From Oscillospiraceae bacterium (lineage in GTDB: Bacteria > Bacillota > Clostridia > Oscillospirales > Oscillospiraceae): DNA of 64,000 nt. The position numbers and the translations under genes were made by a program. The notes under the pieces were generated by a model that ran no database searches, was not told the DNA's origin, and was given only the letters and a program-made list of their open reading frames with translations. The DNA lies in the NCBI GenBank assembly GCA_017434755.1, contig JAFRER010000021.1, positions 62,001-126,000 of the forward strand, written 5' to 3'. This document shows positions 1 to 64,000 of the stretch, piece after piece (the first letter of the stretch is position 1; every line of letters starts with the position of its first letter).

Positions 1-169
1 CACCGCTAATGTGATAAGTATTATTCTGATTCTTTTATGCTTATGAATCCCATCATTCAATTGTCTTTTCTCCTGACAGATCCGATAGTGTTATTCATCC
101 GACTGTCGTGAAAACAGGGTTTTTCCCGCTGTCTTCAGACACATTGAATGTTATTACTCCCAAGAATAA
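1..169. other. Window edge, non-coding
   Basis: No convincing coding region is seen here. A weak minus-strand hairpin at about 111-135 (ACAG-GGG/CCC-TGT around an A5 loop, with one bulge, followed by TTTTC) could end the leftmost glycosyltransferase transcript, but the stem is short and imperfect. The rest is AT-rich spacer. Confidence 0.4.
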
Positions 170-1177
170 TTACAAGCGCCCTAAGGCTTTTTTTGCAGTC
201 ATTGCGGTATTTCTGTATAGTTTATAGAAACGCTTATGCAAAAAAAACAGTCTGACTGCCCTGTTTCCTCCATATCCATACTTTTCAGCAATAGGTTCAA
301 CTCTTTTAAAATACCCTTGGACTTCATCTGAACGTTGGGCATCGGCAGTCAGTTTTTCCCAGTTATCAATCATCTCATGTATGAAAAATAGAATCTGCCA
401 TTTCCCCGCCGGATATTGGAACAGAGCGTGTGACTCCATAAACTCATCCGTCTTTTCCGAACTGATGCACATAGATCTTATTCTGTTGCAATAGTCGGGC
501 GCCTGTGTTATAGATCCCTTTCTGAATCTGCGATAGTAGAGAGGCTCATTGAGCACCCCGACCCTTTCACTCAGAGCAAGAAGCTCAATATGGAACAGAT
601 TATCTTCATTGATGATTCCTTCCTGAAATCTGAGCCCGTTATTCACAATCAGTTCTCTCCGGGAGATCAAGAGGCAGCAGCTCGGAAAAATATCATTATT
701 TCCAACGAACTTATGAAGGATATCTATTCCCTTATAAACTCCAGGATAATCGCCCATATACTTATAACCATTTTCACGTGACCAACTGTAGTCTTTCTCA
801 TGATCATGAAAGGTATAAGCAGAAAACTTCAAAACATCCAGAGCATTCCGGTTGACATTTGAGTACAGCTTTTCCAAGGCATCCGGAGCCAGGAAATCAT
901 CACTGTCAAGAAAATAAACGTACCTACCACGGGCCGCTGCAAGACCTGTGTTTCTGGCAGCGCTAAGCCCTCCGTTTTCGCGGTTTATGAGGATAAAATG
1001 GCTGTTTCTCTCTTCAAATCTCCCGGCTATCTCTCCTGAGTCATCTTCCGATCCGTCATTTACCATAATGACCTCGAAGTCGGAGAATGTCTGATTCTCC
1101 AGACTGGAAAGGCACTCCTCCAGATACTCGGCAACATTATAAACAGGGACAATAACTGATATGAGCGTATTATCCAT
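170..1177 (-). CDS. GT2 family glycosyltransferase
   Basis: Predicted cytoplasmic glycosyltransferase of family 2 (GT-A fold) that would add one sugar from a nucleotide-sugar donor to a growing polysaccharide. The 335-residue protein opens with ISVIVPVYNVAEYLEECL, has the nucleotide-binding VNDGSEDDS at about residue 39, GGLSAARNTG at 69 and the metal-binding DSDD at 91-94. The C-terminal third is variable, as is usual where acceptor specificity lies. The ATG is preceded by GGAGAGGG and overlaps the stop of the upstream GT2 gene, so the two are translationally coupled. It is the last gene of cluster I in view. Donor and acceptor cannot be read from the sequence. Confidence 0.9.
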   Translation of the reverse strand: MDNTLISVIVPVYNVAEYLEECLSSLENQTFSDFEVIMVNDGSEDDSGEIAGRFEERNSHFILINRENGGLSAARNTGLAAARGRYVYFLDSDDFLAPDALEKLYSNVNRNALDVLKFSAYTFHDHEKDYSWSRENGYKYMGDYPGVYKGIDILHKFVGNNDIFPSCCLLISRRELIVNNGLRFQEGIINEDNLFHIELLALSERVGVLNEPLYYRRFRKGSITQAPDYCNRIRSMCISSEKTDEFMESHALFQYPAGKWQILFFIHEMIDNWEKLTADAQRSDEVQGYFKRVEPIAEKYGYGGNRAVRLFFLHKRFYKLYRNTAMTAKKALGRL

Positions 1178-2204
1178 TTATCCCTCTCCGCAGCCTTCGA
1201 TAGATCCGATATGGGATCAGCACCAAATGATCCATCCTGTCTTCCAAATTCCAAACACAGATCAAGGCCCGGTCCTTCTGAAAACTTCCGGTAAACAAAC
1301 TCTGCCTATTCAAAGCTTTTTGAGCTGTCATGCAATTATTCTTTTCAGCTGTTTCCAGATACTCCTTTCCAACTCTTTCAAATGCTGCGGGATCATTCTT
1401 ATAGTAATTGAAATTCTTCAGATGCCTTTTTCTGCATATTCTACGCATTTCCGGATTGATCCCTATCTCCAGATCATAGGCCATGATCTCTCGTATCATA
1501 CACACAGCCAAATCTTCTCCGGCCCAGATCCCCTTATCGTTCTGGCGGTAGTCCGCCATACACTCACTAATAAAATACAGCGGTCCGAACTGCAAAAAAC
1601 TGTATGTGATCAGATTATCATTGAATGAATCCTGTATGAGATCCCACCGCAGGTCACTGATCCGGCTGCTTCTGAAAAGAATGGTATCTGTATGGAAGTA
1701 ATAGTTGCTCCAATAACGCTTTAAGGAATACTTTCCGCTTCTGCAGCTGTTTCCCGGTATAAACCCCACTCTATCAGGGGTATTCTCATTAAACATGCGT
1801 ATTCTGTGTGCACAGCCCACACAGTCGCTGTTTTCTTCTTTTTCCAGGATATCATACTGTTTCTGCAGTTTTTTACTGCTTGTCCAGTAGTCATCGCCGT
1901 CAAGGAAAATAAAATACGGAGCTTCAACCTGTTTCAGTATTGCAAGTCTGTTTCTTGAAGCCCTTGCTCCCTTGATGTATTTTTTCCCAGGTTCCCGATC
2001 CTGAACATGGATTGACAATCTGCCGGGATACTTGCTCTGCCATGCTCTGACTTTTTCAACAGTATTATCAGTAGAACCATCGTCTCCAACTATTACATTG
2101 AAAGGGAAGTCGGTTTCCTGCATAAATACGCTTTCCAAAGCTTGATCCACGTATTCTTCCTGATTATAAAAAGTAACAAGGACCGTGATCTTGTAATCGG
2201 TCAT
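1170..2204 (-). CDS. GT2 family glycosyltransferase
   Basis: Second GT2 enzyme of the pair at the end of cluster I. The N-terminus (ITVLVTFYNQEEYVDQAL, GDDGSTDNT) and FLDGDDYW, a DGDD variant of the DxD metal site, define the GT-A domain. The sequence around residues 60-90 is longer than in its neighbours. I place the start at 2204 (MTDYKITV) because GGAGAG lies five bases upstream; an in-frame ATG at 2225 has no ribosome binding site. The overlap with the next gene implies coupled translation. The acceptor is unknown. Confidence 0.88.
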   Translation of the reverse strand: MTDYKITVLVTFYNQEEYVDQALESVFMQETDFPFNVIVGDDGSTDNTVEKVRAWQSKYPGRLSIHVQDREPGKKYIKGARASRNRLAILKQVEAPYFIFLDGDDYWTSSKKLQKQYDILEKEENSDCVGCAHRIRMFNENTPDRVGFIPGNSCRSGKYSLKRYWSNYYFHTDTILFRSSRISDLRWDLIQDSFNDNLITYSFLQFGPLYFISECMADYRQNDKGIWAGEDLAVCMIREIMAYDLEIGINPEMRRICRKRHLKNFNYYKNDPAAFERVGKEYLETAEKNNCMTAQKALNRQSLFTGSFQKDRALICVWNLEDRMDHLVLIPYRIYRRLRRGING

Positions 2205-2249
2205 TTGATCTCTCCATCTGCTCATTCATTGTCCGTTAACGCTGCCCGG

Positions 2250-3965
2250 TCACGGCCAGCTTTCCGGTTTTCTTGCCATATAATAAGCTCCGCCCAGAGC
2301 GTCTCTCATCTCAAAGTAAGAAGGATGTGTTCTCCAAGGCCCATAAAAGTCCTCCAGCCCAAGCAGCCATTTCTCTGTATCAGGCAGGAATTCATCACTG
2401 CTGACATATGCATACTGTTTGCTGTTATCATAGTTTGACCTTCCCGCCATATAACATCTCTCCAGCCATGTCATCTGTGCGAGAATATCCAGTGATTCAG
2501 CAGTCGGACAGGCGCATATATTTAAATGCCGCAGTTGTTTGCATTCAAGCAAAGGCGAAAGATCGTGAACACTTGAGAACATTACTTCCAGAAAATACAG
2601 CTCTTTGCAGTCAGCCAACGGTGATATATCATTCAAGTTCGTGCCAGCGGCAATAAAGAAGCGCAGATTCGGCATGTATCTGCAAAACTCGCATTTTGTG
2701 ATCTCATTATGGCCAAGATCCAGTGCTACTATATCCGTGCAATACTTTAGAGGTGCTGCCGTATCATCGAACAGCCTGTATGCATATTCTTCTCCGAGTT
2801 GAAGAGAGGATATGAAATAAGTAGTATCGGTCCTCAACTCATAGCCCGGATTGCCGCGCTTCGGAGTTCCAAGAAACACTGTCCATACAAATCTGACATC
2901 ATCATACTTTTTATTGAGCGCATCCATCTTTTCATCATTGATGCCGCATTTGCACATGACCACTTTGCGCAGATTCTTCATGAGCGGTATTGCAGTCTCA
3001 ATATCTGAAGTATCGGAGATCTGTATCCCAGAGAAGTCTATCTCCTCATCAAGGGTCGAGACCTCTTTCCCGTATATCTCAAGCTGCCAGATGACATCCG
3101 CGTCAGGAAACGCTTTTATCACTTTATATATCTCTTCGTTTGAGCCGCGATACCCTGTAAAATCGATCGTTTCTACATTTTTGAACAGAGGAGCGATTTC
3201 TACCAGCCGGTCGATATCGACGTCACCGGTATTTGAGAAATCCAGCCTTTCTGTCGAACTGGATATCGATAGGCCAAGTTCTTCCATTGTAAAATCGAAA
3301 GAAATATCAGGATAGGTTTCCTGAAGAGAAAGCATTTCATCCGCTGAAAGACCGTCTTCCGAAAACGAAATCCTCTCTAATTGCGAAAAACCTCCGATTT
3401 TTTCATTCAGCTCGCTGAAGTTTACCGGTCCGTTAAGCGACAGGCTTTTCGTATCTGAAGAATAATAGTTTCCGTTCAGATCAACATCAAAATGAATATC
3501 TATATCCTTATACTGCTTTCCCAATTCGGAAAGCAGTTCCCATTCGGAGATACCGTCTGCATGTATTTCTTTAAGACCATTAAAATATGCAAATAACGGG
3601 AGGTCTTCTTTTTTTATTGAAGATATTGTGATACTCTCGCTTTTACTGCTGAAATCTCCGCAGCTCAGAGGGACGCACCATGTTATACTGCAATCCGGAT
3701 AACGCTCGTGCAGCCTTTCATAGTCATCCGCAGTTATTCCTGTTTCCTCGACGTTGATCGATTTAGGATCGGTAAACCTAAGCAACCGGGACACATTTAT
3801 CCTCTCGCCTTTGAGATCTATCTCCTGTGAATCTTTGGATAAAACTCTGCCTCCGATGAAACTGTATTTGGAACTCCCAAGCATAGCAGCCACTGCAAGC
3901 ACCAGGAGCAGAAGTACTGCAAGTACGATTATAATGGTCTTTCTTTTTCCTGTTGATTCTCTCAT
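2250..3965 (-). CDS. Membrane-anchored leucine-rich-repeat-like protein
   Basis: A 571-residue protein with an N-terminal basic stretch and one transmembrane helix (about residues 9-30). The large remainder is predicted extracytoplasmic and made of irregular LRR-like units such as NLRFFIAAGTNLNDISPLAD and QLRHLNICACPTAESLDIL. No catalytic motif is visible. The C-terminal half aligns by eye with the LRR lipoprotein at 49137-50390 (shared pattern: xYMPxLxxxI...LxFLE...DLSPLxEC...LxHLxI), so the two are paralogues at opposite ends of the locus. It sits between the deacetylase and two GT2 genes in cluster I. A role in binding or positioning surface glycan is an inference only. Confidence 0.75.
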   Translation of the reverse strand: MRESTGKRKTIIIVLAVLLLLVLAVAAMLGSSKYSFIGGRVLSKDSQEIDLKGERINVSRLLRFTDPKSINVEETGITADDYERLHERYPDCSITWCVPLSCGDFSSKSESITISSIKKEDLPLFAYFNGLKEIHADGISEWELLSELGKQYKDIDIHFDVDLNGNYYSSDTKSLSLNGPVNFSELNEKIGGFSQLERISFSEDGLSADEMLSLQETYPDISFDFTMEELGLSISSSTERLDFSNTGDVDIDRLVEIAPLFKNVETIDFTGYRGSNEEIYKVIKAFPDADVIWQLEIYGKEVSTLDEEIDFSGIQISDTSDIETAIPLMKNLRKVVMCKCGINDEKMDALNKKYDDVRFVWTVFLGTPKRGNPGYELRTDTTYFISSLQLGEEYAYRLFDDTAAPLKYCTDIVALDLGHNEITKCEFCRYMPNLRFFIAAGTNLNDISPLADCKELYFLEVMFSSVHDLSPLLECKQLRHLNICACPTAESLDILAQMTWLERCYMAGRSNYDNSKQYAYVSSDEFLPDTEKWLLGLEDFYGPWRTHPSYFEMRDALGGAYYMARKPESWP

Positions 3966-4004
3966 TTCGCTTACCCCGTTAATGCTTCCTGTGTTTTGTA
4001 TCCT

Positions 4005-5105
4005 TTAAGAAATAAAAAGTGCTTTAGATTCACCCGGCAACAGTTCCGCCATATACCATGCGGACCCATCCTTAAATACCGGACCGTCAAGGCCTTCGAT
4101 CTTTTTCCCGTAATCTCTTATCATAACCGTAAGGGGGTGGTCGAAGACCGAAGTGTCGATCCCGTCTGATCTTACAGCCAGAGAAAGATGAAGTTCATCA
4201 TTGCAGTTCACCGCAATAACACTGCAATGCTGTCTCTCGACAATATACTTGACCGCCTCTGTAAACTTTGCCGCCCAAAGCTGTCCGTTATCAGACAGCT
4301 CCTTTATTTCCGCAAGATGCTTTTCCGCGTCCTCTCTCAGTATGGTCTGATACCCGCCGTCTTCTTCATCGCTGATATTGTGCCACATTTCGATCAGCCA
4401 CTTTTTCTCCTTAACGGCATCTTCCAGCCATTTCTTTCTCGTTTCCCGAGCATCCGGGCCTGTCTGATCCATGATCCCCATGGTCTTCAGATTATACCAT
4501 TCACCGGGCTCCTCACCCTGATCCGGACTCAGATCATTATATCCTCTTGTTCCCTGTCGAACAGCAAGTATCCCGCTTTGCCGCAGCAGTTCATATCCCT
4601 TGGAGCACATCCGGTTTTCAGGGCAAACAAAGCAGATCTGTTCTGCGCCAAACCGCTTTTCGAAATACCTCTTGGAATGGATCAGTTCATGTGTCAGCCT
4701 TTTTGTGCTGGCAGCAATATCCGATCCGTTTTCCATACGGATATGGTTATAGGAATGATTGACAAGTTCCATCCGGGAATTATGGGTTATCGTTTTTTCC
4801 CACCATGCTTCATGCCATGCAACGTTAATAACCGCACCACCTATGGTAAACGGCATATCGTATTTGTTTGACAGGAAGTCGATCATTTTTCCGGTAGAAA
4901 AATGTCCGTCATCGGAGATTATTGTCACTATACCGCTTCTGTCCTTATATACTGGAGCAATATATGCTTCTGCCGGTGTACCGTTATCCGGTATATCCTT
5001 GCTGTTTGTCGCTCTTTGCAGCTGCGGCCTGCTTTTCCCGAACAAGTAACTGAATTGTATCAGGGTATTGCCTGTTTTTCTGATATACCTGTTCATAGCG
5101 GACAC
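4005..5105 (-). CDS. Polysaccharide deacetylase (NodB-like) family protein
   Basis: A 366-residue protein resembling carbohydrate esterase family 4. The region VTIISDDGHFSTGKMIDFL gives the motif-1 metal Asp pair, and NHSYNH at about residue 115 gives the H-S-x-x-H zinc motif 2. Members hydrolyse N- or O-acetyl groups on glycans. No signal peptide is evident, so it may act on a cytoplasmic intermediate or be a divergent member. I use a GTG start at 5105, directly after the upstream stop and nine bases from GGAG; an ATG at 5096 is possible but lacks a clear ribosome binding site. It lies directly downstream of the sugar-modifying fusion gene. Confidence 0.75.
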   Translation of the reverse strand: MSAMNRYIRKTGNTLIQFSYLFGKSRPQLQRATNSKDIPDNGTPAEAYIAPVYKDRSGIVTIISDDGHFSTGKMIDFLSNKYDMPFTIGGAVINVAWHEAWWEKTITHNSRMELVNHSYNHIRMENGSDIAASTKRLTHELIHSKRYFEKRFGAEQICFVCPENRMCSKGYELLRQSGILAVRQGTRGYNDLSPDQGEEPGEWYNLKTMGIMDQTGPDARETRKKWLEDAVKEKKWLIEMWHNISDEEDGGYQTILREDAEKHLAEIKELSDNGQLWAAKFTEAVKYIVERQHCSVIAVNCNDELHLSLAVRSDGIDTSVFDHPLTVMIRDYGKKIEGLDGPVFKDGSAWYMAELLPGESKALFIS

Positions 5106-6026
5106 TCAGTTATTCTCCGAAATATGCTTAATAAATTCATCATAGTCTCTTATATAATCCCCTGGATCATAATGATCAGATGCCGCAACGCAAAGGACCG
5201 AATCCTTGCAGATCCAGAGCATCTCCCTCCATGTCGGTTCTTCGATCAGAATGCCGACGGAAGGATCGGACAGTTCGATCTCCTCTCTGCCGTTTCTGTT
5301 TTCCAGTAAAAGCCTAATACGGCCGTACGGGCAAAACAGGAGCTGCTTGAGTTCCTTATGTGCGTGGAACCCTCGTCTGACCCCTTCAGGTACTTTTGAA
5401 ATATAATAAATGCGTTTTATCTCAAATGGTATATCGTCTGAAGCCTCGAAAAAAGAAAGCTCTCCCGAATCTATCGTGGGAATTGTTCTGATATGCACCA
5501 CTCTGCATCCCGCAACAGAATCGCCTATATCGAAGCTGTCGCCTTTCAGGACAGAATACCACCTCAAGCCTTCCATTCCCGAATAACGCGATGCTATTTC
5601 TTCCGGGATATCCACTACTCTGCCGAAATGATGCTTGTCATAGAACCTGAGCGCTCTGGTATTCTTTTCGGAAACACACCAGTATACGCTTTCAAGACCC
5701 ATTTGATCGAATGCCTGCTTCAATATGCTTTCCATGCCGTACCAGGCATAACCGCGTCCCATGGCCTCGCTTCTCACCGCTATGGCAAACTCAGCTTTTC
5801 CGTTATTAATGTGCTTAAGAGAAACTGTCCCCATATACTCATCTGTATCAGAGGCGATAGCGAGATTCAGATCACTGTATTCATTCTGACTGGCCATGAT
5901 AAAATCTTCAGCATCTTTAAGTGTCTTTGATGAAAAATCTGCATACAGATCTTCCGTAACGCTCTTATCATGCATCCATGAGAGCATTAGCGGTGCATCT
6001 TTAAGTTCCAGCTTTCTTAAATACAT
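5106..6026 (-). CDS. GNAT acetyltransferase / FdtA-type sugar 3,4-ketoisomerase fusion
   Basis: Two domains are visible in 306 residues. Residues 1-160 are a RimL-like GNAT acetyltransferase (acetyl-CoA loop around EAMGRGYAWYGM, then NTRALRFYDKHHF). Residues about 165-300 are a WxcM/FdtA-like cupin with the isomerase signature RRGFHAHKELKQLLFC. FdtA/QdtA enzymes convert dTDP-4-keto-6-deoxyglucose to the 3-keto isomer; the adjacent DegT enzyme would then transaminate C3 and the GNAT half could N-acetylate it, giving a dTDP-3-acetamido-3,6-dideoxyhexose. Whether the product is Fuc3NAc or Qui3NAc cannot be told by eye. Known WxcM fusions use a left-handed beta-helix acetyltransferase, so a GNAT partner is unusual. 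AGGAG precedes the ATG. Confidence 0.82.
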   Translation of the reverse strand: MYLRKLELKDAPLMLSWMHDKSVTEDLYADFSSKTLKDAEDFIMASQNEYSDLNLAIASDTDEYMGTVSLKHINNGKAEFAIAVRSEAMGRGYAWYGMESILKQAFDQMGLESVYWCVSEKNTRALRFYDKHHFGRVVDIPEEIASRYSGMEGLRWYSVLKGDSFDIGDSVAGCRVVHIRTIPTIDSGELSFFEASDDIPFEIKRIYYISKVPEGVRRGFHAHKELKQLLFCPYGRIRLLLENRNGREEIELSDPSVGILIEEPTWREMLWICKDSVLCVAASDHYDPGDYIRDYDEFIKHISENN

Positions 6027-6037
6027 ACAAGCTCCTG

Positions 6038-7132
6038 TCAGAATCTGTTGATCGCGTCGATCACATACTCTGTTTCATCATCTGTCATCCCGTAGTACAT
6101 CGGTATGCTGAGTTCTGTTGAACTTATCTCTTCCGCGACCGGCAGACTTCCCTTCGGGATATTGAGATCTTTGTAACATTCCTGCAGATGCATGGGAATA
6201 GGATAGTGTTTATTGGTCCCTATGCCTTTTTCATTCAGATACCGTTCCAACGCATCTCTTTCAGCGCATCTTATTGCGTATATATGCCAAACCGGCCCGC
6301 ATCCTTCCGGTACATACGGCTTTATGATCTTCGGATTGATAATGCTTTCCGTATACACCCGTGCGATCCGCTGTCTTTCTCTGTTCATCCGGTCGAGATG
6401 AGGCAGCTTTGCCGAAAGAAAAGCCGCCTGGAGCTCATCCAGTCTGCTGTTGTTGCCTTTATAAATATGATGATACTTATAATCCGACCCATAGTTGCCC
6501 AAGGCTCTTATTTTGTCCGCCAGATCAGCGTCATCTGTGACGACCGCTCCGGCATCGCCGAGCGCGCCGAGGTTTTTCCCCGGATAAAAGCTGAAGCCTG
6601 CCGCAATTCCGAATGTGCCGACTTTTCTGCCCTTATAGGAAGCGCCATGCGCCTGAGCGCAGTCCTCAACTACATAAAGACCGTATTTCTCCGCTGTCGC
6701 CATTATCGGATCCATATCGCAGGGCTGCCCGTACAGATGGACAGGCATGACTGCTTTTGTGTTCTCCGTTATCGCAGCCTCAATCCGATCCGGATCAATA
6801 TTGAAGGTCCTTATATCCGGCTCAACGAATACGGGCTTTGCTCCGACGTATGTCACTGCAAGCGCGGTCGCAATATATGTGTCTGAAGGGACGATTACTT
6901 CATCCCCTTCTTTTATGCCCAGAGCTTTCAGAGAAAGCATAAGGGCATCAAGTCCGTTTCCGACTCCTATGCAGAATTTTGACCCGCAGTAATCAGCAAA
7001 TGCTATTTCAAAACTACGGTCCTCACTCCCGCCGATATAGCGTGAGCTTTCAAAAACCCGTTCAAAAGAAGCACGTATGCTGTTTTCGAGTTCTCTCTCC
7101 ATCGGGAGAAAGGAAACAAATGGAATGTTCAT
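6038..7132 (-). CDS. DegT/DnrJ/EryC1 sugar aminotransferase (FdtB/QdtB-like)
   Basis: PLP-dependent aminotransferase of the sensory-box DegT family, 364 residues. Seen: [18 protein letters not shown] (cofactor phosphate binding), [11 protein letters not shown], and the PLP lysine in [14 protein letters not shown]. The family transaminates keto-nucleotide sugars; beside an FdtA-type isomerase the likely substrate is dTDP-3-keto-6-deoxyhexose. Start 7132 (MNIPFVSF) is eight bases from AAGGA; the ATG at 7141 overlaps that site and is less likely. The start overlaps the end of the upstream GT2 gene, indicating one operon. The dTDP-4-keto precursor must come from RmlA/RmlB, found only in cluster II of this window. 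Confidence 0.9.
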
Positions 7133-8256
7133 ATTGTGCATCCTTTATCAAATTGTCTTGACTTATCTCTGATTCTAAGCGCAACTTCTTTTGCAAGTTT
7201 TCTATAGTGAACTATCCGGTCCACTTTCTGTAAAGCATGAAGAGAAGAAACATTACCATCTGCATAAAACTTGAACTCATAATACATCTTTAGAGACCGC
7301 GGCCGTCTTTTTATACGATCAAGTATTTTGACGCATCTTATTACTTCATGACACTCTTTGGCAAAGAAGTTATAGTCAGAGATTTCTTCCTGCATGATTG
7401 TTCTAATTCTACCATAACTCAACTGAGGATCATTTTCTCTCGCTCTTTCCACTGCATTGTTCATAAGCTGAATGTGAATGATCGGATAATACTCTTTATA
7501 CAGATCAAATCCATTCAGCGACAGCAGATAGTTTTTCATCGATCTGCTCAGGTCATTCATTCTTTCAAACCCATAACAACACTTCTGCATGCCCATAACC
7601 GAATCACTATGCTGCAGATAATTATAATAAACCCCCGGAAGAAATGTGATCGAATCTGCATGCATCAGATAGCAGAAATTAAAACAGAGATCTTCGGCAA
7701 TAATAACACCATCTCTAAAAGACAATCCATTATCATGAATGATGCTTCTTTTATAGAAATGGTTCCAAGGGCTAAACCCTATTCTGAAATCAAAGAAGAC
7801 TCCGGCGAGAAAAAGAAACCGCTCATAATCACTTTCAAACAAAATAACCGTATCATTAAAAATATGTCTTTCCAGTTCTTCTCCCGAATCATCGACTTTG
7901 CGAAAGTTAATGGTAAGCAAGTCAAACCCTTCCACAGCTTTCAGTGCGGCAGCAAATAAGCCCTGTTCGATATAATCGTCGCTGTCAACAAAATAGATGT
8001 ATTCGCCCCGCGCATCTTTTATCCCGGCATTTCGCGCAGCTGAGGAACCGGAGTTCTGCTGGTGGATAACACGAACACGCTGATCTCTTGAAGCATATTC
8101 ATCACAAATAAGCCCACTGTTATCAGGGCTCCCATCATCAACAAGTATCAGTTCATAATCAGAAAAAGACTGAACAAGCACACTGTCTATGCAGCGCTCC
8201 AGATAGTGTTCAGCTTTATAAACCGGTAATATAACTGACAATCGCGGTTCGTTCAT
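7129..8256 (-). CDS. GT2 family glycosyltransferase
   Basis: A 375-residue GT2 enzyme: [40 protein letters not shown] and [12 protein letters not shown] give the complete GT-A nucleotide- and metal-binding set. The C-terminal 150 residues are rich in aromatic and basic residues without a clear transmembrane helix. GGAGTG lies four bases before the ATG, and the gene overlaps its neighbours on both sides by a few bases. It probably adds one residue of the cluster I repeat; the sugar is unknown. Confidence 0.9.
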
Positions 8257-9251
8257 AAATCACTCCAAGATCGGTGAAAGCCTTTTATTCTTTTATAGCA
8301 CCATTTTATTATTTTCGTGACGCCCGGAAATGCGAACAAATAATACTGCGGATGATCCTTGAGGGGAATACATTTTATACCATATCGAAGCAGTGTTTTC
8401 GCGGATTCTTTTTTCAGATAATCTATTGCTTTTTTTCTCTTATCATCTGTTACTGTTTCTGATTCTTCTATTAAGCCTGCATAGCGAAAACAAGAATTTA
8501 GAAGCTGTTCGGCGCTAAATGCGATTAAGTCCGCATTTCCCAATGCTTTAAAGAAAGAAGTTCGTTCCTCTAATGCCTCTATTACATCCAGCCGTTTTAA
8601 CGAAAAGATTTGGCTGGTAATACTTTCGCTATTTTTATAATAAAAATAAAGGGTCATCGGAACAAATGCGACGCCTCCAGCAGCATGAAGCAGTTTGTAT
8701 GTTAAAAACTCATCTTCATGAAGCTTTCCGACCGGATACCTGATACTTTGAAACAGTTCCTTTGCATAAAGCTTGTTCCATGCAACAACCGCCCTGACAT
8801 TGTTATTTTCAAAAAGCAACTCCCAGCGCATAACCTCTGCCTGATAACCAACATCATGCATTTGAACATGTTCGTTTATCTCCACATAATCGCATATACT
8901 GATCATCACACCGTTATCTGTAGCAGCTTTATAAAGGTATTCCAAATACCTCGGATGCACCCAGTCGTCACTGTCGATAAAGTTCAGCCACTGACTGTCA
9001 CTGTTTTCAAGCGCCCAGCCTATCCCTGCATTGCGGGCAGCAGAAAGGCCACCATTCTCCTGATGGATAACATGTATCCTTGAATCTTTCTCTGCAAACT
9101 CGTCGCAGATTTTCCCGCATTTATCCGGACTGCCGTCATCCACAAGCACAAGATCGAAGTCCTGGTATGTTTGCGCGAGTATGCTGTTCACACATCTGTG
9201 AAGATAAGGTTCAACCTTAAATACAGGTACTATAACACTTATTTCAGGCAT
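8253..9251 (-). CDS. GT2 family glycosyltransferase, paralogue of 11131-12126
   Basis: A 332-residue GT2 with [48 protein letters not shown] and FIDSDDWVHPRYLEYLY. It is strikingly similar along its length to the GT2 at 11131-12126, including NNVRAVVAWNKLYAKELF and GKLHEDEFLTYKLL, pointing to a duplication within the cluster. Start 9251 (MPEIS) is chosen because AGGGAGAAGG immediately precedes it; an upstream in-frame start would add 14 residues that do not fit the family. Confidence 0.9.
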   Translation of the reverse strand: MPEISVIVPVFKVEPYLHRCVNSILAQTYQDFDLVLVDDGSPDKCGKICDEFAEKDSRIHVIHQENGGLSAARNAGIGWALENSDSQWLNFIDSDDWVHPRYLEYLYKAATDNGVMISICDYVEINEHVQMHDVGYQAEVMRWELLFENNNVRAVVAWNKLYAKELFQSIRYPVGKLHEDEFLTYKLLHAAGGVAFVPMTLYFYYKNSESITSQIFSLKRLDVIEALEERTSFFKALGNADLIAFSAEQLLNSCFRYAGLIEESETVTDDKRKKAIDYLKKESAKTLLRYGIKCIPLKDHPQYYLFAFPGVTKIIKWCYKRIKGFHRSWSDL

Positions 9252-9394
9252 AACCTTCTCCCTGTCAAAACGATTATTCCCTGTTGTAAACAAAAAAGTA
9301 TACAGTAGTTCCGTACTTCAAAATGCATCGGAGATAATGTAATTGCTGTAAGTATTGCCATACATCACATTTAGATACGGAATTGTCTTTCTGT

Positions 9395-10180
9395 TCAAGA
9401 TCGTCTGTACTTACTCTTTAGCCATAAGTATTTTTTTTCACCAATTATTCTTTTTATGAGTCTTTTCACAGGAATTCGTATCTTATTTAAACGCTCTTCA
9501 CGGCGCCAATACCTTTTCATTTCTCTAATATATGTGTTTTCCTCCAAAGTATGCCAGCTTGCATCAAACCAGTGGATCGATACGGTATCTTTATATAGTT
9601 TTTTTTTCCCAGTTCCATAATCAATTGGGCACAGTATCTTTGTCGGCAAAACATGAATGTCACCTTCCAAGACTTGGTAACTATCATCCTGCTTCAAACC
9701 ATGCCTCAAAAACACACGTGTATTTAGGCGAGGACATGATGTTGTATTTGCGGTTCCATCAGAGTTCAAAAAAACCAAATCGTTATAATCATCCATCAAT
9801 TCCTGAAGAATCGGGGTTTCCTTCTCCGCGCCAAATCCCAGTCCAGTAGCCACATGTTTCCCATCTTCAAATCCAAAGAACGCATGATAATCAAGAAGAA
9901 AATCTATCCTTTTTATCAGCTCAACATCTGTATCGAGATAAATCCCTCCATGATCATATACTACTTGCAAGCGAACATAATCCGTAACAAATGCCCATTT
10001 TTTTGCTTCATAAGCCTGGCGAACATATAGCGGAGTCGCAGCAAGGTTAAAACTATTCTCATTCCATTCGATGATCTCAAAGTCAGGGCAAAAACGTTTC
10101 CAGCTTCTTATGCATTTTTCGACATGGCTTGGCTTTGGATTACCGCCGAACCAACAATAATGTATTGTCTTAGGAATCAT
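9395..10180 (-). CDS. GT32-like capsular polysaccharide glycosyltransferase
   Basis: A 261-residue protein starting MIPKTIHYCWFGGNPKP, the hallmark opening of the DXD-sugar-binding GT32/Och1-like family. WAFVTDYVRLQVVYDHGG is followed by the metal-binding DTDVE. Such enzymes are common in capsule and wall-polysaccharide loci and transfer hexoses or hexosamines. Start 10180 is set by AGGAG five bases upstream; it overlaps the end of the upstream GT2 gene. About 140 bases of AT-rich spacer separate it from the next GT2, where I see no clear signal. Confidence 0.88.
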   Translation of the reverse strand: MIPKTIHYCWFGGNPKPSHVEKCIRSWKRFCPDFEIIEWNENSFNLAATPLYVRQAYEAKKWAFVTDYVRLQVVYDHGGIYLDTDVELIKRIDFLLDYHAFFGFEDGKHVATGLGFGAEKETPILQELMDDYNDLVFLNSDGTANTTSCPRLNTRVFLRHGLKQDDSYQVLEGDIHVLPTKILCPIDYGTGKKKLYKDTVSIHWFDASWHTLEENTYIREMKRYWRREERLNKIRIPVKRLIKRIIGEKKYLWLKSKYRRS

Positions 10181-10188
10181 GCTTTCTC

Positions 10189-11070
10189 CTAACTGTATAT
10201 CCTGTAAAAGATTTTCATTCCGAACAACCTGAACCACAGAACAAATCTGTTTATGTTCAGTCTTTCAGCCATCTCCCGGAAGCTTTTTGTATCTCTGTTT
10301 GAATAATAATAGTCATAATAAGACTGCCATTTTGCAAATCCATTCAGTTTACCATATCTAACCAATTGTGAAATATACAACGCATATCCGTTCGGATTTC
10401 TTTTAATCATCTCTCTGATGTTTGCGCTCAATCCATCTGGTAAGTATTCACCAATATAAATAATTTCATTGAAATACCTGAGCTTCAGCCCATCTTCGGC
10501 TATTTTCATCCATACAACTGCTTCCGTCAGAAAATTTTCTCCCTCAAACTCCGGAAAAGGATATTTCTTCAAAACCTCTGTATAAAAAACCTCCGCTTTA
10601 TCCCCGAATATCCCGTTTTCTTCGCGTTCCAGAGAAGTAATATCCAAAGTATTCCCTTCAAATGTTGAACCAATTATGGAATCGACGGTTTTGCCCCTCA
10701 GTCCGCACACACCGGCAAATTCACTTTTCTCATCATCCGGAATACTTTTTTCAATCCTATCGACCAGCTCAAGAGCATCATCGGTTAAATAATCATCGGA
10801 ATCAACAATGAAAAAGAGGTTTCCCTTTGCGATCCGCACTCCGCGATTGATCGCCCTGTGTTTGCCGCCGTTGGGGATTTGGTAATACTGTATCGGGAAG
10901 AAGTTCTCTTCTTCCAGTATTCTTTCAAATAGCTTCTCTGTCCCGTCCGTGGACCCGTCATCAATCACAATCCATTCAAAATCTTTAAAAGACTGACGGC
11001 GGAGAGAACAGTATAATTTTTCGATCGTATAGGCTCGGTTATACGCCGGTGTAAAAACTGTTATCCTCAT
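10189..11070 (-). CDS. GT2 family glycosyltransferase
   Basis: A 293-residue GT2 of the type opening ITVFTPAYNRAYTIEKLYCS, with VIDDGSTDGT, PNGGKHRAINRGV and FIVDSDDYLTDDA. This subgroup differs from the VPVYN-type neighbours in having the GGKHRAIN motif. The start at 11070 (MRITVF) is supported by TGGAGAG three bases upstream. Overlap with the GT32 gene suggests the two are translated together. Substrate unknown. Confidence 0.88.
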   Translation of the reverse strand: MRITVFTPAYNRAYTIEKLYCSLRRQSFKDFEWIVIDDGSTDGTEKLFERILEEENFFPIQYYQIPNGGKHRAINRGVRIAKGNLFFIVDSDDYLTDDALELVDRIEKSIPDDEKSEFAGVCGLRGKTVDSIIGSTFEGNTLDITSLEREENGIFGDKAEVFYTEVLKKYPFPEFEGENFLTEAVVWMKIAEDGLKLRYFNEIIYIGEYLPDGLSANIREMIKRNPNGYALYISQLVRYGKLNGFAKWQSYYDYYYSNRDTKSFREMAERLNINRFVLWFRLFGMKIFYRIYS

Positions 11071-11130
11071 ATTCTCTCCAGATCGAAGATCAAACTGTAC
11101 ATTTGCCGGGAGCAAGCGCTCCCCGGGATG

Positions 11131-12126
11131 TCATTGTTTTATTCTTTTTTTGCACCATCTCACTGTTTTCATGCACCATCTCACCCCGGGCATTACTTCC
11201 GGGAAAGCAAAATCATAGTACCCCATATAATCCCGGAAAGGAAGATACTTTCTTCCATAGTGGCACAATGATCTCCGTGCTCTTCTTCTGAGATCCCTTT
11301 GTATTCTGCTGCATTCATCCTGTGTTATTCGATTACAGCTTTCAACGGTTCCGGAAAACTTAACATACAAATTCAGAAGCGCCATACAGCTGATCGCTGC
11401 CAACTTTTCATTTCCTTTTTTATCAAAATAATCTACTCTCTCTTCAAGTGCTTCCAGACTGTCCATTCTTTTCAGGGAAAAAGCGCTCTTGGTGATCCCT
11501 TCTGGATTCTGAAAATAGTAATACAATGCCAAAGGAATGAAAACAACAGTATCTGCAGTATCAAGAAGTCTGTATGTTAAAAATTCATCTTCATGAAGCT
11601 TGCCGACCGGAAACCGGATGCTATCAAACAGTTCCTTTGCGTAAAGCTTGTTCCATGCGACAACCGCCCTGACATTGTTGTGAATGAATATCGATTCCCA
11701 GTTTATGCGATCCGCTTTATAAAAACACGGCAATTCGGTTTCCTGGCCTTCCGTCTCCTCATAATCACAGATACTGATTTTCACATCATTCTCAACCGCT
11801 GCACGATAAAGATACTTCAGATAATCGGGGTGGACCCAATCGTCACTGTCGACAAAGGCGATCCAACTGCTGCTGCTCTTTTCAAAGGACCAGTCTATGC
11901 CTGCATTTCTGGCAGCTGAAAGGCCGCCGTTCTCCTGATGGATCGCATGAATCCTCGGATCGATCTCTGCATATTCATCACAAATCTTCCCGCAGGTGTC
12001 CGGACTCCCGTCATCCACCAGAATGAGTTCAAAATCTTTAAATGTCTGCGCAAGGATGCTGTCCACGCACCTGCGCAGATAGGGTTCAACCTTATATACA
12101 GGAACTATTATGCTGATCTTCGGCAT
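11131..12126 (-). CDS. GT2 family glycosyltransferase, paralogue of 8253-9251
   Basis: A 331-residue GT2 carrying [50 protein letters not shown] and FVDSDDWVHPDYLKYLY. Nearly every block is shared with the GT2 at 8253-9251, so they probably use related donors or acceptors, perhaps adding the same sugar at two positions. A strong GGTGGAGAGG lies four bases from the ATG. The C-terminus ends in a basic stretch that may sit against the membrane. Confidence 0.9.
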   Translation of the reverse strand: MPKISIIVPVYKVEPYLRRCVDSILAQTFKDFELILVDDGSPDTCGKICDEYAEIDPRIHAIHQENGGLSAARNAGIDWSFEKSSSSWIAFVDSDDWVHPDYLKYLYRAAVENDVKISICDYEETEGQETELPCFYKADRINWESIFIHNNVRAVVAWNKLYAKELFDSIRFPVGKLHEDEFLTYRLLDTADTVVFIPLALYYYFQNPEGITKSAFSLKRMDSLEALEERVDYFDKKGNEKLAAISCMALLNLYVKFSGTVESCNRITQDECSRIQRDLRRRARRSLCHYGRKYLPFRDYMGYYDFAFPEVMPGVRWCMKTVRWCKKRIKQ

Positions 12127-12189
12127 GGATCCTCTCCACCTTTTTCTGGCTTCCGGTTCAACTCAACGACTCTTCTTCTTGACCTGAAG

Positions 12190-13170
12190 CTACTCCAGCA
12201 GCTCAAGCAGTTTCCGGGGAGAATAATCTCCCTGATACCCATAGTCGACTTCTGTATCCGCAGCGATCCAATCCCAGTCGATCTCTTCAGCCCTTTCAAA
12301 AAGCTGCATGTATCTGCTGTTATAATACTTGAAATCCAGAATGCTCCTGTTGTTTGTCAGAAGTTTTCTGTTGTACACAACCGCCTCATAGGGTCTCAAG
12401 GTCAAAGCCTTCTGGTCCTTCTGCACGATATCGATTATGCAGGAAGATTCTAAGGACCTTTTCAGCACCTCATCATAAGAGATATGCCCGCCGCATCGGA
12501 CATTTTCATCCTGTTCGAAGAACTCCATATAGTCTTTTGCGCCTGTCAGATCATATTCAACACTCATGTTTCGCTTCTTTGCTTCCGCCCATATACGATA
12601 CAATGGATATATCCTTCCGGAATTCGAACCGCAGAAATACATCTTTTTTTCTGATGCGATATTTCCATATCTTTCATCATACGAATAAGGCGTGCTGCAA
12701 AGTTCGATCTCATATGTCTCTGCATCAGAAGGATCTATTGTAAAGACTCTGTCAAAGGCTTTGTTTTCAAACAGATAGTTTGCATGGGTGCACACGCCCC
12801 ACCGTTCATGCACATCTGTGTAAAGCAGATTAAATGATGCTTTTTTTCTCAGCCGCTTAAACATTCCGAGGGGATATTTCGGCTTTCTCAAGCATGCATT
12901 GTGCATCAGCACAGAAACATGATCATATCTCTTGTTAAGATCTGCGATCAGCCGAGGAAGAGAATAGTAGCTTAAGGAGAATATGCTGTTCAATCCAAAT
13001 GTGAGTTTTTTCAGTTTTTCAGACAGCAGATAGTGATAAAGTCCCTGCTGCGGATGCTCTTTTTCGACGAGGAAGTATACGTCCGGATCGTTGTGCAGAT
13101 CTCCGAACATCGCATCGAACATTGAATTGAATTCGTCTTCCTCATAAACAACAACAGTTGCTTTTTTCAA
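12190..13170 (-). CDS. Putative GT-B-like glycosyltransferase of capsule-locus type
   Basis: A 326-residue protein without a strong textbook motif. Its C-terminal half has the pattern of GT-B transferases: a glycine-containing loop MYFCGSNSGRIYPLYRI, then SSCIIDIVQKDQKALTLRPY followed by EAVVYNRKLLTNN. The same block (IDLV...LTIRPIEALLYKKKLIT) occurs in the protein at 17989-18936, so they are divergent members of one family. I favour a TTG start at 13170, eight bases from GAGGG; another TTG at 13185 would place that site inside the gene. It follows the ABC ATPase by about 30 bases. Glycosyltransferase function is inferred from fold-like pattern and context. Confidence 0.6.
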   Translation of the reverse strand: MKKATVVVYEEDEFNSMFDAMFGDLHNDPDVYFLVEKEHPQQGLYHYLLSEKLKKLTFGLNSIFSLSYYSLPRLIADLNKRYDHVSVLMHNACLRKPKYPLGMFKRLRKKASFNLLYTDVHERWGVCTHANYLFENKAFDRVFTIDPSDAETYEIELCSTPYSYDERYGNIASEKKMYFCGSNSGRIYPLYRIWAEAKKRNMSVEYDLTGAKDYMEFFEQDENVRCGGHISYDEVLKRSLESSCIIDIVQKDQKALTLRPYEAVVYNRKLLTNNRSILDFKYYNSRYMQLFERAEEIDWDWIAADTEVDYGYQGDYSPRKLLELLE

Positions 13171-13199
13171 GTCACTATCCCTCAAATCATTGATCGCTT

Positions 13200-14459
13200 T
13201 TATATCAAAACCTCTGCTGTGATCCCATGATGCCGGACATTTCCATAGATCTTCACGGGCCAGATAAGACTATCACCTGACTTGCTGATCTTAAAAGGAA
13301 ATGATACAAACGGATTATCGTATGTCAGGCTTTTCCCATACCGGTCGAAAGATATCAATTCCAGATGGAGCCTGTAAGTATCTGCTTCCAGAAGATCAAC
13401 AGGGATCCTGACAGATACGCGGTTGCCGCCTTCCAGAAGCGTGATCTTCTGGGAGATCCCCGAAAAACAGATTCCCGTATCATCTTTGTTTTTGATGATG
13501 ACCGCTATGAACAGGTCATCATCCTTTCTTTGCGCATCAATGTCCAATAGCAGGTTTATGATCTCGTTATCTGAATACTCCGCACTTTCCTTATGCTCAA
13601 ATGTAAGCCCGCAGAACCGATAGTATGTACCCATACCGTATGGTCTTTTTAAGCTTTCCAATTCATAGAACGGATTCAGTTTTTCTTCATCTGTTGTTAC
13701 TATGTACTTGGCGATTCCCGCTTCAACATCTCCGTCAAATACGATCTTTCCGTGATCCAGCACGATCACCCGTTCGCACAATTGACGAATGGTATTCATA
13801 TTATGGGAAACATAGAGGATGGTTCGGCTTTCTGTTTTTGAAACATCATTCATCTTGTCAAGGCATTTTTTCTGGAAGGCCATATCACCAACAGCAAGGA
13901 CCTCGTCCATGATCATGATCTCGGAATCGAGATGCGCAGCAACGGAGAACGCAAGCTTGACATACATTCCCGATGAGTATCTTTTAACCGGCGTGTCGAT
14001 GAACTGCCTGATTTCGGAGAACTCAATGATATCTTCGATTTTCGCATCGATCTCTTTTTTTGTCATGCCGAGGATAGCACCGTTCATATAGATGTTTTCA
14101 CGGCCTGTAAGCTCTCCGTGAAAACCGGTGCCCACTTCGAGCATAGACGCAACACGGCCGTTCAATCTGATCGTGCCTCCTGTAGGTGCTGTGACTCTGG
14201 ACATCAGCTTGAGCAGCGTGGATTTTCCGGCGCCGTTATGGCCTATTATCCCGACCCGCTCGCCTTTTTTCACTTCGAAAGACACCCCGTCAAGCGCCAT
14301 AAATGTCTCACCGGCCTGATAATCTCTTTCCCCGATCATCCTGGTGGGATCTTCCTTGCCGCGCACTTTGGCGCTGAGGCGCTGGAGTTCCTCCCTGAGA
14401 GTCGTACCGCCGATCTGACCCAACCTGTACCGTTTGGAAACGTTTTCAGTTTTTATCAT
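13200..14459 (-). CDS. wzt: Polysaccharide ABC exporter ATPase with C-terminal glycan-binding domain (Wzt-like)
   Basis: ATP-binding subunit of the cluster I polysaccharide exporter, 419 residues. Walker A GHNGAGKST, signature YSSGMYVKLAF, Walker B SEIMIMDEVLAVGD and the switch His in YVSHNMN are all present in residues 1-240. Residues about 275-419 form a beta-rich extension like the Wzt C-terminal domain that, in E. coli O8/O9a, recognises the finished, capped glycan. Start 14459 (MIKTENVSKRY) is preferred over ATG 14471 and TTG 14483, as GGAAG precedes it. Its permease partner lies at 15991-16851, separated by the PP-loop gene. Confidence 0.9.
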   Translation of the reverse strand: MIKTENVSKRYRLGQIGGTTLREELQRLSAKVRGKEDPTRMIGERDYQAGETFMALDGVSFEVKKGERVGIIGHNGAGKSTLLKLMSRVTAPTGGTIRLNGRVASMLEVGTGFHGELTGRENIYMNGAILGMTKKEIDAKIEDIIEFSEIRQFIDTPVKRYSSGMYVKLAFSVAAHLDSEIMIMDEVLAVGDMAFQKKCLDKMNDVSKTESRTILYVSHNMNTIRQLCERVIVLDHGKIVFDGDVEAGIAKYIVTTDEEKLNPFYELESLKRPYGMGTYYRFCGLTFEHKESAEYSDNEIINLLLDIDAQRKDDDLFIAVIIKNKDDTGICFSGISQKITLLEGGNRVSVRIPVDLLEADTYRLHLELISFDRYGKSLTYDNPFVSFPFKISKSGDSLIWPVKIYGNVRHHGITAEVLI

Positions 14460-14530
14460 TAATTCTTCCATATTATAGGTCAATTCTTCATTGTTATTCC
14501 GTTGGTTTTGCTGTTCATACTATTCAATTA

Positions 14531-14559
14531 ATTATAGTCTTAGGTCTCATCTATAACTA
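14531..14559 (-). promoter_or_regulatory. Possible promoter upstream of the cluster I Wzt gene
   Basis: Minus-strand TAGTTA (14554-14559), 17-base spacer, TATAAT (14531-14536). The -10 is perfect and the -35 weak. The surrounding 250-base gap between the PP-loop gene and the ATPase gene is AT-rich and otherwise empty, so separate transcription of the ATPase gene is plausible. Confidence 0.4.
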
Positions 14560-14739
14560 ATCACAATAACCTGAGAGCTTCTCCAAATTCAGATAGAAGA
14601 GATTGTTCAATCTGATCCGTCATGTATACAAAAAATATATAGTCATTTTCCATCAGTTCTTTTTTTCAACATCTGATGAAACCGATACCTCTAAATACCA
14701 TATTGAAATGATCCCACAGATAAAAAACAGAATAGTAGC

Positions 14740-15945
14740 CTACGTATCTTTCGCCAAATCTAAAAAAGCCAAAACTTCTCTGATTTCTCGGTAATCATCT
14801 TCCTGATAATATTCCAATCCAGCACCTTGGCATTTACTACAGAAAAACTGAATCAAATCCTTCGGCTCAATGGAGAGATTATCCTGTTTAATCTTTTTGT
14901 AAAAACTCAATGTGTGAGTCTGCACAAATTCTTCAAAACCTTGCGGCAGTTCTTCATAGATAGCAGCGGCAAAATCAACTCCAAGATACTTCGCAATACA
15001 TAGAGACAAAAAGTCCGTCGTTATATAATTTCCAAACGTCAGCTTGTTCTCAGGAAAATGGTATTCATTCACGATAGGGTCAAGCCCAAGCATCTCGCAC
15101 GCAATATTAGAGAGGCACTCTTTCCGGTAAAGTTTCTCACTGCCGATGTCTTCAATAGAGCAAAGAGAGCCGAACATCTCTTCGTATTTATAGTACGCGA
15201 CGATCAGTGCCGTTCCGAGTTCTGTTAAAGCATGTGTGCAGTGAGGTAAAATCATACCTGCTGCATGATAAAGCGGAACATCTTGCCCTGTTATTCTGGT
15301 GAAGTGGTGCTCAAGCCCCCAGCGAGCTGATTCTGCAATTGAACCGAACAGCAGACAGTTTGTGTCGGGGTAATAATCCTTATAAAGAATAGAAGCAAAA
15401 CCCATAAACTCCCAAGAGTTTTCATCTATTGGGATAAACCTTCTCACATTTGTTTTCACAATATGCGTGTTGTATTTACGGAAGAATTTAAACTCCCTCT
15501 CATAACCAGTAAAATAAACTGACACCAGTTTTGTTTTTGGCGGAAGACAACATAAAAAAGCAAGGCTATCCATGCCTCCAGAGTAGTTTAAAATGGCATG
15601 TGTTCCATCCATTCTTATCTGCTGCAGGTCTGTAGTAAGCGATGTTGAAGGAAAATAGTCTTTATCGAGGATTGCATGGACTGAAAGATCTGCTTCAAGC
15701 CAATTATTGAGCTTTTCAAAGGTATCACGGCATATGCTCAAATCCATGTAGATACTGTGATACTGTCCACTTCCGCAGAACGAAGCTAAAACTAGTGCTA
15801 CTGTATCCTCGGACGGGACAAAAGAATCAAACTTGATATAAACAGGACGTGTTCTGGCTCTTTCGTCCGTTATTTGTTTTACAAGGAAACAAATAAACCC
15901 GTGAATTATAATAATTGGACGAAACCAGATTTCCTTTTTTGACAT
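14740..15945 (-). CDS. PP-loop (adenine nucleotide alpha-hydrolase-like, QueC-related) ATPase
   Basis: A 401-residue protein with the PP-loop signature NYSGGMDSLAF at about residue 138, as found in enzymes that adenylate a carboxylate, amide or tRNA base (QueC, asparagine synthetase C-domain, ATP sulfurylase-like). After it come a strand and ESARWGLEHHF-type helices. Two late cysteines (CSKCQ, near residue 375) could bind a metal. It lies between the exporter permease and ATPase genes, with its own strong GAGAGGAG site. No QueD/E/F partners and no qat defence genes are in view. One reading is amidation or another modification of a uronic acid or amino-sugar in the exported glycan; this is inference from location. 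Confidence 0.7.
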   Translation of the reverse strand: MSKKEIWFRPIIIIHGFICFLVKQITDERARTRPVYIKFDSFVPSEDTVALVLASFCGSGQYHSIYMDLSICRDTFEKLNNWLEADLSVHAILDKDYFPSTSLTTDLQQIRMDGTHAILNYSGGMDSLAFLCCLPPKTKLVSVYFTGYEREFKFFRKYNTHIVKTNVRRFIPIDENSWEFMGFASILYKDYYPDTNCLLFGSIAESARWGLEHHFTRITGQDVPLYHAAGMILPHCTHALTELGTALIVAYYKYEEMFGSLCSIEDIGSEKLYRKECLSNIACEMLGLDPIVNEYHFPENKLTFGNYITTDFLSLCIAKYLGVDFAAAIYEELPQGFEEFVQTHTLSFYKKIKQDNLSIEPKDLIQFFCSKCQGAGLEYYQEDDYREIREVLAFLDLAKDT

Positions 15946-15990
15946 AGAGCTAAACTCCTCTCATTATACATAAAGAATTGCTTTTCCACC

Positions 15991-16851
15991 TCAGATCGTG
16001 TCCATAAACGTACGTTCTACCCTGCTGAACAGGATAAGTCCGATAAAGAACAGAAGCAGGCTGACCGCCCAACTGATGAGATAATAGGTGAGATCAAAGT
16101 ATCCGAATCCGAACACGGCAAAACGGAAGGTGGTAATGATCGGCGTTACAGGATTGAGCATATACACATTAAAGAAACGCTCCGGAACGAGCTGCAGGCC
16201 GTATGCTATCGGAGATGCATACTGCCAAAGCTGTATGCCGAAACTCACCAGCATCGCAAGATCGCGGTACTTGGTGGTTGCTGAAGAAAGAATAATGCCG
16301 CAGCCGACGGACAGTATCATCATCTGAAGGACGGTCAATGGCACAAGAAGGAGCATTGGCGTGATCTGAATACTCGTTCCGCCCTTGATAACATAAAAAA
16401 GCCAGATCAGCAGAAACATGGCAAACTGGATGCCAAAGGAGATAAGGTTAGAAATGGAAATGGATACCGGCGCCACAAGGCGGGGATAATACACCTTGCC
16501 CATCGTGGCGCTGTTATTCAGAAAGGTATTTGACGTCTGATTCAGAGTGGTTGAAAAATACGCCCAGCAGATATTACCGGACATATAGAAAAGGAAACCG
16601 GGAATCAGGAACTCTCCCGGAACGTCTGCAGTGGTCAGGCCGGCAAGTCTGCCGAAAATAACCGTAAAAACAACCGTGGTAAGCAGCGGCTGGATTATTG
16701 CCCAAAGCGGTCCAAGGATCGTCTGTTTGTATTTGGAGATGAAATCCCTCTTAACGAAAAGGAAAATGAGATCCTTGTACTGAAAGGTTTCTTTCAGATG
16801 CAGATCCAGCAATCTGTGTTTTGAATCTATAACTATTTTATAATCATCCAT
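15991..16851 (-). CDS. wzm: Polysaccharide ABC exporter permease (Wzm-like)
   Basis: ABC-2 type membrane subunit, 286 residues, with six hydrophobic segments and the family opening YKDLIFLFVKRDFISKYKQT, then LGPLWAIIQPLL. It forms the channel that moves lipid-linked polysaccharide across the membrane with the ATPase at 13200-14459. ATG 16851 (MDDYKIV) follows GGAAACGG; the ATG at 16878 has no ribosome binding site. A good promoter lies just upstream. The C-terminal SRVERTFMDTI tail is typical of the family. Confidence 0.93.
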   Translation of the reverse strand: MDDYKIVIDSKHRLLDLHLKETFQYKDLIFLFVKRDFISKYKQTILGPLWAIIQPLLTTVVFTVIFGRLAGLTTADVPGEFLIPGFLFYMSGNICWAYFSTTLNQTSNTFLNNSATMGKVYYPRLVAPVSISISNLISFGIQFAMFLLIWLFYVIKGGTSIQITPMLLLVPLTVLQMMILSVGCGIILSSATTKYRDLAMLVSFGIQLWQYASPIAYGLQLVPERFFNVYMLNPVTPIITTFRFAVFGFGYFDLTYYLISWAVSLLLFFIGLILFSRVERTFMDTI

Positions 16852-16891
16852 CGTTCCGTTTCCATTCCAATTGAACATAACAATTCATATT

Positions 16892-16920
16892 ATTTTACTA
16901 TAAATAGTTTTTCAGTTCAA
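16892..16920 (-). promoter_or_regulatory. Promoter for the cluster I permease gene
   Basis: Minus-strand TTGAAC (16915-16920), spacer of exactly 17 bases, TAAAAT (16892-16897), about 40 bases before the permease start. The 16879-17085 gap is otherwise empty, with no hairpin seen. It would make the permease and downstream genes at least partly independent of the three glycosyltransferase genes upstream. Confidence 0.6.
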
Positions 16921-17085
16921 TCATTTAATTGACATCTGCACAGTCTAATCAATTCAATTGATAGTGTTATCCTGCAGCCCTGTGATCCCTGCCTGGTTCA
17001 GAATACATAACAAAAAATACACCTGCGACATGTGATCCTTTTCGATTATATGTCCCGGTATATTTTTTCCCGTGTTCAGTTTTAA

Positions 17086-17979
17086 CTACGCTTTTATCTT
17101 ATGACAGATCTTCAAAACCATAACCAGCGGATTCTTCAAATATAACACAATTCTTTTTAAGCCTGTATCCGCAGATTCCCGTTCCTGAATGTACCGGACC
17201 TTCATTTGCGTGATCCTGTCAAACCTGTCAACATCTTCACAGCGGTCCGTTGCGTTGTAGAGTCTGATATCCTTTTCCATCAGTGGATTTGTTCCGCTGT
17301 TTGAAACGCCTCCCAGGCAGTATCTTGTGCTGAGAATATCATAATCAGTCGCGATACGGCTTTGTTTGGTGAATCTGGTGAACAGCGGTCCGTCTTCCCA
17401 CAGAACATACTTTTCATCGTAATATCCCATGTTCTTTATCGTGTCGTTCCGGATGCAGATCGCGCTTCCCGAAGCCATATCGAAAAACTCGCCCGTTATG
17501 AATGCTCTGTGCTGAAGATGGGGCGTATCGAGCTTTTCAATCCGTTTGATGTTTTTGTCTTTCGGAAGATAGCCAAGGAATTCCCCTTTTTCGGATATGA
17601 GCTCGCGCCTTGTTGCCATAAGCTCATATCCGTTGCTTTCCATTTCGAATACGATCCTGCTGATCACAGTCGGGCTACAGAAAGTATCGTCTGCTGAGAG
17701 ATTGATGATATACTTCCCGGATGCCGCTCTATATGCTCTGTTGATGTTTCGGACAGTTCCCTGGTTGTTCTCAGACGTCAGGATCTGATATTTCAAATTG
17801 CCCTTTTTGTTTTTCTCAAGGTACTCCGCTATTTCTTTGCCGGGGAAAGCCTCAGAGCCATCATCGGAAATGATCAGTTCCATTTCGGGATAGTCCTGAT
17901 CAATAACCGACTGAATCGTATCATAGATCCGATCAAATTTCTTGTACGTCATAGTAACAACGCTTACCAAAGGATTCAT
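17086..17979 (-). CDS. GT2 family glycosyltransferase
   Basis: A 297-residue GT2: VSVVTMTYKKFDRIYDTIQS, LIISDDGSEAF, NQGTVRNINRAY and the metal site NLSADDTFC (an ADD variant of DxD). The KYQILTSENNQGTVRNIN region is characteristic of a subgroup seen in capsule loci. AAGGGG precedes the ATG by four bases. It follows the GT-B-like gene by nine bases and belongs to the leading part of cluster I. Confidence 0.88.
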   Translation of the reverse strand: MNPLVSVVTMTYKKFDRIYDTIQSVIDQDYPEMELIISDDGSEAFPGKEIAEYLEKNKKGNLKYQILTSENNQGTVRNINRAYRAASGKYIINLSADDTFCSPTVISRIVFEMESNGYELMATRRELISEKGEFLGYLPKDKNIKRIEKLDTPHLQHRAFITGEFFDMASGSAICIRNDTIKNMGYYDEKYVLWEDGPLFTRFTKQSRIATDYDILSTRYCLGGVSNSGTNPLMEKDIRLYNATDRCEDVDRFDRITQMKVRYIQERESADTGLKRIVLYLKNPLVMVLKICHKIKA

Positions 17980-17988
17980 TTTTCCCCT

Positions 17989-18936
17989 TCATTCAAGCTG
18001 GTCATTATAGTCAAACCAGCTGTTTTCCAAGTCAAATCTCTCAAGCCAGGCTTCCATCAGATAAAACTCGCAGAGAGAATCATAGTCCTTTTCATCAAAT
18101 GGTGAATGAATGAAATCCGGAAGATCCTCAATATTATCTGCGCCTAAAATAAAGACGTTTTTCGGATTGTATATTTTAAAAGCGGATATGCCCTTCATGT
18201 CGGTAATCAGCTTTTTCTTATACAGCAGTGCTTCGATCGGTCTGATGGTAAGGCCGCTCTGTTCCTCGGAAACCAAATCGATTATTGCTTTTGAAGATGC
18301 TATGTTCTGAAGCACCTCATGGTATTTCAGCAGTGCCTTATACTCAAAATACGGACTGCTCCCCTGTTTGTTATATTGAACGAGATGAAAGTTATATGTT
18401 ATTCCGTTTGCATCGAACACCTGTTTGAGGCTGTAGAGAGTCTCCGATCTGCCCTTATCCTTGCCGACATAGAAAACATCTTTTGGTTCTTTTCTCTCCT
18501 CGTCCGGATCGAGCAGGTTCTCTCTCATATAATACTGGCTGTTGTATCTCAGTCCGTACTTTTTGCAGTCATTGGGATCAAATGACCACAGCTCAGCTCC
18601 TGACAGAACCGCCTTTTCGACCGGAATGGAATTCACGACCGGATTCCAATACCACAGGATCACTCTTTTCCCCGGAGCTCTTTTTTTGATCCATCTGATC
18701 AGTTCCACCGCGTTTCCGGTATCGAAAACAATGATCTCATCTGAGTTTTCGATCTCTTCCGTCCATTTGTTCAGCACCAGTTTTTTGCCGGGCAGCTTAA
18801 ATGAGAGGATCATTTTTCTCAGAAATCTGTTTATGAGGGAATTTGAATAATACAGATCCATATAACTGCAGCAGCTGCATCGTTCCGGGCAGTATGCTGT
18901 TTTTGTTTCTTTATTGATCAAAACGAGTTTTTTCAT
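17989..18936 (-). CDS. Putative GT-B-like glycosyltransferase, relative of 12190-13170
   Basis: A 315-residue soluble protein. Residues 15-45 include a cysteine-rich segment (AYCPERCSCCSYMDL), and the middle holds VFYVGKDKGRSETLYSLKQV, a likely nucleotide-sugar loop. The C-terminal block IIDLVSEEQSGLTIRPIEAL then LYKKKLITDM matches the protein at 12190-13170. Such proteins are often annotated only as polysaccharide biosynthesis proteins. The cysteine cluster near the N-terminus is absent from its relative and might bind a metal. Function is inferred. Confidence 0.6.
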   Translation of the reverse strand: MKKLVLINKETKTAYCPERCSCCSYMDLYYSNSLINRFLRKMILSFKLPGKKLVLNKWTEEIENSDEIIVFDTGNAVELIRWIKKRAPGKRVILWYWNPVVNSIPVEKAVLSGAELWSFDPNDCKKYGLRYNSQYYMRENLLDPDEERKEPKDVFYVGKDKGRSETLYSLKQVFDANGITYNFHLVQYNKQGSSPYFEYKALLKYHEVLQNIASSKAIIDLVSEEQSGLTIRPIEALLYKKKLITDMKGISAFKIYNPKNVFILGADNIEDLPDFIHSPFDEKDYDSLCEFYLMEAWLERFDLENSWFDYNDQLE

Positions 18937-19025
18937 AACATTTTTATCCGGTATTTGTTCTTTATAATCATCTGAAGGCAGAACCGAAGAACATTTTTAC
19001 CGCGCGCAGATATTGTCTCTTCAAA

Positions 19026-20012
19026 TCAGATGAATCTTCTGTCATGTATGATCTTATATCTGTAAGCAAACTTCATCTTCGTTGCGACCAAATACTTGAT
19101 CTTCAGTTTGGGAGGAAAATGCCTGTAACGGATCTGCTTTTTATAGGAGTCGGCATGTTCCCTGATTGAACCGTATTTTGTATTGCCGGTTATCTTCAAC
19201 AGCTCCATTATTATACCGACTCTTATCGAATTGATCACATAATCAGCTTTTAAATAATCATTATTCAGTCCCTCATCATCCAGCATCTCGATCTCTTTCC
19301 CGATGGCATCAAAATATGACAGTTTATCCAGATCAAATCTTCTGTTTACGGCGCTCTCGGGGTTCACTACATAATGATAAAGCCGTGAATCAATATAAGA
19401 ATACCTAACAGACGGATTATTATTAAATATCTCATAACCAAACAATCCGTCTTCGGCAATCGTGATCTCCGGATCAAAAGCCACATGCCTGTCCGGTTCA
19501 TACCAGATCACATTCCGTGAATACAGTCTGTTCCAAACATAACCGGCTATGCTTGGGATGAAATAAGAGTATTCAGGATAACTGCTTTTGTCAAAGGTGA
19601 AATCCGCATGACTGAAAGCGTGCAGAATATTGCCTTGCGGATCTTCATAATACAGGTTGCAGATCGCTATATCACTGCTATCCTCCATTATTCTGCCGAT
19701 CAGCGATCCATACATTTCTTTTTCCAGATAATCATCGGCATCAACAAATGCTATATAATCACCGGCGGCAGCACTCAAGCCTGTGTTCCTTGCGGAAGAA
19801 ACCCCTCCGTTATCCTTATGGATCACCTTAATTCTGCTGTCTCTAGCCATATACTCGTTGCATATGTCCAGAGATCCATCCGTTGAGCCATCATCAACCA
19901 GTATGATCTCCATGTTCGAGTATGTCTGCCCGAGAATGCTGTCAATGCATTTTCTTATTGTACTCCGGGCATTATAAACAGGCACTATCGTGCTTATCAA
20001 CGCTCCGTCCAA
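19026..20012 (-). CDS. GT2 family glycosyltransferase
   Basis: A 328-residue GT2: ISTIVPVYNARSTIRKCIDS, LVDDGSTDGSLDICNEY, GGVSSARNTGL and FVDADDYLEKEMYG. The start is a TTG at 20012, eight bases after AAGGAGAGG. It is the first glycosyltransferase gene of cluster I, read from a likely promoter at 20084-20112. The basic C-terminus ending in KIIHDRRFI could associate with the membrane. Confidence 0.9.
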   Translation of the reverse strand: MDGALISTIVPVYNARSTIRKCIDSILGQTYSNMEIILVDDGSTDGSLDICNEYMARDSRIKVIHKDNGGVSSARNTGLSAAAGDYIAFVDADDYLEKEMYGSLIGRIMEDSSDIAICNLYYEDPQGNILHAFSHADFTFDKSSYPEYSYFIPSIAGYVWNRLYSRNVIWYEPDRHVAFDPEITIAEDGLFGYEIFNNNPSVRYSYIDSRLYHYVVNPESAVNRRFDLDKLSYFDAIGKEIEMLDDEGLNNDYLKADYVINSIRVGIIMELLKITGNTKYGSIREHADSYKKQIRYRHFPPKLKIKYLVATKMKFAYRYKIIHDRRFI

Positions 20013-20083
20013 CTATCCAACCTCTCCTTATATTTCCCGGTATTATGAAATCATTCTACGGAAGACAGCCGCATTAATATAGA

Positions 20084-20112
20084 ATTTTAACATGTTCAAA
20101 TCCCTATAGCAA
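20084..20112 (-). promoter_or_regulatory. Probable promoter of cluster I
   Basis: Minus-strand TTGCTA (20107-20112), 17-base spacer, TAAAAT (20084-20089), about 70 bases before the first glycosyltransferase gene of cluster I. It lies downstream of the terminator of the SH3-like gene, which fits a fresh transcription start here. Confidence 0.5.
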
Positions 20113-20197
20113 GCCACAAGGTTATTTCTGTAATACGAATTGTTCAACGCATAAAAAACTGTTTTGCTCTAATATGCTCTTATAATATGATAAACAA

Positions 20198-20240
20198 AAC
20201 CGGGGCAGGTCATCCATAAAGGATGGCCGTCCCAGCACAG
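20198..20240 (-). terminator. Terminator of the SH3-like gene
   Basis: On the minus strand GGGACGGCCATCC, a TTTAT loop and GGATGACCTGCCC form a long stem with two mismatches and a wobble, followed by GGTTTTGTTT. It lies about 45 bases after the stop at 20283 and separates that gene from cluster I. Confidence 0.6.
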
Positions 20241-20282
20241 TTTTATGAACAGTGATTCAGATGTTAACTACAGATCCGGTAC

Positions 20283-20957
20283 TCACCACGGGTAATCATA
20301 CACCAGTTTTGCGACTTCCACCCATCCGCGCTGTCCGAATTCAGTCCAGACGAAGTACATGTTGTCTCTCCTCGCGATCAAGGTGCACTCTGCCCTCTCC
20401 GAGACCCTCTCGATTACCGACGGATAATCTTTTGCGGGATCATCGTACATATAGATGCAGTTCCCGTATTTTGACTTTACATACATCGTCTCATATTCGG
20501 GAAGATACTCATTTTTGACAGGTCTGCTTATCTTCGATGAAAGTCCTTCCGTATCATGAGGTCCGGGAACATCATAATCATATGCCCGGCTCAGGAGTTC
20601 CTCTCTCATCCAGCCGCCAATGGATGTCCCTTTAACAATACCGAGCGCAAATCCGCTTTGCCGCGCATATACCGTAACAGCTTTTCCTTCATCCGCTCTG
20701 AAAAGCTTGCTGCTGGTTTTGCTTGGCCCGCTGTACACATAGATGCAGTTGCCGTATGTCGACTGGACATAAACCGTTTCAGGCCTGTCCAAAACACTTG
20801 AGCTTTTCGGTTTCTGGACCCTGCTGTCGAACTTTTGCATGATTTCGCTGACACTCATGCCGTAGTACTCGTCGGCATGGGAAACCGGTACTATCGAAAC
20901 AAGCAGCGTCAACACGATGCATAGTGCAAATAGTCTTCGAAATGCTGCTGTTTTCAT
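20283..20957 (-). CDS. Secreted protein with two SH3b-like repeats
   Basis: A 224-residue protein with a signal peptide (basic MKTAAFRR, hydrophobic core to about residue 25, likely cut after SHA at 28). The mature part holds two homologous units: ETVYVQSTYGNCIYVYSGPS...GGWMREELL (about 60-135) and ETMYVKSKYGNCIYMYDDPA...RGWVEVAKL (about 155-220). Both have the spacing of bacterial SH3 domains, which bind peptidoglycan or wall components. No enzymatic domain is seen, so it is a binding module alone. It stands alone between a mobile-element scar and cluster I, with its own terminator. Confidence 0.75.
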   Translation of the reverse strand: MKTAAFRRLFALCIVLTLLVSIVPVSHADEYYGMSVSEIMQKFDSRVQKPKSSSVLDRPETVYVQSTYGNCIYVYSGPSKTSSKLFRADEGKAVTVYARQSGFALGIVKGTSIGGWMREELLSRAYDYDVPGPHDTEGLSSKISRPVKNEYLPEYETMYVKSKYGNCIYMYDDPAKDYPSVIERVSERAECTLIARRDNMYFVWTEFGQRGWVEVAKLVYDYPW

Positions 20958-21076
20958 GGTGTTCTACTTTTACTGCGTATTAATTCGGACTGTTGCCGGC
21001 TTATGCTGCTTTCATTCACCGATCCGCATATCGATTACAGTTAATATTTTATATCTAATTAACCGGAATAGCAACT

Positions 21077-21102
21077 AAAAAAGCTCTCTAAATGAGGGCT
21101 TT
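21077..21102 (-). terminator. Minus-strand hairpin terminator
   Basis: Minus-strand AAAGCCCTC, loop ATTTA, GAGAGCTTT followed by TTT: a 9-bp stem with one wobble and a T run. It would stop minus-strand transcription coming from the IS66 scar before the SH3-like gene. Confidence 0.55.
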
Positions 21103-21160
21103 GGGGTATTAGTAAAATGTTTCGTTTCGAACTGTAGTTTGTATGCGAGAATAACAAAAC

Positions 21161-21190
21161 AAAAAAGCACTCTGACGGGGTGCTTTTTTG
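21161..21190. terminator. Bidirectional hairpin terminator
   Basis: A perfect 10-bp stem AAAAAAGCAC / GTGCTTTTTT around a 9-base loop, with T runs on both strands. With the hairpin at 21077 it insulates the SH3-like gene from the mobile-element region to the right. Confidence 0.6.
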
Positions 21191-21522
21191 TTTGCGTTAG
21201 GACACCAGTAATCATACAATTCGGCGTTTCTTACCTCCAAACGGAGGTGGGTGCAAGGGGGTTCAGATTATGTAAACCATCCACCCCGGTAAATAATTAT
21301 CAAAATACATCCAGTTGAACGTAGACAAAAAGAACCAGTTTGATAAAATGACAGCCATGACCGGCTTAGCCGCCGTCCTTGACATGCGTTCCGTATTCTG
21401 CTAATAAATATGATAAGGGAGACCGGTAAGCTGCCCTCCCGGTCAAATAATATTTGCCCTGTTTTACACTGGCGTTGGACTTTACACAAAATCTGAGATA
21501 TTATCACAATTCGCCAACCATT
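21191..21522. other. Non-coding scar next to the IS66 fragment
   Basis: No credible gene is seen. The stretch near 21415-21480 (GTAAGCTGCCCTCCCGG and ACACTGGCGTTGGAC) resembles the kind of end sequence found in IS66 elements, but I cannot pair it with a matching partner, so it is noted only as a likely element remnant. A minus-strand reading frame at 21268-21507 has no recognisable domain and looks like chance. Confidence 0.35.
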
Positions 21523-21720
21523 TTATTCCCGGTAATCGGTAATCGTTGCAGATCCCCTGATTTTGTCGTTACGGCGTCCGCAGAACAGAAATAATGTGTC
21601 ATCGAAGATATCCAATTTAAACTGCTTCTGGAAAAAACCTGCCATGCCATCGATACCACGCCTTAAATCCGGTAAGCCACATGTCAGATAATCTTCCCAG
21701 GTGATAAACCTTATCTTCAA
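21523..21720 (-). pseudogene. IS66-family accessory protein TnpB (Orf2) fragment
   Basis: The 65-residue product contains GLPDLRRGIDGMAGFFQKQF and then FDDTLFLFCGRRNDKIRG, matching the N-terminal half of IS66 Orf2/TnpB (family pattern TDLRKGIDGLA...NSLFLFCGRRxDRIK). The family protein is about 115 residues and continues with a WEGDGF block, which is missing; the frame here runs into unrelated sequence and stops. No IS66 transposase gene is nearby, so this is a dead remnant. Confidence 0.8.
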
Positions 21721-21795
21721 TGCCCGGCAGATTGCGACTATTATCCGTTTATCTGCAACTGTTAATGAATACTTTTTTTAGGAGGTCTCTTTATT

Positions 21796-22905
21796 ATGAA
21801 AGTATTATTCGTCAACGTTGGCCCTATACAGGATAGGCGTACATGGTCAGGCACTCCATATAGCCTGTATCAAGAATTGTGTAAGTATTATGAGATTGAG
21901 GAATTGGTTTTTGAGGAAACCTTCTCCGATAAACTCTATACTGAGGCGAGAAGATGTATATTGAAAGAAAATGGTTTGTATTTTTTATCCAGAATGTTTG
22001 CAAAAAGAACATCGAAGGAGTTAAGTGATAAGCTCAATACAAACACATATGACGCCGCATTCGTTATTGGTTGTGCATGCCTCGCTTATGTGAGAACCGA
22101 CGTACCGATTGTTTATTTTACAGACACTGTGTTCTCAGCGATGGTTAATTATTACTGGTACAATATGTCGGAGAGGGAAATCAGAGAGTACAATGAAACG
22201 CAGAAATTAGCGCTTCAAAATGCGGATATTACGATCGTCACGTCGAAGTGGGCAAAGGATGCTGCTGTTTACGACTATCATATTGAAGAAAGTAAAATTA
22301 AAGTCCATCACTTTGGATCCAACATTGAAGTAACAAATGTGAGACATCTTCCGCATGATGATTTTAATATTCTGTTCGTCGGTGCGGATCTTAAAAGAAA
22401 AGGCATTGATCTCGCGCTGGAGTGCGTTCACATTCTCAACCAAAAAGATAGCTCATGCCATTATGTGCTTCATGTTGTGGGAGGCACGCCAGAACAAGAG
22501 GTCGACAACAACGAAGTCAAAGTCTATGGCTTTATTAACAGAAACATGGATGCAGAGCGGCAGAAATTAGACTATTTAAGAGAGACTAGTGACTTGTTCC
22601 TTTTGCCTACGCGGGCTGAATGCGCTGGTATTGTTTTCTGCGAAGCTGCGGCCTATGGTCTGCCGTCAATCTCGTTCGACACAGGTGGGGTCTCTGATTA
22701 TATCCTTGACGGGGAAACCGGCTTTTTGATGAAAACAGATGCTACCGCCAACGACTTTGCTGATAAGGTGTTGGAGATTGCTCATAATAAAAAATTACTG
22801 GAAAGTATGAAAAAAAATGCCAGAGAACTGTATAAGAAGGATTTGAACTGGACTCAGTTGGGCTTATCAATTAAGTCGGAAATTGAAGTAATTACGGCAG
22901 TGTGA
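21796..22905 (+). CDS. GT4 family glycosyltransferase in a mobile-element scar
   Basis: An intact 369-residue GT-B enzyme. The N-terminal half has SGTPYSLYQELCKYY; the C-terminal half has FVGADLKRKGIDLALECVHI and the GT4 donor-binding block TRAECAGIVFCEAAAYGLPS, with the E-x7-E pair, followed by TGGVSDYILDGETGFL. It would transfer a sugar with retention of configuration. AGGAGGT lies nine bases before the ATG. The gene is on the plus strand, against the surrounding clusters, is visibly more AT-rich, and is flanked by IS66 and IS256 remnants, all pointing to acquisition by transfer. Confidence 0.9.
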   Translation: MKVLFVNVGPIQDRRTWSGTPYSLYQELCKYYEIEELVFEETFSDKLYTEARRCILKENGLYFLSRMFAKRTSKELSDKLNTNTYDAAFVIGCACLAYVRTDVPIVYFTDTVFSAMVNYYWYNMSEREIREYNETQKLALQNADITIVTSKWAKDAAVYDYHIEESKIKVHHFGSNIEVTNVRHLPHDDFNILFVGADLKRKGIDLALECVHILNQKDSSCHYVLHVVGGTPEQEVDNNEVKVYGFINRNMDAERQKLDYLRETSDLFLLPTRAECAGIVFCEAAAYGLPSISFDTGGVSDYILDGETGFLMKTDATANDFADKVLEIAHNKKLLESMKKNARELYKKDLNWTQLGLSIKSEIEVITAV

Positions 22906-23068
22906 AATCATTTCCATTTCTGTGAGTTGATCAGAATTGGAAGGGTCTAAACGGCAGGCTCTGCCGTTCAGCACTTATCTACATTTCTGCCAGAAACCTC
23001 GGGTATGTCAAGGACGCCCGCAAGGCGGGCGAGCATTTCACTCTTGACGTACACGACCGTTTCTGGTA
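22906..23068. other. Spacer with a perfect hairpin after the GT4 gene
   Basis: An 8-bp perfect stem AACGGCAG / CTGCCGTT with a 3-base loop lies at 22950-22968, 45 bases after the GT4 stop. It lacks a following T run, so it may be a poor terminator or part of an insertion-sequence end. The rest holds no gene. Confidence 0.4.
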
Positions 23069-23510
23069 TCAGTCTGGCAGCCGGCCAGCATACATGATGG
23101 CCAATTCACCATAGACGTTACCTCAGTTTTGAATCGGCATATTCCATTTATTTATCTTCAAAAGCGGAGAGATATAGGGCTTTCAACAAAGCTGTGTCGC
23201 TGGGGAAGACACTTCTCTGACTGTTCAGACGGCAGCAGGTTGAGTTCAAACTCTCAATTGCATTTGTCGTGTAGATTTCGGGATGGACATCTGACGAAAT
23301 CTTAAAGATGGGGCTAATGGCATCCCAGTTGTCGTACTAGCGTTTCATTGCTCGCGGATATTTCTCTTTCTAGGTTGCTGGAACTTCGTCCAGAGCTTTC
23401 CGTCCTTCCATCTCAGACGGAGCATTGTAAATGGTCTTCAGGTTCTTTTTGAATGTTTTTCTGTCTTTATCTGAGACGTATTTCAGCTTGTTGCGAACCT
23501 GGAGAACAAG
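23069..23510 (-). pseudogene. Decayed IS256-family (mutator-type) transposase, C-terminal part
   Basis: Conceptual translation gives VRNKLKYVSDKDRKTFKKNL, then YPRAMKR, DNWDAISPIFKISSDV, IYTTNAIESLNSTCCRLN, QRSVFPSDTALLKALYLS and, after a frameshift, VYGELAIMYAGRLPD. This is the IS256 C-terminus with the conserved NAIESLN block. Three in-frame stops (TAG at 23370-23372 and 23337-23339, TAA at 23148-23150) fall where the family has tryptophan. The N-terminal two thirds are absent, so the copy is inactive. Confidence 0.88.
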
Positions 23511-23663
23511 GCATGGAATAGGCCTTTATGCATATCTTCCCGACGGTAAATCATATGATCTTGGCCTTCCAGAATCATTCAGACATACAGTGTGGGAATA
23601 TACCTTAAATGATGGTGCCTCATTAGTACACGTATTCTAAAGTTGAGAGAAATATGTATATCT
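23511..23663 (+). other. Orphan C-terminal gene fragment, unrecognised
   Basis: The junction at about 23511 abruptly ends IS256 homology. The plus strand then reads GLYAYLPDGKSYDLGLPESF and on to a TAA at 23638-23640. This looks like the tail of a gene cut by the insertion, but I do not recognise it, and it could be chance. Confidence 0.3.
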
Positions 23664-23819
23664 ATGCTCTTGTACAATCAGATGGACGCTGTCAGTGTCT
23701 CAAAGCGGTTGGGACATGCTCAACCGTCTACAACCGCCAATATCTATGCTCATGTCATTGAAGAGGTGGACAAGAGGAATGCTGACATTTTGGCGAATAT
23801 TTTCCTCAAAAACGAATGA
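23664..23819 (+). pseudogene. Tyrosine recombinase (integrase) C-terminal fragment
   Basis: A 51-residue tail with SVSKRLGHAQPSTTANIYAH followed by VIEEVDKRNADILANIF. This is the end of a phage/ICE-type tyrosine integrase, including the LGH motif and the Tyr nucleophile in the IYAH context. The rest of the enzyme is missing. It points toward the 3' end of tRNA-Gln 190 bases away, the usual arrangement of an integrase with its tRNA attachment site, so it marks an old integrated element. Confidence 0.85.
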
Positions 23820-23833
23820 TTATCTGAATATAG

Positions 23834-23866
23834 AAAGAGGCTGAAACCGTACATTTCAGCCTCTTT
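23834..23866 (+). terminator. Terminator of the integrase fragment
   Basis: AAAGAGGCTGAAA, a 7-base loop, then TTTCAGCCTCTTTT: a perfect stem of at least 10 bp with a T run, 15 bases after the integrase stop. It works on either strand. Confidence 0.75.
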
Positions 23867-23972
23867 TGGTTCTACAGGAAGAATACGAGATAAAGACAGC
23901 TTTTCGAAGCGAGTTGAATTATTGTTGAATTATCGCCTTTTCACGGGGATGGAACATGCTCAAAAAATGAAG

Positions 23973-24007
23973 AAAAGAGGTCGATTCGTTAAGAATCAGC
24001 CTCTTTT
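23973..24007 (-). terminator. Terminator of tRNA-Gln
   Basis: On the minus strand AAAGAGGCTGATTC, a short loop and GAATCGACCTCTTTTC form a stem with a T run immediately after the tRNA 3' end. Confidence 0.7.
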
Positions 24008-24009
24008 AG

Positions 24010-24083
24010 TGGCAGCGGGAGAAGGATTCGAACCCTCACATACGGAGTCAGAGTCCGCTGTGCTACCTTTACACAATCCCGCT
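24010..24083 (-). tRNA. tRNA-Gln (anticodon CUG)
   Basis: The minus strand folds as a complete cloverleaf: acceptor AGCGGGA pairs with TCCCGCT, the discriminator is G and CCA is encoded. The D arm contains GTAAAGGTAGCAC, the anticodon stem GCGGA/TCCGT encloses CTCTGAC with CTG at the anticodon, and the T loop is TTCGAAT. The CUG anticodon reads CAG glutamine codons. The gene is followed by its own terminator and faces an integrase remnant, so its 3' end is a candidate attachment site. Confidence 0.9.
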
Positions 24084-24120
24084 AAAGGCATAGATTATTA
24101 TACGCAGATTCAGCACAATG

Positions 24121-25263
24121 TCAAGGATTATTTGCCGCTTTCGCTGCCTCATAATAATAGTTGACAAGCAGATCCACGCATGCTCCGTAGCTTTTCAGCC
24201 CGAGATCCTGATCATAGCTGTAGAGGAAACTCTCGTACACGGTATTGCTGGCTTTCTGCACCGGAGTTTCAAAACGCTGCCAGTATTCCCTGTTCGCTTT
24301 CAAATCGGTGAGGACTTTTTCGTTCAGCCCCGAATAGATCTCCTTCCAGCTTTCATTATCGGCATCGTACAGGGCATTGCCGAGGTGGGTATAGGCAAGC
24401 ACGGCCGCGGAATAAACATAGTCTGGATCCCCGTATTCGAGAGATGCGAGCACCGCGACAAAATTTGCCTCCTGCTCCTTGGCCACTCCTCTCTGGTGGG
24501 CCAGTTCGTGGGCCACGGTAGACGCAAAATATGCCGAGGGCGTTTCTGTATTTACATTGGCCTCAGCAGTGAACGGGAAGAAAAAGCCCGTAAAATCCAC
24601 ATAGCTCATTATCCTTGAGCATATCACACCTTTTGCTTTTACCTCAGGCCCTTCAAGGCAGGGATGGTCCTTCTCTATCTTCCCGTATACTTCGTCGGAT
24701 CTTGAAAGAACTGCTTTATAATCGACAGAGTAGATGCCACCTGCGTCTCTTGTCACCTTTGAGGAATACTCATTTGCCATATCCGCAAAGTATTCCGTTA
24801 CTTCCGCAAGCTCTTCAACGGATACCTTTTCATTTTTCAGTCCGCTGACGGTTATGAAATCATCGCCGTAGTAATAAACTCCCCAAAGCATGCAGAAACC
24901 GGCATAAATCATGAGGCCGGCGGTCACAAAGGATATAAGGGTCCTGTACAGGCGCTTGAGCCTTTCCGGCTTTCTGATCAGAGAAACGATCTGAAGAATA
25001 AGATACACTATGGCAAGGATGACGAGTAATGCTATCAGCAGTTCCGCCACGGAAAAGGGAACGTGCGATGTCCATACGGAGAGAGTTTTGTGGATCGGTC
25101 GGATAACATGATTTGAGATCCATATCATCTGCAGTCTGCCGGATCTTGTCAGCAGATGGAGCAGGATGATGAGCGCACTAAGAATAACAAGAATATGTCT
25201 GACAGGACATATCTTCAGGAAGGAAGATATGCCTCCTTTTTTGTCATCCTGCATTAGGATCAC
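24121..25263 (-). CDS. DUF3810-type membrane protein with HExxH zinc motif
   Basis: A 380-residue protein with three predicted transmembrane helices in residues about 20-130 and a C-terminal domain carrying VAHELAHQRGVAKEQEANF. The HELAH zinc motif with a downstream Glu is that of a metallopeptidase, as in DUF3810 family proteins of Firmicutes and Bacteroidetes. Its substrate is unknown. The start lies inside the end of the LCP gene (20-base overlap), so the two are co-translated; a role in envelope maintenance with the LCP ligase is an inference. Confidence 0.85.
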   Translation of the reverse strand: MILMQDDKKGGISSFLKICPVRHILVILSALIILLHLLTRSGRLQMIWISNHVIRPIHKTLSVWTSHVPFSVAELLIALLVILAIVYLILQIVSLIRKPERLKRLYRTLISFVTAGLMIYAGFCMLWGVYYYGDDFITVSGLKNEKVSVEELAEVTEYFADMANEYSSKVTRDAGGIYSVDYKAVLSRSDEVYGKIEKDHPCLEGPEVKAKGVICSRIMSYVDFTGFFFPFTAEANVNTETPSAYFASTVAHELAHQRGVAKEQEANFVAVLASLEYGDPDYVYSAAVLAYTHLGNALYDADNESWKEIYSGLNEKVLTDLKANREYWQRFETPVQKASNTVYESFLYSYDQDLGLKSYGACVDLLVNYYYEAAKAANNP

Positions 25264-27274
25264 TTATCCTCTCGTTACGCTCCATGGCTCTCACGAGATC
25301 ATGCACGATCTGCACGGTGTCATAGTTGGGATACATGACATATGCCTGACCGCCGGTCTCATCATATATGGACAAGGAGAAGCAGAAATCCGATCCGCCA
25401 TATCCGGATACTTTATACTTGATGATCTCCCATGAAGGATTCGACTCGATCTGCTCTTTCACAATTCTGGATATCAGCTCATAGGGAACCGAGGTGTCGA
25501 AGCTGTCGGAAACGGCATCCAGCACATCATTGTAGTTATAGATTATATCCGTAGACAGGACCTGATCGATAACTGCACTGATAATGCTCATATGCCTGTC
25601 TCCGCGATTGGTTTCTCCGCCTATCGAATGTCTGTCTCGCGCTATTAGGAGAGCATCCTCTCCGTCCAGATGGACTTTCGGATAACCATCCCAGATCTCC
25701 ACATCCAGACCGCCGAGTGCATTGACAACATCTACAAACCCGCTGAAATTGATCCTGAAATAATAATCAACATCGCATTCATAGAGATTTGCCAGTGTGC
25801 CCATGCTGCATTCCGGTCCATAAAGGCCGGCATGCGTCAGTTTGTCACGCTGGTCTCCGGAAACGGTAGTAAGGACATAGTAGTCTCTCGGGGTGCTCAC
25901 AAGAAAGATCTGGTGCGTTTTATCATTTATGAATGCAAGGACGTTGACGTCGCTTCTGCTCTTTACATTAACCGGTCCGAAAGAATCTATGCCGGAAACG
26001 TATATGCAGAACGTATGGTCCTCATATCCCTGCTCGACAGGGGTCTCCTCTTCTTTTCTCAACGGGCTGTCGCCGATATCACCAAATTCATACGATGAAA
26101 CAGCAGCAGAAGAACTTTCGACTTCGTACTGCCCGACCAGGCGGACGAGTTCCGCGATCTCCGTATATTCAGAATCCTCCATCGAAGCGAGCATTTCGAT
26201 ATGATAGGTTTCCACCACGGCAGCCTGGACCTGATGCTTATACAGGGCCGAAATGAGCTTGATCACATTGTCGTATTCCGCAACATAGATCGTCAGATCA
26301 AGGTCTGCCGCAATATCCAGCAGCGCCTTGTTCGCATCGTCCCTGTCCTGCGTCTTTAAAACGCCGAAGGTATATCCGCCGAGATCTGCGATGGTGGTCG
26401 CCTTGTCGTCGGCATTCACATATACACCCACCTCAGCCAGTGTTACAGAAGAGGCCGTTACTTTCTGGGCCGTATCCCACGCTTTCTTCATTGCGAAGCT
26501 GCCGATCACAAGTCCCGCGAGCATGACGATCGTGAAGAACATTCCCACCGCAAAGCGTACGGGTTTTTTCGTGCTCCATGTGAGCGCAACGCAGATGAAA
26601 GCCAGGCCGGCCAGGATCAGTCCTGCTGCAATGATCAGATTCGAAGGCAGAACATTCAGCTTTATGATCATGAGCATGACAAAAGCGATCGCAGCAATCA
26701 GAATTGCGCAGATCAAGATTGCCGGAATAGACGGTATGCTCCCTTTTGAGCCTTTCTCCGCCTTTCTGTCGTCATTGTTTTTTTTGCCCTTAATGCTCTT
26801 CTCGTGACGGGATATATCTTTTTCCCCGCTATTGCCGGTATTGTTGCATTGTTGCCCGTCTGATGTAGCTTTATTATCTGCTGCAGTATCCGTTTTAGCC
26901 GACAGTGTTTTTTCTTTTTTCTTCACAGGCTCTTCAAGCTTTTTCTCAGATTCCTTTTCAGGCATTTCAAGCTTCTTCGAATTTTCCTCGTCCTGTTTTT
27001 CATCCGAAGCATTTTCGGCGGCTTTCGCTTTGTCACTGTCCTTCTCTTCAGGAGCATTGTCCTTTTTTGCGGATATCTCCTCGTTTTCACCTGCGGTCGT
27101 AGTACCTTCCGTTTTTTCCTCCGCAGGTGCTTCTGAATCATGAACAGGCAATGCATCCGGCTTTGCAGCCGGCGATTCAGCAGGATTCCTCTCAGCTATC
27201 CCGATGAGTTCCTGTTTATCCTTTTTTGCATGTTCAGCAGAATGTCTGCCTGTGGGTTTCTTCTTTCCAAACAT
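25244..27274 (-). CDS. LCP (LytR-CpsA-Psr) family glycopolymer ligase
   Basis: A 676-residue membrane protein. Residues 1-180 are a cytoplasmic Lys/Glu/Ala-rich low-complexity tail. Three transmembrane helices follow (about 183-204, 211-231, 240-260), then an accessory domain and an LCP domain (about 435-600) with DVNVLAFINDKTHQIFLVST, PRDYYV and THAGLYG. LCP proteins transfer undecaprenyl-pyrophosphate-linked glycans to peptidoglycan outside the membrane. The long charged cytoplasmic tail is unusual; the three-helix plus accessory layout resembles CpsA-type members. It has its own strong promoter and is followed by the DUF3810 gene. Likely client: a polymer built by the neighbouring clusters. 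Confidence 0.9.
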   Translation of the reverse strand: MFGKKKPTGRHSAEHAKKDKQELIGIAERNPAESPAAKPDALPVHDSEAPAEEKTEGTTTAGENEEISAKKDNAPEEKDSDKAKAAENASDEKQDEENSKKLEMPEKESEKKLEEPVKKKEKTLSAKTDTAADNKATSDGQQCNNTGNSGEKDISRHEKSIKGKKNNDDRKAEKGSKGSIPSIPAILICAILIAAIAFVMLMIIKLNVLPSNLIIAAGLILAGLAFICVALTWSTKKPVRFAVGMFFTIVMLAGLVIGSFAMKKAWDTAQKVTASSVTLAEVGVYVNADDKATTIADLGGYTFGVLKTQDRDDANKALLDIAADLDLTIYVAEYDNVIKLISALYKHQVQAAVVETYHIEMLASMEDSEYTEIAELVRLVGQYEVESSSAAVSSYEFGDIGDSPLRKEEETPVEQGYEDHTFCIYVSGIDSFGPVNVKSRSDVNVLAFINDKTHQIFLVSTPRDYYVLTTVSGDQRDKLTHAGLYGPECSMGTLANLYECDVDYYFRINFSGFVDVVNALGGLDVEIWDGYPKVHLDGEDALLIARDRHSIGGETNRGDRHMSIISAVIDQVLSTDIIYNYNDVLDAVSDSFDTSVPYELISRIVKEQIESNPSWEIIKYKVSGYGGSDFCFSLSIYDETGGQAYVMYPNYDTVQIVHDLVRAMERNERISDPNAG

Positions 27275-27308
27275 ATCGTTTCTCCAAAACGCTTTTTACA
27301 GGTATCGG

Positions 27309-27337
27309 ATTATACCCGCATTTGCCGGCCAAGTCAA
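27309..27337 (-). promoter_or_regulatory. Strong promoter of the LCP gene
   Basis: Minus-strand TTGACT (27332-27337), 17-base spacer, TATAAT (27309-27314), 35 bases before the LCP start, with GGAGAAA as ribosome binding site. It makes the ligase independent of the rml operon upstream. Confidence 0.75.
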
Positions 27338-27374
27338 ACAGAGAGGCGGATATAGCGCGCATTGTTTACAAAAT

Positions 27375-28268
27375 CTATGATTTTTCGAGATAAACCGCAA
27401 GGAATCGGGCTAAGGCGTCCTGCCATGTAGGCAAAAGCGCAAATCCTGACACCATGAGTTTCGATTTGTCGAGACGGCTGTTGAAAGGCCGTCTTGCCTT
27501 GCTCAGGCCGTATTCTGCGGTAGTGACCGGAATAACCTTCGTGTTCAGCCCGGCAAGTCTGTATATCTCGCATGCAAAATCATACCAGGAGATGAAACCG
27601 CCCTCATTTGTAGCGTGATAACAACCGTATTTGTCCGTGACTATCATATCCGCTAAAAGCACGGCCAGATCCGGCGTATAGGTGGGAGTTCCGATCTGAT
27701 CGTTCACCACTCTGACGGTATCGTGCGTTTTGGCAGCATTCAGCATGGTCTTCACGAAGTTTTTCCCGTTGAGTCCGAAGACCCAGGCTATGCGCACAAC
27801 AAAAAACTTCTCCAGGGTCTCCGCAACGGCGAGCTCTCCGCCGAGCTTGCTCTCTCCGTATACATTCAGTGGGCTGAAGTCTCTGCAGTCCGGGTCCCAG
27901 GGCAGATCTCCCATACCGGAAAAAACATAGTCCGTGGAGATATAGAGCATTTTGCAGCCGAGTTTTTTGCAGATCTTTGCAATATTACCGGTTCCTTTGG
28001 AATTGACTGCAAAGACCTTCTCCCTGTTCTCCGCATCTTCCGCAGCATCAACAGCGGTCCATGCGGCGCAGTGGATCACGGCGTCCGGCGATATTCCTCT
28101 GAGCACCGCACTGACCGAGTCTGCGTCCGTTATATCCATGTCCGCCGATCCAAGTCCGAACACTTCGTGTCCACGTTTCTTCAGTTCTGTGACCACATCG
28201 GACCCTAGCTGACCCGTAGCTCCGGTAACTGCTATCCTCATCTTATCTGCTGCCGTACATTCTTTCAT
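27375..28268 (-). CDS. rmlD: dTDP-4-dehydrorhamnose reductase
   Basis: Final step of dTDP-L-rhamnose synthesis: NAD(P)H reduction of dTDP-4-keto-L-rhamnose. The 297-residue SDR protein shows the Rossmann GATGQLGSDV at about residue 15, YISTDYVFSG, and the catalytic YGESKLGGE. AVIHCAAWTAVDAAE is characteristic of RmlD. An ATG at 28241 (MRIAVTGATG) would remove a 9-residue N-terminal extension and is a credible alternative start. It overlaps rmlB and is the last gene of the rmlACBD set. Confidence 0.95.
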   Translation of the reverse strand: MKECTAADKMRIAVTGATGQLGSDVVTELKKRGHEVFGLGSADMDITDADSVSAVLRGISPDAVIHCAAWTAVDAAEDAENREKVFAVNSKGTGNIAKICKKLGCKMLYISTDYVFSGMGDLPWDPDCRDFSPLNVYGESKLGGELAVAETLEKFFVVRIAWVFGLNGKNFVKTMLNAAKTHDTVRVVNDQIGTPTYTPDLAVLLADMIVTDKYGCYHATNEGGFISWYDFACEIYRLAGLNTKVIPVTTAEYGLSKARRPFNSRLDKSKLMVSGFALLPTWQDALARFLAVYLEKS

Positions 28269-29262
28269 AATAGTTCCTGTATTCTCCGCTGATGATGTTC
28301 TCCCACCAGTCCGTGTTCTTCAGATACCAATCGATCGTCAGGTCTATGCCGTCCGCGAATCTCGTTTCCGGGAGCCAGCCGAGTTCATTATGGATCTTTG
28401 TCGGGTCGATGGCGTAACGCAGGTCATGTCCTTTCCTGTCAGTCACGAAACGGATCAGTGATTCGGGCTTGTTGAGCTTTTTGCAGATAAGCTTCACAAT
28501 GTCGATGTTCTTCATCTCATTGTGTCCGCCGATGTTGTACACTTCCCCGACAGTGCCGTTATGTATGATAAGATCGATCGCCTTGCAGTGATCCTCCACA
28601 TAGAGCCAGTCGCGCACGTTTTCCCCTTTGCCGTAGACCGGCAGCGGTCTGTCGTTGAGGGCATTGGCTATCATCAGCGGGATAAGCTTCTCGGGAAAAT
28701 GGTACGGCCCGTAATTGTTGGAGCAGCGGCTTATGGTGGTCGGCAGATCATAGGTGCGGTTATAGGCCATGACCAGAAGATCCGCCGAAGCCTTGGAAGC
28801 GCTGTAAGGGCTGGAGGTATGGATCGGTGTCTGCTCTGTAAAGAACAGATCCGGTCTGTCAAGGGGCAGGTCGCCGTAGACTTCATCGGTGGACACCTGG
28901 TGATACCTCTTTATACCGTATTCACGGCAGGCATCCATCATCACCTGCGTGCCGAGGATATTGGTGCGAAGGAAGATCTCGGGACCTTCGATCGACCGGT
29001 CCACATGGCTCTCTGCTGCGAAGTTCACCACGATGTCCGGCTTCTCCTTCGCAAATATCTCATAGATGCCCTCACGGTCACAGATATTTGTTTTGTAGAA
29101 AGCAAAATTCGGATTCTTCAGTGCGCTTTCAAGCGTTGAGAGGTTCCCCGCATATGTGAGGCAGTCTACACAGATTACCCTGTAATCAGGATACTTTTTG
29201 AGCATGTAGTAGACGAAGTTCGAGCCTATGAAGCCGGCTCCTCCGGTTACCAGAACGGTCAT
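28243..29262 (-). CDS. rmlB: dTDP-glucose 4,6-dehydratase
   Basis: Converts dTDP-glucose to dTDP-4-keto-6-deoxyglucose with bound NAD. The 339-residue protein starts MTVLVTGGAGFIGSNF; STDEVYGDLP and the YSASKASADLLV active-site block are typical. I set the start at 29262, six bases after AGGAGG; a longer frame to 29355 would run through the end of rmlC. Its product feeds both RmlC/D (rhamnose) and the FdtA-type branch in cluster I. Confidence 0.96.
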   Translation of the reverse strand: MTVLVTGGAGFIGSNFVYYMLKKYPDYRVICVDCLTYAGNLSTLESALKNPNFAFYKTNICDREGIYEIFAKEKPDIVVNFAAESHVDRSIEGPEIFLRTNILGTQVMMDACREYGIKRYHQVSTDEVYGDLPLDRPDLFFTEQTPIHTSSPYSASKASADLLVMAYNRTYDLPTTISRCSNNYGPYHFPEKLIPLMIANALNDRPLPVYGKGENVRDWLYVEDHCKAIDLIIHNGTVGEVYNIGGHNEMKNIDIVKLICKKLNKPESLIRFVTDRKGHDLRYAIDPTKIHNELGWLPETRFADGIDLTIDWYLKNTDWWENIISGEYRNYYERMYGSR

Positions 29263-29825
29263 TGATTGCCTCCTGTGAAAAATGGTTTTGATTCCGCCAG
29301 AGCAGGAAGGCGGAGGTCTTTTTCGCTTAATGTCATTTCTCCGGCATACGGCCACTCTATGGCGATGTCAGGGTCGTTCCATATGATCCCGCCCTCATCC
29401 TCCGGATGGTAGAGTTCATCGCATTTATATGCAAATTCCGCATAATCGGACAGAACCAGAAATCCATGGGCAAAACCGCGCGGGATCATGAACTGGCGGT
29501 GGTTTTCGCCGCTGAGGATTACGCCGGCCCATTTCCCGTAGGTGCCGCTCCCCTGTCTGAGATCAACGGCAACATCGAATACCTCTCCGCTCAGCACACG
29601 GACCAGCTTCGCCTGTGGATGCTCTTTCTGAAAATGGAGCCCTCTAAGCACGCCGCGTCTGCTGCTCGACTGGTTGTCCTGCACAAAACAGTAGTCCAGT
29701 CCTGCCTCCCGGAAATCCGACTCCTTATAGGTCTCCATGAAGTAGCCGCGCGCATCACCGTAAGTTTTGACATCGATGATGTATACGCCTTTGATGTCGG
29801 TTTCATGAAAAGTGAAATTACCCAT
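29259..29825 (-). CDS. rmlC: dTDP-4-dehydrorhamnose 3,5-epimerase
   Basis: A 188-residue cupin epimerase. GVLRGLHFQKEHPQAKLVRV contains the catalytic His, VFDVAVDLRQGS and FMIPRGFAHGFLVLSD follow, and the length is standard. It inverts C3 and C5 of dTDP-4-keto-6-deoxyglucose. Its start shares a base with the rmlA stop and its end overlaps rmlB, a tight operon. Confidence 0.96.
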   Translation of the reverse strand: MGNFTFHETDIKGVYIIDVKTYGDARGYFMETYKESDFREAGLDYCFVQDNQSSSRRGVLRGLHFQKEHPQAKLVRVLSGEVFDVAVDLRQGSGTYGKWAGVILSGENHRQFMIPRGFAHGFLVLSDYAEFAYKCDELYHPEDEGGIIWNDPDIAIEWPYAGEMTLSEKDLRLPALAESKPFFTGGNQ

Positions 29826-30709
29826 CAGTACAGTATCTTCCCTTCTGCCACAGACCTGAGATGCGCTCCGTAGGGTGACTTCCCGTAGTTTTCCGCCGCC
29901 GCCAGAAGCATTTCCCTGTCTATCCAGCCAAACTTATAGGCGATCTCTTCCGGTGCCGAAATAACCACGCCCTGCCTTTTCTGCACCATTCTGACGAATT
30001 CGGAGGCCTCGATGAGGGTGTCCATCGTACCCGTATCGAGCCAGGCAAATCCCCTGCCGAGGATCTGCACATCAAGAATCCCCTCTTCCAGATACATCTC
30101 ATTTAGAGTAGTTATCTCCAATTCGCCTCTTGCCGAAGGCCTGATCAGATCTGCTTTGTCAGATACTCCCGCCGGATAGAAATACAATCCCGTAACGGCG
30201 TAGTTCGATTTCGGCTTTGCCGGTTTTTCCTCTATGGAGATCGCTTTGCCGTCTTCGTCAAACTCCACCACTCCGAACCTCTCGGGGTCGGGAACATAGT
30301 AACCGAAGACCGTTGCCCTGCCGTTTACAGCATCAGCCGCTGCTTTCTTCAGGATCTTGCTGAAACCGTTCCCGTAAAAAATGTTGTCTCCGAGGATCAT
30401 GGCGCCCGATTCTCCGGAGAGAAACTCCCTGCCGAGGATGAATGCCTGTGCAAGACCGTCCGGAGAAGGCTGGACCACATAGGACAGCTTAAGGCCGAAC
30501 TGACTGCCATCTCCAAGAAGACGTTCGAAATTCGGAAGGTCCGTCGGCGTGGAGATGATGAGAATCTCCCTGATACCGGCAAGCATCAGGGTCGACAGCG
30601 GATAGAACACCATCGGCTTGTCATAGACCGGTAAAAGCTGCTTGGATGTTACTTTTGTAAGCGGGTAGAGTCTGGTCCCGGAGCCTCCCGCGAGAATAAT
30701 ACCTTTCAT
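29825..30709 (-). CDS. rmlA: Glucose-1-phosphate thymidylyltransferase
   Basis: First step of the pathway: dTTP + glucose-1-phosphate to dTDP-glucose. The 294-residue protein begins [18 protein letters not shown] and has [16 protein letters not shown] and [10 protein letters not shown]-like [13 protein letters not shown]. The start at 30709 is chosen for its match to the family; GGAG lies nine bases upstream. It follows a rhamnosyltransferase-like gene, so rhamnose donor and users are co-expressed. Confidence 0.96.
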
Positions 30710-30725
30710 ATATCCGAACTCCCTG

Positions 30726-31553
30726 TTATTCATTATTTCTGACGGAAAGGATGGCAAACGGCTTCAGCGATCCGTAGATGAATGTGAGGTGCACAGCCCT
30801 TTTCAGCAGCAAATATCTGCATTTGGTATTCTTTTTCCCGTAAAACGCGCGCATATCTTTTGAGAATATTGCAAATCTTTTCATTGCGGCTTCCTTAGGC
30901 GGTTTCTCCATACCGGAAAAACTCTGTTCGCAATATACCGGGACTGCGGCGATCTTTCTGCCGCGTTTTTTCATTTCTGCCAGGAACGACATGTCCACAC
31001 AGTCAAGGAACAGTTTTTCATCGTATCTGTAATTGCGGAAAACATCAAGCCGAACAGTCATTCCGGAATTGAATGCAAGCAGGTTTTTCTCCGGCTCCGC
31101 TGCGCATTCCTCAAATGAATTGAAATGCGTCCTGCCTTTTTCTCTCCAGGGCGAGAGCATCCTGCCGTCTTGTACAAGGACTGGCAGAATAATATCCGCA
31201 TTGCTGTTCTCCGCTGCAGACTTCATTTCGGAGATGAAGCTTCTTTTCAGGCAGGTGTCGTCATCAAGTATGCACAGTATTCCTTCGGCTCTATCCGCTT
31301 CAAGAAGATCCAGCGCACTATTGTAAGCCACTGGAAGCCCGCGGTTCCCATTGCCCCCCAGATAGACCCAGCCGTTCTCTTCACATTGCCTCCGGATCCC
31401 GAAGTCAGAATCGCTGTTGTCGTATATCAGCACACGAAAATCATGGTCCGCCTGAGTCAGCAGGCTCCTGCAGGCCGCGCTTTCACTGCACGTCTTGTTT
31501 CTTATGACTACAAATGCGTAAAGCCTGAGTTCTGACATTTTTCCGTCACTCAT
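30726..31553 (-). CDS. GT2 family glycosyltransferase (rhamnosyltransferase-like)
   Basis: A 275-residue GT2 of the short rhamnosyltransferase type: [41 protein letters not shown], the metal site CILDDDTCL, and a late [19 protein letters not shown]. The DNS (not DDGS) motif and the FxDxVDxxF block are shared with bacterial rhamnosyltransferases. The start is uncertain: ATG 31553 overlaps the upstream stop (ATGAGTGA) and ATG 31538 is also possible. Placement next to rmlA supports rhamnose as donor. Confidence 0.82.
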
Positions 31554-32367
31554 GTGCAAGTTCTCTGAGTATTCTTTCATTCATGACCTTGCGCTCCTTA
31601 TCCACGAACCAGCCGTATTTATTGAAATACCTGCATGCGGAAATGACGTGCGCCTTCAGCATTTCCCGGTCAGAATACGATGCTCGGGTCTGCTTATGCA
31701 CGATGGTGACTTCGGGATAATACAGCGTCTTTCCGACTCTGTGCAGACGGCGGATCAGATCGAAGTCCTCGCAGTACATGAAGAACCTCTCGTCAAAACT
31801 CAGATCATGGTCCTTCAGAGCCTTTGTACGTATAAACATGAAACACCCCGAAAGGCACGGGGGATCGATGATCCGGTCATATCCGAAGGATGCGAGGACA
31901 TAGCGATCGTTGTTCTTTTTTATGATCCCCCTATTCGGGAAAAAACGGCGGAAGATAAGGTCGGCGGGCGTCGGAAGAAGCTTGCACAGATGCTGCACGG
32001 TCCCGGCCTCGTCAACGATCTTCGGAAGGATATATACGATATTCGGATCCGAGTCCGCAAACGCTGCAAGGCTGTCAATGACAGCCGGATCGAAGCGCAG
32101 GTCGGGATTCATTGCGATATGGTAATCCGAACCCGCTTCCAGAGCTTTTTTTATTCCTATGTTGTTCGCTTTCCCGTATCCGAGATTCTCCCCGTTGAAG
32201 ATATACTCCACGTGAGGCCGTTTTTTTAGAGGATCAAGCGAGCTGTCGTATTCTGGAGAATTGTCCAGCAGGTAAAGCTTTCTCTCCTTGCTCGGCGCGA
32301 AGCTTTTCACAACGGTATCTACTTCATAAAAAGGCGTTTTATACAAAACGACCGATGCCGTGATCAC
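31546..32367 (-). CDS. GT2 family glycosyltransferase (rhamnosyltransferase-like)
   Basis: A 273-residue GT2 with ITASVVLYKTPFYEVDTVVK, LLDNSPEYDSS, GENLGYGKANNIGI, AMNPDLRFDP as the metal site and FFMYCEDFDLIRRLHRVGKT. The NPD and EDxDL motifs are those of WbbL/RgpB-like rhamnosyltransferases. It overlaps the next gene by several bases and lies between the acyltransferase genes and rmlA, so it probably builds the rhamnose part of the cluster II polymer. Confidence 0.88.
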   Translation of the reverse strand: MITASVVLYKTPFYEVDTVVKSFAPSKERKLYLLDNSPEYDSSLDPLKKRPHVEYIFNGENLGYGKANNIGIKKALEAGSDYHIAMNPDLRFDPAVIDSLAAFADSDPNIVYILPKIVDEAGTVQHLCKLLPTPADLIFRRFFPNRGIIKKNNDRYVLASFGYDRIIDPPCLSGCFMFIRTKALKDHDLSFDERFFMYCEDFDLIRRLHRVGKTLYYPEVTIVHKQTRASYSDREMLKAHVISACRYFNKYGWFVDKERKVMNERILRELAHE

Positions 32368-32380
32368 TTTTGATCTCCTC

Positions 32381-33430
32381 TCAGCCGAGTTTCTTTTTCA
32401 GTGCTTTGGTTATCGGTTTCTCCAGCAGATAGAACGAGACGATACCGATGGCTATGTTGATCAGCACTACAATGAGTTCGGTCCATCTTGAGTCAAAGTT
32501 TATTCCGAGATGCACAAGGTTGTTCGCGCTCGACAGCAGAACATTGAACTCCATGTGCCAGATATATATGCCGAAAGAGATCTGACCGAGGAATCCGAAG
32601 AGTTTGCAGTCAAGCAGTTTCTGTACGGGTCCTGATTCAAACAGCACAACTATCGCGGGATAATAGATGAATATCAGCATGTAGAGCACGCCGTATTCCA
32701 TTATGTCGTATTTGAAGACCATGAGCAGCGTAAAGCACACCACTGTGAAAAGGCTGATAAGGGTCCCCGCTGTTTTAGGCCTGTGCTCTGCCAGCACGGA
32801 AGCGATCAGCACTCCCAGAAAGAATGACATATATCCGCAGGCAGCGGCAAAACCGACAAAAGGCATATAGTACCATTCCCCGATGCCGCTGATCGAAGCG
32901 CCGAAAACGACCATGAAAAAGCAGGAATATCTCCAGTTTATCTTCAGCCGTTGGCTTGATCTGATCGCGATAAAGAATACGGCATAGCAGAGAAGAAGCA
33001 CACTCAGATACCAGAGGTGGGAATTAACGAACATCTCATAGAATGGCCCACCCGCATTCATACCGACCGCAGTCACGATTATCTTCCAGACCGAGAAGTC
33101 AGCCCCGCGCCTTGTTATATATGTCATGATGCCGTATAAAACGGTACTTATAGCAGCCAGCGGAACGAGTCTTATTACCCTTGAGGAATAATACCTGTTG
33201 AAGCTTTGGCCATCAAGGATCCTTTTTATGCTGTTATAGGCAAAATAACCCGATACGATGAAGAACAGCTCGTTTACGATGCCCATGTACACTTTTCCGT
33301 AGGCAAAGCTCATTCTCGGGAAATGTAAGCCTAACTGCGCTTCATAGTGCGTCAGCACAAAGATTATAGCGCATATGAATTTGAGAAGATCCAGCGCGTA
33401 ATCGCGTTTTTTGTTTTCCATGTTGATCAT
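32381..33430 (-). CDS. Acyltransferase-3 (OafA-like) membrane protein, paralogue 1
   Basis: A 349-residue integral membrane protein of the AT3 family with about ten hydrophobic helices. ALDLLKFICAIIFVLTHYEA carries the conserved His of the first helix; FVNSHLWYLSVLLLCYAVFF is the family's central block. AT3 proteins move acyl groups, usually acetyl from acetyl-CoA, to sugars at the outer membrane face. It is the third of three tandem paralogues and directly precedes the rhamnosyltransferase genes. The start could be ATG 33421. Confidence 0.92.
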   Translation of the reverse strand: MINMENKKRDYALDLLKFICAIIFVLTHYEAQLGLHFPRMSFAYGKVYMGIVNELFFIVSGYFAYNSIKRILDGQSFNRYYSSRVIRLVPLAAISTVLYGIMTYITRRGADFSVWKIIVTAVGMNAGGPFYEMFVNSHLWYLSVLLLCYAVFFIAIRSSQRLKINWRYSCFFMVVFGASISGIGEWYYMPFVGFAAACGYMSFFLGVLIASVLAEHRPKTAGTLISLFTVVCFTLLMVFKYDIMEYGVLYMLIFIYYPAIVVLFESGPVQKLLDCKLFGFLGQISFGIYIWHMEFNVLLSSANNLVHLGINFDSRWTELIVVLINIAIGIVSFYLLEKPITKALKKKLG

Positions 33431-33443
33431 ATACCTGTTCTTT

Positions 33444-34514
33444 TCATGTTTCCGAGGCCCCGGCAGTCCCGGCCGGTACGCGGGCAGTTTTCTTTTTTAT
33501 GAATCTGTTCAGCGGTCTTTCCAGAATATAGTACGAAGCGAACCCTATCACTATATTGATCAGAACCATAATCACTTCCGTCCACCTGGATTCAAAATTG
33601 ATCCCAAGATGGAGAAGACTGTTTGCTATATCCGCCAGCATGTTGAATTCAAAATGCCATACATAAATATCAAATGCTATCTCTCCGAGTATACGGAAAC
33701 ATTTTCTGTTGAGCAGGCAGTGAATGAGAGGCATCTCGATCAAAACAATAAGGGCCGGGAAATAAATGAAAATCATCATATAATTCATCCCGTAATCCAT
33801 AATCTCGTACCGGAACGCTATCAGTGCCGTCAGAACTGCAATCACGGAACCGCTTATAATGCCGGCCAGTTTTCCCGGTTTCTGCCGACTCAATGCTGAT
33901 GACAGCAGCACCCCTGTGAAAAACGCCATGTATCCGCGGCAAGCTTCGTGTCTCAGGAACGGAACAGTATCAAACCTGGCATAAGCCGATGCCCCTACAA
34001 CTATCATGAAGAAACAGGCGTATCTCCAGTTTATCTTCAGCCGCTGACTGAGACGGATGCCAATAAAAAAGAAGGCATAGCATATTAAGAGAACACTCGT
34101 ATACCAGAGATGAGAGTTGACGAACAGTTCGCGGAACGCCCCCCCGGCGTTAGCCCCGAGAGATGTGATGATCACCTGCCATACCGAAAAATCATTCTCG
34201 GGCCAGGCCCAACGGGCAAGAGCAGCATAAAAGACCGTGCTGATTGCACCAAGCGGGACAAGGCGAAGCACTTTTGATGAAAAGTATTTGTCAAAGCTAA
34301 GCCCGTTCTCGATCTTCTCTATGGCGTGAAAGGAAAGATAGCCTGAAAGCAAAAAGAACATCTCATTGACGAGCCCGACATAGAAAGTTCCACCGTTGAA
34401 GCGGATCCCGCTGAACTCAAGATGGAACATTCCCTCATAGTGGGTAAGGGTTATGAGTATGGCACATATGAATCTGAGCAGGTCAAGAGCATAATCGCGA
34501 TTTCTGTTTTCCAT
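33444..34514 (-). CDS. Acyltransferase-3 (OafA-like) membrane protein, paralogue 2
   Basis: A 356-residue AT3 protein: YALDLLRFICAILITLTHYE, FVNSHLWYTSVLLICYAFFF and YVWHFEFNMLADIANSLLHL match its neighbours. It is closest to the copy at 32381-33430 (for example KINWRYACFFMIVVGAS). The extra Pro/Ala-rich C-terminal tail is not seen in the others. Likely to acetylate a distinct position of the cluster II polymer, by inference from the retention of three copies. Confidence 0.92.
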   Translation of the reverse strand: MENRNRDYALDLLRFICAILITLTHYEGMFHLEFSGIRFNGGTFYVGLVNEMFFLLSGYLSFHAIEKIENGLSFDKYFSSKVLRLVPLGAISTVFYAALARWAWPENDFSVWQVIITSLGANAGGAFRELFVNSHLWYTSVLLICYAFFFIGIRLSQRLKINWRYACFFMIVVGASAYARFDTVPFLRHEACRGYMAFFTGVLLSSALSRQKPGKLAGIISGSVIAVLTALIAFRYEIMDYGMNYMMIFIYFPALIVLIEMPLIHCLLNRKCFRILGEIAFDIYVWHFEFNMLADIANSLLHLGINFESRWTEVIMVLINIVIGFASYYILERPLNRFIKKKTARVPAGTAGASET

Positions 34515-34553
34515 AGGATTGTGTCCTGAAATGAATAATTATTATCGGCGTTT

Positions 34554-35597
34554 TCACGCCACTTTCTTTTTTATCAGCTTCGTGATGGGTCTTTCAATGA
34601 AATAGAATGAAAATATGCCTATAACAATGTTCAGAAGCACTACAACCATCTCGGCAGCACGGGTAGTGAAATTGATCCTGAGTTTGTACAGGTCATTTAC
34701 TACTGCGCAGAAGGTATTAAAATCAAAATGCCAGATATAAACATTGAAGGCTATCTGCGCCATTGTGCCAAGCGCTCTGTGATTGAGCGCATTTTGAATC
34801 AGAGGTGTTTCGAAAAGTACAATCAAAGATGGATAAACAACAAATATCAGGATGAAACTGAGGCCGTACTCCATGATCTCAAATCTGAAAATGATCAGAA
34901 GCACCATGACGGCAACAATCAAAAAACTCACAATAAAAGCGGCATGACCAGGACGGTGCTTTTTAATAGCCGATGCAAGAAGAACTCCCGTAAAAAAAGC
35001 CATATAACCCCTTGCTGCTGATTCATTGCAAAACGGGATATTCCACGAGGCTGAAATAATTGAGGCGCCCAAAACAACCATAAAAATGCATCCGTATCTC
35101 CAGTTTAACCCAAACTTCTGTCCTGAGCGTATGATAATGAAGAAAAATGAATAGCATATAAGCAAAACACTTAAATACCACAAATGTGAATTGACGAGTA
35201 CCTCAGTAAAAGGTCCACCTCGCTGTATACAAAGAGCTGTAACTATTGCCTTAAAAAGTGAAAATCCCTCTGTGCCCCACACGATGATATACATCGCCGA
35301 AAAAACGAAAGTACTCAGCACTGTCAGCGGAAACAACCTAAGTGCTTTCCCATACAAATAACTGTTATAGCTCAGCCCGTCATGTATCCTTCGGATGCTT
35401 GAAAAAGCGATGAATCCTGAAATCATGAAGAACAGTTCTACTACATTCCCGAAATAGAATCTGCCGGTTCCAAAATTCAAAGCATCAAATTGAGTTCCGA
35501 ACGCGCGCTCATAATGATGCAAAACAATAAGTATGGTCGCGATAATTTTCAGAAAATCAAGAGCGTGGTCGCGTTTGTTCTTGAGAGTGTCTGTCAT
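34554..35597 (-). CDS. Acyltransferase-3 (OafA-like) membrane protein, paralogue 3
   Basis: A 347-residue AT3 protein with HALDFLKIIATILIVLHHYE, VNSHLWYLSVLLICYSFFFI and YIWHFDFNTFCAVVNDLYKL. It is the most divergent and most AT-rich of the trio and is transcribed first. The conserved HH near residue 23 matches the catalytic His region of AT3 proteins. It follows the GT-B gene by about 35 bases. Confidence 0.92.
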   Translation of the reverse strand: MTDTLKNKRDHALDFLKIIATILIVLHHYERAFGTQFDALNFGTGRFYFGNVVELFFMISGFIAFSSIRRIHDGLSYNSYLYGKALRLFPLTVLSTFVFSAMYIIVWGTEGFSLFKAIVTALCIQRGGPFTEVLVNSHLWYLSVLLICYSFFFIIIRSGQKFGLNWRYGCIFMVVLGASIISASWNIPFCNESAARGYMAFFTGVLLASAIKKHRPGHAAFIVSFLIVAVMVLLIIFRFEIMEYGLSFILIFVVYPSLIVLFETPLIQNALNHRALGTMAQIAFNVYIWHFDFNTFCAVVNDLYKLRINFTTRAAEMVVVLLNIVIGIFSFYFIERPITKLIKKKVA

Positions 35598-35633
35598 ATG
35601 ATGAATATTCCCGTATGATGATAAACAATAATT

Positions 35634-36782
35634 TTATTTCGTTTTGTCATCCGTATAATCTGATCTCCTAAGCCATTTTCTGATTTTTCTGACACCATAA
35701 TTCCAACATCTGCTGATAAACTGCTTCACTTTGAAATAAAACACCCAGAGATCAATACTCTTTATCGTACTGCTGTCAATAAAAGATTTTACTCTGCACA
35801 CAGATTCATAATACTGTTCTGAGACTGTTTCAATTGCGTATACCGTTTCAATCTCTTTCAAGCACTGATTACGCATCCTTTCAAGCAGTCCAGGATCATC
35901 AATCAGTGCTGCTATTGCCTCATACCATGCGTCCGCATTATTCTCACACAGCATGCCGTTTTCTCGATTCCTAACGGCTCTTTTATATGGTATGACATCA
36001 GAATAAACACCCACGATTCCATAGGATGCGTATTCAATAAATTTATTATAGTGCTTGCAGCTGCTGAATTCCGTAGGGATCATCGGAGCAAGTCCAATAT
36101 CAAATCCCTGTTTGCTCATAACTGCTGTGTATGCAGTATAGTCTTTAACATAGTCCAAATATCTGAGACCGCACTCTTCAACAATTGCAGGTTTTGCTCC
36201 AAAAAAAGTGACCGTTATCCTTTCACCGTATTCGTTGATAAGCCTGCGGATAACATCAGAAATCAACGCTTCAAGGTCCTTTGTCCGGTCAAGGGATCCT
36301 GCAAAGCATAGGTTGATCTTTTCGCTTTTCTTTTCAGCGATTGTCCCTCTGAAAAGCGCCGGTTCTTCAATGATGGCAATCTCTTTAAACTGTCCTCCAT
36401 ACTTTTCCAATAATTTCGGGGATGGTGATGCAAAGCAATCGCACAGATTCATAATTTCCCGGATCATCTTCTGTGTTTTCCTTCTGTTGTAGAACGGTGC
36501 GCTTGCAATATGCGCGGGAACGTTCAGAAGATCGTCATCAAGGATATAAACAAGTCTTTTCCCCGCCTTTTTTGCCAGTTTAGCAAGGAACAGATCTATT
36601 TCAAGAGCGCCTCTGACTATAATGAACACGTCCGCCCATGAAAGCAATTCAGACGTCACATTAAACACTCTGGAATTCTTATACTCTATTTTGTTTTGCT
36701 TCGCCAACCACTGCAGCTGCGCGTGACCGCAAAGCACAGCGGAAGGAATCAGTTCCTGGTAAACAAGAAGGACATGTTCCAT
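35634..36782 (-). CDS. GT-B fold glycosyltransferase (GT4-like)
   Basis: A 382-residue glycosyltransferase. LVYILDDDLLNVPAH, CFASPSPKLLEKYGGQF, NLCFAGSLDRTKDLEALISD and the C-terminal CKHYNKFIEYASYGIVGVYS with RENGMLC show a GT-B fold with a donor-binding E in KFIEYA. Start 36782 (MEHVLLV) is five bases from GGAG and overlaps the end of the ABC ATPase gene; a longer frame would run 60 bases into that gene. It probably acts on the cluster II polymer. Confidence 0.85.
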   Translation of the reverse strand: MEHVLLVYQELIPSAVLCGHAQLQWLAKQNKIEYKNSRVFNVTSELLSWADVFIIVRGALEIDLFLAKLAKKAGKRLVYILDDDLLNVPAHIASAPFYNRRKTQKMIREIMNLCDCFASPSPKLLEKYGGQFKEIAIIEEPALFRGTIAEKKSEKINLCFAGSLDRTKDLEALISDVIRRLINEYGERITVTFFGAKPAIVEECGLRYLDYVKDYTAYTAVMSKQGFDIGLAPMIPTEFSSCKHYNKFIEYASYGIVGVYSDVIPYKRAVRNRENGMLCENNADAWYEAIAALIDDPGLLERMRNQCLKEIETVYAIETVSEQYYESVCRVKSFIDSSTIKSIDLWVFYFKVKQFISRCWNYGVRKIRKWLRRSDYTDDKTK

Positions 36783-36805
36783 GAATACTCCGTTATCATC
36801 GTTAA

Positions 36806-37546
36806 TCAGTTGGGGATAGCGCCCTGATTGTAAGCGTTGCATACTTCATCAGTTGGCCCGAGCATAATTTTCTTCCCATGCTCTATCCACAGCACTCTGT
36901 TGCAAAGCAACTTGATCTGCTCCATGGAATGAGAAACAAATAGCACAGTTGTCCCTCCTCCCATAAGCTCCATCATCCTCGCGTGGCTTTTTTCCTGAAA
37001 GTCCGAATCCCCAACGGAAAGGATTTCATCTACAATCAATATTTCCGGATCAACGATCGACGCAATTGAAAACGCCAATCTTGCCAGCATTCCAGAAGAA
37101 TACGTGCGAAGCGGTGCCTCGATGAATTGTCCGAGTTCCGAAAAGTCGATTATCTCATTATATTTTGCCTTCAGGAACTCTTCGCTGTATCCGAGAATAG
37201 CACCGTTTAGAAATATGTTTTCTCTGCCCGTGAGTTCCATATCAAAACCTGACCCGAGTTCAAGCATCGGCACGACATTACCATATACTTTTACACTTCC
37301 TTCGGACGGCTTCAGTATCCCGGAAATAAGCTTGAGAGTAGTACTCTTCCCCGCTCCGTTGTGCCCGATCAGCCCAAGCGTCTCTCCCTTATCAACCGTG
37401 AATGAGAGACAATCCACCGCAGTAAAATCTGTATATTTAACTTTGCCTCGCAGTGCTTTTGTCACGTATTCCTTGATGGATCTTATTCTTTCAGTGTTCA
37501 TGTGGAAGCGCATGGTCACATTGTCTACTTCTATCATTGTGTTCAT
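36806..37546 (-). CDS. Polysaccharide ABC exporter ATPase, short form (Wzt/RgpD/TagH-like)
   Basis: ATPase of the second exporter, 246 residues: Walker A GHNGAGKST, signature YSSGMLARLAF, Walker B PEILIVDEILSVGD, switch His in FVSHSMEQ. Unlike the cluster I ATPase it ends after the nucleotide-binding domain, with no glycan-binding extension, so export should not need recognition of a capped chain end by this subunit. The length matches TagH-type NBD cores. It follows its permease by 11 bases. Confidence 0.93.
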   Translation of the reverse strand: MNTMIEVDNVTMRFHMNTERIRSIKEYVTKALRGKVKYTDFTAVDCLSFTVDKGETLGLIGHNGAGKSTTLKLISGILKPSEGSVKVYGNVVPMLELGSGFDMELTGRENIFLNGAILGYSEEFLKAKYNEIIDFSELGQFIEAPLRTYSSGMLARLAFSIASIVDPEILIVDEILSVGDSDFQEKSHARMMELMGGGTTVLFVSHSMEQIKLLCNRVLWIEHGKKIMLGPTDEVCNAYNQGAIPN

Positions 37547-37557
37547 CTCAGATACCC

Positions 37558-38559
37558 TTACAGATAAAGAATGAATTTATCCTGGCCTTTTTTGAATACC
37601 AACGAACCTGCAACAAGTGCGAGCACCGCAGCGAGAGCGCTTTTAAGAAAGGTTCCCGGAAGCGGCATAGCTTTATACATGATACAGCACCTGATGCTTG
37701 ATATGAAGATATACATCGGGTTCAGCTCAAATATCTTCCGCAGTGTTCCGGGGATTATTTCAATGGAATAAAACACTGGTGTGAAATACATCCATATAGT
37801 CACAAGAATGCCCCACAAGAACTGGGTGTCACGAAAGTAGACCATTGCGCAGCTGAGCATCATGCCCACTCCCAAACTGAACAGGAAAAGGCAGAAGAAA
37901 AAGTATGGCGAGGCAAGGACAGCAAGCGAGAATCTGACACCCGTTATCAAACAGACAATAAGCATAGGTACCAATGAGATGACAAGATTTACAAGCGAAG
38001 AAATCGTTCTCGAAAGCGGATATATATACTTCGGCATATATACTTTTGTGATAAGACCGGCATTACCTACAATGGAGTTGAGCGTAAGGCTGCATGACTC
38101 ATTGAAAAAAGAAAAGCAAATATTACCTACTATCAGATAGGCAGCAAAATATGGGATAGTATTCTTGAAAAGTGTTGAAAACACTATATATTGCACAAGC
38201 ATCATGAGAAGTGGATTGAAAAAGCTCCAAAGAACACCAAGGACGGATCTGAGATACTTTGTTTTAAAGTCCCGCTTAACAAGCTGCCGCAGAAGAAACT
38301 TGTATCTGTGAAGGGATTCCACCACAGTGTAGATATAGCTGACCTTTCCCTTGTGCACCCTTATGGCGATCAGGCAGAAAAACAAAGCCAGTAATACTGA
38401 CATACCGATCAAAAAATACCAGTAGTTCTCACAGAAGAAACCGCTGTCCCACTGCTCTCCCGCAATAAGACGGCAGATGATAGAGAAGATAATAAATAAT
38501 ACCCAAAATAATGAAAGGACTTTTAGAAACCGTCTTTCTGACTCTGAAACACGTAGCAT
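37558..38559 (-). CDS. Polysaccharide ABC exporter permease with extra N-terminal helices
   Basis: A 333-residue ABC-2 permease. The canonical part begins near residue 95 (KFLLRQLVKRDFKTKYLRSV, then LGVLWSFFNPLLMMLVQYIV). Before it lie two additional hydrophobic helices (about 13-30 and 46-66) not present in the cluster I permease. It pairs with the short ATPase and would export lipid-linked cluster II polymer, as RgpC/RgpD do for streptococcal rhamnan. GGAGGG lies about six bases before the ATG. The 193-base upstream gap contains no clear terminator; a TTGTAC-17-AATAAT is a weak promoter candidate. Confidence 0.9.
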   Translation of the reverse strand: MLRVSESERRFLKVLSLFWVLFIIFSIICRLIAGEQWDSGFFCENYWYFLIGMSVLLALFFCLIAIRVHKGKVSYIYTVVESLHRYKFLLRQLVKRDFKTKYLRSVLGVLWSFFNPLLMMLVQYIVFSTLFKNTIPYFAAYLIVGNICFSFFNESCSLTLNSIVGNAGLITKVYMPKYIYPLSRTISSLVNLVISLVPMLIVCLITGVRFSLAVLASPYFFFCLFLFSLGVGMMLSCAMVYFRDTQFLWGILVTIWMYFTPVFYSIEIIPGTLRKIFELNPMYIFISSIRCCIMYKAMPLPGTFLKSALAAVLALVAGSLVFKKGQDKFILYL

Positions 38560-38752
38560 CTTTTCCCTCCGAAAGAATACACAACTGGTCTATTGATACC
38601 GTTATAAAGAGGTAGATTCCATTATTCATTCTCATTTCCTGAAGTACAATCAGAAACGAGTTGACATTTATCTGCCTTTATAGTGCCTGTGTTACTTCTC
38701 GGGAAGGTATAGACCTTATGTGATTATTGTAAAAATGTGATAACTCAGGACA

Positions 38753-40528
38753 CTACTGATTGTTGCTGATAAGGAGATTCTGTTTGTAGTTTAAAAACAC
38801 TATTTCTTGATCCGTAGGGTAATTACACTCTTCTAGCGCTTTATCAATATCTTCATCATGATTCAATATGATTAGATAGTTATAATAATCGGGCGTTTGT
38901 ATACAGGATCTTCGGAAACTATCTTGGTCAACACTCCATGCATCCATGGATCGGAAACAATAGCTTACGAAAAACTGGCTATAAGGTGTATATGTATATA
39001 CCAACACATGTGCATCGTGGTCTGGAATACTGTTTTCCTTTTGAATTCGTTTAATATTTCTATAGCACCCGCCTGTTGCATAATCAGGTCTGGACAAATC
39101 ATAAATCGAAGATGGTGCTGTAATGCAGAAGAACAACAAACACGCAATTCCCAGTTGTGCAACGATAGAATGCGCACTTTTTCTGTCTTTAAACATCTGA
39201 ATTATTCTGATCCACTCAAGCATTGTCGCACAAACAAGAATGATTACCATTGAATTAACATATCGAGCATATGCCCCAAGAATCACTGCATCACTATCAG
39301 GCATATTGAAAACATACATGCCTAACAAACTGAATTTGTATATAAAATATGCAAAAACAATTAATAAAACAGGTTTCAAATGACTGCCTGTTTTTTTATT
39401 AAGTCTTCGTTCAAGAAAAAAACCTAATATGAACGTTCCTATACACATTAACAACGCTAACCATTCAATCGTCGTGTTTCCTTCTAGCAAAAACCATTTT
39501 CTAAAATAGTTTTCAATTATTTGTTCTATTTCCTCTCTTCCTTTTGCCTCATATATTTTCCTCATAGCAGCAATTGATATAGAATGTCTGGTTTCACCAG
39601 CATTATCAAACACAAGATCAATATGCCGATTCCACAGAAAAATCATACCTACAGGTACTGAAAATGATAGTTTTGCAGCTTGGATCCATTCTGTTCTCTT
39701 TCGATTCTGAATCAACAAAACAATCTCACATATATAAACAAAAATCAGGAAAATAATACCGCTGTTCTTAGTAATAGCAATCATGCCCATAACAGGGCAA
39801 CTGAAGATTATCCCTATCTCAAGCTCATTTCTATATTTTATTAGTATTATCATTGACGCTATAGCGAGAAGGGGTAATATATTGTCTACTTTTAAATCAT
39901 CTAAGCGGACATTAAAATGAAGCGCCCACAAAACAAACCCGGAAACTATGATCATCGGAATCAACTCATTGCTCTCAATCATGCCATAAAGACAAAACAG
40001 TAACGAAAAGACCAATAGAGCTTGAGCAAAGAGTGTAACTCCTTCTGAATATCCGGCTACTCTGCAAAAGAAGAACACAAGTCCCGCTGTTCCTGTTGGA
40101 TAGCTTTGATAAGCAACTTCTGTTGTTGAGAAATTTGGCATCCTCCCAGTTTCTATCATTTCCCGGATGACAACACCCCAATGCGTTAATGTGTCTCCAT
40201 CGGCATAAACACCATGATAGCAAAAATAACATAAATACATTACTGCTACCGCAAAGATAGCAGAATAAACATAATCCCGACGAATTCGTATGCTTTCTTT
40301 ATTCTTAAAAAACTTAGAAACAACTTGAATAAAGGAAAAAGCTCCGGCAACACATATAAGAATCACTGCAAATTCCATGCAGTTTAATATTCCGGCAAAA
40401 AACATAACAGACCCTATAATTGATAATGTAATTGCAGGAACAAATGGCCATCTTTTTATTTTTTGACCAGCAAACAGCATCAATCCCGTCAGGACAAACG
40501 CTAACAGAATATAACGGAAATAAACCAT
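38753..40528 (-). CDS. GT-C type polytopic membrane glycosyltransferase
   Basis: A 591-residue protein with a dozen or so transmembrane helices and a C-terminal extracytoplasmic domain. The first large loop has the GT-C acidic motif (VYADGDTLTHWG, near residue 112), as in GT39/ArnT-like enzymes that take sugar from a polyprenyl-phosphate carrier outside the membrane. The GT2-GtrA protein at 59214-60350 could make such a donor. It lies between the WbdD-like gene and the exporter permease, so it may decorate the cluster II polymer after export. Confidence 0.75.
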   Translation of the reverse strand: MVYFRYILLAFVLTGLMLFAGQKIKRWPFVPAITLSIIGSVMFFAGILNCMEFAVILICVAGAFSFIQVVSKFFKNKESIRIRRDYVYSAIFAVAVMYLCYFCYHGVYADGDTLTHWGVVIREMIETGRMPNFSTTEVAYQSYPTGTAGLVFFFCRVAGYSEGVTLFAQALLVFSLLFCLYGMIESNELIPMIIVSGFVLWALHFNVRLDDLKVDNILPLLAIASMIILIKYRNELEIGIIFSCPVMGMIAITKNSGIIFLIFVYICEIVLLIQNRKRTEWIQAAKLSFSVPVGMIFLWNRHIDLVFDNAGETRHSISIAAMRKIYEAKGREEIEQIIENYFRKWFLLEGNTTIEWLALLMCIGTFILGFFLERRLNKKTGSHLKPVLLIVFAYFIYKFSLLGMYVFNMPDSDAVILGAYARYVNSMVIILVCATMLEWIRIIQMFKDRKSAHSIVAQLGIACLLFFCITAPSSIYDLSRPDYATGGCYRNIKRIQKENSIPDHDAHVLVYTYTPYSQFFVSYCFRSMDAWSVDQDSFRRSCIQTPDYYNYLIILNHDEDIDKALEECNYPTDQEIVFLNYKQNLLISNNQ

Positions 40529-40540
40529 GTTTTATGATTC

Positions 40541-42460
40541 TCACTTTTTCTTATAAAATAGCCGCAATCGTCTCAGCTCATCTAATTGCTTTTCTCTTTC
40601 GGAAAACTGGCTCCATGCCATTGAACACTCTTCTTTTAAATGCTTTACTTGATACGTTAACTCTTTACACTCCTGTTCTTTTACCCTTACTTTTTCCTCT
40701 AATTCATATTTTGCTTTCCTAAGTTCCTCTAATTGTTCTTCACGAACTGCAAACTGATTCCAAGCTACTATACACTCTTCCTCTTTCTGCCTTAAAAGCC
40801 CCATTAATTCTTTATTCTTTACACTGCTATCCGTCAGCATGGTTGAAGAATCGTCAATTGAAAACACATAGTTCTTATTATATGATCTGGCTGATCTATC
40901 TCCGAAAACATATGCTGCGAATCTATCTTCCAGAGCTTTGAACACCTGCTGTTCCTCTTCGCTGAAATCGCAACATGAATTAAGCTCCTCCCTACTGATA
41001 GTTGTGCTTTCCTGAAGTAAGAAAAACGCCCTCCAAACGATGTATTTCCATGGTAAAGGAAATGAAAACACCCATTCTGTATCAACAAAAAATAACATCT
41101 TATCCTTCTCGATCAGATTAGAAAAACTCATATCTATCGGAGCAGGAAAAGCACATTTCATAGGCGGAAGATCAATTTGACCAAATACAGATTTAAAGTC
41201 TTCATTTTCAGAGAATTTCTCGGGATCAGGATCCTTTCCAAGTCCTTTTATCAAATCAACATAATTATTGATTATTTCATTTCTTTTTCTGTTTGGAGAT
41301 ACTAGCAGTTTCTGCTGCAAATTCTCCCCAACGATTCTCTCAAACAGCAGACCGCCTTCAATATCCTCACATCCAGGTAAGTGCATCTGCGGTAATTTAT
41401 CAGAAATGATTTTATATCCTTCTTTTATATTTCTGATTGCTTTATTATCGGCTGATCCTCGTCTTTTTATAACGTAATCATTGTAAAGCTCAGTAGTAAC
41501 GATAAACCGTTCTTGTCGCTGAGTCGCAAATCTACAATATAATGCTAATTCTAATGGTTCTTGTCCGGCACATACAAAAAAAGAGTTTGATAATTGTAGC
41601 TGAAGCCCATTGTTAGCACATTCGCTTAACAGCTTATGCGGAACTGCAGAACAGTATTGGAATTCTCCACAATCCGGTGTATATGTGTACTCCATTGGCG
41701 CAAACTCATCTGCCTCTGCAGAGAATACTTGCTGAGGAAATTTATAATCAGGATACATTCCATAAAACTGTCTATGCGCATATCCGGTATCATATAGAAG
41801 CTGGTCTAAACCCTTGTATGAAAACGTTCTTGCACCACCATTTGGATAACCATATAAACCCTCGTTTACCTTCCAATGATGATCTTCTCTTGCTCCGCAA
41901 AAGTATTTTGCTCCAAATTGGTTTTCTATTGCTATCAACAAATGTCCATTTGGCTTAAGCATTCTTCTTAGATGATTCAGCAATTCTTCAAACGGAGAAT
42001 CGCTGTTAACATATAACGGAGCATACTCTAATATACCTATCAGTGTAATAATGTCATATCTGGGTGTTTCAGGTAATGACATTACATTGTCAACAATGAT
42101 TTCAATATTAGCTGCATTCTTATGTCGGACCGCATTAATCTTTGATCGTTCATATGAAACATCTACGCAAACCACATGTCGACATTTGCTGGAAAGCAAA
42201 CCTGTTAAGGCTCCGCAACTGGCACCTACTTCAAGCACTTCCGCCTCAGGGGGTAATGGAAGCCATGATAATACATTTTCACGCTCTTTTGACAGATGGT
42301 AAAGTACGGGATACCTGTTATCCTTTAAAAGAATATCTATTTCAGGTTCTCCTTTTGATAGTCTTTCATACAATTCTGATTCTATAGGTCCATCTGTGTA
42401 AGTTGCTTCTTCAGGATTAATAAAACATTTAATTGTAACATTGCCGATTTTTACAGTCAT
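40541..42460 (-). CDS. Methyltransferase / kinase-like / coiled-coil protein (WbdD-like candidate)
   Basis: A 639-residue three-part protein. Residues about 60-200 are a SAM methyltransferase (motif I EVLEVGASCGALTG at 77-87, acidic CVDVS at 98-102). Residues about 300-480 resemble an aminoglycoside-kinase/WaaP-like fold: Lys in YVIKRRG (332), PIDMSFSNL (441-449) and FVDTEW (458-463) have the D...N and D-x-E layout of the catalytic and metal sites. Residues 545-635 form a coiled coil with an internal repeat (CIVAWNQFAVREEQLEELRK and CSMAWSQFSEREKQLDELRR). This order is that of WbdD, which caps and measures O9a polymannose. Identity with WbdD is inferred from layout, not from clear sequence match. 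Confidence 0.7.
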   Translation of the reverse strand: MTVKIGNVTIKCFINPEEATYTDGPIESELYERLSKGEPEIDILLKDNRYPVLYHLSKERENVLSWLPLPPEAEVLEVGASCGALTGLLSSKCRHVVCVDVSYERSKINAVRHKNAANIEIIVDNVMSLPETPRYDIITLIGILEYAPLYVNSDSPFEELLNHLRRMLKPNGHLLIAIENQFGAKYFCGAREDHHWKVNEGLYGYPNGGARTFSYKGLDQLLYDTGYAHRQFYGMYPDYKFPQQVFSAEADEFAPMEYTYTPDCGEFQYCSAVPHKLLSECANNGLQLQLSNSFFVCAGQEPLELALYCRFATQRQERFIVTTELYNDYVIKRRGSADNKAIRNIKEGYKIISDKLPQMHLPGCEDIEGGLLFERIVGENLQQKLLVSPNRKRNEIINNYVDLIKGLGKDPDPEKFSENEDFKSVFGQIDLPPMKCAFPAPIDMSFSNLIEKDKMLFFVDTEWVFSFPLPWKYIVWRAFFLLQESTTISREELNSCCDFSEEEQQVFKALEDRFAAYVFGDRSARSYNKNYVFSIDDSSTMLTDSSVKNKELMGLLRQKEEECIVAWNQFAVREEQLEELRKAKYELEEKVRVKEQECKELTYQVKHLKEECSMAWSQFSEREKQLDELRRLRLFYKKK

Positions 42461-42466
42461 AGTCTA

Positions 42467-43585
42467 TTATCCCTTATGGAATAGTTTATCCAGCATAACC
42501 TTCAGCACCATACCGATACCGTTTTCTTTCCACAGTTTAAGTGCTGTTCGGATCTTTTTTATCAGTCTGTTCTCTTTTTTATTTTCCTCTTTTCCTTCAT
42601 TGAAATAATTATCGAAGTACTCATTGCTTTCTGCAAAAGGATCTTCTATGGAAAACATAAGATTCCAATCTTTCCGATACTTCTTTCTGATTTCATTATC
42701 AACTGCTTCCCCGCTATAATAGTAACCATATGACCATTGCTTTGCAGAAATACCATCGAAATCATTGGCATTATGCTCAGATTCATAATCCCTGTACATT
42801 TTTCTGAATGCAACAGCATCTTCGCTCAGCCATTTATCCATACATTGTTCAGCAACTGGTCCAAAACCTGAATAATGCACAAATCTAATCGGCTGATTCT
42901 GTGCATAAAAAGAGCCATTTTTTTCTTCAATTTTGCACCCCAGCAACCCCCATGGTGCAAGATCATATCCGTAGTTCTTCAGAATTTTTACATTGAAGAA
43001 ACAAGGCGCTAAATCAATCCACTTCTGATCTGTAAAAATGCCATTAGCCATGTCGTCATAGCAGTACAAATAAAGGCGTTCCGCCCACCACGAAAGCATT
43101 CTTAATGCTTCTTCAGATCTTGATATCGCCAAAAAGCCCAAGTTATATACGCCATGTGCAATGCTGGATATCTCCATGTCAATGTTTCCCGAGTGTAACA
43201 GATGCGGACATAAAACAATCTGGTTAGTCAGTAATTCCTTTTTTAATTCACAAAAATCGCTGTATACATAGCAATCCGGATCTAAATATACAAATTGGTT
43301 TTCATCTGGATACTCATTTAATAAAAAGAGGAAAAACCGTGCTTTTACTGCTGTTGATGCTTCAACAATCGAGTGTTTGAATACAAATCTGTCAAAGTTT
43401 CCCTCCCACATATCTTTGGAAAGAATAATGCGGTCAAAGCATTTATCCTGTTCAAGTTCAGATGGGATTTCTCTTTCTGTTAAACAAATAAAAAAGCTTA
43501 CCTCCGGCATATTTCTTTTAATTGATTTTGCCAGTGTCCTTGCTTTATGAGCATAATTCGCACATATGGATGTAAAAATAATCAT
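42467..43585 (-). CDS. Glycosyltransferase, GT8-like nucleotide-diphospho-sugar transferase
   Basis: A 372-residue enzyme with a GT-A layout: FTSICANYAHKARTLAKSIK at the start, the metal-binding YLDPDCYVYSDF (DPD for DxD) near residue 100, and MANGIFTDQKWIDLAPCFFN, a GT8-like distal block, then RFVHYSGFGP. The C-terminal 60 residues are basic and probably membrane-associated. It abuts the GT2 gene upstream by one base and the WbdD-like gene downstream by six. Likely a retaining transferase for the cluster II chain or its linker; sugar unknown. Confidence 0.8.
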   Translation of the reverse strand: MIIFTSICANYAHKARTLAKSIKRNMPEVSFFICLTEREIPSELEQDKCFDRIILSKDMWEGNFDRFVFKHSIVEASTAVKARFFLFLLNEYPDENQFVYLDPDCYVYSDFCELKKELLTNQIVLCPHLLHSGNIDMEISSIAHGVYNLGFLAISRSEEALRMLSWWAERLYLYCYDDMANGIFTDQKWIDLAPCFFNVKILKNYGYDLAPWGLLGCKIEEKNGSFYAQNQPIRFVHYSGFGPVAEQCMDKWLSEDAVAFRKMYRDYESEHNANDFDGISAKQWSYGYYYSGEAVDNEIRKKYRKDWNLMFSIEDPFAESNEYFDNYFNEGKEENKKENRLIKKIRTALKLWKENGIGMVLKVMLDKLFHKG

Positions 43586-43586
43586 G

Positions 43587-44618
43587 TTACTTATCCTTTT
43601 TAAACAGTCTTTTGAAAAAATGCTTTATTCTGACGCATATCTCTATCAATGAAAAAGAGCGTTTCACGACCTTCTGATGCTGCTCACAAAACTCGCACCA
43701 TTCACTAGTCTGCAGTTTCACTATTTTATTCAGTTCATCGATTCTAGTTGCTTTGGAACGGTTTTGAAATATCTGATCAATAAGGTTCCGTCTTAGTTCT
43801 GTGCAGTAAGTGTCAAAAATAGTTAAATAGAAGTCCCTGTGCCTGCTAAAAATCGCAGAATAAGTTTCCTGAACTCTCTCGTAATCATTAATAAACTCTG
43901 TCGTTCTAGAAGACTTTTTTATCCTATAGTGGAACCATACTTCGTCAAATTGTTTAACTGTCCTTCCAAGTTCCAAAATTGAAAGCCAGAAATCATAGTC
44001 TTCCATTCCATAATGAAAATCTTCGCAGAATCCACCTACTGCAACCCAATCCTCTTTTCTAAAAACAGCACTAACAAAGATACAATTATCAAGTATTTCA
44101 TACTTGAAATCATAATCCGGTAACTCCCATTTTCCAGTCTGAAGGCCAAACAAATCCGCGTGACAATAAACAATACCCAAGTTGTCATCGGTTTCTAACT
44201 CTTCAACCGCCCTTTCTATATATGAAGCATCAATAATATCGTCGGCATCAAGCGGCAAAATATATTTCCCAGTTGATTCTTTTATTCCTCTGTTTCTCGC
44301 TCCAGCAGGACGTATATGATCTGTTCGAATAATCTTAAGGTTATGATAATTAATACTATTTAGAGCATTAACTGTTTTTTCGTCATCAGATCCATCATCT
44401 ATTATCACCAGTTCTATTGGCGAATAAGTCTGTTTTTTTATAGAATCAACGGCTTCAAGCAAGTATTCTCCATCATTAAAACAAGGCATTATTACACTTA
44501 CCGTAGGGTTCGGTTTTGTTGCTCTGACTTCCTCGTTCACAAGAATTCTCCTTATATCTAACGCGTTATATGTCTCAATTGGCTTGTTCCAATCACAATT
44601 AGCTTTGTTTCTTCTCAT
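43587..44618 (-). CDS. GT2 family glycosyltransferase, first gene of cluster II
   Basis: A 343-residue GT2: VSVIMPCFNDGEYLLEAVDS, VIIDDGSDDEKT, RPAGARNRGIKESTG, LPLDADDIID as the metal site, and FHYGMEDYDFWLSILE, an ED-motif block common in inverting transferases. The C-terminus is strongly basic. A reading frame opens with TTG at 44642, but the promoter below predicts a transcript starting near 44639, so the first usable in-frame start is ATG 44618. No good ribosome binding site precedes it; the leader would be only about 20 bases. Confidence 0.85.
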   Translation of the reverse strand: MRRNKANCDWNKPIETYNALDIRRILVNEEVRATKPNPTVSVIMPCFNDGEYLLEAVDSIKKQTYSPIELVIIDDGSDDEKTVNALNSINYHNLKIIRTDHIRPAGARNRGIKESTGKYILPLDADDIIDASYIERAVEELETDDNLGIVYCHADLFGLQTGKWELPDYDFKYEILDNCIFVSAVFRKEDWVAVGGFCEDFHYGMEDYDFWLSILELGRTVKQFDEVWFHYRIKKSSRTTEFINDYERVQETYSAIFSRHRDFYLTIFDTYCTELRRNLIDQIFQNRSKATRIDELNKIVKLQTSEWCEFCEQHQKVVKRSFSLIEICVRIKHFFKRLFKKDK

Positions 44619-44645
44619 ATATGAATAAGCATAGTAATTCAATTA

Positions 44646-44674
44646 ATTATATCAGCCAAGTAGACATAATTCAA
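44646..44674 (-). promoter_or_regulatory. Promoter of cluster II
   Basis: Minus-strand TTGAAT (44669-44674), exactly 17 bases, TATAAT (44646-44651). It sits at the very edge of the first glycosyltransferase gene. The remaining divergent gap to prmA (to 44918) contains no gene and I could not pick a clear plus-strand promoter in it. Confidence 0.65.
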
Positions 44675-44918
44675 TAAAAACGCAACCACTTCGAATAAAG
44701 GGGTGGCATCAGATACACACTGAAGTCCTTATAAACCCGACTATGATTTCAAAATGAGACAAAACAAATACACATGGGTTTACAAGCCGGTCCTCCAAAA
44801 AACAGTTCCGCCGCTGACTCACGGTACGTTGTACGAAGAATATGCTTTTTCCGCCGTGAATATGGACTTTCGGGTACTTAAGTAGTAATATGTTACAAGA
44901 GTTTTCGGAGGTCCCGAT

Positions 44919-45857
44919 ATGAGATGGATTGAGGTCTGTGTTCAGACTCCTTCAGAAGAAATGGACAGACGCTGTGAAGAGATGGCAGCGATGGGAGCTG
45001 AGGGCTTCGTGATAGAAGACGAAGCAGATTTCCGCAGCTTTCTCGAAAACAACAGGCAGTACTGGGATTATGTGGATGAAGAACTGGAGTCCAGATTCTC
45101 AGGTTTGAGCCGAATAAAATGCTATCTTGCCGATGATGAATCGGGGAGCGCGGTACTCGAACGGGTAATTGCTGCCTACGGTGGTAACGTCAGCACGTCC
45201 ATAGTCCAGGACAGTGACTGGGAAAACAATTGGAGACAGTATTATGTTCCGATAGAGACTGGAAGGAAACTTGTGGTCGTACCCGAATGGCTCGATGCAC
45301 CGGAGGACGGCCGTATTCCTCTCAGATTAGACCCCGGTCTGATCTTTGGTACAGGCAGCCACCCCACCACGAAGATGTGCCTTGCCGCTCTTGAGGACTA
45401 TGCTTCTGCAGGGAAAAAAGTCCTCGATCTCGGCTGCGGCAGCGGAATATTGGGCATTGGCGCTCTCCTTCTCGGCTGTGAAAGCTGCACGGGAGCGGAC
45501 ATCGACCCCAAGGCTCCGGACGTGGCATTATCCAACGCAAAGCTCAACGGTATTAACCAGGCTCATTTCAGAATCTATGCCGGAGACATACTCAAAGACA
45601 TCGGCATGAGAAAAATTCTCGGAACTGAATACGACATTATTCTTGCAAACATTGTATCCGATGTTATAATCCCGCTCGCCGGATATGTGCGGCAATTCAT
45701 GAAGAAAGATGCCGTATTCATCACTTCCGGCATTATTGAGGGCAGGCAGGACGATGTTCTTGCCGCGCTGACAAAAAACGGATTTCAAATAGATCGCCAT
45801 TTTTGCGAAGAGGAGTGGCACTGTTTTGTTTGTTCAACGGGAAAAGCTCAGGAATAA
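44919..45857 (+). CDS. prmA: Ribosomal protein L11 methyltransferase
   Basis: SAM-dependent enzyme that methylates lysines and the N-terminus of ribosomal protein L11. The 312-residue protein shows the PrmA layout: an N-terminal substrate-recognition domain, then LDPGLIFGTGSHPTTKMCL, SAM motif I VLDLGCGSGILGIGA and ILANIVSDVIIPLAGYV. GGAGGT precedes the ATG. It is a housekeeping gene at the edge of the polysaccharide locus and overlaps the start of the next gene by 32 bases. Confidence 0.95.
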   Translation: MRWIEVCVQTPSEEMDRRCEEMAAMGAEGFVIEDEADFRSFLENNRQYWDYVDEELESRFSGLSRIKCYLADDESGSAVLERVIAAYGGNVSTSIVQDSDWENNWRQYYVPIETGRKLVVVPEWLDAPEDGRIPLRLDPGLIFGTGSHPTTKMCLAALEDYASAGKKVLDLGCGSGILGIGALLLGCESCTGADIDPKAPDVALSNAKLNGINQAHFRIYAGDILKDIGMRKILGTEYDIILANIVSDVIIPLAGYVRQFMKKDAVFITSGIIEGRQDDVLAALTKNGFQIDRHFCEEEWHCFVCSTGKAQE

Positions 45858-47241
45858 AAGAATAAAACACCTTCGGTCCGTTCTCATGGCCATGATTATT
45901 CTGTGTATGCTTCTGCCAACGGTCCTTGCCGCATGCGGAGCGGTGCCATCCGATCAGAACCCGCCGATCACAGAATCTTCATCACCTGTACTTCCGGAAT
46001 CTGCAGATCCGGATCCAAATGAGTATTCTCATGCGGAAGCCGCCGCGGATAAAACAGATGATACAACTGAAGCTCAGCTGGTGGAAGATGCAGACACCTC
46101 GCCTCCGGAGGCGGACGATCTCCCTCCCGTTCAGGAAGTGCCGGAGCCTGCGGAGAAAAAAGCACGCAGAGTGGATTTCTCCGTAAAAGTCAATAACATT
46201 TCCACTACCGCTCCGACCGATGACAATCCTTACTCCGTTCAGAAATTTGAACGCGGCGCTCGCATGCGTCTGTTTCTTGACGAGCCCGTTTCCTCGCTCT
46301 ACTTCATCTGGAATGATTTCCCGGGGCAGTTTTTTATAACGGTCGACGGGACAAGATACGAATATGACGGAAGTCAGTATCTGCATCAGTTTGTGGAGCT
46401 TCCCCAGGCTTCAGAGGACATACTCATAGCAATGCCTAACCGCCGGACGCAGCTGTGCGACATTTACGCTTTCACGGAAGGTACTCCTCCCGACTGGGTG
46501 CAGGTCTGGGAAACGCTCGGCGAGGACGAGACCGCGGATATGCTCCTCTTTCCCACCCATTCGGACGATGAATTCCTCTTTTTCGGCGGGGTGATCCCAC
46601 TTTATGCCGGTGAGCAGGGGAAAAAACTGCAGGTAGTCTACATGAATATCTACATGGAGGATTTCGTGATCCGGACACATGAACTCCTGAATGGTCTCTG
46701 GTCTGCCGGATGCCATATCTACCCCGTTATCAACAATCAGGTGGACATGATGTTCGACTCAGTTGATGAAGCTGCGGCCTTTTACGGCTATGACAATTTC
46801 GTCTCCTTCCAGGTGGAGATGATCAGGCGCTTCAAGCCAAACGTGATAGTGGAGCACGATTTCGACGGGGAATACGGTCATCCTACCCATATCCTAAACG
46901 CATATTGCCTCGCCGATGCGGTCAACATGGCCAAGTCAGAGGAATACTATCCGGAATCTGCCGAAAAATACGGCGTGTGGGACACGCCGAAAACGTATTT
47001 CCATCTATACAAGGAAAATCCCATCGTTCTCGATTTCGAGACTCCTCTAGAGCATTTCGACGGCGCTACGGCCGCAGACATCGCCACAAGAGCATACGGT
47101 TATTACTACTCTCAACACCCGTATTACTGGGGAGTGTTTTTCAACGGGCCGTATGACTGCCACAAATGGGGCCTGTACCGGTCCACGGTCGGCCTTGATG
47201 AAGTCGGGGGCGACATGTTCGAAAACATCCCGGAAAACTGA
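45826..47241 (+). CDS. PIG-L/LmbE-type deacetylase-like lipoprotein
   Basis: A 471-residue predicted lipoprotein: basic N-terminus, hydrophobic helix and lipobox LAAC (Cys 36), then an acidic Ser/Glu/Asp-rich linker to about residue 110, a beta-rich domain, and a PIG-L-like domain from about 235. The PIG-L zinc motif appears as THSDDEFLFFGG (usual form PHPDDE, here with S for P) and the distal His as YGHPTHILNAY. Family members deacetylate N-acetylglucosamine derivatives. The TTG start at 45826 lies inside the prmA end, ten bases after AGGAG; ATG 45886 or 45892 would cut into the signal peptide. Confidence 0.8.
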   Translation: MFVQREKLRNKRIKHLRSVLMAMIILCMLLPTVLAACGAVPSDQNPPITESSSPVLPESADPDPNEYSHAEAAADKTDDTTEAQLVEDADTSPPEADDLPPVQEVPEPAEKKARRVDFSVKVNNISTTAPTDDNPYSVQKFERGARMRLFLDEPVSSLYFIWNDFPGQFFITVDGTRYEYDGSQYLHQFVELPQASEDILIAMPNRRTQLCDIYAFTEGTPPDWVQVWETLGEDETADMLLFPTHSDDEFLFFGGVIPLYAGEQGKKLQVVYMNIYMEDFVIRTHELLNGLWSAGCHIYPVINNQVDMMFDSVDEAAAFYGYDNFVSFQVEMIRRFKPNVIVEHDFDGEYGHPTHILNAYCLADAVNMAKSEEYYPESAEKYGVWDTPKTYFHLYKENPIVLDFETPLEHFDGATAADIATRAYGYYYSQHPYYWGVFFNGPYDCHKWGLYRSTVGLDEVGGDMFENIPEN

Positions 47242-47270
47242 AAACGGAGAGGCAAGCCTCTCCGTTTTTG
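47242..47270. terminator. Bidirectional terminator
   Basis: AAAACGGAGAGGC, a two-base loop and GCCTCTCCGTTTTT: a perfect stem of 12 bp or more with T run on the plus strand and A/T run on the other. It lies between the convergent PIG-L-like gene and the glycosylphosphotransferase gene and can serve both. Confidence 0.8.
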
Positions 47271-47271
47271 T

Positions 47272-48621
47272 TTACTGTTTCTTGAATCCCCTTGTACTCT
47301 CATCCGGTGTGAACAGCACCAGCACCGTTCGCAGAATCAGTTTGAAATCGAGCCAGATATTTGCCTGCTCAATATACATCAGGTCATACATCAGCTTATC
47401 CTTCGGAGATGTATTATACCTTCCGTAGACCTGCGCCAGTCCCGTGAGTCCAGCTTTCATCCTCTGCCTGTAGGTAAATTCTGGAAGTTCAATACTGTAT
47501 GCTCTGACATTTTCCACCATTTCCGGTCTGGGCCCGACGAGGCTCATCTCACCGATAAGAACATTGAACAACTGCGGGAATTCATCGATCCGGAACTTTC
47601 GAATAAACCTGCCTACTTTGGTTATCCTGTCATCATCCTCAGTAGCGGATACGTGGATATCTCCCACTTCCTCCCGCATAGATCTGAATTTGATGAGCTG
47701 GAATGTCCTTCCGCCTATGGTGATCCGGGGCTGTTTATAGAACACTCTTCCCCCGTCTTCTAATTTAATAGCAGCGGAAACGATGACGAACATCGGGATA
47801 AGAATTATTATTCCAATGAGTGAGAGCACTTCGTCAGCTGTCTTCTTAATAAAACGGTACACAAGATCGTTATTCTTGACAGGTGAAAAAATGACCGGCG
47901 TGTCTTCAAAGGAGATCATTTTACCGCCTGTGGAAACGATATCGTCCACTTCAAGATTATAGAAAATATCTTTCTTTGCCTTATATGCCCAGCTTATGAT
48001 CTCGGATCTTTCGGCCGCCGGCAGCCCGTATATGAATACCGCATCCGCCTTTTCGATCTCGCCGACAGTCCTTTTGATATCCTGCGGTTCATATACTATT
48101 ACAGTCGTAACCTCATACTGCTTTTCACGCGTTCCGATCTTTGAAACGAACTCCTCAACGTTCGCTTCCGGTGCGTGTATGACAACGCACTTCTGCGGCT
48201 TGAACAAAGCAAAAAAGATGTCGTTCCCGATAAAAGAAGCACATATGACGAAGACGATCTGAACTATATAAGCGGCAAGCAGCAGGACAGGTGCTTCATA
48301 TACAAAGTGTCCTCCGTGAACGACCGTGATATCCATGATGCACAGGAAGAGATGGGCTATCAGATCGGAAAAGAGCAGGATCATCATCATTGAAAAAACG
48401 ATCGATCTGCTCTTGCGTGAACCTACGTCCATCGCACCGTAGATCCTCGAAAGCATGCCGTATGAAACTGCAAAACTCATGGCCACTATGAGTGCCGTCC
48501 TCGACCTTGTGACTACGAAAGGGACCGCAAATGCCATAAGGACTGCAAAAATGCCATAGCAAACCACATATACAAACAGTTGATATAGTGATACGAGCAG
48601 GCTTTTTATCTTTACCGGCAT
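47272..48621 (-). CDS. Polyprenyl glycosylphosphotransferase (initiating sugar-1-phosphate transferase)
   Basis: A 449-residue membrane enzyme of the WbaP/CpsE type. It has four or five N-terminal helices, a nucleotide-fold middle domain (about 155-260), one more helix, and the catalytic domain with GGRVFYKQPRITIGGRTFQL, IKFRSMR, RKFRIDEFPQLFNVL, GEMSLVGPRPEM and GLTGLAQVYGR. It transfers a sugar-1-phosphate to undecaprenyl phosphate to start a repeat unit. It is monocistronic, with its own promoter and a shared terminator. No Wzx flippase or Wzy polymerase is in this window, so its product may start ABC-exported chains or serve a pathway outside. Confidence 0.93.
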   Translation of the reverse strand: MPVKIKSLLVSLYQLFVYVVCYGIFAVLMAFAVPFVVTRSRTALIVAMSFAVSYGMLSRIYGAMDVGSRKSRSIVFSMMMILLFSDLIAHLFLCIMDITVVHGGHFVYEAPVLLLAAYIVQIVFVICASFIGNDIFFALFKPQKCVVIHAPEANVEEFVSKIGTREKQYEVTTVIVYEPQDIKRTVGEIEKADAVFIYGLPAAERSEIISWAYKAKKDIFYNLEVDDIVSTGGKMISFEDTPVIFSPVKNNDLVYRFIKKTADEVLSLIGIIILIPMFVIVSAAIKLEDGGRVFYKQPRITIGGRTFQLIKFRSMREEVGDIHVSATEDDDRITKVGRFIRKFRIDEFPQLFNVLIGEMSLVGPRPEMVENVRAYSIELPEFTYRQRMKAGLTGLAQVYGRYNTSPKDKLMYDLMYIEQANIWLDFKLILRTVLVLFTPDESTRGFKKQ

Positions 48622-48666
48622 GATATACCTCGATAAAAATATTATGTAAATCTTTCGAACATGCTG

Positions 48667-48695
48667 AATTTACCATAAAGGGTCTTGATTGTCAA
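48667..48695 (-). promoter_or_regulatory. Promoter of the glycosylphosphotransferase gene
   Basis: Minus-strand TTGACA (48690-48695, perfect -35), 17-base spacer, TAAATT (48667-48672), about 45 bases before the start. Confidence 0.65.
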
Positions 48696-48729
48696 TCGCG
48701 CGGGTGCTCCATGCATTCCCTGAAAACAG

Positions 48730-48758
48730 TTGCCCGGCATGGCCGAATGGTATATACT
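48730..48758 (+). promoter_or_regulatory. Possible promoter of the small unknown gene
   Basis: TTGCCC (48730-48735), 17-base spacer, TATACT (48753-48758), 33 bases before the ATG at 48792. It is divergent from the glycosylphosphotransferase promoter. Confidence 0.45.
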
Positions 48759-48791
48759 CTATTCAAAAATGAACTATTCCGGAGGGTGAAA

Positions 48792-49118
48792 ATGACACAG
48801 CCGAATGATGTGATGCGCGTCCCCGATGAAGAATGGGAGCAGTTCAAAAAAAACGTTTCAAAAGAAACGCTGTATTACAGCGGACAGGGAGACCTGCTGG
48901 ATACAGCCGATGGTCGAAAAAACTTCTGCCAGCTGAACGAATCCGGTCTTTTCAGAAAAGACGACCCGAATTATCCCGGATACAAGATCTGGGTATTTAA
49001 TAATCAGGGTGAAGGGATGGTCATAAAGAAACGCAGCCGGGCTGATCCTTCTCTGATGGAAAACACAGAATACAATGCCGACGGTATGGAGATAAGCAAG
49101 TCTTTCGAACCGGCATGA
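48792..49118 (+). CDS. Small soluble protein of unknown function
   Basis: A 108-residue, acidic protein with no signal peptide or membrane segment. VPDEEWEQFKKNVSKETLYY at the start suggests a helix, followed by a beta-rich part (KIWVFNNQGEGMVIKKRSRA). I do not recognise a family. The start at 48792 follows GGAGGG at good distance; the frame is open upstream but has no signal. It precedes the LRR lipoprotein gene by 18 bases, so the two may form a small operon. Confidence 0.65.
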   Translation: MTQPNDVMRVPDEEWEQFKKNVSKETLYYSGQGDLLDTADGRKNFCQLNESGLFRKDDPNYPGYKIWVFNNQGEGMVIKKRSRADPSLMENTEYNADGMEISKSFEPA

Positions 49119-49136
49119 TCTGAAATCCTCCTGCTC

Positions 49137-50390
49137 ATGGCGATCCTCGCCCTGATCAGAAGACATATCCTATCATCGAGGGGAGGCGCACATAGCATTA
49201 AAAAGAGTATCATCGCCGCTGCATCACTGGCTTTCTTACTGACCGTGCTCTGCGCCTGTTCAGCAGCAGCTTCAGATCCGATGCAGGAGACCGAAATCCC
49301 GCTCCAGTCGGAATCTGAGACCGCTCCCGCCGTGACACCTGCTCCGACTCCTTCCCCGCCCCTGACTCCCTATATAAGCATTCTGGGCAAAGAGTATAAA
49401 TACAATACAAGGTTTATCGATCTTTCCGGGATCACTTCCCAGGAATTGTCATCTGCAGCTGATGATATTGCCCGGCTGCAATACCTTCGCGATATCAATC
49501 TGCTGGATGAAAACAGGACCTGTTTTGATCTGGACAGCCTTCTTCTTTTAAAGGAAATAGTTCCGGATGCCGTGATCCATTGCTCATTCGATCTTTTCGG
49601 CAAGGCCGTCTGTTCAGAGGATGAGGAGATCATTTATGAAAAAGTGCCTATTGGGAATGACGGAGTCGACAGAATAAGAGAAGCCATCCCGCTGCTTCAC
49701 AATTGTTCGAAACTGGTCCTTTCCGACTGCGGTATAGACAATGATATCATGGCTGAGCTTCGGGATGATTATCCAGATATCAAGATCGTCTGGAGGATAG
49801 TAGTCCACGGATACGGTCATATGACCGACATTGAGCGGATCCGCACGAACCTGATCGATGATAACGATGCGGAACTTCTGAAGTATTTCACCGATGTAAA
49901 ATACATTGATATGGGACACAGAAAAAAACTGACGAACTGGGAATTCCTGAAATATATGCCGCACCTTCAGGTCCTGATCGTCTCTATCACGGATTTCTCG
50001 GACAAGGATCTCTGGTATCTGACGGAGTGTCATGAACTGGAATTTCTTGAAATGGCCTCCTGTCACGTGACAGACCTCTCCCCGCTCGCAGAGTGTACGA
50101 GCCTTGAGCATCTCTGTATCGGCAATCTGCCCGGTGTTACGGACATCTCTCCGCTGTACGGTCTGACCAATCTTAAAAGGCTTAGGATCTCACAGGACAA
50201 TGTCCCTCAGGCGCAGAAAGATGAGATAACACGTCTTCTTCCGGACTGTCAGATGCTGTTCGGGCCTTTTCACTGGGGTTTTGCCGGATACTGGCGGTAT
50301 GATGATGAGGGAAACTATGTTGATCGGTATGCTTTGTTGAGAGAACAGTTCGATTACGACGATTATCCATGGGCGGGTTGGGTCTGGTAA
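49137..50390 (+). CDS. Leucine-rich-repeat lipoprotein
   Basis: About 417 residues with a lipobox signal (hydrophobic helix, LCAC, Cys near 41), a Pro/Thr-rich linker, and LRR-like repeats: YLRDINLLDENRTCFDLDSL, LEFLEMASCHVTDLSPLAEC, LEHLCIGNLPGVTDISPLYG and TNLKRLRISQD, ending in an aromatic tail (FHWGFAGYWRYDDEG). It is anchored outside the membrane. Paralogous to the protein at 2250-3965. The ATG at 49137 has no ribosome binding site, whereas GAGGGGAGG at 49178-49186 sits ten bases before an in-frame ATT (49197) that would start a normal signal peptide (KKSIIAAASLAFLL); the true start is uncertain. Confidence 0.78.
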   Translation: MAILALIRRHILSSRGGAHSIKKSIIAAASLAFLLTVLCACSAAASDPMQETEIPLQSESETAPAVTPAPTPSPPLTPYISILGKEYKYNTRFIDLSGITSQELSSAADDIARLQYLRDINLLDENRTCFDLDSLLLLKEIVPDAVIHCSFDLFGKAVCSEDEEIIYEKVPIGNDGVDRIREAIPLLHNCSKLVLSDCGIDNDIMAELRDDYPDIKIVWRIVVHGYGHMTDIERIRTNLIDDNDAELLKYFTDVKYIDMGHRKKLTNWEFLKYMPHLQVLIVSITDFSDKDLWYLTECHELEFLEMASCHVTDLSPLAECTSLEHLCIGNLPGVTDISPLYGLTNLKRLRISQDNVPQAQKDEITRLLPDCQMLFGPFHWGFAGYWRYDDEGNYVDRYALLREQFDYDDYPWAGWVW

Positions 50391-50420
50391 ATCGTTTCCT
50401 CTTTTGTTGATACTGAGAAT

Positions 50421-50461
50421 AAAAAACAGCGCTGTCTCAATGCTACGAGACAGCGCTGTTA
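50421..50461 (-). terminator. Terminator of pckA
   Basis: A perfect 14-bp stem AACAGCGCTGTCTC / GAGACAGCGCTGTT with an 8-base loop. On the minus strand it is followed by a run of six T. It may also help end the plus-strand LRR transcript. Confidence 0.85.
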
Positions 50462-50490
50462 ATACTGTGATCAGATTTCCGTTATAGATC

Positions 50491-52095
50491 TCAGAGCTGG
50501 GGACCGGCTGAAACAAGCGCCTTGCCGGCCTCGTTGTATTCATACTTTGCAAAGTTCTTGATGAATCTTCCTGCGAGATCCTTCGCCTTGGCTTCCCAAT
50601 CAGCAGGATCCGCATAGGTGTCGCGCGGATCAAGGATGCCGGTATCCACGCCGGTAAGCTCAGTGGGGACTTCAAGATTGAAGAACGGAATTACTTTGGT
50701 GGGAGACTCATTGATGGCTCCGTTCAGGATCGCATCGATGATGCCGCGGGTATCCTTAATGGAGATACGCTTGCCTGTTCCGTTCCATCCGGTATTCACC
50801 AGATATGCCTTTGCGCCGCTGGCCTGCATCCTCTTGACGAGTTCCTCCGCATACTTGGTGGGATGCAGCTCCAGGAAAGCCTGACCGAAGCAGGAAGAGA
50901 AGGTCGGGGTGGGCTCGGTGATGCCGCGCTCCGTTCCCGCGAGCTTGGCGGTGAAACCGGAGAGGAAGTAGTACTGAGTCTGCTCCGGGGTAAGTATGGA
51001 GACCGGAGGCAGAACGCCGAACGCGTCCGCAGAGAGGAAGATAACGCTCTTCGCAGCGGGAGCTGCTGAAACCGGGCGGACTATATTCTTTATATGGTCT
51101 ATCGGGTAGGAAACACGGGTGTTTTCCGTGACGCTCTTATCGGAGAAATCGATCTTGCCGTTTTCGTCCACGGTGACGTTCTCGAGAAGGGCATTTCTCT
51201 TGATGGCGTTGTAGATATCTGGCTCGGAGTCTTTATCGAGGTTGATGACCTTCGCATAGCAGCCGCCTTCAAAGTTGAATACCCCCTGATCATCCCAGCC
51301 GTGCTCGTCATCGCCGATGAGGAGACGCTTCGGGTCAGTAGAAAGGGTGGTCTTGCCGGTGCCGGAGAGGCCAAAGAAGATAGCGGTGTTCTCCCCGTTC
51401 ATATCGGTGTTGGCGGAGCAGTGCATTGCCGCGATCCCCTGCAGGGGCAGATAGTAGTTCATCATGGAGAACATGCCCTTCTTCATCTCGCCGCCGTACC
51501 AGGTATTGAGAATGACCTGCTCACGGCTGCTGATGTTGAAGACGACGGCCGTCTCGGAATTGAGACCGAGTTCTTTGTAGTTCTCCACTTTTGCCTTGGA
51601 AGCAACATAGCTGACAAAGTTGGGTTCAAAGTTCGCAAGTTCCTCAGCTGTTGGTTTGATGAACATGTTGAGCACGAAGTGAGCCTGCCATGCGACTTCC
51701 ATTATGAAACGGATGGCCATTCTTGTGTCCTTGTTGGCTCCGCAGAATACATCCACCACATAAAGCTTCTTGTTGCTCAGCTGTTTGACGGCAAGATCTT
51801 TCACGACCGCCCATGTTTCTTCGGAAGCGGGGTGGTTGTCGTTTTTATACTCCTTGGAAGTCCACCAAACGGTATCTTTCGAGTTTTCATCCATAACGAT
51901 GAATTTATCGTTAGGTGAGCGGCCGGTATAGATACCGGTCATAACGTTGACAGCGTCGAGTTCCGTGAGCTGTCCTTTGTCGAATCCCTCAAGGGAAGGA
52001 TCCATCTCATCTTTGAACAGCTGCTCATAGGAAGGATTATAGACGATTTCGGTAGTACCGGTTATGCCGTATTTTTCAAGATTCAGTTCTGCCAT
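50491..52095 (-). CDS. pckA: Phosphoenolpyruvate carboxykinase (ATP)
   Basis: Interconverts oxaloacetate and PEP using ATP/ADP; in anaerobes it often works toward oxaloacetate. The 534-residue protein has the PCK-specific P-loop [13 protein letters not shown], kinase-2 [32 protein letters not shown] and [12 protein letters not shown], at full length. AGGAGG precedes the ATG. It has its own promoter and terminator and is a housekeeping gene not tied to the glycan clusters. Confidence 0.98.
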
Positions 52096-52171
52096 AAAAA
52101 CCTCCTGTTTTTTCCGACTGATCTGCTTTGCATTTCACAGCAAATAGATAGTCATTTTTTTAACCTTTAAT

Positions 52172-52200
52172 ATTATAATTGGAAAAAAGCCAAAGTTCAA
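52172..52200 (-). promoter_or_regulatory. Promoter of pckA
   Basis: Minus-strand TTGAAC (52195-52200), 17-base spacer, TATAAT (52172-52177). The start codon lies about 75 bases further, leaving a leader in which I see no riboswitch-like fold. Confidence 0.75.
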
Positions 52201-52274
52201 TCATTACTTTTAACGAATATCCATATAATTGATGCTGTTATTTACAGTATTATCATCAATTATCATCAACAGCG

Positions 52275-52311
52275 CAAAAACCGCCCGCAACACAGACGTT
52301 GCGGGCGGTTT
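52275..52311 (-). terminator. Terminator of the HerA-like gene
   Basis: AAACCGCCCGCAAC / GTTGCGGGCGGTTT, a perfect 14-bp stem with a 6-base loop, followed on the minus strand by TTTTT-type sequence. It separates this gene from pckA. Confidence 0.85.
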
Positions 52312-52343
52312 GACATACGTAAAACAGTGCTGGATGACGTGTT

Positions 52344-54134
52344 TTATTTTTTCGTTCCGAACAGACCGCGGAGCAAAGCGGTTGAGCCGGTGCGCATAAC
52401 GGATGACAGAGCGTTTCTCGCCGCTCTCTTGGCTATGGTACTGGAACTGGTGATCTTTCCGCCGGTGAGAGCATTGACGATGTTTGTGCTGAGTGAACTT
52501 GAAATGGAGGATGCCGCACTCGTAGCTGCCTTCTTTGCTGTGTTCTTCGCAGCATTCTTTTTCCTGAGCGCTTCCTTCTCAGCAGCAGCTGCCTCTTTTG
52601 CAGCCTGCTTCTCTGCTTCGGCGGCCTCTTTCGCGGCGGCTTTCTCCGCAGCAGCGGCTTCTCTTGCAGCCTGTTTCTCAGCCTCTGCAGCTTCTTTCGC
52701 AGCGGCTTTCTCGGCGGCGGCGGCTTCTTTCTGGCGCTGTTTCTCGGCTTCTGCCTCTTCCTTCAGGCGCTGAGCCTCGGCCTCTGCCTCCTCTTTCAGC
52801 CTCTGGAGTTCCGCCTCAGCCTCTTCCTTCAGACGCTGCAGTTCGAGCGTGGCAGCCTGGATGATTTCATAGGCGGATTCCCTGTCCTCAGCGTCTTTGT
52901 ATTTAAGATAGAATTCGTCGGAGGTAACGGCATTGTTGACGGTCTCCTCCCCGGCAGAACCCATAAGACTCTGAGGCGGGAGTATCCTTGCACGCTCAAC
53001 AATGGTCGGGATCCCGTCGTCATCAAGGAAGCTCACCAGCGCCTCGCCGACCGCGAGCTCCATGATCGCTTCCTGCGTATCGAACGCAGGATTCACCCTA
53101 AATGCCTTTGCCGCAGTCTTTACAGCCTTCATCTCAGAGGGGGTGTATGCGCGAAGAGCATGCTGGACCTTGTTCGAAAGCTGTGCAAGCACCTCGTTGG
53201 GGATATCGGACGGGCTCTGTGTCACGAAATAAACGCCGACGCCCTTGGAGCGGATGAGTTTTACGATCTGAACGATCTTCTGGAGAAGCGCTCTGGGTGT
53301 ATCGGTAAAGAGCAGGTGCGCCTCATCGAAGAAGAAAACCATGCGAGGCTTTTCCACATCGCCGACCTCGGGAAGTTTCTCATACAGAGCCGAGAGCATC
53401 CAGAGCAGGAATGTTGCGTAGACCGTCGGGCTCTTGATCAGACGAGAGCTTTCGAGGATGTTGATATAGCCACGGCCTTCCTCGTCCGTGCGGAGGAAAT
53501 TGGTGATGTCAAGTTCAGGCTCGCCGAAAAACTGCTCGCCGCCCTCATCCTCGAAGGTCAGCAGCGCGCGCTGGATGGCTCCGATGGAAGCAGCTGACAC
53601 GTTGCCGTAGGAAGTGGTGAACTCAACACGGTTCTCACCGACATACTGCAGCATGGCGCGAAGATCCTTCAGGTCAAGCAGAAGAAGTCCCTGTTCGTCC
53701 GCGACCTTGAAGACGATGTTCAAAACGCCGGTTTGAACATCGGTCAGTCCGAGCAGACGGGAAAGAAGGGTCGGCCCCATTTCCGAAATGGTGACACGGA
53801 CAGGAATGCCGTACTCTCCGAATATATCCCAAAACCGTGTCGGAAAAGATTTGAACGCGAAGCCTTCGGCACCAAAATAGGCAATTCTGGACTGCATGTC
53901 CTCGGAATCCTTTCCGGGCTTGCACATTCCCGAAATATCTCCCTTAACATCTGCCAGGAATACAGGAACTCCCATGTCGGAGAAGGATTCTGCCATGACC
54001 TTCATCGTAATGGTCTTGCCTGTACCTGTAGCGCCGGCAATCAGGCCGTGCCTGTTTGCCATTCTGGGAAGAAGATAGAGATTCTCTCCGGAAAGCTGGG
54101 ATTTCGCCAACCAGATTTTTCTGTCTGTGAACAT
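52344..54134 (-). CDS. HerA-like ATPase (DUF853 type) with long coiled-coil tail
   Basis: A 596-residue AAA+/HerA-FtsK-superfamily ATPase. Walker A is GATGTGKT (about residues 34-41), Walker B MVFFFDEAHLLF, and RSKGVGVYFVTQSPSDIPNE is the DUF853 sensor block. The family is thought to include DNA translocases or helicases; its exact role is not established. Residues 432-530 are nine 11-residue repeats rich in Ala/Glu/Lys predicted to form a long helix, followed by a Ser/Ala-rich tail. AGGAGG precedes the ATG. Housekeeping gene, with its own promoter and terminator. Confidence 0.88.
   Translation of the reverse strand: MFTDRKIWLAKSQLSGENLYLLPRMANRHGLIAGATGTGKTITMKVMAESFSDMGVPVFLADVKGDISGMCKPGKDSEDMQSRIAYFGAEGFAFKSFPTRFWDIFGEYGIPVRVTISEMGPTLLSRLLGLTDVQTGVLNIVFKVADEQGLLLLDLKDLRAMLQYVGENRVEFTTSYGNVSAASIGAIQRALLTFEDEGGEQFFGEPELDITNFLRTDEEGRGYINILESSRLIKSPTVYATFLLWMLSALYEKLPEVGDVEKPRMVFFFDEAHLLFTDTPRALLQKIVQIVKLIRSKGVGVYFVTQSPSDIPNEVLAQLSNKVQHALRAYTPSEMKAVKTAAKAFRVNPAFDTQEAIMELAVGEALVSFLDDDGIPTIVERARILPPQSLMGSAGEETVNNAVTSDEFYLKYKDAEDRESAYEIIQAATLELQRLKEEAEAELQRLKEEAEAEAQRLKEEAEAEKQRQKEAAAAEKAAAKEAAEAEKQAAREAAAAEKAAAKEAAEAEKQAAKEAAAAEKEALRKKNAAKNTAKKAATSAASSISSSLSTNIVNALTGGKITSSSTIAKRAARNALSSVMRTGSTALLRGLFGTKK
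52545..52841 (-). repeat. Tandem 33-bp repeats encoding 11-residue units
   Basis: Inside the HerA-like gene the protein runs as LQRLKEEAEAE (twice), AQRLKEEAEAE, KQRQKEAAAAE, KAAAKEAAEAE, KQAAREAAAAE, KAAAKEAAEAE, KQAAKEAAAAE, KEALRKKNAAK. The period is 11 residues (33 bases) with a 22-residue super-repeat in the second half. Such hendecads favour long straight coiled coils, and the repeat number may vary between strains. Confidence 0.85.
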
Positions 54135-54188
54135 ATGTTATCCTCCTTATAGTTATCTTGGAAAGTGATAAACACAATATCTTGTTTT

Positions 54189-54217
54189 ATATTATCACAT
54201 CGATTTGCTGATAACAA
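54189..54217 (-). promoter_or_regulatory. Possible promoter of the HerA-like gene
   Basis: Minus-strand TTGTTA (54212-54217), 17-base spacer, TAATAT (54189-54194), 55 bases before the start. Both boxes are four or five of six matches. Confidence 0.45.
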
Positions 54218-54286
54218 CTGAAAAATCGTTCATTATGCATGATAAAAAGGATGAATAATTAATTCTGCTTTTAAAACACTCATGTA

Positions 54287-55888
54287 CTATTTCAGCAATT
54301 TGCTGACCGTACTATAGCTTGCACTTGAATAGCACAGATCAGAGGCATGAATCACAATCACATCATCAACTTTGTTGTATTCCATGAACCTGGTGACAGA
54401 ATAGTTATAATACCGCAGGTCAACCACATAAACACAGTGATAATGCTGTGTCAGATAATATACGAAAGGATTGCCAAATGACGTTTTTAATACCAGAACA
54501 GCAGAATCATCGTCAATATCGTTATTGATAAATGTGGCTTTTGCCTTGTCAGTCCCAAGGAATGTTATATACTGGTCGACTTTCCTCGTAGACCTGTCAA
54601 GAAGGAGATCCGTTTCTGTTCCCAACTTCAAACCGTTGGTATAGTCCATAAAGAGGTGAACATCTCCGGGTGGTTCATATGCATACACTATATCCGGATT
54701 ATCCTTGATAGATTTTGGGGTTCCCCCTGTATAATAATAGGTTCCGAAAAAGTCCTCCCAAGCATATTCTTTATACTCTGAAAGCGGGACCGGAGTTTTC
54801 CCTGCGACATCACACCAAGCTTCATATGCATAGTATGCACCCAAAGCGGTCCAATGGGGATCTGATTTGAAAACAATATACTCATTGTTATGCTTTTGTA
54901 GATTTGGAAGAACATTTACCGTTTTTACATCTGAATTCATCAAACCATATATATAATCAAAAGCATCTTCTTCGATCACAAACCCGTATTTCTCACGATC
55001 TTCCCTTGTAAGCATTGATGACACGCTATGCGGAGCAATAATACAGTAGAAATCAGCCTTTCCACTGAGGGTTGAGGCGATTTTGTTTATCACCTTTGCA
55101 TATAAATTGGCATATTCCAGATTGAATTCCGGATAGACAAAAAAATGGTCTCCTATAAATACTTTTGCCCCTCTGTCTTCAATCAGATCATCTTCGTCAA
55201 TAATCAATCCGCCCCACTGCTCGTCGTCTTCGATGATTGGCTCATCATCTATAACCGGACTATCGATCTCTTCCACGGGATCAGTGATAACAGGATCTTC
55301 AGGTAAATCAAGACTGACTTCAGAAGGCTCTTTTGATGGAACGGGTATCGCATCTGCTACAGGTATGTCTCCGTAAATGGCAACCGTTCTTATGCCGTAT
55401 ACACTTTCAATCCTGTTAGCAAGACCAATCCAGTTTTCTCTGAGCGTAAATGTATCAGAAAACCAGTCTTCAATGGCTCTGAAATAATCACCCGAAGCGA
55501 GCCCCCCCACTGAGAACTTGGGAAACTCATCAAGTGTCCTTTTTTCCGAAATCGATACGGTAGGACGAAGCGGCAATATCCAAGCGATTACAGTTATTAC
55601 CGCAAGGGCAAGAAAGAAGGGGCGATACCCGTGACGCTTTTTCTCTGTCGTTTCTTCATTTTGCTTTTTTATTTTTGAAGATTTCCTGCGTGTATCTCTT
55701 ATTGGCCCGTCTGCCCGAGAGTTGTGTTGATCCGATTCAGACTCAAAAACCGCATTCTCATTAGTGTTTTCGTTTTCCTGAGCCGATAATAAAGCATCAT
55801 CTGAAGCATGACTCTCCGCAAGATCGTTTTTCAAATTGCTGAGAAAATCATCAAAGCTATCAAATTCTCCATACCTTTTGTCTTGCAT
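54287..55888 (-). CDS. DHHW/AlgJ-like SGNH-fold protein, partner of MBOAT
   Basis: A 533-residue single-pass protein: a charged cytoplasmic N-terminus (1-88), a transmembrane helix (about 91-107) and an extracellular SGNH-like domain with an acidic insert (about 186-240). The AlgJ/AlgX/DHHW catalytic signature is KSDPHWTALGAY (Asp 343, His 345), and the Ser nucleophile is probably Ser 470 in KTSFGNPF. These proteins act with an MBOAT to finish glycan acylation, the place DltD takes in dlt operons. Start 55888 follows TGAGGTG; the longer frame would enter the MBOAT gene. Last gene of the Dlt-like operon. Confidence 0.85.
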   Translation of the reverse strand: MQDKRYGEFDSFDDFLSNLKNDLAESHASDDALLSAQENENTNENAVFESESDQHNSRADGPIRDTRRKSSKIKKQNEETTEKKRHGYRPFFLALAVITVIAWILPLRPTVSISEKRTLDEFPKFSVGGLASGDYFRAIEDWFSDTFTLRENWIGLANRIESVYGIRTVAIYGDIPVADAIPVPSKEPSEVSLDLPEDPVITDPVEEIDSPVIDDEPIIEDDEQWGGLIIDEDDLIEDRGAKVFIGDHFFVYPEFNLEYANLYAKVINKIASTLSGKADFYCIIAPHSVSSMLTREDREKYGFVIEEDAFDYIYGLMNSDVKTVNVLPNLQKHNNEYIVFKSDPHWTALGAYYAYEAWCDVAGKTPVPLSEYKEYAWEDFFGTYYYTGGTPKSIKDNPDIVYAYEPPGDVHLFMDYTNGLKLGTETDLLLDRSTRKVDQYITFLGTDKAKATFINNDIDDDSAVLVLKTSFGNPFVYYLTQHYHCVYVVDLRYYNYSVTRFMEYNKVDDVIVIHASDLCYSSASYSTVSKLLK

Positions 55889-55895
55889 AAACACC

Positions 55896-57413
55896 TCAGA
55901 ATCTGTAATACAGGAAGGGATTGTAACTTCCTCCGACAAGAGCTCCAGTTGATAGTATAAGCAATACCACAGGAATGACGGCATACTCAACAAACGCCAC
56001 CATCTTTTCACCTATATTACTGCATGACATTTTTTTCTTCAGATAAATGCATATCAGCTTTATGGCGGGAGTTGCGGCAATAATGCCAAAGACTATCAGA
56101 AACAGATTATTTTTTAGCAGAGTCAAGGATGAAAAATCAGAAAAGGAATTACCATTGAGTCCAAACATGCTTTTTACGACCGTCAGACTGTATCTGAGAT
56201 CACCAAAGCGGAAAAACGTTCTTTCGAGCATAAGTAAAATAAACAGATAAATGTGCGAGAATACTCCCGGTATTTTTTCCAGCCATTTCTGCAGGAAAGA
56301 CTGTTCGAGAAGCATAAAGAAACACCAGTAAAGGCCCCAAAGGACATAACTCCACGCTGCCCCGTGCCATAGTCCGGTGCAGGACCAGATTACAAGCATC
56401 GTAAAAAGATTCTGCATAAACATTCCGGTCTTGCGATTTGTCTTCTTTGTGAAAAACTTCCTTATCTTCATGGCAGGACCAAGTGTCAGGGGATAGTAGA
56501 GATAGTCTCTGAACCACTGGCCAAGTGTCATATGCCATCTACGCCAGTATTCATTTGCTGTCTTTGCTATATACGGATAATTGAAGTTCTCCGGATAATG
56601 CAGGCCTACCATGAGTCCAAGTCCTATGGCCATTTCAGAATAAGCGGAAAAATCATAATACATCTGGAGTGTCGCAACTATCAGCCCAATCCAGGTCCCC
56701 GTCACAGATACATTTGATAACGCTGAATTATTAGCGGAAAAAAGAGCCGAATCGGATAAGACCGTGTCAGAAAGGAGAAGACTGTTGGCCAATTCTCCAA
56801 AAGTATTGGCAAGAAGAACTTTCTTTGCCAGACCGAGTGAAAAGCGAAAACAGCCTTTAGCCAAATCCGCCTTGTCATCACGGGAAACAAAAAGTTCGTT
56901 TGCAATTGTCTTATACCTAACTATCGGTCCGGCTATACACTGATGATATAAAGCTGCGAACAGCAAAACATGCCAGTATTCTTTCTGTGCCTCAGCCTCT
57001 CCCCTGTATACATCTATGACATAACTCAACAGCTGGAAAGTATAGAATGAGATTCCCAACGGCAGGGTAAGATTCTCAACGAATGCCGGAACATATCCCA
57101 CCGTTGCAAACAGCATCTTCCCGTATTTAAAAAGGCCAATCAGCCCGAGATTGACTATGCAGGCAAGAGTAAGCCAGCATTTTCGTTTCTTCTTTTCCGT
57201 TTTTTCCGTGTGCTGAATCAGAAGAGCGAACAACCAGTCAAAGAAAGACATCGCTATAAGCAACAGAATGTATTTCGGTTCGCCCCAAGTATAGAAGATG
57301 ATTGAGAAAACCAGAAGGCATATGTTCTTTGCCTTCAGATTATGACAAAGAGCATATGCGATAAGACAGAGCGGAAGAAAAGCATATAAAAATATAAGAC
57401 TGGAAAAAACCAT
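55896..57413 (-). CDS. MBOAT membrane O-acyltransferase (DltB/AlgI-like)
   Basis: A 505-residue polytopic protein with the MBOAT block TATLQMYYDFSAYSEMAIGL-type sequence (DFSAYSEMAIGLG near 254-266), the EYWRRWHMTLGQWFRDYLYY block, and the catalytic His 350 in CTGLWHGAAW. It accepts an acyl or aminoacyl group, here presumably from the small carrier protein, and passes it across the membrane to a hydroxyl on the outside. It sits between the carrier-protein and DHHW genes. Length and motifs fit both AlgI and DltB. Confidence 0.93.
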   Translation of the reverse strand: MVFSSLIFLYAFLPLCLIAYALCHNLKAKNICLLVFSIIFYTWGEPKYILLLIAMSFFDWLFALLIQHTEKTEKKKRKCWLTLACIVNLGLIGLFKYGKMLFATVGYVPAFVENLTLPLGISFYTFQLLSYVIDVYRGEAEAQKEYWHVLLFAALYHQCIAGPIVRYKTIANELFVSRDDKADLAKGCFRFSLGLAKKVLLANTFGELANSLLLSDTVLSDSALFSANNSALSNVSVTGTWIGLIVATLQMYYDFSAYSEMAIGLGLMVGLHYPENFNYPYIAKTANEYWRRWHMTLGQWFRDYLYYPLTLGPAMKIRKFFTKKTNRKTGMFMQNLFTMLVIWSCTGLWHGAAWSYVLWGLYWCFFMLLEQSFLQKWLEKIPGVFSHIYLFILLMLERTFFRFGDLRYSLTVVKSMFGLNGNSFSDFSSLTLLKNNLFLIVFGIIAATPAIKLICIYLKKKMSCSNIGEKMVAFVEYAVIPVVLLILSTGALVGGSYNPFLYYRF

Positions 57414-57442
57414 ATCAAACCTGCCGAAATAATAATGCTGTT

Positions 57443-57670
57443 TTAGTTAAGCTTTCTCTCTACCAATGCAACTATGCTGTCAATAGAATTGAAATTGTCC
57501 GGAACAAGATCTTCAAACGAGAATTCCACGTCATATTCCATGGAAAGTTCACCTATGATTTGCACAATCGTGAGAGAATCCAGCAGACCATCATCCATCA
57601 TTCTGTCTGACGCTGAAAAATCCACCGAAGGGACCGCATCTTCAAGCAACTCAAGTATTTCCTGTTTCAT
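57443..57670 (-). CDS. Acyl/aminoacyl carrier protein (DltC-like)
   Basis: A 75-residue acidic carrier protein. The phosphopantetheine serine is Ser 32 in DDGLLDSLTIVQII. The second half (EYDVEFSFEDLVPDNFNSID) is typical of DltC, which carries D-alanine as a thioester. It lies between the ligase and MBOAT genes, so it shuttles the activated acid between them. Confidence 0.92.
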   Translation of the reverse strand: MKQEILELLEDAVPSVDFSASDRMMDDGLLDSLTIVQIIGELSMEYDVEFSFEDLVPDNFNSIDSIVALVERKLN

Positions 57671-57701
57671 CTGTTTTTTCTCCGTTTCTTTACGGGTAAG
57701 A

Positions 57702-59195
57702 TTAAACCTTTATTTCAGACAATAGCGTTCTGTTGATTTTTCCGTTAGCGTTAAACGGCATGCTTTCCAGTACGATTACTCTCTGCGGGAGCATATAATC
57801 CGAAAGCATCGGTCTGAGGGCTTTTCGTATCGATACACCGGTCTCTTCCGATTCAGGGATCAGTTCACAGAAAAGCTTAATAAGCTGAAGATCCGCATCA
57901 TATATACAGCAGCATCTCTGGATAAACGGAAGGCGGTCAGCCGCTGCTTCGATCTCGCCCAGTTCTATTCGCTTTCCGAGATGTTTGATTTGAAAATCAG
58001 ATCGCGAGGCAAAAACAATATCCCCGTTTTCATTATATCTTGCTAAGTCCCCGCTGCGGAAAACCCGTTTTTTCACTCCGGAAGGAGTAACCATACTGAT
58101 AAACCGCTCAGATGTTTTATCCGGATCATTGAAATAACACATAGCCAAAGCATCACCGGCAATCATCATCTCTCCGATCTCTCCCGGGGTTTCAATGAAA
58201 CCAACTCCATCCGAAAGAAACACTTCACAATTGGAAAGAGCTCTACCAAGTGGAAGGACATCAGGGATATTGTCTCTGTCTATCTCATAATACGCACATA
58301 TCCCCGCAATCTCGGAAGATCCATATAGGTTGACAAAACGAACCTCTGGAAGTGCTTCCGTCCATGCCCTCAGTTGTTTGGAAGGGAAAACCTCCCCAAC
58401 AAAGAAAACGCTTCTCAGTGTTTCCGGCAACTGCTTCCGGAATGCTTTCATCTGAACGACCATAGACAGCGCCGTTGGTACCCAACATATATAACTTATT
58501 CGTTTTTGGTTAAGATATTGGATAAGAGCGGTCGGAAGCATAAAGTATTCAGAAGGGATTATTTCAAGTGTCGCACCGGTAAACAGCATCTGATAGATAT
58601 CTTTGGCGGAAGCATCAAAAAAAAGAGGCGTCTGATTACCGATTATTTCCCTCTCCGACAGATCGAATGTTTTTGTATAAGCCTCTATGAAGCTTTTTAC
58701 AGCCCCGTGGCTTTTCAGGACTCCTTTCGGCTTTCCGGTGGAACCCGAAGTATAGATCATGTAAAGCGGTGTATCATCGGAAATATCAGGTGGATCGATT
58801 TCATTCAGACCAATATGATCCAAATCAACATAAGAACCGGAAAAACCGATTTCTTCTATCACCTGTTTATTTGATCCTGATCCCAGAACGATTCTTGTGT
58901 CTGAATCCTTAAGCACGGCTTTGATTTTATCCTTGGGCATCGAAGGATCGACAGGAACATAAAAGCAACCGTTATATACTGCACCAAAAAAAGCGCAGAC
59001 GGTATCCGCAGACCTGTTGACCATTACAGCAACCGGTTCATTTGAGCCGCAGGATTTTCTTATCTCTGCGCCTATTCTGCGCGAAACAATCATAAGTTCT
59101 CTGAAAGAATATGTTTTTTCGCCGCAGGCTACCGCAGTTTTATCCGGAAATGCTGCTGCAGTTCTTTCAAGATAATCAATAATGCCTTTCATCAT
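57702..59195 (-). CDS. AMP-forming ligase, DltA-like, of altered specificity
   Basis: A 497-residue adenylation enzyme. The core motifs are MIYTSGSTGKPKGVLKSH (A3), FFDASAKDIYQ (A4, Asp 194), NLYGSSEIAGIC (A5), RSGDLARYNENGD (A7), FQIKHLGKRIELGEIE (A8) and the catalytic Lys 486 in NANGKINR (A10). It adenylates an acid and loads the adjacent carrier protein. Asp 194 is kept, as in amino-acid-activating members. In DltA the next specificity site is a Cys (FCGE); here it reads FFVGE, Val 266, so the substrate may not be D-alanine. That Cys assignment is from memory of the B. cereus structure. Confidence 0.88.
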   Translation of the reverse strand: MMKGIIDYLERTAAAFPDKTAVACGEKTYSFRELMIVSRRIGAEIRKSCGSNEPVAVMVNRSADTVCAFFGAVYNGCFYVPVDPSMPKDKIKAVLKDSDTRIVLGSGSNKQVIEEIGFSGSYVDLDHIGLNEIDPPDISDDTPLYMIYTSGSTGKPKGVLKSHGAVKSFIEAYTKTFDLSEREIIGNQTPLFFDASAKDIYQMLFTGATLEIIPSEYFMLPTALIQYLNQKRISYICWVPTALSMVVQMKAFRKQLPETLRSVFFVGEVFPSKQLRAWTEALPEVRFVNLYGSSEIAGICAYYEIDRDNIPDVLPLGRALSNCEVFLSDGVGFIETPGEIGEMMIAGDALAMCYFNDPDKTSERFISMVTPSGVKKRVFRSGDLARYNENGDIVFASRSDFQIKHLGKRIELGEIEAAADRLPFIQRCCCIYDADLQLIKLFCELIPESEETGVSIRKALRPMLSDYMLPQRVIVLESMPFNANGKINRTLLSEIKV

Positions 59196-59213
59196 TCACC
59201 AAAAAGCTTCAAA

Positions 59214-60350
59214 TCACTTGTCTGTCTCTTTGAAGACCCATTTCTTTTGAATGAAATAGCTGATGCAGAACAGAAGCGTATCTACGCCGATTTTCACAAA
59301 TGTGGCAATACTCGGATTCGAAATGCTCATTTTTGCAACCAAATCCCTCAGCAGAAACATGGATACAATCATCTGCGGAAGACATACGCAGTAATACTCC
59401 AGCAAATCCTTCCAATAGCGGTCCCGGCTTCGGAAAACGAAGAATTTGTTCATATTGAAGTTAAAAAGCGAAGAAGGTATGCGCGCAGCTATATGCGATG
59501 CAGCAGTAATCACACCTGTGGGCAGATTTTCCCCCATTACTCCCGGTGAATGAAAGAAATACAGGAAAAGCCGGAACAGCGCAACATCCAGCACAAAGGA
59601 AGACACCGAGCTTATCACATAGCGGATCGCAGATGAATCCGAAAAGATGAAGCGGAGCATCACCTTGAATATCTTCCACGAATCCTTTACAGCGTTATAA
59701 TGCGAAGAGTAATCGTCCGGATCATAGACCGTCTCAATTGGCTGTTCAACGAAACCGATACCCATTTTTTTCATTTGGAGAAGCATATTGGTCTCGTATT
59801 CAAAGCGCTCCCCCTCCATCTCGCAGAACTGAGGGAGGAACTCTGCCGGAATGGCACGCAGGCCGGTCTGTGTGTCCGAGATTCTGATCCCGAAAAGAAG
59901 GCGGAACATGCGTGACGTGGTCTTGTTTCCTGCGACGGATCTAGGCGGGACGCCGGGAGCGTCGAAGTCCCGGCAACCCATTATGACCTTGTCTTTGTTA
60001 TCAAGAAGAGCGTCGCCGCACGCAATGATATCCTTCGTAAGATGCTGCCCGTCTCCGTCGATGGTCACAGCGCCTTCCATTTGCGGCAGGTTTTCCATAA
60101 TATAGGAAAACGCCGTTTTCAATGCCCGTCCCTTGCCCTTGTTCACCTCGTGGTGGATGACGGTACACTGCGGGTAACCCGCAGCCTCATCGAACCATTT
60201 CTGACGCTCTTCGCAGCTTCCATCATCGACTATAACGATATTCGCAAAGCCAGCTTCCACGAGTCCCTGAACGACCTTCCCGAATTTCGCATCCGGATCG
60301 AGAGACGGAAGAACGACCGCAATCCGTTCAAGACACTTACTTTCTGTCAC
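59214..60350 (-). CDS. GT2-GtrA fusion: polyprenyl-phosphate glycosyltransferase with flippase-like domain
   Basis: A 378-residue protein in two parts. Residues 1-225 are a DPM1/GtrB-like GT2 (VVLPSLDPDAKFGKVVQGLV, IVDDGSCEERQ, NKGKGRALKTAFSY, TIDGDGQHLTKDI). Residues about 240-375 are a GtrA-like domain with four helices. Such proteins load a sugar on undecaprenyl phosphate and help flip it for a GT-C enzyme outside. It shares the operon with the ligase and acyltransferase genes, and the GT-C at 38753-40528 is a possible user. Confidence 0.9.
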   Translation of the reverse strand: MTESKCLERIAVVLPSLDPDAKFGKVVQGLVEAGFANIVIVDDGSCEERQKWFDEAAGYPQCTVIHHEVNKGKGRALKTAFSYIMENLPQMEGAVTIDGDGQHLTKDIIACGDALLDNKDKVIMGCRDFDAPGVPPRSVAGNKTTSRMFRLLFGIRISDTQTGLRAIPAEFLPQFCEMEGERFEYETNMLLQMKKMGIGFVEQPIETVYDPDDYSSHYNAVKDSWKIFKVMLRFIFSDSSAIRYVISSVSSFVLDVALFRLFLYFFHSPGVMGENLPTGVITAASHIAARIPSSLFNFNMNKFFVFRSRDRYWKDLLEYYCVCLPQMIVSMFLLRDLVAKMSISNPSIATFVKIGVDTLLFCISYFIQKKWVFKETDK

Positions 60351-60365
60351 TTTTCATCCCCCGGA

Positions 60366-61469
60366 TCAATAGCTCATCATTTCCTTCGCATACAGCCCAC
60401 TGTCGAGCCAGCTGACAAATATGCGGGCATTGTTTTCCGTAACTACATAGCCGTTGTTGCCGAGAGTATTCACGTAGTAGGTAATATCACAGAGATACTC
60501 CCCATCTTTCAGTTTGATGCAGTAGTGGACATCCACCGACTGAAGTTCGTTAGCTTTGTTGTTCGACCACACCATGCCCTCAAGAGCACTGTTCATTCTG
60601 TTCGCCAAATCGCTCCCCGGGAGCAGATACGGCTTGAGCTTGCCGTAATTGGTATAAATCAGATCTCTATGGCTTCCCATGAAACCCACATAATACGTGC
60701 AGTACTCATTGAGGAATTTTGTCAGACGGTCTGTTTCCTCCTGCGTGCAGGTATTCATGATGTTGTTGATGATAATATTCTCAAAATTGCTGTCTATGGG
60801 ATACTCTGTCCCGTTTTCATCAAAAACTCTGAACTCCACATCTCCCAGATAGTTGTCAACGGAATAAGTAAGCATAGACGGGAATTCGAAACCGTATCCG
60901 GAAAGATATTCCAGACTGCCGTAATTCTTAACACTGCCGGTAACATACTGCCCGCCGAGAGTATAGCCGTTGCATTTGACCGTAAAAGTCTCCGGCACTG
61001 TAACAGACGCGGAATTGTCCTCCCGGATGAAAGAAAAATCCATTTCCTCGTCTGTCACATCCCAAAACCGGAAACCGATCTCTTCCTCTTCGTTCTGCTC
61101 AAGGGTGACCTTGCCGAAAGATCTCTGGTTGCTGAGGAGATTGTATACGACCTTTGTCTCCGTGCTTTCCGCGGCATTTTTGCTGTATTTCACGTCACGG
61201 AGATACGGCCTTACATAACCATCGAATATCTCTTCCCTCGACTGAATGTTGTTATCGAATGTCCCGAGAAAATCATAGACGAGATAATAGACCCTTTCCT
61301 CGCTGAAATCCTCCATGTAGGCCTGCATTGCCGTTGAAGCCCTGGTTTTCTCGTAGGCTTCGATGAACCTCCACAGCATGATCAGCCCGATAACGAGAAT
61401 GCATATGAAGATGACCGCGTAGAAGAGCATCACATATGCAAAGCTTCTTTTCTTTTTTGTTCTCTGCAT
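60366..61469 (-). CDS. Single-pass extracytoplasmic protein of unknown function
   Basis: A 367-residue protein: a basic N-terminus, one transmembrane helix (about 11-32) and a 330-residue outer domain with no motif I recognise. It contains many Tyr and acidic residues and two cysteines (C-T-Q and C-T-Y context near residues 240-260). It starts and ends close to its operon neighbours (phosphodiester glycosidase upstream, GT2-GtrA downstream), so it probably belongs to the same glycan-modifying complex. Confidence 0.65.
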   Translation of the reverse strand: MQRTKKKRSFAYVMLFYAVIFICILVIGLIMLWRFIEAYEKTRASTAMQAYMEDFSEERVYYLVYDFLGTFDNNIQSREEIFDGYVRPYLRDVKYSKNAAESTETKVVYNLLSNQRSFGKVTLEQNEEEEIGFRFWDVTDEEMDFSFIREDNSASVTVPETFTVKCNGYTLGGQYVTGSVKNYGSLEYLSGYGFEFPSMLTYSVDNYLGDVEFRVFDENGTEYPIDSNFENIIINNIMNTCTQEETDRLTKFLNEYCTYYVGFMGSHRDLIYTNYGKLKPYLLPGSDLANRMNSALEGMVWSNNKANELQSVDVHYCIKLKDGEYLCDITYYVNTLGNNGYVVTENNARIFVSWLDSGLYAKEMMSY

Positions 61470-61472
61470 ATG

Positions 61473-62555
61473 TCAGTCCTCCTTCGCGAGCACGATGAAG
61501 GTATCAGGTACCGGACGTATCCCGATAACAGACGCGCAATTGTTGATATAATCACCCTCGAACCACATCAGTGAAGACGAACCGCCGTCAAGATTGCAGG
61601 CGTTGACAGCACCGTAACGTACCATGATCTCTGCTATATCGAGATAGGTCGCTCCCATGCTGATAACCTGCCTGCCGTCTATCACCAGCAGGAGCACTGC
61701 TCCGTCAGAGCGCTGCCCTATCGCTGTTCTGGGATTGACGCCGCTGACAAGGGAGCTTTCGTCGGCCATTTCACCATTGACGACAAGCGCCGGTCCGAAA
61801 CAGACACCGTACTGGATGTCCGCATCGATGATCTGCTGTTTGCTCATTTTGCCCACATGCATGATATGATTGCTGTCAAATCCGACAAATCCTTTGCCAA
61901 CACCGAGTTCGGCATAATAGATCTTGCCGTCGAACACGACAAGGCTGTCGGGAATAGATCCGTTCCCCTGACCGTTCGGATCGTAGAAGCCGCCCGCATT
62001 GATTCCCGCGACCGCATGATAGTATTCCACCATCTCCGCCACGGTATAACCTCTGTAGCCAAAGCTGGACGGAACGCAGCCCATTATCACCCTTGAGGGA
62101 TCCAACACCACCATCATGTACCCGGAATACCCGCTGCCATGGACCTCTTCAACTATTATCCCGTCGCCGTCTTCATCCACAAGTCCCCACTGATCCGTTG
62201 CCGGCTGAGCGCTCGTTTCAACGGTCTGCTCTGGGTCTTTCGCAGCGATCGTAACAAGAGACGTATCAGTTGGCGGGATATAGACATCGTCGCTTTTTGC
62301 CTCTATCGCAGCTATTTCCTCGTCGGTAAAGAAGATATTTGCCAGAAAGCCGATGGCGCTCGTCTCTCTCACCGACATGACGAAGAGATCCCTTGCACTT
62401 TCGGAAGGCCCCTTGCACAGAACAAACATGATGCTGTAAAGAGCAAAGGCAATAAGCAATACCGTCTCTATGAGCAGAGCAATGGTTTTTAATACGCCCT
62501 TGACGATCTTTACTGCCATACTGTCTTTTTTTTGTTTTTGATTCTGTCGATCCAT
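61473..62555 (-). CDS. Phosphodiester glycosidase (NAGPA-domain) membrane protein
   Basis: A 360-residue protein with a transmembrane helix near residues 20-45 and an extracellular NAGPA domain (GYRGYTVAEMVEYYHAVAGI, AGINAGGFYD, NPRTAIGQRSDGAVLLLVID, ACNLDGGSSSLMWFEGDY). These domains remove a sugar linked through phosphodiester, as in uncovering enzyme, and occur in Firmicutes near wall-glycopolymer genes. Start 62555 (MDRQNQ) is chosen because the promoter at 62600-62628 places transcription below the longer frame's start at 62609. First gene of the Dlt-like operon. Confidence 0.88.
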   Translation of the reverse strand: MDRQNQKQKKDSMAVKIVKGVLKTIALLIETVLLIAFALYSIMFVLCKGPSESARDLFVMSVRETSAIGFLANIFFTDEEIAAIEAKSDDVYIPPTDTSLVTIAAKDPEQTVETSAQPATDQWGLVDEDGDGIIVEEVHGSGYSGYMMVVLDPSRVIMGCVPSSFGYRGYTVAEMVEYYHAVAGINAGGFYDPNGQGNGSIPDSLVVFDGKIYYAELGVGKGFVGFDSNHIMHVGKMSKQQIIDADIQYGVCFGPALVVNGEMADESSLVSGVNPRTAIGQRSDGAVLLLVIDGRQVISMGATYLDIAEIMVRYGAVNACNLDGGSSSLMWFEGDYINNCASVIGIRPVPDTFIVLAKED

Positions 62556-62599
62556 ATTTGAACACTTTCGCACGAATAATACTCTTTTGGAACTTATAT

Positions 62600-62628
62600 A
62601 ATTTATCAAAAAACCGCATCCGTGTAAA
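62600..62628 (-). promoter_or_regulatory. Promoter of the Dlt-like operon
   Basis: Minus-strand TTTACA (62623-62628), 17-base spacer, TAAATT (62600-62605), with an alternative TATATA box just downstream. It points away from the plus-strand promoter at 62656. Confidence 0.55.
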
Positions 62629-62655
62629 GAGTTTCGTGGAAACCCGATCTTCCTG

Positions 62656-62685
62656 TTTACAAATTCGATAAAAAAAGCATATTAT
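62656..62685 (+). promoter_or_regulatory. Promoter of the esterase-like gene
   Basis: TTTACA (62656-62661), 18-base spacer, TATTAT (62680-62685), about 50 bases before the start codon. Divergent with the Dlt-like operon promoter in a 180-base gap. Confidence 0.5.
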
Positions 62686-62736
62686 ATTCTTATTATTATA
62701 CTCGCTACTTTTTTAGGACGAGAGCCGGAGATGCCG

Positions 62737-63840
62737 ATGAAACCAATAGTCAGAAAAATCATATCCGCTTTGCTGCTTCTGACATTCGCATACTTGTCCG
62801 CAAGTCAGAGAAGCAATGGCTCGATGCAGCTTTCTTCGGTGCAGACGGAATACACGGAGAAAGAACCGGAAAGAATTCCGGAGACAGAAATGCCGATTCC
62901 GGTAAGCTCCGGTGCAGACGAAGCCGAAGTCGAGGTTCCAGAACAAATTCCCCCAAGCCTTGATCCGAAGCCTGAATACACATTCCCGGATGATTTTACC
63001 ACTCAGCTTTTGCCGCCTGACTGGTTCGAGGAAAGCCTTTCTCCCGGCAGTGTCGAGACGGTTGAATATCCTGCGACCGATTACCGCAGCGGGAAAGAGA
63101 TCGTTAAACAAATGGATGTTTATCTTCCCTTCGGATATACCCCGGAGATACAGTATGACGTTCTTATCCTCACACATGGTGCCGGAAGTGATGAAAGCTA
63201 CTGGTTCTCCGAGGATCATGAATATGGCGGAGAAAAGGTAAATGCCAAGAACCTTGTTGACAACATGATCTTCCGGAAAGCCTGCAGGCCTTTGATAATC
63301 GCATCGGTGACATGCACCAACGAAGTATCCTGTTCCGGAAAAGCCTATAACTGGGATCAGCTGCTCCTTGACGGATACCAGCTATCCCGTGAGATTGCCG
63401 AAGACATCCTCCCGTTCCTTGCAGAACACTATTCGACCCATGCGGCCGGATCAGGCAGTGCGGCTCTTTCTCAAGCCAGAGACCATTTTGCCTATTTCGG
63501 GCTTTCGTGGAGCGCGATGTTCGGATACCTTGCTATTCTCCCGGAAAACATGGATTATTTCTCATGGTATGCCCTCATTGCCCCGTCAAAAGTCAATATA
63601 TCCGGCAAAATGGATACTATTTCCGAGAAGAACGAATCTTTTCCCATACACGCTCTGTATGCGGGTGTAGGATCAAAGGACCAGGTACGCGCCGAGTCGG
63701 AAGCCATTTATTCCTCTTTAATCAGAAACGGAACTTTTTCGGACGGCGGGAATGCATTTCAGGTGATAACAAAGAATGTTAACCACCATTTCGAATCCTG
63801 GTGTACAAGTTTGTATAACTGCCTGCTTCTGTTCTTCTGA
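62737..63840 (+). CDS. Secreted alpha/beta-hydrolase-like esterase
   Basis: A 367-residue protein with a signal peptide (MKPIVRKIISALLLLTFAYL) and a Pro/Glu-rich linker to about residue 75, then a hydrolase domain like esterases attached to xylanases: VLILTHGAGSDESYWFSEDH and HFAYFGLSWSAMFGYL. The nucleophile elbow reads G-L-S-W-S, with S where G is usual, so activity is uncertain. A possible distal His lies in NVNHHFESW. Start 62737 is six bases after GGAG; ATG 62731 overlaps that site. The gene might remove ester groups that the neighbouring operon adds. Confidence 0.8.
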   Translation: MKPIVRKIISALLLLTFAYLSASQRSNGSMQLSSVQTEYTEKEPERIPETEMPIPVSSGADEAEVEVPEQIPPSLDPKPEYTFPDDFTTQLLPPDWFEESLSPGSVETVEYPATDYRSGKEIVKQMDVYLPFGYTPEIQYDVLILTHGAGSDESYWFSEDHEYGGEKVNAKNLVDNMIFRKACRPLIIASVTCTNEVSCSGKAYNWDQLLLDGYQLSREIAEDILPFLAEHYSTHAAGSGSAALSQARDHFAYFGLSWSAMFGYLAILPENMDYFSWYALIAPSKVNISGKMDTISEKNESFPIHALYAGVGSKDQVRAESEAIYSSLIRNGTFSDGGNAFQVITKNVNHHFESWCTSLYNCLLLFF

Positions 63841-63843
63841 CAG

Positions 63844-63877
63844 AAAAAGACCGCGGAATACCGCGGTCTTTTTTTTA
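63844..63877. terminator. Bidirectional terminator at the right edge
   Basis: AAAAGACCGCGG, AATA loop, CCGCGGTCTTTT plus T run: a perfect stem of at least 11 bp. It ends the esterase-like gene and could serve the convergent minus-strand gene whose stop codon lies in its tail. Confidence 0.85.
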
Positions 63878-64000
63878 CTGTTCGGCATAAGCCAGAAACT
63901 CCTGCTCGCTCAGGTTCAGATACGTGCAGATTGCAGTCCGGCAGATCGCTCCGTAATCGACCTTGTTTTTTACTATAAAGCTCTTCAGCCTGTTCATATG
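63875..64000 (-). CDS. Partial CDS, C-terminus only, unknown
   Basis: The minus strand reads an open frame from the window end to a TAA at 63875-63877, ending VDYGAICRTAICTYLNLSEQ then EFLAYAEQ. An in-frame ATG occurs at 63998, so the gene either starts there (41 residues) or continues beyond the window. Its position against a terminator and codon use suggest a real gene end, but I do not recognise it. Confidence 0.4.
   Translation of the reverse strand, partial: HMNRLKSFIVKNKVDYGAICRTAICTYLNLSEQEFLAYAEQ

Follow-up and report, generated by a model that had tools for sequence, protein, structure and literature searches.

The D-alanylating Dlt system and the O-acetylating MBOAT-SGNH pairs are among the described systems closest to the locus analysed here. 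In B. cereus DltA, Asp197 holds the amino group of the substrate and Cys269 selects D-alanine, as described in PMC11253843 and PMC4176424. In the account given in PMC11035591, the carrier DltC docks on helix HC of the MBOAT DltB (Met302, Val305, Ile306, Met309, and Lys312) and also contacts Arg317 in the next helix, all contacts lying before His336. A C-terminal FXYXXF motif is described in PMC12148441 as typical of acyl-CoA MBOATs and as lacking from DltB.

The window, a 64,000-nt stretch of an Oscillospiraceae genome (contig JAFRER010000021.1), contains genes for a ligase, a carrier, an MBOAT, and a DHHW-family protein in one row on the minus strand, with intergenic gaps of 31, 29, and 7 bp (Table 1). 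A preliminary description had read this row as an operon for a DltA-like ligase, a DltC-like carrier, an MBOAT, and a DHHW protein, and the gene order and Pfam matches bear this out. We propose, with moderate confidence, that the genes, presumably co-transcribed, constitute an envelope-glycan aminoacylation operon, in which an acidic amino acid would be supplied by the carrier to an MBOAT-DHHW pair and placed on a non-teichoic exported glycan. A GT2-GtrA gene lies 18 bp upstream of the ligase gene, and no racemase, decarboxylase, or permease gene is present within the operon. The preliminary description made no mention of the GT2-GtrA, 367-aa protein, and NAGPA genes, which lie upstream on the same strand; the 367-aa protein has matches at E ≤ 0.001 in 98 of 101 genomes of the genus.

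Table 1. Features of the operon and of the genes upstream of it (positions in the window)
Feature	Coordinates	Strand	Match
DHHW-family SGNH-type extracellular transferase, 533 aa	54287..55888	-	PF14286 6.1e-73
MBOAT acyltransferase, 505 aa, His294, His350, Tyr502	55896..57413	-	MBOAT 1.5e-13 (Pfam)
Carrier protein, 75 aa, DSL phosphopantetheine site Ser32	57443..57670	-	PP-binding 9.5e-6 (Pfam)
Carrier-loading adenylating ligase, 497 aa	57702..59195	-	AMP-binding 4.5e-62 (Pfam)
GT2 fused to GtrA transmembrane domain (polyprenyl-phosphate sugar transferase type)	59214..60350	-	
367-aa protein, no named family, N-terminal hydrophobic stretch	60366..61469	-	
NAGPA-type phosphodiester glycosidase domain protein	61473..62609	-	PF09992 6.9e-39

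Judged by sequence, the window ligase is not a DltA and belongs to a separate family, of which 80 loci were compared. In particular, it scores 270.5 bits on the DltA equivalog model TIGR01734 (cut-off 559.85) and 273.4 bits on the DltA subfamily model NF003417 (cut-off 476), where a DltA from the same order (L166) scores 495.4, also under the cut-off, and 504.9, above the cut-off, respectively. A score gap separates the ligase family (E ≤ 5.7e-139) from DltA and NRPS proteins (1.2e-95 and weaker). The carrier scores 33.5 bits against the DltC model NF003464 (cut-off 68). In the trees of this analysis, all of the quick kind, the window ligase forms a clade (support 100) with L159 and L022-L026, and the ligases of L022-L026 adjoin the MBOATs of the module described below. 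A predicted structure of the window ligase was of too low quality for interpretation (three-sequence alignment; pTM 0.33, mean pLDDT 50.5). A scan of genome contigs with the single ligase as query returned only two loci, both from Periweissella, which we take for DltA from their FCGE motif and their DltB- and DltC-like neighbours, and which served as named DltA controls. Among the 10 plasmid matches listed of 2634 matching records, the annotated ones are NRPS genes, and one from Paenibacillus cellulosilyticus (L197) comprises an unannotated family ligase and a carrier gene.

The pocket code of the window ligase, mapped by alignment, is DAKCFVLGIK at GrsA positions 235, 236, 239, 278, 299, 301, 322, 330, 331, and 517, which we take, in part with the literature, to be the pocket positions. 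Asp194, the counterpart of the amine-holding residue of DltA, is kept, and Val266, Ala195, and Lys198 stand where DltA has its FCGE cysteine and a small, hydrophobic pocket for the side chain. The preliminary description was right about Asp194 and right to equate Val266 with Cys269, since the alignment places Val266 at the cysteine of the DltA FCGE motif. Its use of Val266 as an argument against D-Ala is not supported: Val266 alone does not exclude D-Ala, because DltA C269A with CoA still prefers D-Ala (kcat/KM 32 versus 1.9; reported in PMC4176424), because Val, like Cys, is bulky, and because the position varies across the 80 family ligases (Gly in 34, Ser in 21, Ala in 12, Val in 9, Cys in 3, and Thr in 1). 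Lys198, together with the neighbour enzymes of the relatives, makes a better case and argues for an acidic amino acid. Specifically, Lys198 lies in the region of the DltA methyl pocket, and Lys occupies this position in 61 of the 80 family ligases; in every DltA control (L166, L167, L038, L039, and 3fcc), FCGE is present and a residue other than Lys stands here. A PLP decarboxylase adjoins 16 family ligases, and some family ligases lie beside GNATs, formyltransferases, or permeases; VinN, VinL, and VinO are described in PMC11284099 as acting on carrier-bound methyl-Asp.

The ligase-carrier-MBOAT-SGNH module is present at 66 of the 79 other family loci, and our searches of the open-access PMC literature turned up no account of modules of this kind. 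The window shares the ligase family with the module, and its MBOAT and SGNH-type protein fall outside the module clades: a DHHW protein stands where the module has its own SGNH protein, and the MBOAT falls in a clade of DHHW-paired MBOATs. The window is the sole locus of the 80 with ligase, carrier, MBOAT, and DHHW genes in one row. A candidate second hybrid, L139, in which a ligase gene adjoins a DHHW gene, was set aside; its 9-kb contig has neither MBOAT nor carrier. The preliminary notion of a hybrid of alanylation and alginate-type acetylation thus holds in a stronger sense, with a ligase of one lineage and an MBOAT and DHHW protein of another.

The window MBOAT clusters with 20 MBOATs that are paired with a DHHW protein (support 97-99), none of these 20 being in a row with a ligase; by analogy, this clade, otherwise devoid of ligase and carrier, would be of acetyl type. 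After removal of an odd segment (residues about 295-345), the window MBOAT keeps the pair MBOAT L069 as its sister (98) and stays inside the pair clade (98, 99); unlike these two trees, the segment-free tree without outgroups places it just outside 19 pairs (support 78). Of 24 MBOAT columns that separate the groups, 17 show the pair residue in the window MBOAT and 4 the module residue; one of these four, G298, also occurs in L068 and L069. The segment stands in place of a PLGG[NS]R loop that is present in all 20 pair MBOATs and in the second MBOAT of the same genome, and absent from the window MBOAT, from both DltB proteins, and, among the 71 module MBOATs, from all 64 that could be scored (the other 7 could not). 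Within its clade, the window MBOAT alone lacks this loop and is longer at the site of carrier docking in DltB. The spacing between the two His residues is 56 in the window, 40 in 20/20 pairs, 47 in 2/2 DltB proteins, and 56-63 in the module (61 measured of 71). In spacing and in the missing loop, the window MBOAT resembles carrier-fed MBOATs, and carrier binding is predicted. With the 65-aa window segment alone as query, module MBOATs occupy ranks 1-59 and the best pair MBOAT rank 60. A segment-only tree (53 columns) does not reject placement in the pair clade (p-AU 0.885), so that what the data establish is the length, the missing loop, and the order of best hits rather than a graft of module origin. 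A scan of viral contigs with the window MBOAT gave no matches. In addition to the two conserved His residues, His294 and His350, the window MBOAT has a C-terminal FLYYRF (Tyr502), which matches the FXYXXF acyl-shuttle motif. Neither this tail nor Lys198 of the ligase appears in the preliminary description.

The DHHW protein matches PF14286 over its full length (1-385 of 385; 246.7 bits, threshold 25) and matches PDB 4nzk (1.1e-20) and BcPatB1 (5v8d; 5.8e-8). With its start set at ATG 55888 (a longer 574-aa ORF begins at a GTG inside the MBOAT gene), the numbering given earlier for Asp343, His345, and Ser470 is correct, and all three are kept, as is block II DLRY (DxR). Its motifs read DPHW and KTSF; in 19/19 relatives from the genus they are DHHW and K[DEN]S, and in the more distant L129 DSHW and RDS.

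Alternatively, the same machine could load a neutral or other amino acid, neither acidic nor D-Ala, with Lys198 in another role; we consider this unlikely. Lys at GrsA position 239 (Lys198) could be a family trait unrelated to an acidic side chain, because it is shared by classes with differing neighbours (decarboxylase and GNAT as well as racemase), and Phe299 and Val301 of the window are more hydrophobic than the Ala/Cys299 and mostly Gly301 of the racemase-linked class. Yet the amine-binding Asp235 and Lys239 co-vary across the family (both in 61, neither in 13, Asp only in 6, Lys only in 0), and an Asp-type racemase lies near 10 of 29 DAK-G ligases and near 0 of 51 others. Lys at 239 presumably also occurs in a Glu-type NRPS code, although a literature search did not find such a code string. 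D-Ala is common in Gram-positive envelopes, and a diverged D-alanylation operon, still loading D-Ala (or Gly, cf. AlmE) with Val266 substituting for Cys269, would accord with the bulk of Val and the preference of C269A noted above. We regard it as improbable, given Lys198 where DltA has Met (3fcc, L038, and L039) or Val/Leu (L166 and L167), the scores far below the DltA cut-offs, and the genome itself (97.9% complete), which has no match to PF00884 (LTA synthase family) or PF04464 (TagF/TarL type) and none at E ≤ 0.001 to DltD (PF04914; 2 of 60 searched genomes match), the protein that a classical system would have encoded elsewhere. The ester other than D-alanine proposed earlier thus stands in so far as nothing testable indicates classical D-alanylation; loading of another amino acid is what we infer.

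The ligase and carrier could instead serve another pathway, with the MBOAT and DHHW protein acetylating from acetyl-CoA as mere neighbours. The pair clade without ligase would fit this, as would a close relative, G092, in which the MBOAT gene starts at the same place, 71 bp after the GT gene, with neither ligase nor carrier between (NAGPA, 367-aa protein, and GT 89%, 83%, and 76% identical to those of the window; completeness of G092, 74%; contig end 27 codons into the MBOAT gene). We hold this to be very improbable: the window MBOAT alone in its clade lacks the PLGG[NS]R loop and has carrier-type spacing, the family ligase lies beside a carrier and an MBOAT at 70 of the 79 other loci, and the four window genes are tightly spaced. 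Loss of the cassette in G092 is as possible as its gain in the window.

Returning to the proposed carrier-fed aminoacylation operon, it would decorate the cell surface with an amino acid that is not D-alanine and is probably acidic. The ligase would adenylate an amino acid, most likely of Asp/Glu type, with Asp194 holding the amine and Lys198 the side-chain carboxylate, and would load it onto the carrier phosphopantetheine; the carrier would dock on the long MBOAT segment between His294 and His350; the MBOAT would hand the aminoacyl group to its own Tyr502; and Ser470 of the DHHW protein would accept it, yielding an ester on an exported, non-teichoic glycan. The operon would then be a ligase-carrier cassette joined to an acetyl-CoA-type MBOAT-DHHW pair whose MBOAT has a carrier-docking-type segment. 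More tentatively, and with somewhat less than even confidence, we suggest that such a pair became carrier-fed by gaining cassette and docking segment, within a wider, undescribed module family that attaches amino acids to surface glycans; these amino acids would often be acidic, and those of relatives would undergo racemisation, decarboxylation, or N-acylation. If true, the module family would represent a third plan, combining the carrier feeding of Dlt with the MBOAT-fused shuttle of PatA and with tailoring enzymes that can be exchanged; the window hints at a route by which one plan may become the other and points to one MBOAT segment as the donor switch. Aspartyl, beta-alanyl, or N-acyl-amino-acid glycan esters would alter cell-surface charge and recognition beyond the reach of D-alanylation.

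Among known systems, the exosortase-A-associated models ligase_PEP_1 (TIGR03098) and dCO2ase_PEP1 (TIGR03099) match the family ligases and the PLP decarboxylases of the relatives, respectively, far below curated cut-offs. VinN/VinL/VinO and FlvN, as far as they are described, combine a stand-alone ligase, a carrier, and a PLP decarboxylase, as do the DVK-S relatives, and load amino-dicarboxylates; the window has no decarboxylase. The Vin and Flv systems serve polyketide starter synthesis and are not known to contain an MBOAT. In the Alm system, AlmF is the carrier and AlmG, which is not known to be an MBOAT-DHHW pair, the transferase. This system, which glycylates lipid A, resembles the proposed window operon in AlmE, a DltA-like ligase that uses Gly (PMC11253843) and not D-Ala. 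Dlt (DltA, DltC, DltB, DltX, and DltD) shares with the window a ligase, a stand-alone carrier, an MBOAT, and an SGNH-type extracellular protein, and is carrier-fed, as predicted for the window; in contrast to Dlt, the window ligase is not DltA, a DHHW protein replaces DltD, the shuttle motif is fused to the MBOAT where Dlt has a separate DltX, and the genome has neither teichoic-acid family match. PatA/PatB, AlgI/AlgJ/AlgX, CcsH/CcsI, and B. cereus PatA1/PatB1 share with the window an FXYXXF-tailed MBOAT adjoining an SGNH-type protein; the DHHW family to which the window protein belongs also includes PatB1 and is represented at the cellulose locus of clostridia. To these O-acetylation pairs, the window adds a ligase and a carrier, and its MBOAT has, in place of the PLGG[NS]R of its clade, the longer carrier-type segment.

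The ligase, carrier, MBOAT, and DHHW genes, recognized as an operon in the preliminary description, are the last four of seven genes arranged head to tail on the minus strand; between GT2-GtrA and DHHW, successive genes are 18, 31, 29, and 7 bp apart. Third-position GC is 0.39–0.46 in these four genes versus 0.58–0.61 in the three upstream genes. Gene calls are ORFs plus profiles, and many of the compared genomes are drafts; the host genome (2.34 Mb) is 97.9% complete and encodes a single DHHW protein and two MBOATs. Because DltD, PF04464, and PF00884 have no profile match in this genome, a canonical teichoic-acid D-alanylation role is unlikely for the operon. The 367-aa protein encoded upstream belongs to no named family; 98 of the 101 genomes of the genus contain a match to it, and the host genome has a further copy just left of the window. 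The second host MBOAT (L071) carries PLGGSR and the C-terminal FXYXXF tail, is followed by a 480-aa ORF, and perhaps forms with it an ordinary acetylation pair.

Features of the window, the host genome, and individual compared loci
Feature	Contig	Position	Strand	Content
Row of seven genes	window	62609–54287	−	NAGPA, 367-aa protein, GT2-GtrA, ligase, carrier, MBOAT, DHHW
367-aa protein	window	60366–61469	−	
Ligase	window	59195–57702	−	
Carrier	window	57670–57443	−	
MBOAT	window	57413–55896	−	
DHHW protein	window	55888–54287	−	
367-aa protein, further copy	G000:C10	58104–59180		
Second host MBOAT (L071)	G000:C7	4855–7651		MBOAT, 480-aa ORF
L036	G071:C11	5791–18311		SGNH, ligase, formyltransferase, hexapeptide transferase, carrier, MBOAT, SGNH, second MBOAT, second carrier, second ligase
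L129	G179:C8			ligase-carrier-MBOAT-SGNH module, racemase, MBOAT-DHHW pair
L159	G419:C88	6671–8125		orphan ligase
L197	Paenibacillus cellulosilyticus, 2.7-Mb plasmid record	6968–9588		ligase, carrier

The window ligase is distinct from DltA: its score with the DltA equivalog model, 270.5 bits, is far under the cut-off of 559.85. Against the general amino-acid adenylation domain it scores 307 bits (cut-off 317.4), and its closest PDB match is the NRPS LgrA. Close relatives (E ≤ 1e-90) occur in 15 of 102 genus genomes. Searching 394 genomes from the order with a profile built from 17 genus ligases yielded at least 63 further loci at E ≤ 5.7e-139 (a lower bound, with up to three candidates per genome scored), followed by a gap down to 1.2e-95, from which point matches are DltA adjoining DltD, plus NRPS domains. 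Phylum-wide, 14 of 398 genomes, the host included, match at E ≤ 1e-110. In a tree with two DltA rows as outgroup, the window ligase groups with L159 and L022–L026 (support 100); L022–L026 retain the module MBOAT, and L159 is without one. The L159 ligase has a pocket near the window's and is without carrier or MBOAT within 6 kb. L197 combines a carrier gene with a family ligase (1.2e-159), and no MBOAT was found in the 15.5-kb stretch covered.

Across the comparison set of 80 loci (17 genus, 63 order), only the window combines ligase, carrier, and MBOAT with DHHW in a single row. The full plan of ligase, carrier, MBOAT, and SGNH-type protein, on the same strand within 6 kb, is present at 66 of the 79 non-window loci; ligase, carrier, and MBOAT only at four (three reaching a contig edge); ligase and carrier only at four; ligase only at four (two on short contigs); and ligase with DHHW at one. 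Among seven module SGNH proteins or candidates scanned, six match Lipase_GDSL_2, all under its cut-off, and one has no match; scanning of the L105 candidate found no SGNH family. L024, which has one of the ligases closest to that of the window, carries a glycosyltransferase gene directly upstream, and this gene occurs in four loci. L036 is a double locus, its second ligase very different from its first, and L129 combines a complete module and a racemase with an MBOAT-DHHW pair ~2 kb off on the opposite strand.

At the GrsA positions, the window ligase has the pocket code D A K C F V L G I K. Lys at position 239 is present in 61 of 80 ligases, each time together with Asp235 (13 ligases have neither residue, 6 have only the Asp, and 0 have only the Lys). 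Neighbour enzymes were counted by pocket class, and, since the loci are related by descent, neighbour and pocket counts are non-independent: an Asp-type racemase lies near 10 of 29 DAK-G ligases and near 0 of 51 others (same strand, −3.5 to +6.5 kb, within the limits of the fetched stretches); a PLP fold-III decarboxylase is present at 14 of 17 DVK-S loci and two loci besides (4 of 16 Pfam-checked); GNAT is present at 5 of 5 DLK loci and additionally at a single DAK-V locus (two of the six checked); and formyltransferase and amino-acid permease are each present at three loci (two checked in each case). Six of the 10 racemase genes overlap the called start of the ligase or begin within 45 bp upstream of it, and four lie further away on the same strand. 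Pfam (PF01177) was used to check two racemases and NCBIfam to check a third (TIGR00035 203.7, cut-off 93.1; cysteate racemase 203.1, cut-off 190), and the remainder were called by BLAST clustering.

From the pocket classes and neighbour enzymes we infer that the Lys-bearing ligases would take an acidic amino acid, since racemase and decarboxylase are both compatible with an amino-dicarboxylate. In vicenistatin biosynthesis, 3-methyl-Asp is loaded by VinN on the carrier VinL and decarboxylated there by VinO (PMC11284099, in excerpt). DltA has Leu198, a Met, and Cys269 at the methyl group (PMC11253843, in excerpt), whereas the window ligase has Ala195, Lys198, and Val266. The preliminary argument that Val266 speaks against D-alanine carries little weight alone, because changing DltA Cys269 to Ala relaxes the D-Ala preference and does not abolish it (PMC4176424, in excerpt). 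In eight ligases (L125, L127, L128, L131, L133, L134, L138, L139; pocket SM.YL[AC]LD[IV]K), Ser-Met replaces the amine-binding Asp, and these may thus load something other than an alpha-amino acid. In L034, L037, and L123 the permease gene lies within or adjoins the ligase-carrier genes; the L034 and L037 ligases are also without Asp235.

The hybrid proposed in the preliminary description is supported by the trees, the window ligase grouping with L159 and the module-bearing L022–L026 (100) and the MBOAT with DHHW pairs. In a quick tree of 95 MBOATs, the window protein falls within the group of 20 MBOATs paired with DHHW (97–99), sister to L069 (98) and then to L068 (83), apart from 67 module MBOATs, four short module MBOATs, and two DltB. 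With its odd segment removed (88 rows, without the three truncated rows and the four short module rows), it is still sister to L069 (98), with L068 (90), and is nested within 19 pairs (98) and then within all 20 (99); unlike these larger trees, a smaller segment-free tree without outgroups places it just outside 19 pairs (78). The DHHW cut-off is passed in 69 of 101 other genus genomes; 19 of the 24 strongest matches gave the pair sample, and the twentieth pair came from L129. Profiles found no ligase or carrier in the 19 fetched pair stretches, and by analogy with PatB1 and a clostridial cellulose locus (PMC9487903, PMC7710045, in excerpt) the paired MBOATs would be acetyl-type.

The segment between the active-site His residues differs from that of the pairs. 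GG[NS]R lies within 45 residues after RWH in 20 of 20 pair MBOATs and the host's second MBOAT, and is absent from the window MBOAT, from 2 of 2 DltB controls, and from all 64 module MBOATs that could be scored (7 of the 71 could not); because the nearest pairs, L069 and L068, possess this loop, its absence from the window MBOAT looks derived. All 20 pairs have a His-His spacing of 40 and both DltB controls a spacing of 47, compared with 56 in the window and 56–63 in 61 module MBOATs (unmeasurable in 10 of 71 rows: three cut off, three with a variant second motif, four short). The 65-aa segment alone scores highest with module MBOATs (ranks 1–59; first pair at rank 60), and the remainder of the protein is nearer to pairs. 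In DltB the same stretch contains helix HC, the DltC docking site (PMC11035591, in excerpt), in agreement with an L. plantarum model (PMC9338922, in excerpt). A simple graft of a module segment is countered by the segment-only tree, in which pair placement is not rejected (p-AU 0.885), and by 24 group-separating columns, at which the window has the pair residue in 17, the module residue in 4 (one also in L068 and L069), and neither in 3.

In the close relative G092 (74% complete, about 370 contigs), NAGPA, the 367-aa protein, and GT are 89%, 83%, and 76% identical in protein sequence to those of the window. The MBOAT begins 71 bp beyond the GT stop, with no ligase or carrier between, and the contig ends after its first 27 residues, 20 of which are identical; a search of this incomplete genome found no family ligase (best E 2.7e-4). 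Loss of the cassette in G092 is as plausible as its gain in the window.

Asp343, His345, and Ser470, the residues named in the preliminary description, are retained in the DHHW protein, as is DLRY. Its motifs are DPHW and KTSF, whereas DHHW and K[DEN]S are present in 19 of 19 relatives from the genus; this change adjoins the catalytic residues and would be compatible with a new acyl group. The FXYXXF tail is present in 20 of 20 pairs; among 68 uncut module MBOATs, 45 have the strict tail, 62 keep the Tyr and last Phe, two keep the Tyr only, and four short ones keep neither. The latter, in L155, L160, L161, and L163 (369–391 aa), might be expected to have a separate DltX-like shuttle protein. 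Both DltB controls are without the tail, and a DltX-like small ORF is present at one control locus. Because of the tail and the kept DHHW residues, the acyl group would likely pass from amino acid to ligase, carrier, MBOAT His, Tyr502, Ser470, and glycan, each transfer deduced from protein families. In PatA-type MBOATs, the tail Tyr accepts the acyl group and passes it to the SGNH Ser, and DltB, as described in the same excerpted source, is without the tail and uses DltX (PMC12148441); the window MBOAT, ending in FLYYRF, resembles the PatA type in carrying the tail itself and differs in this from DltB.
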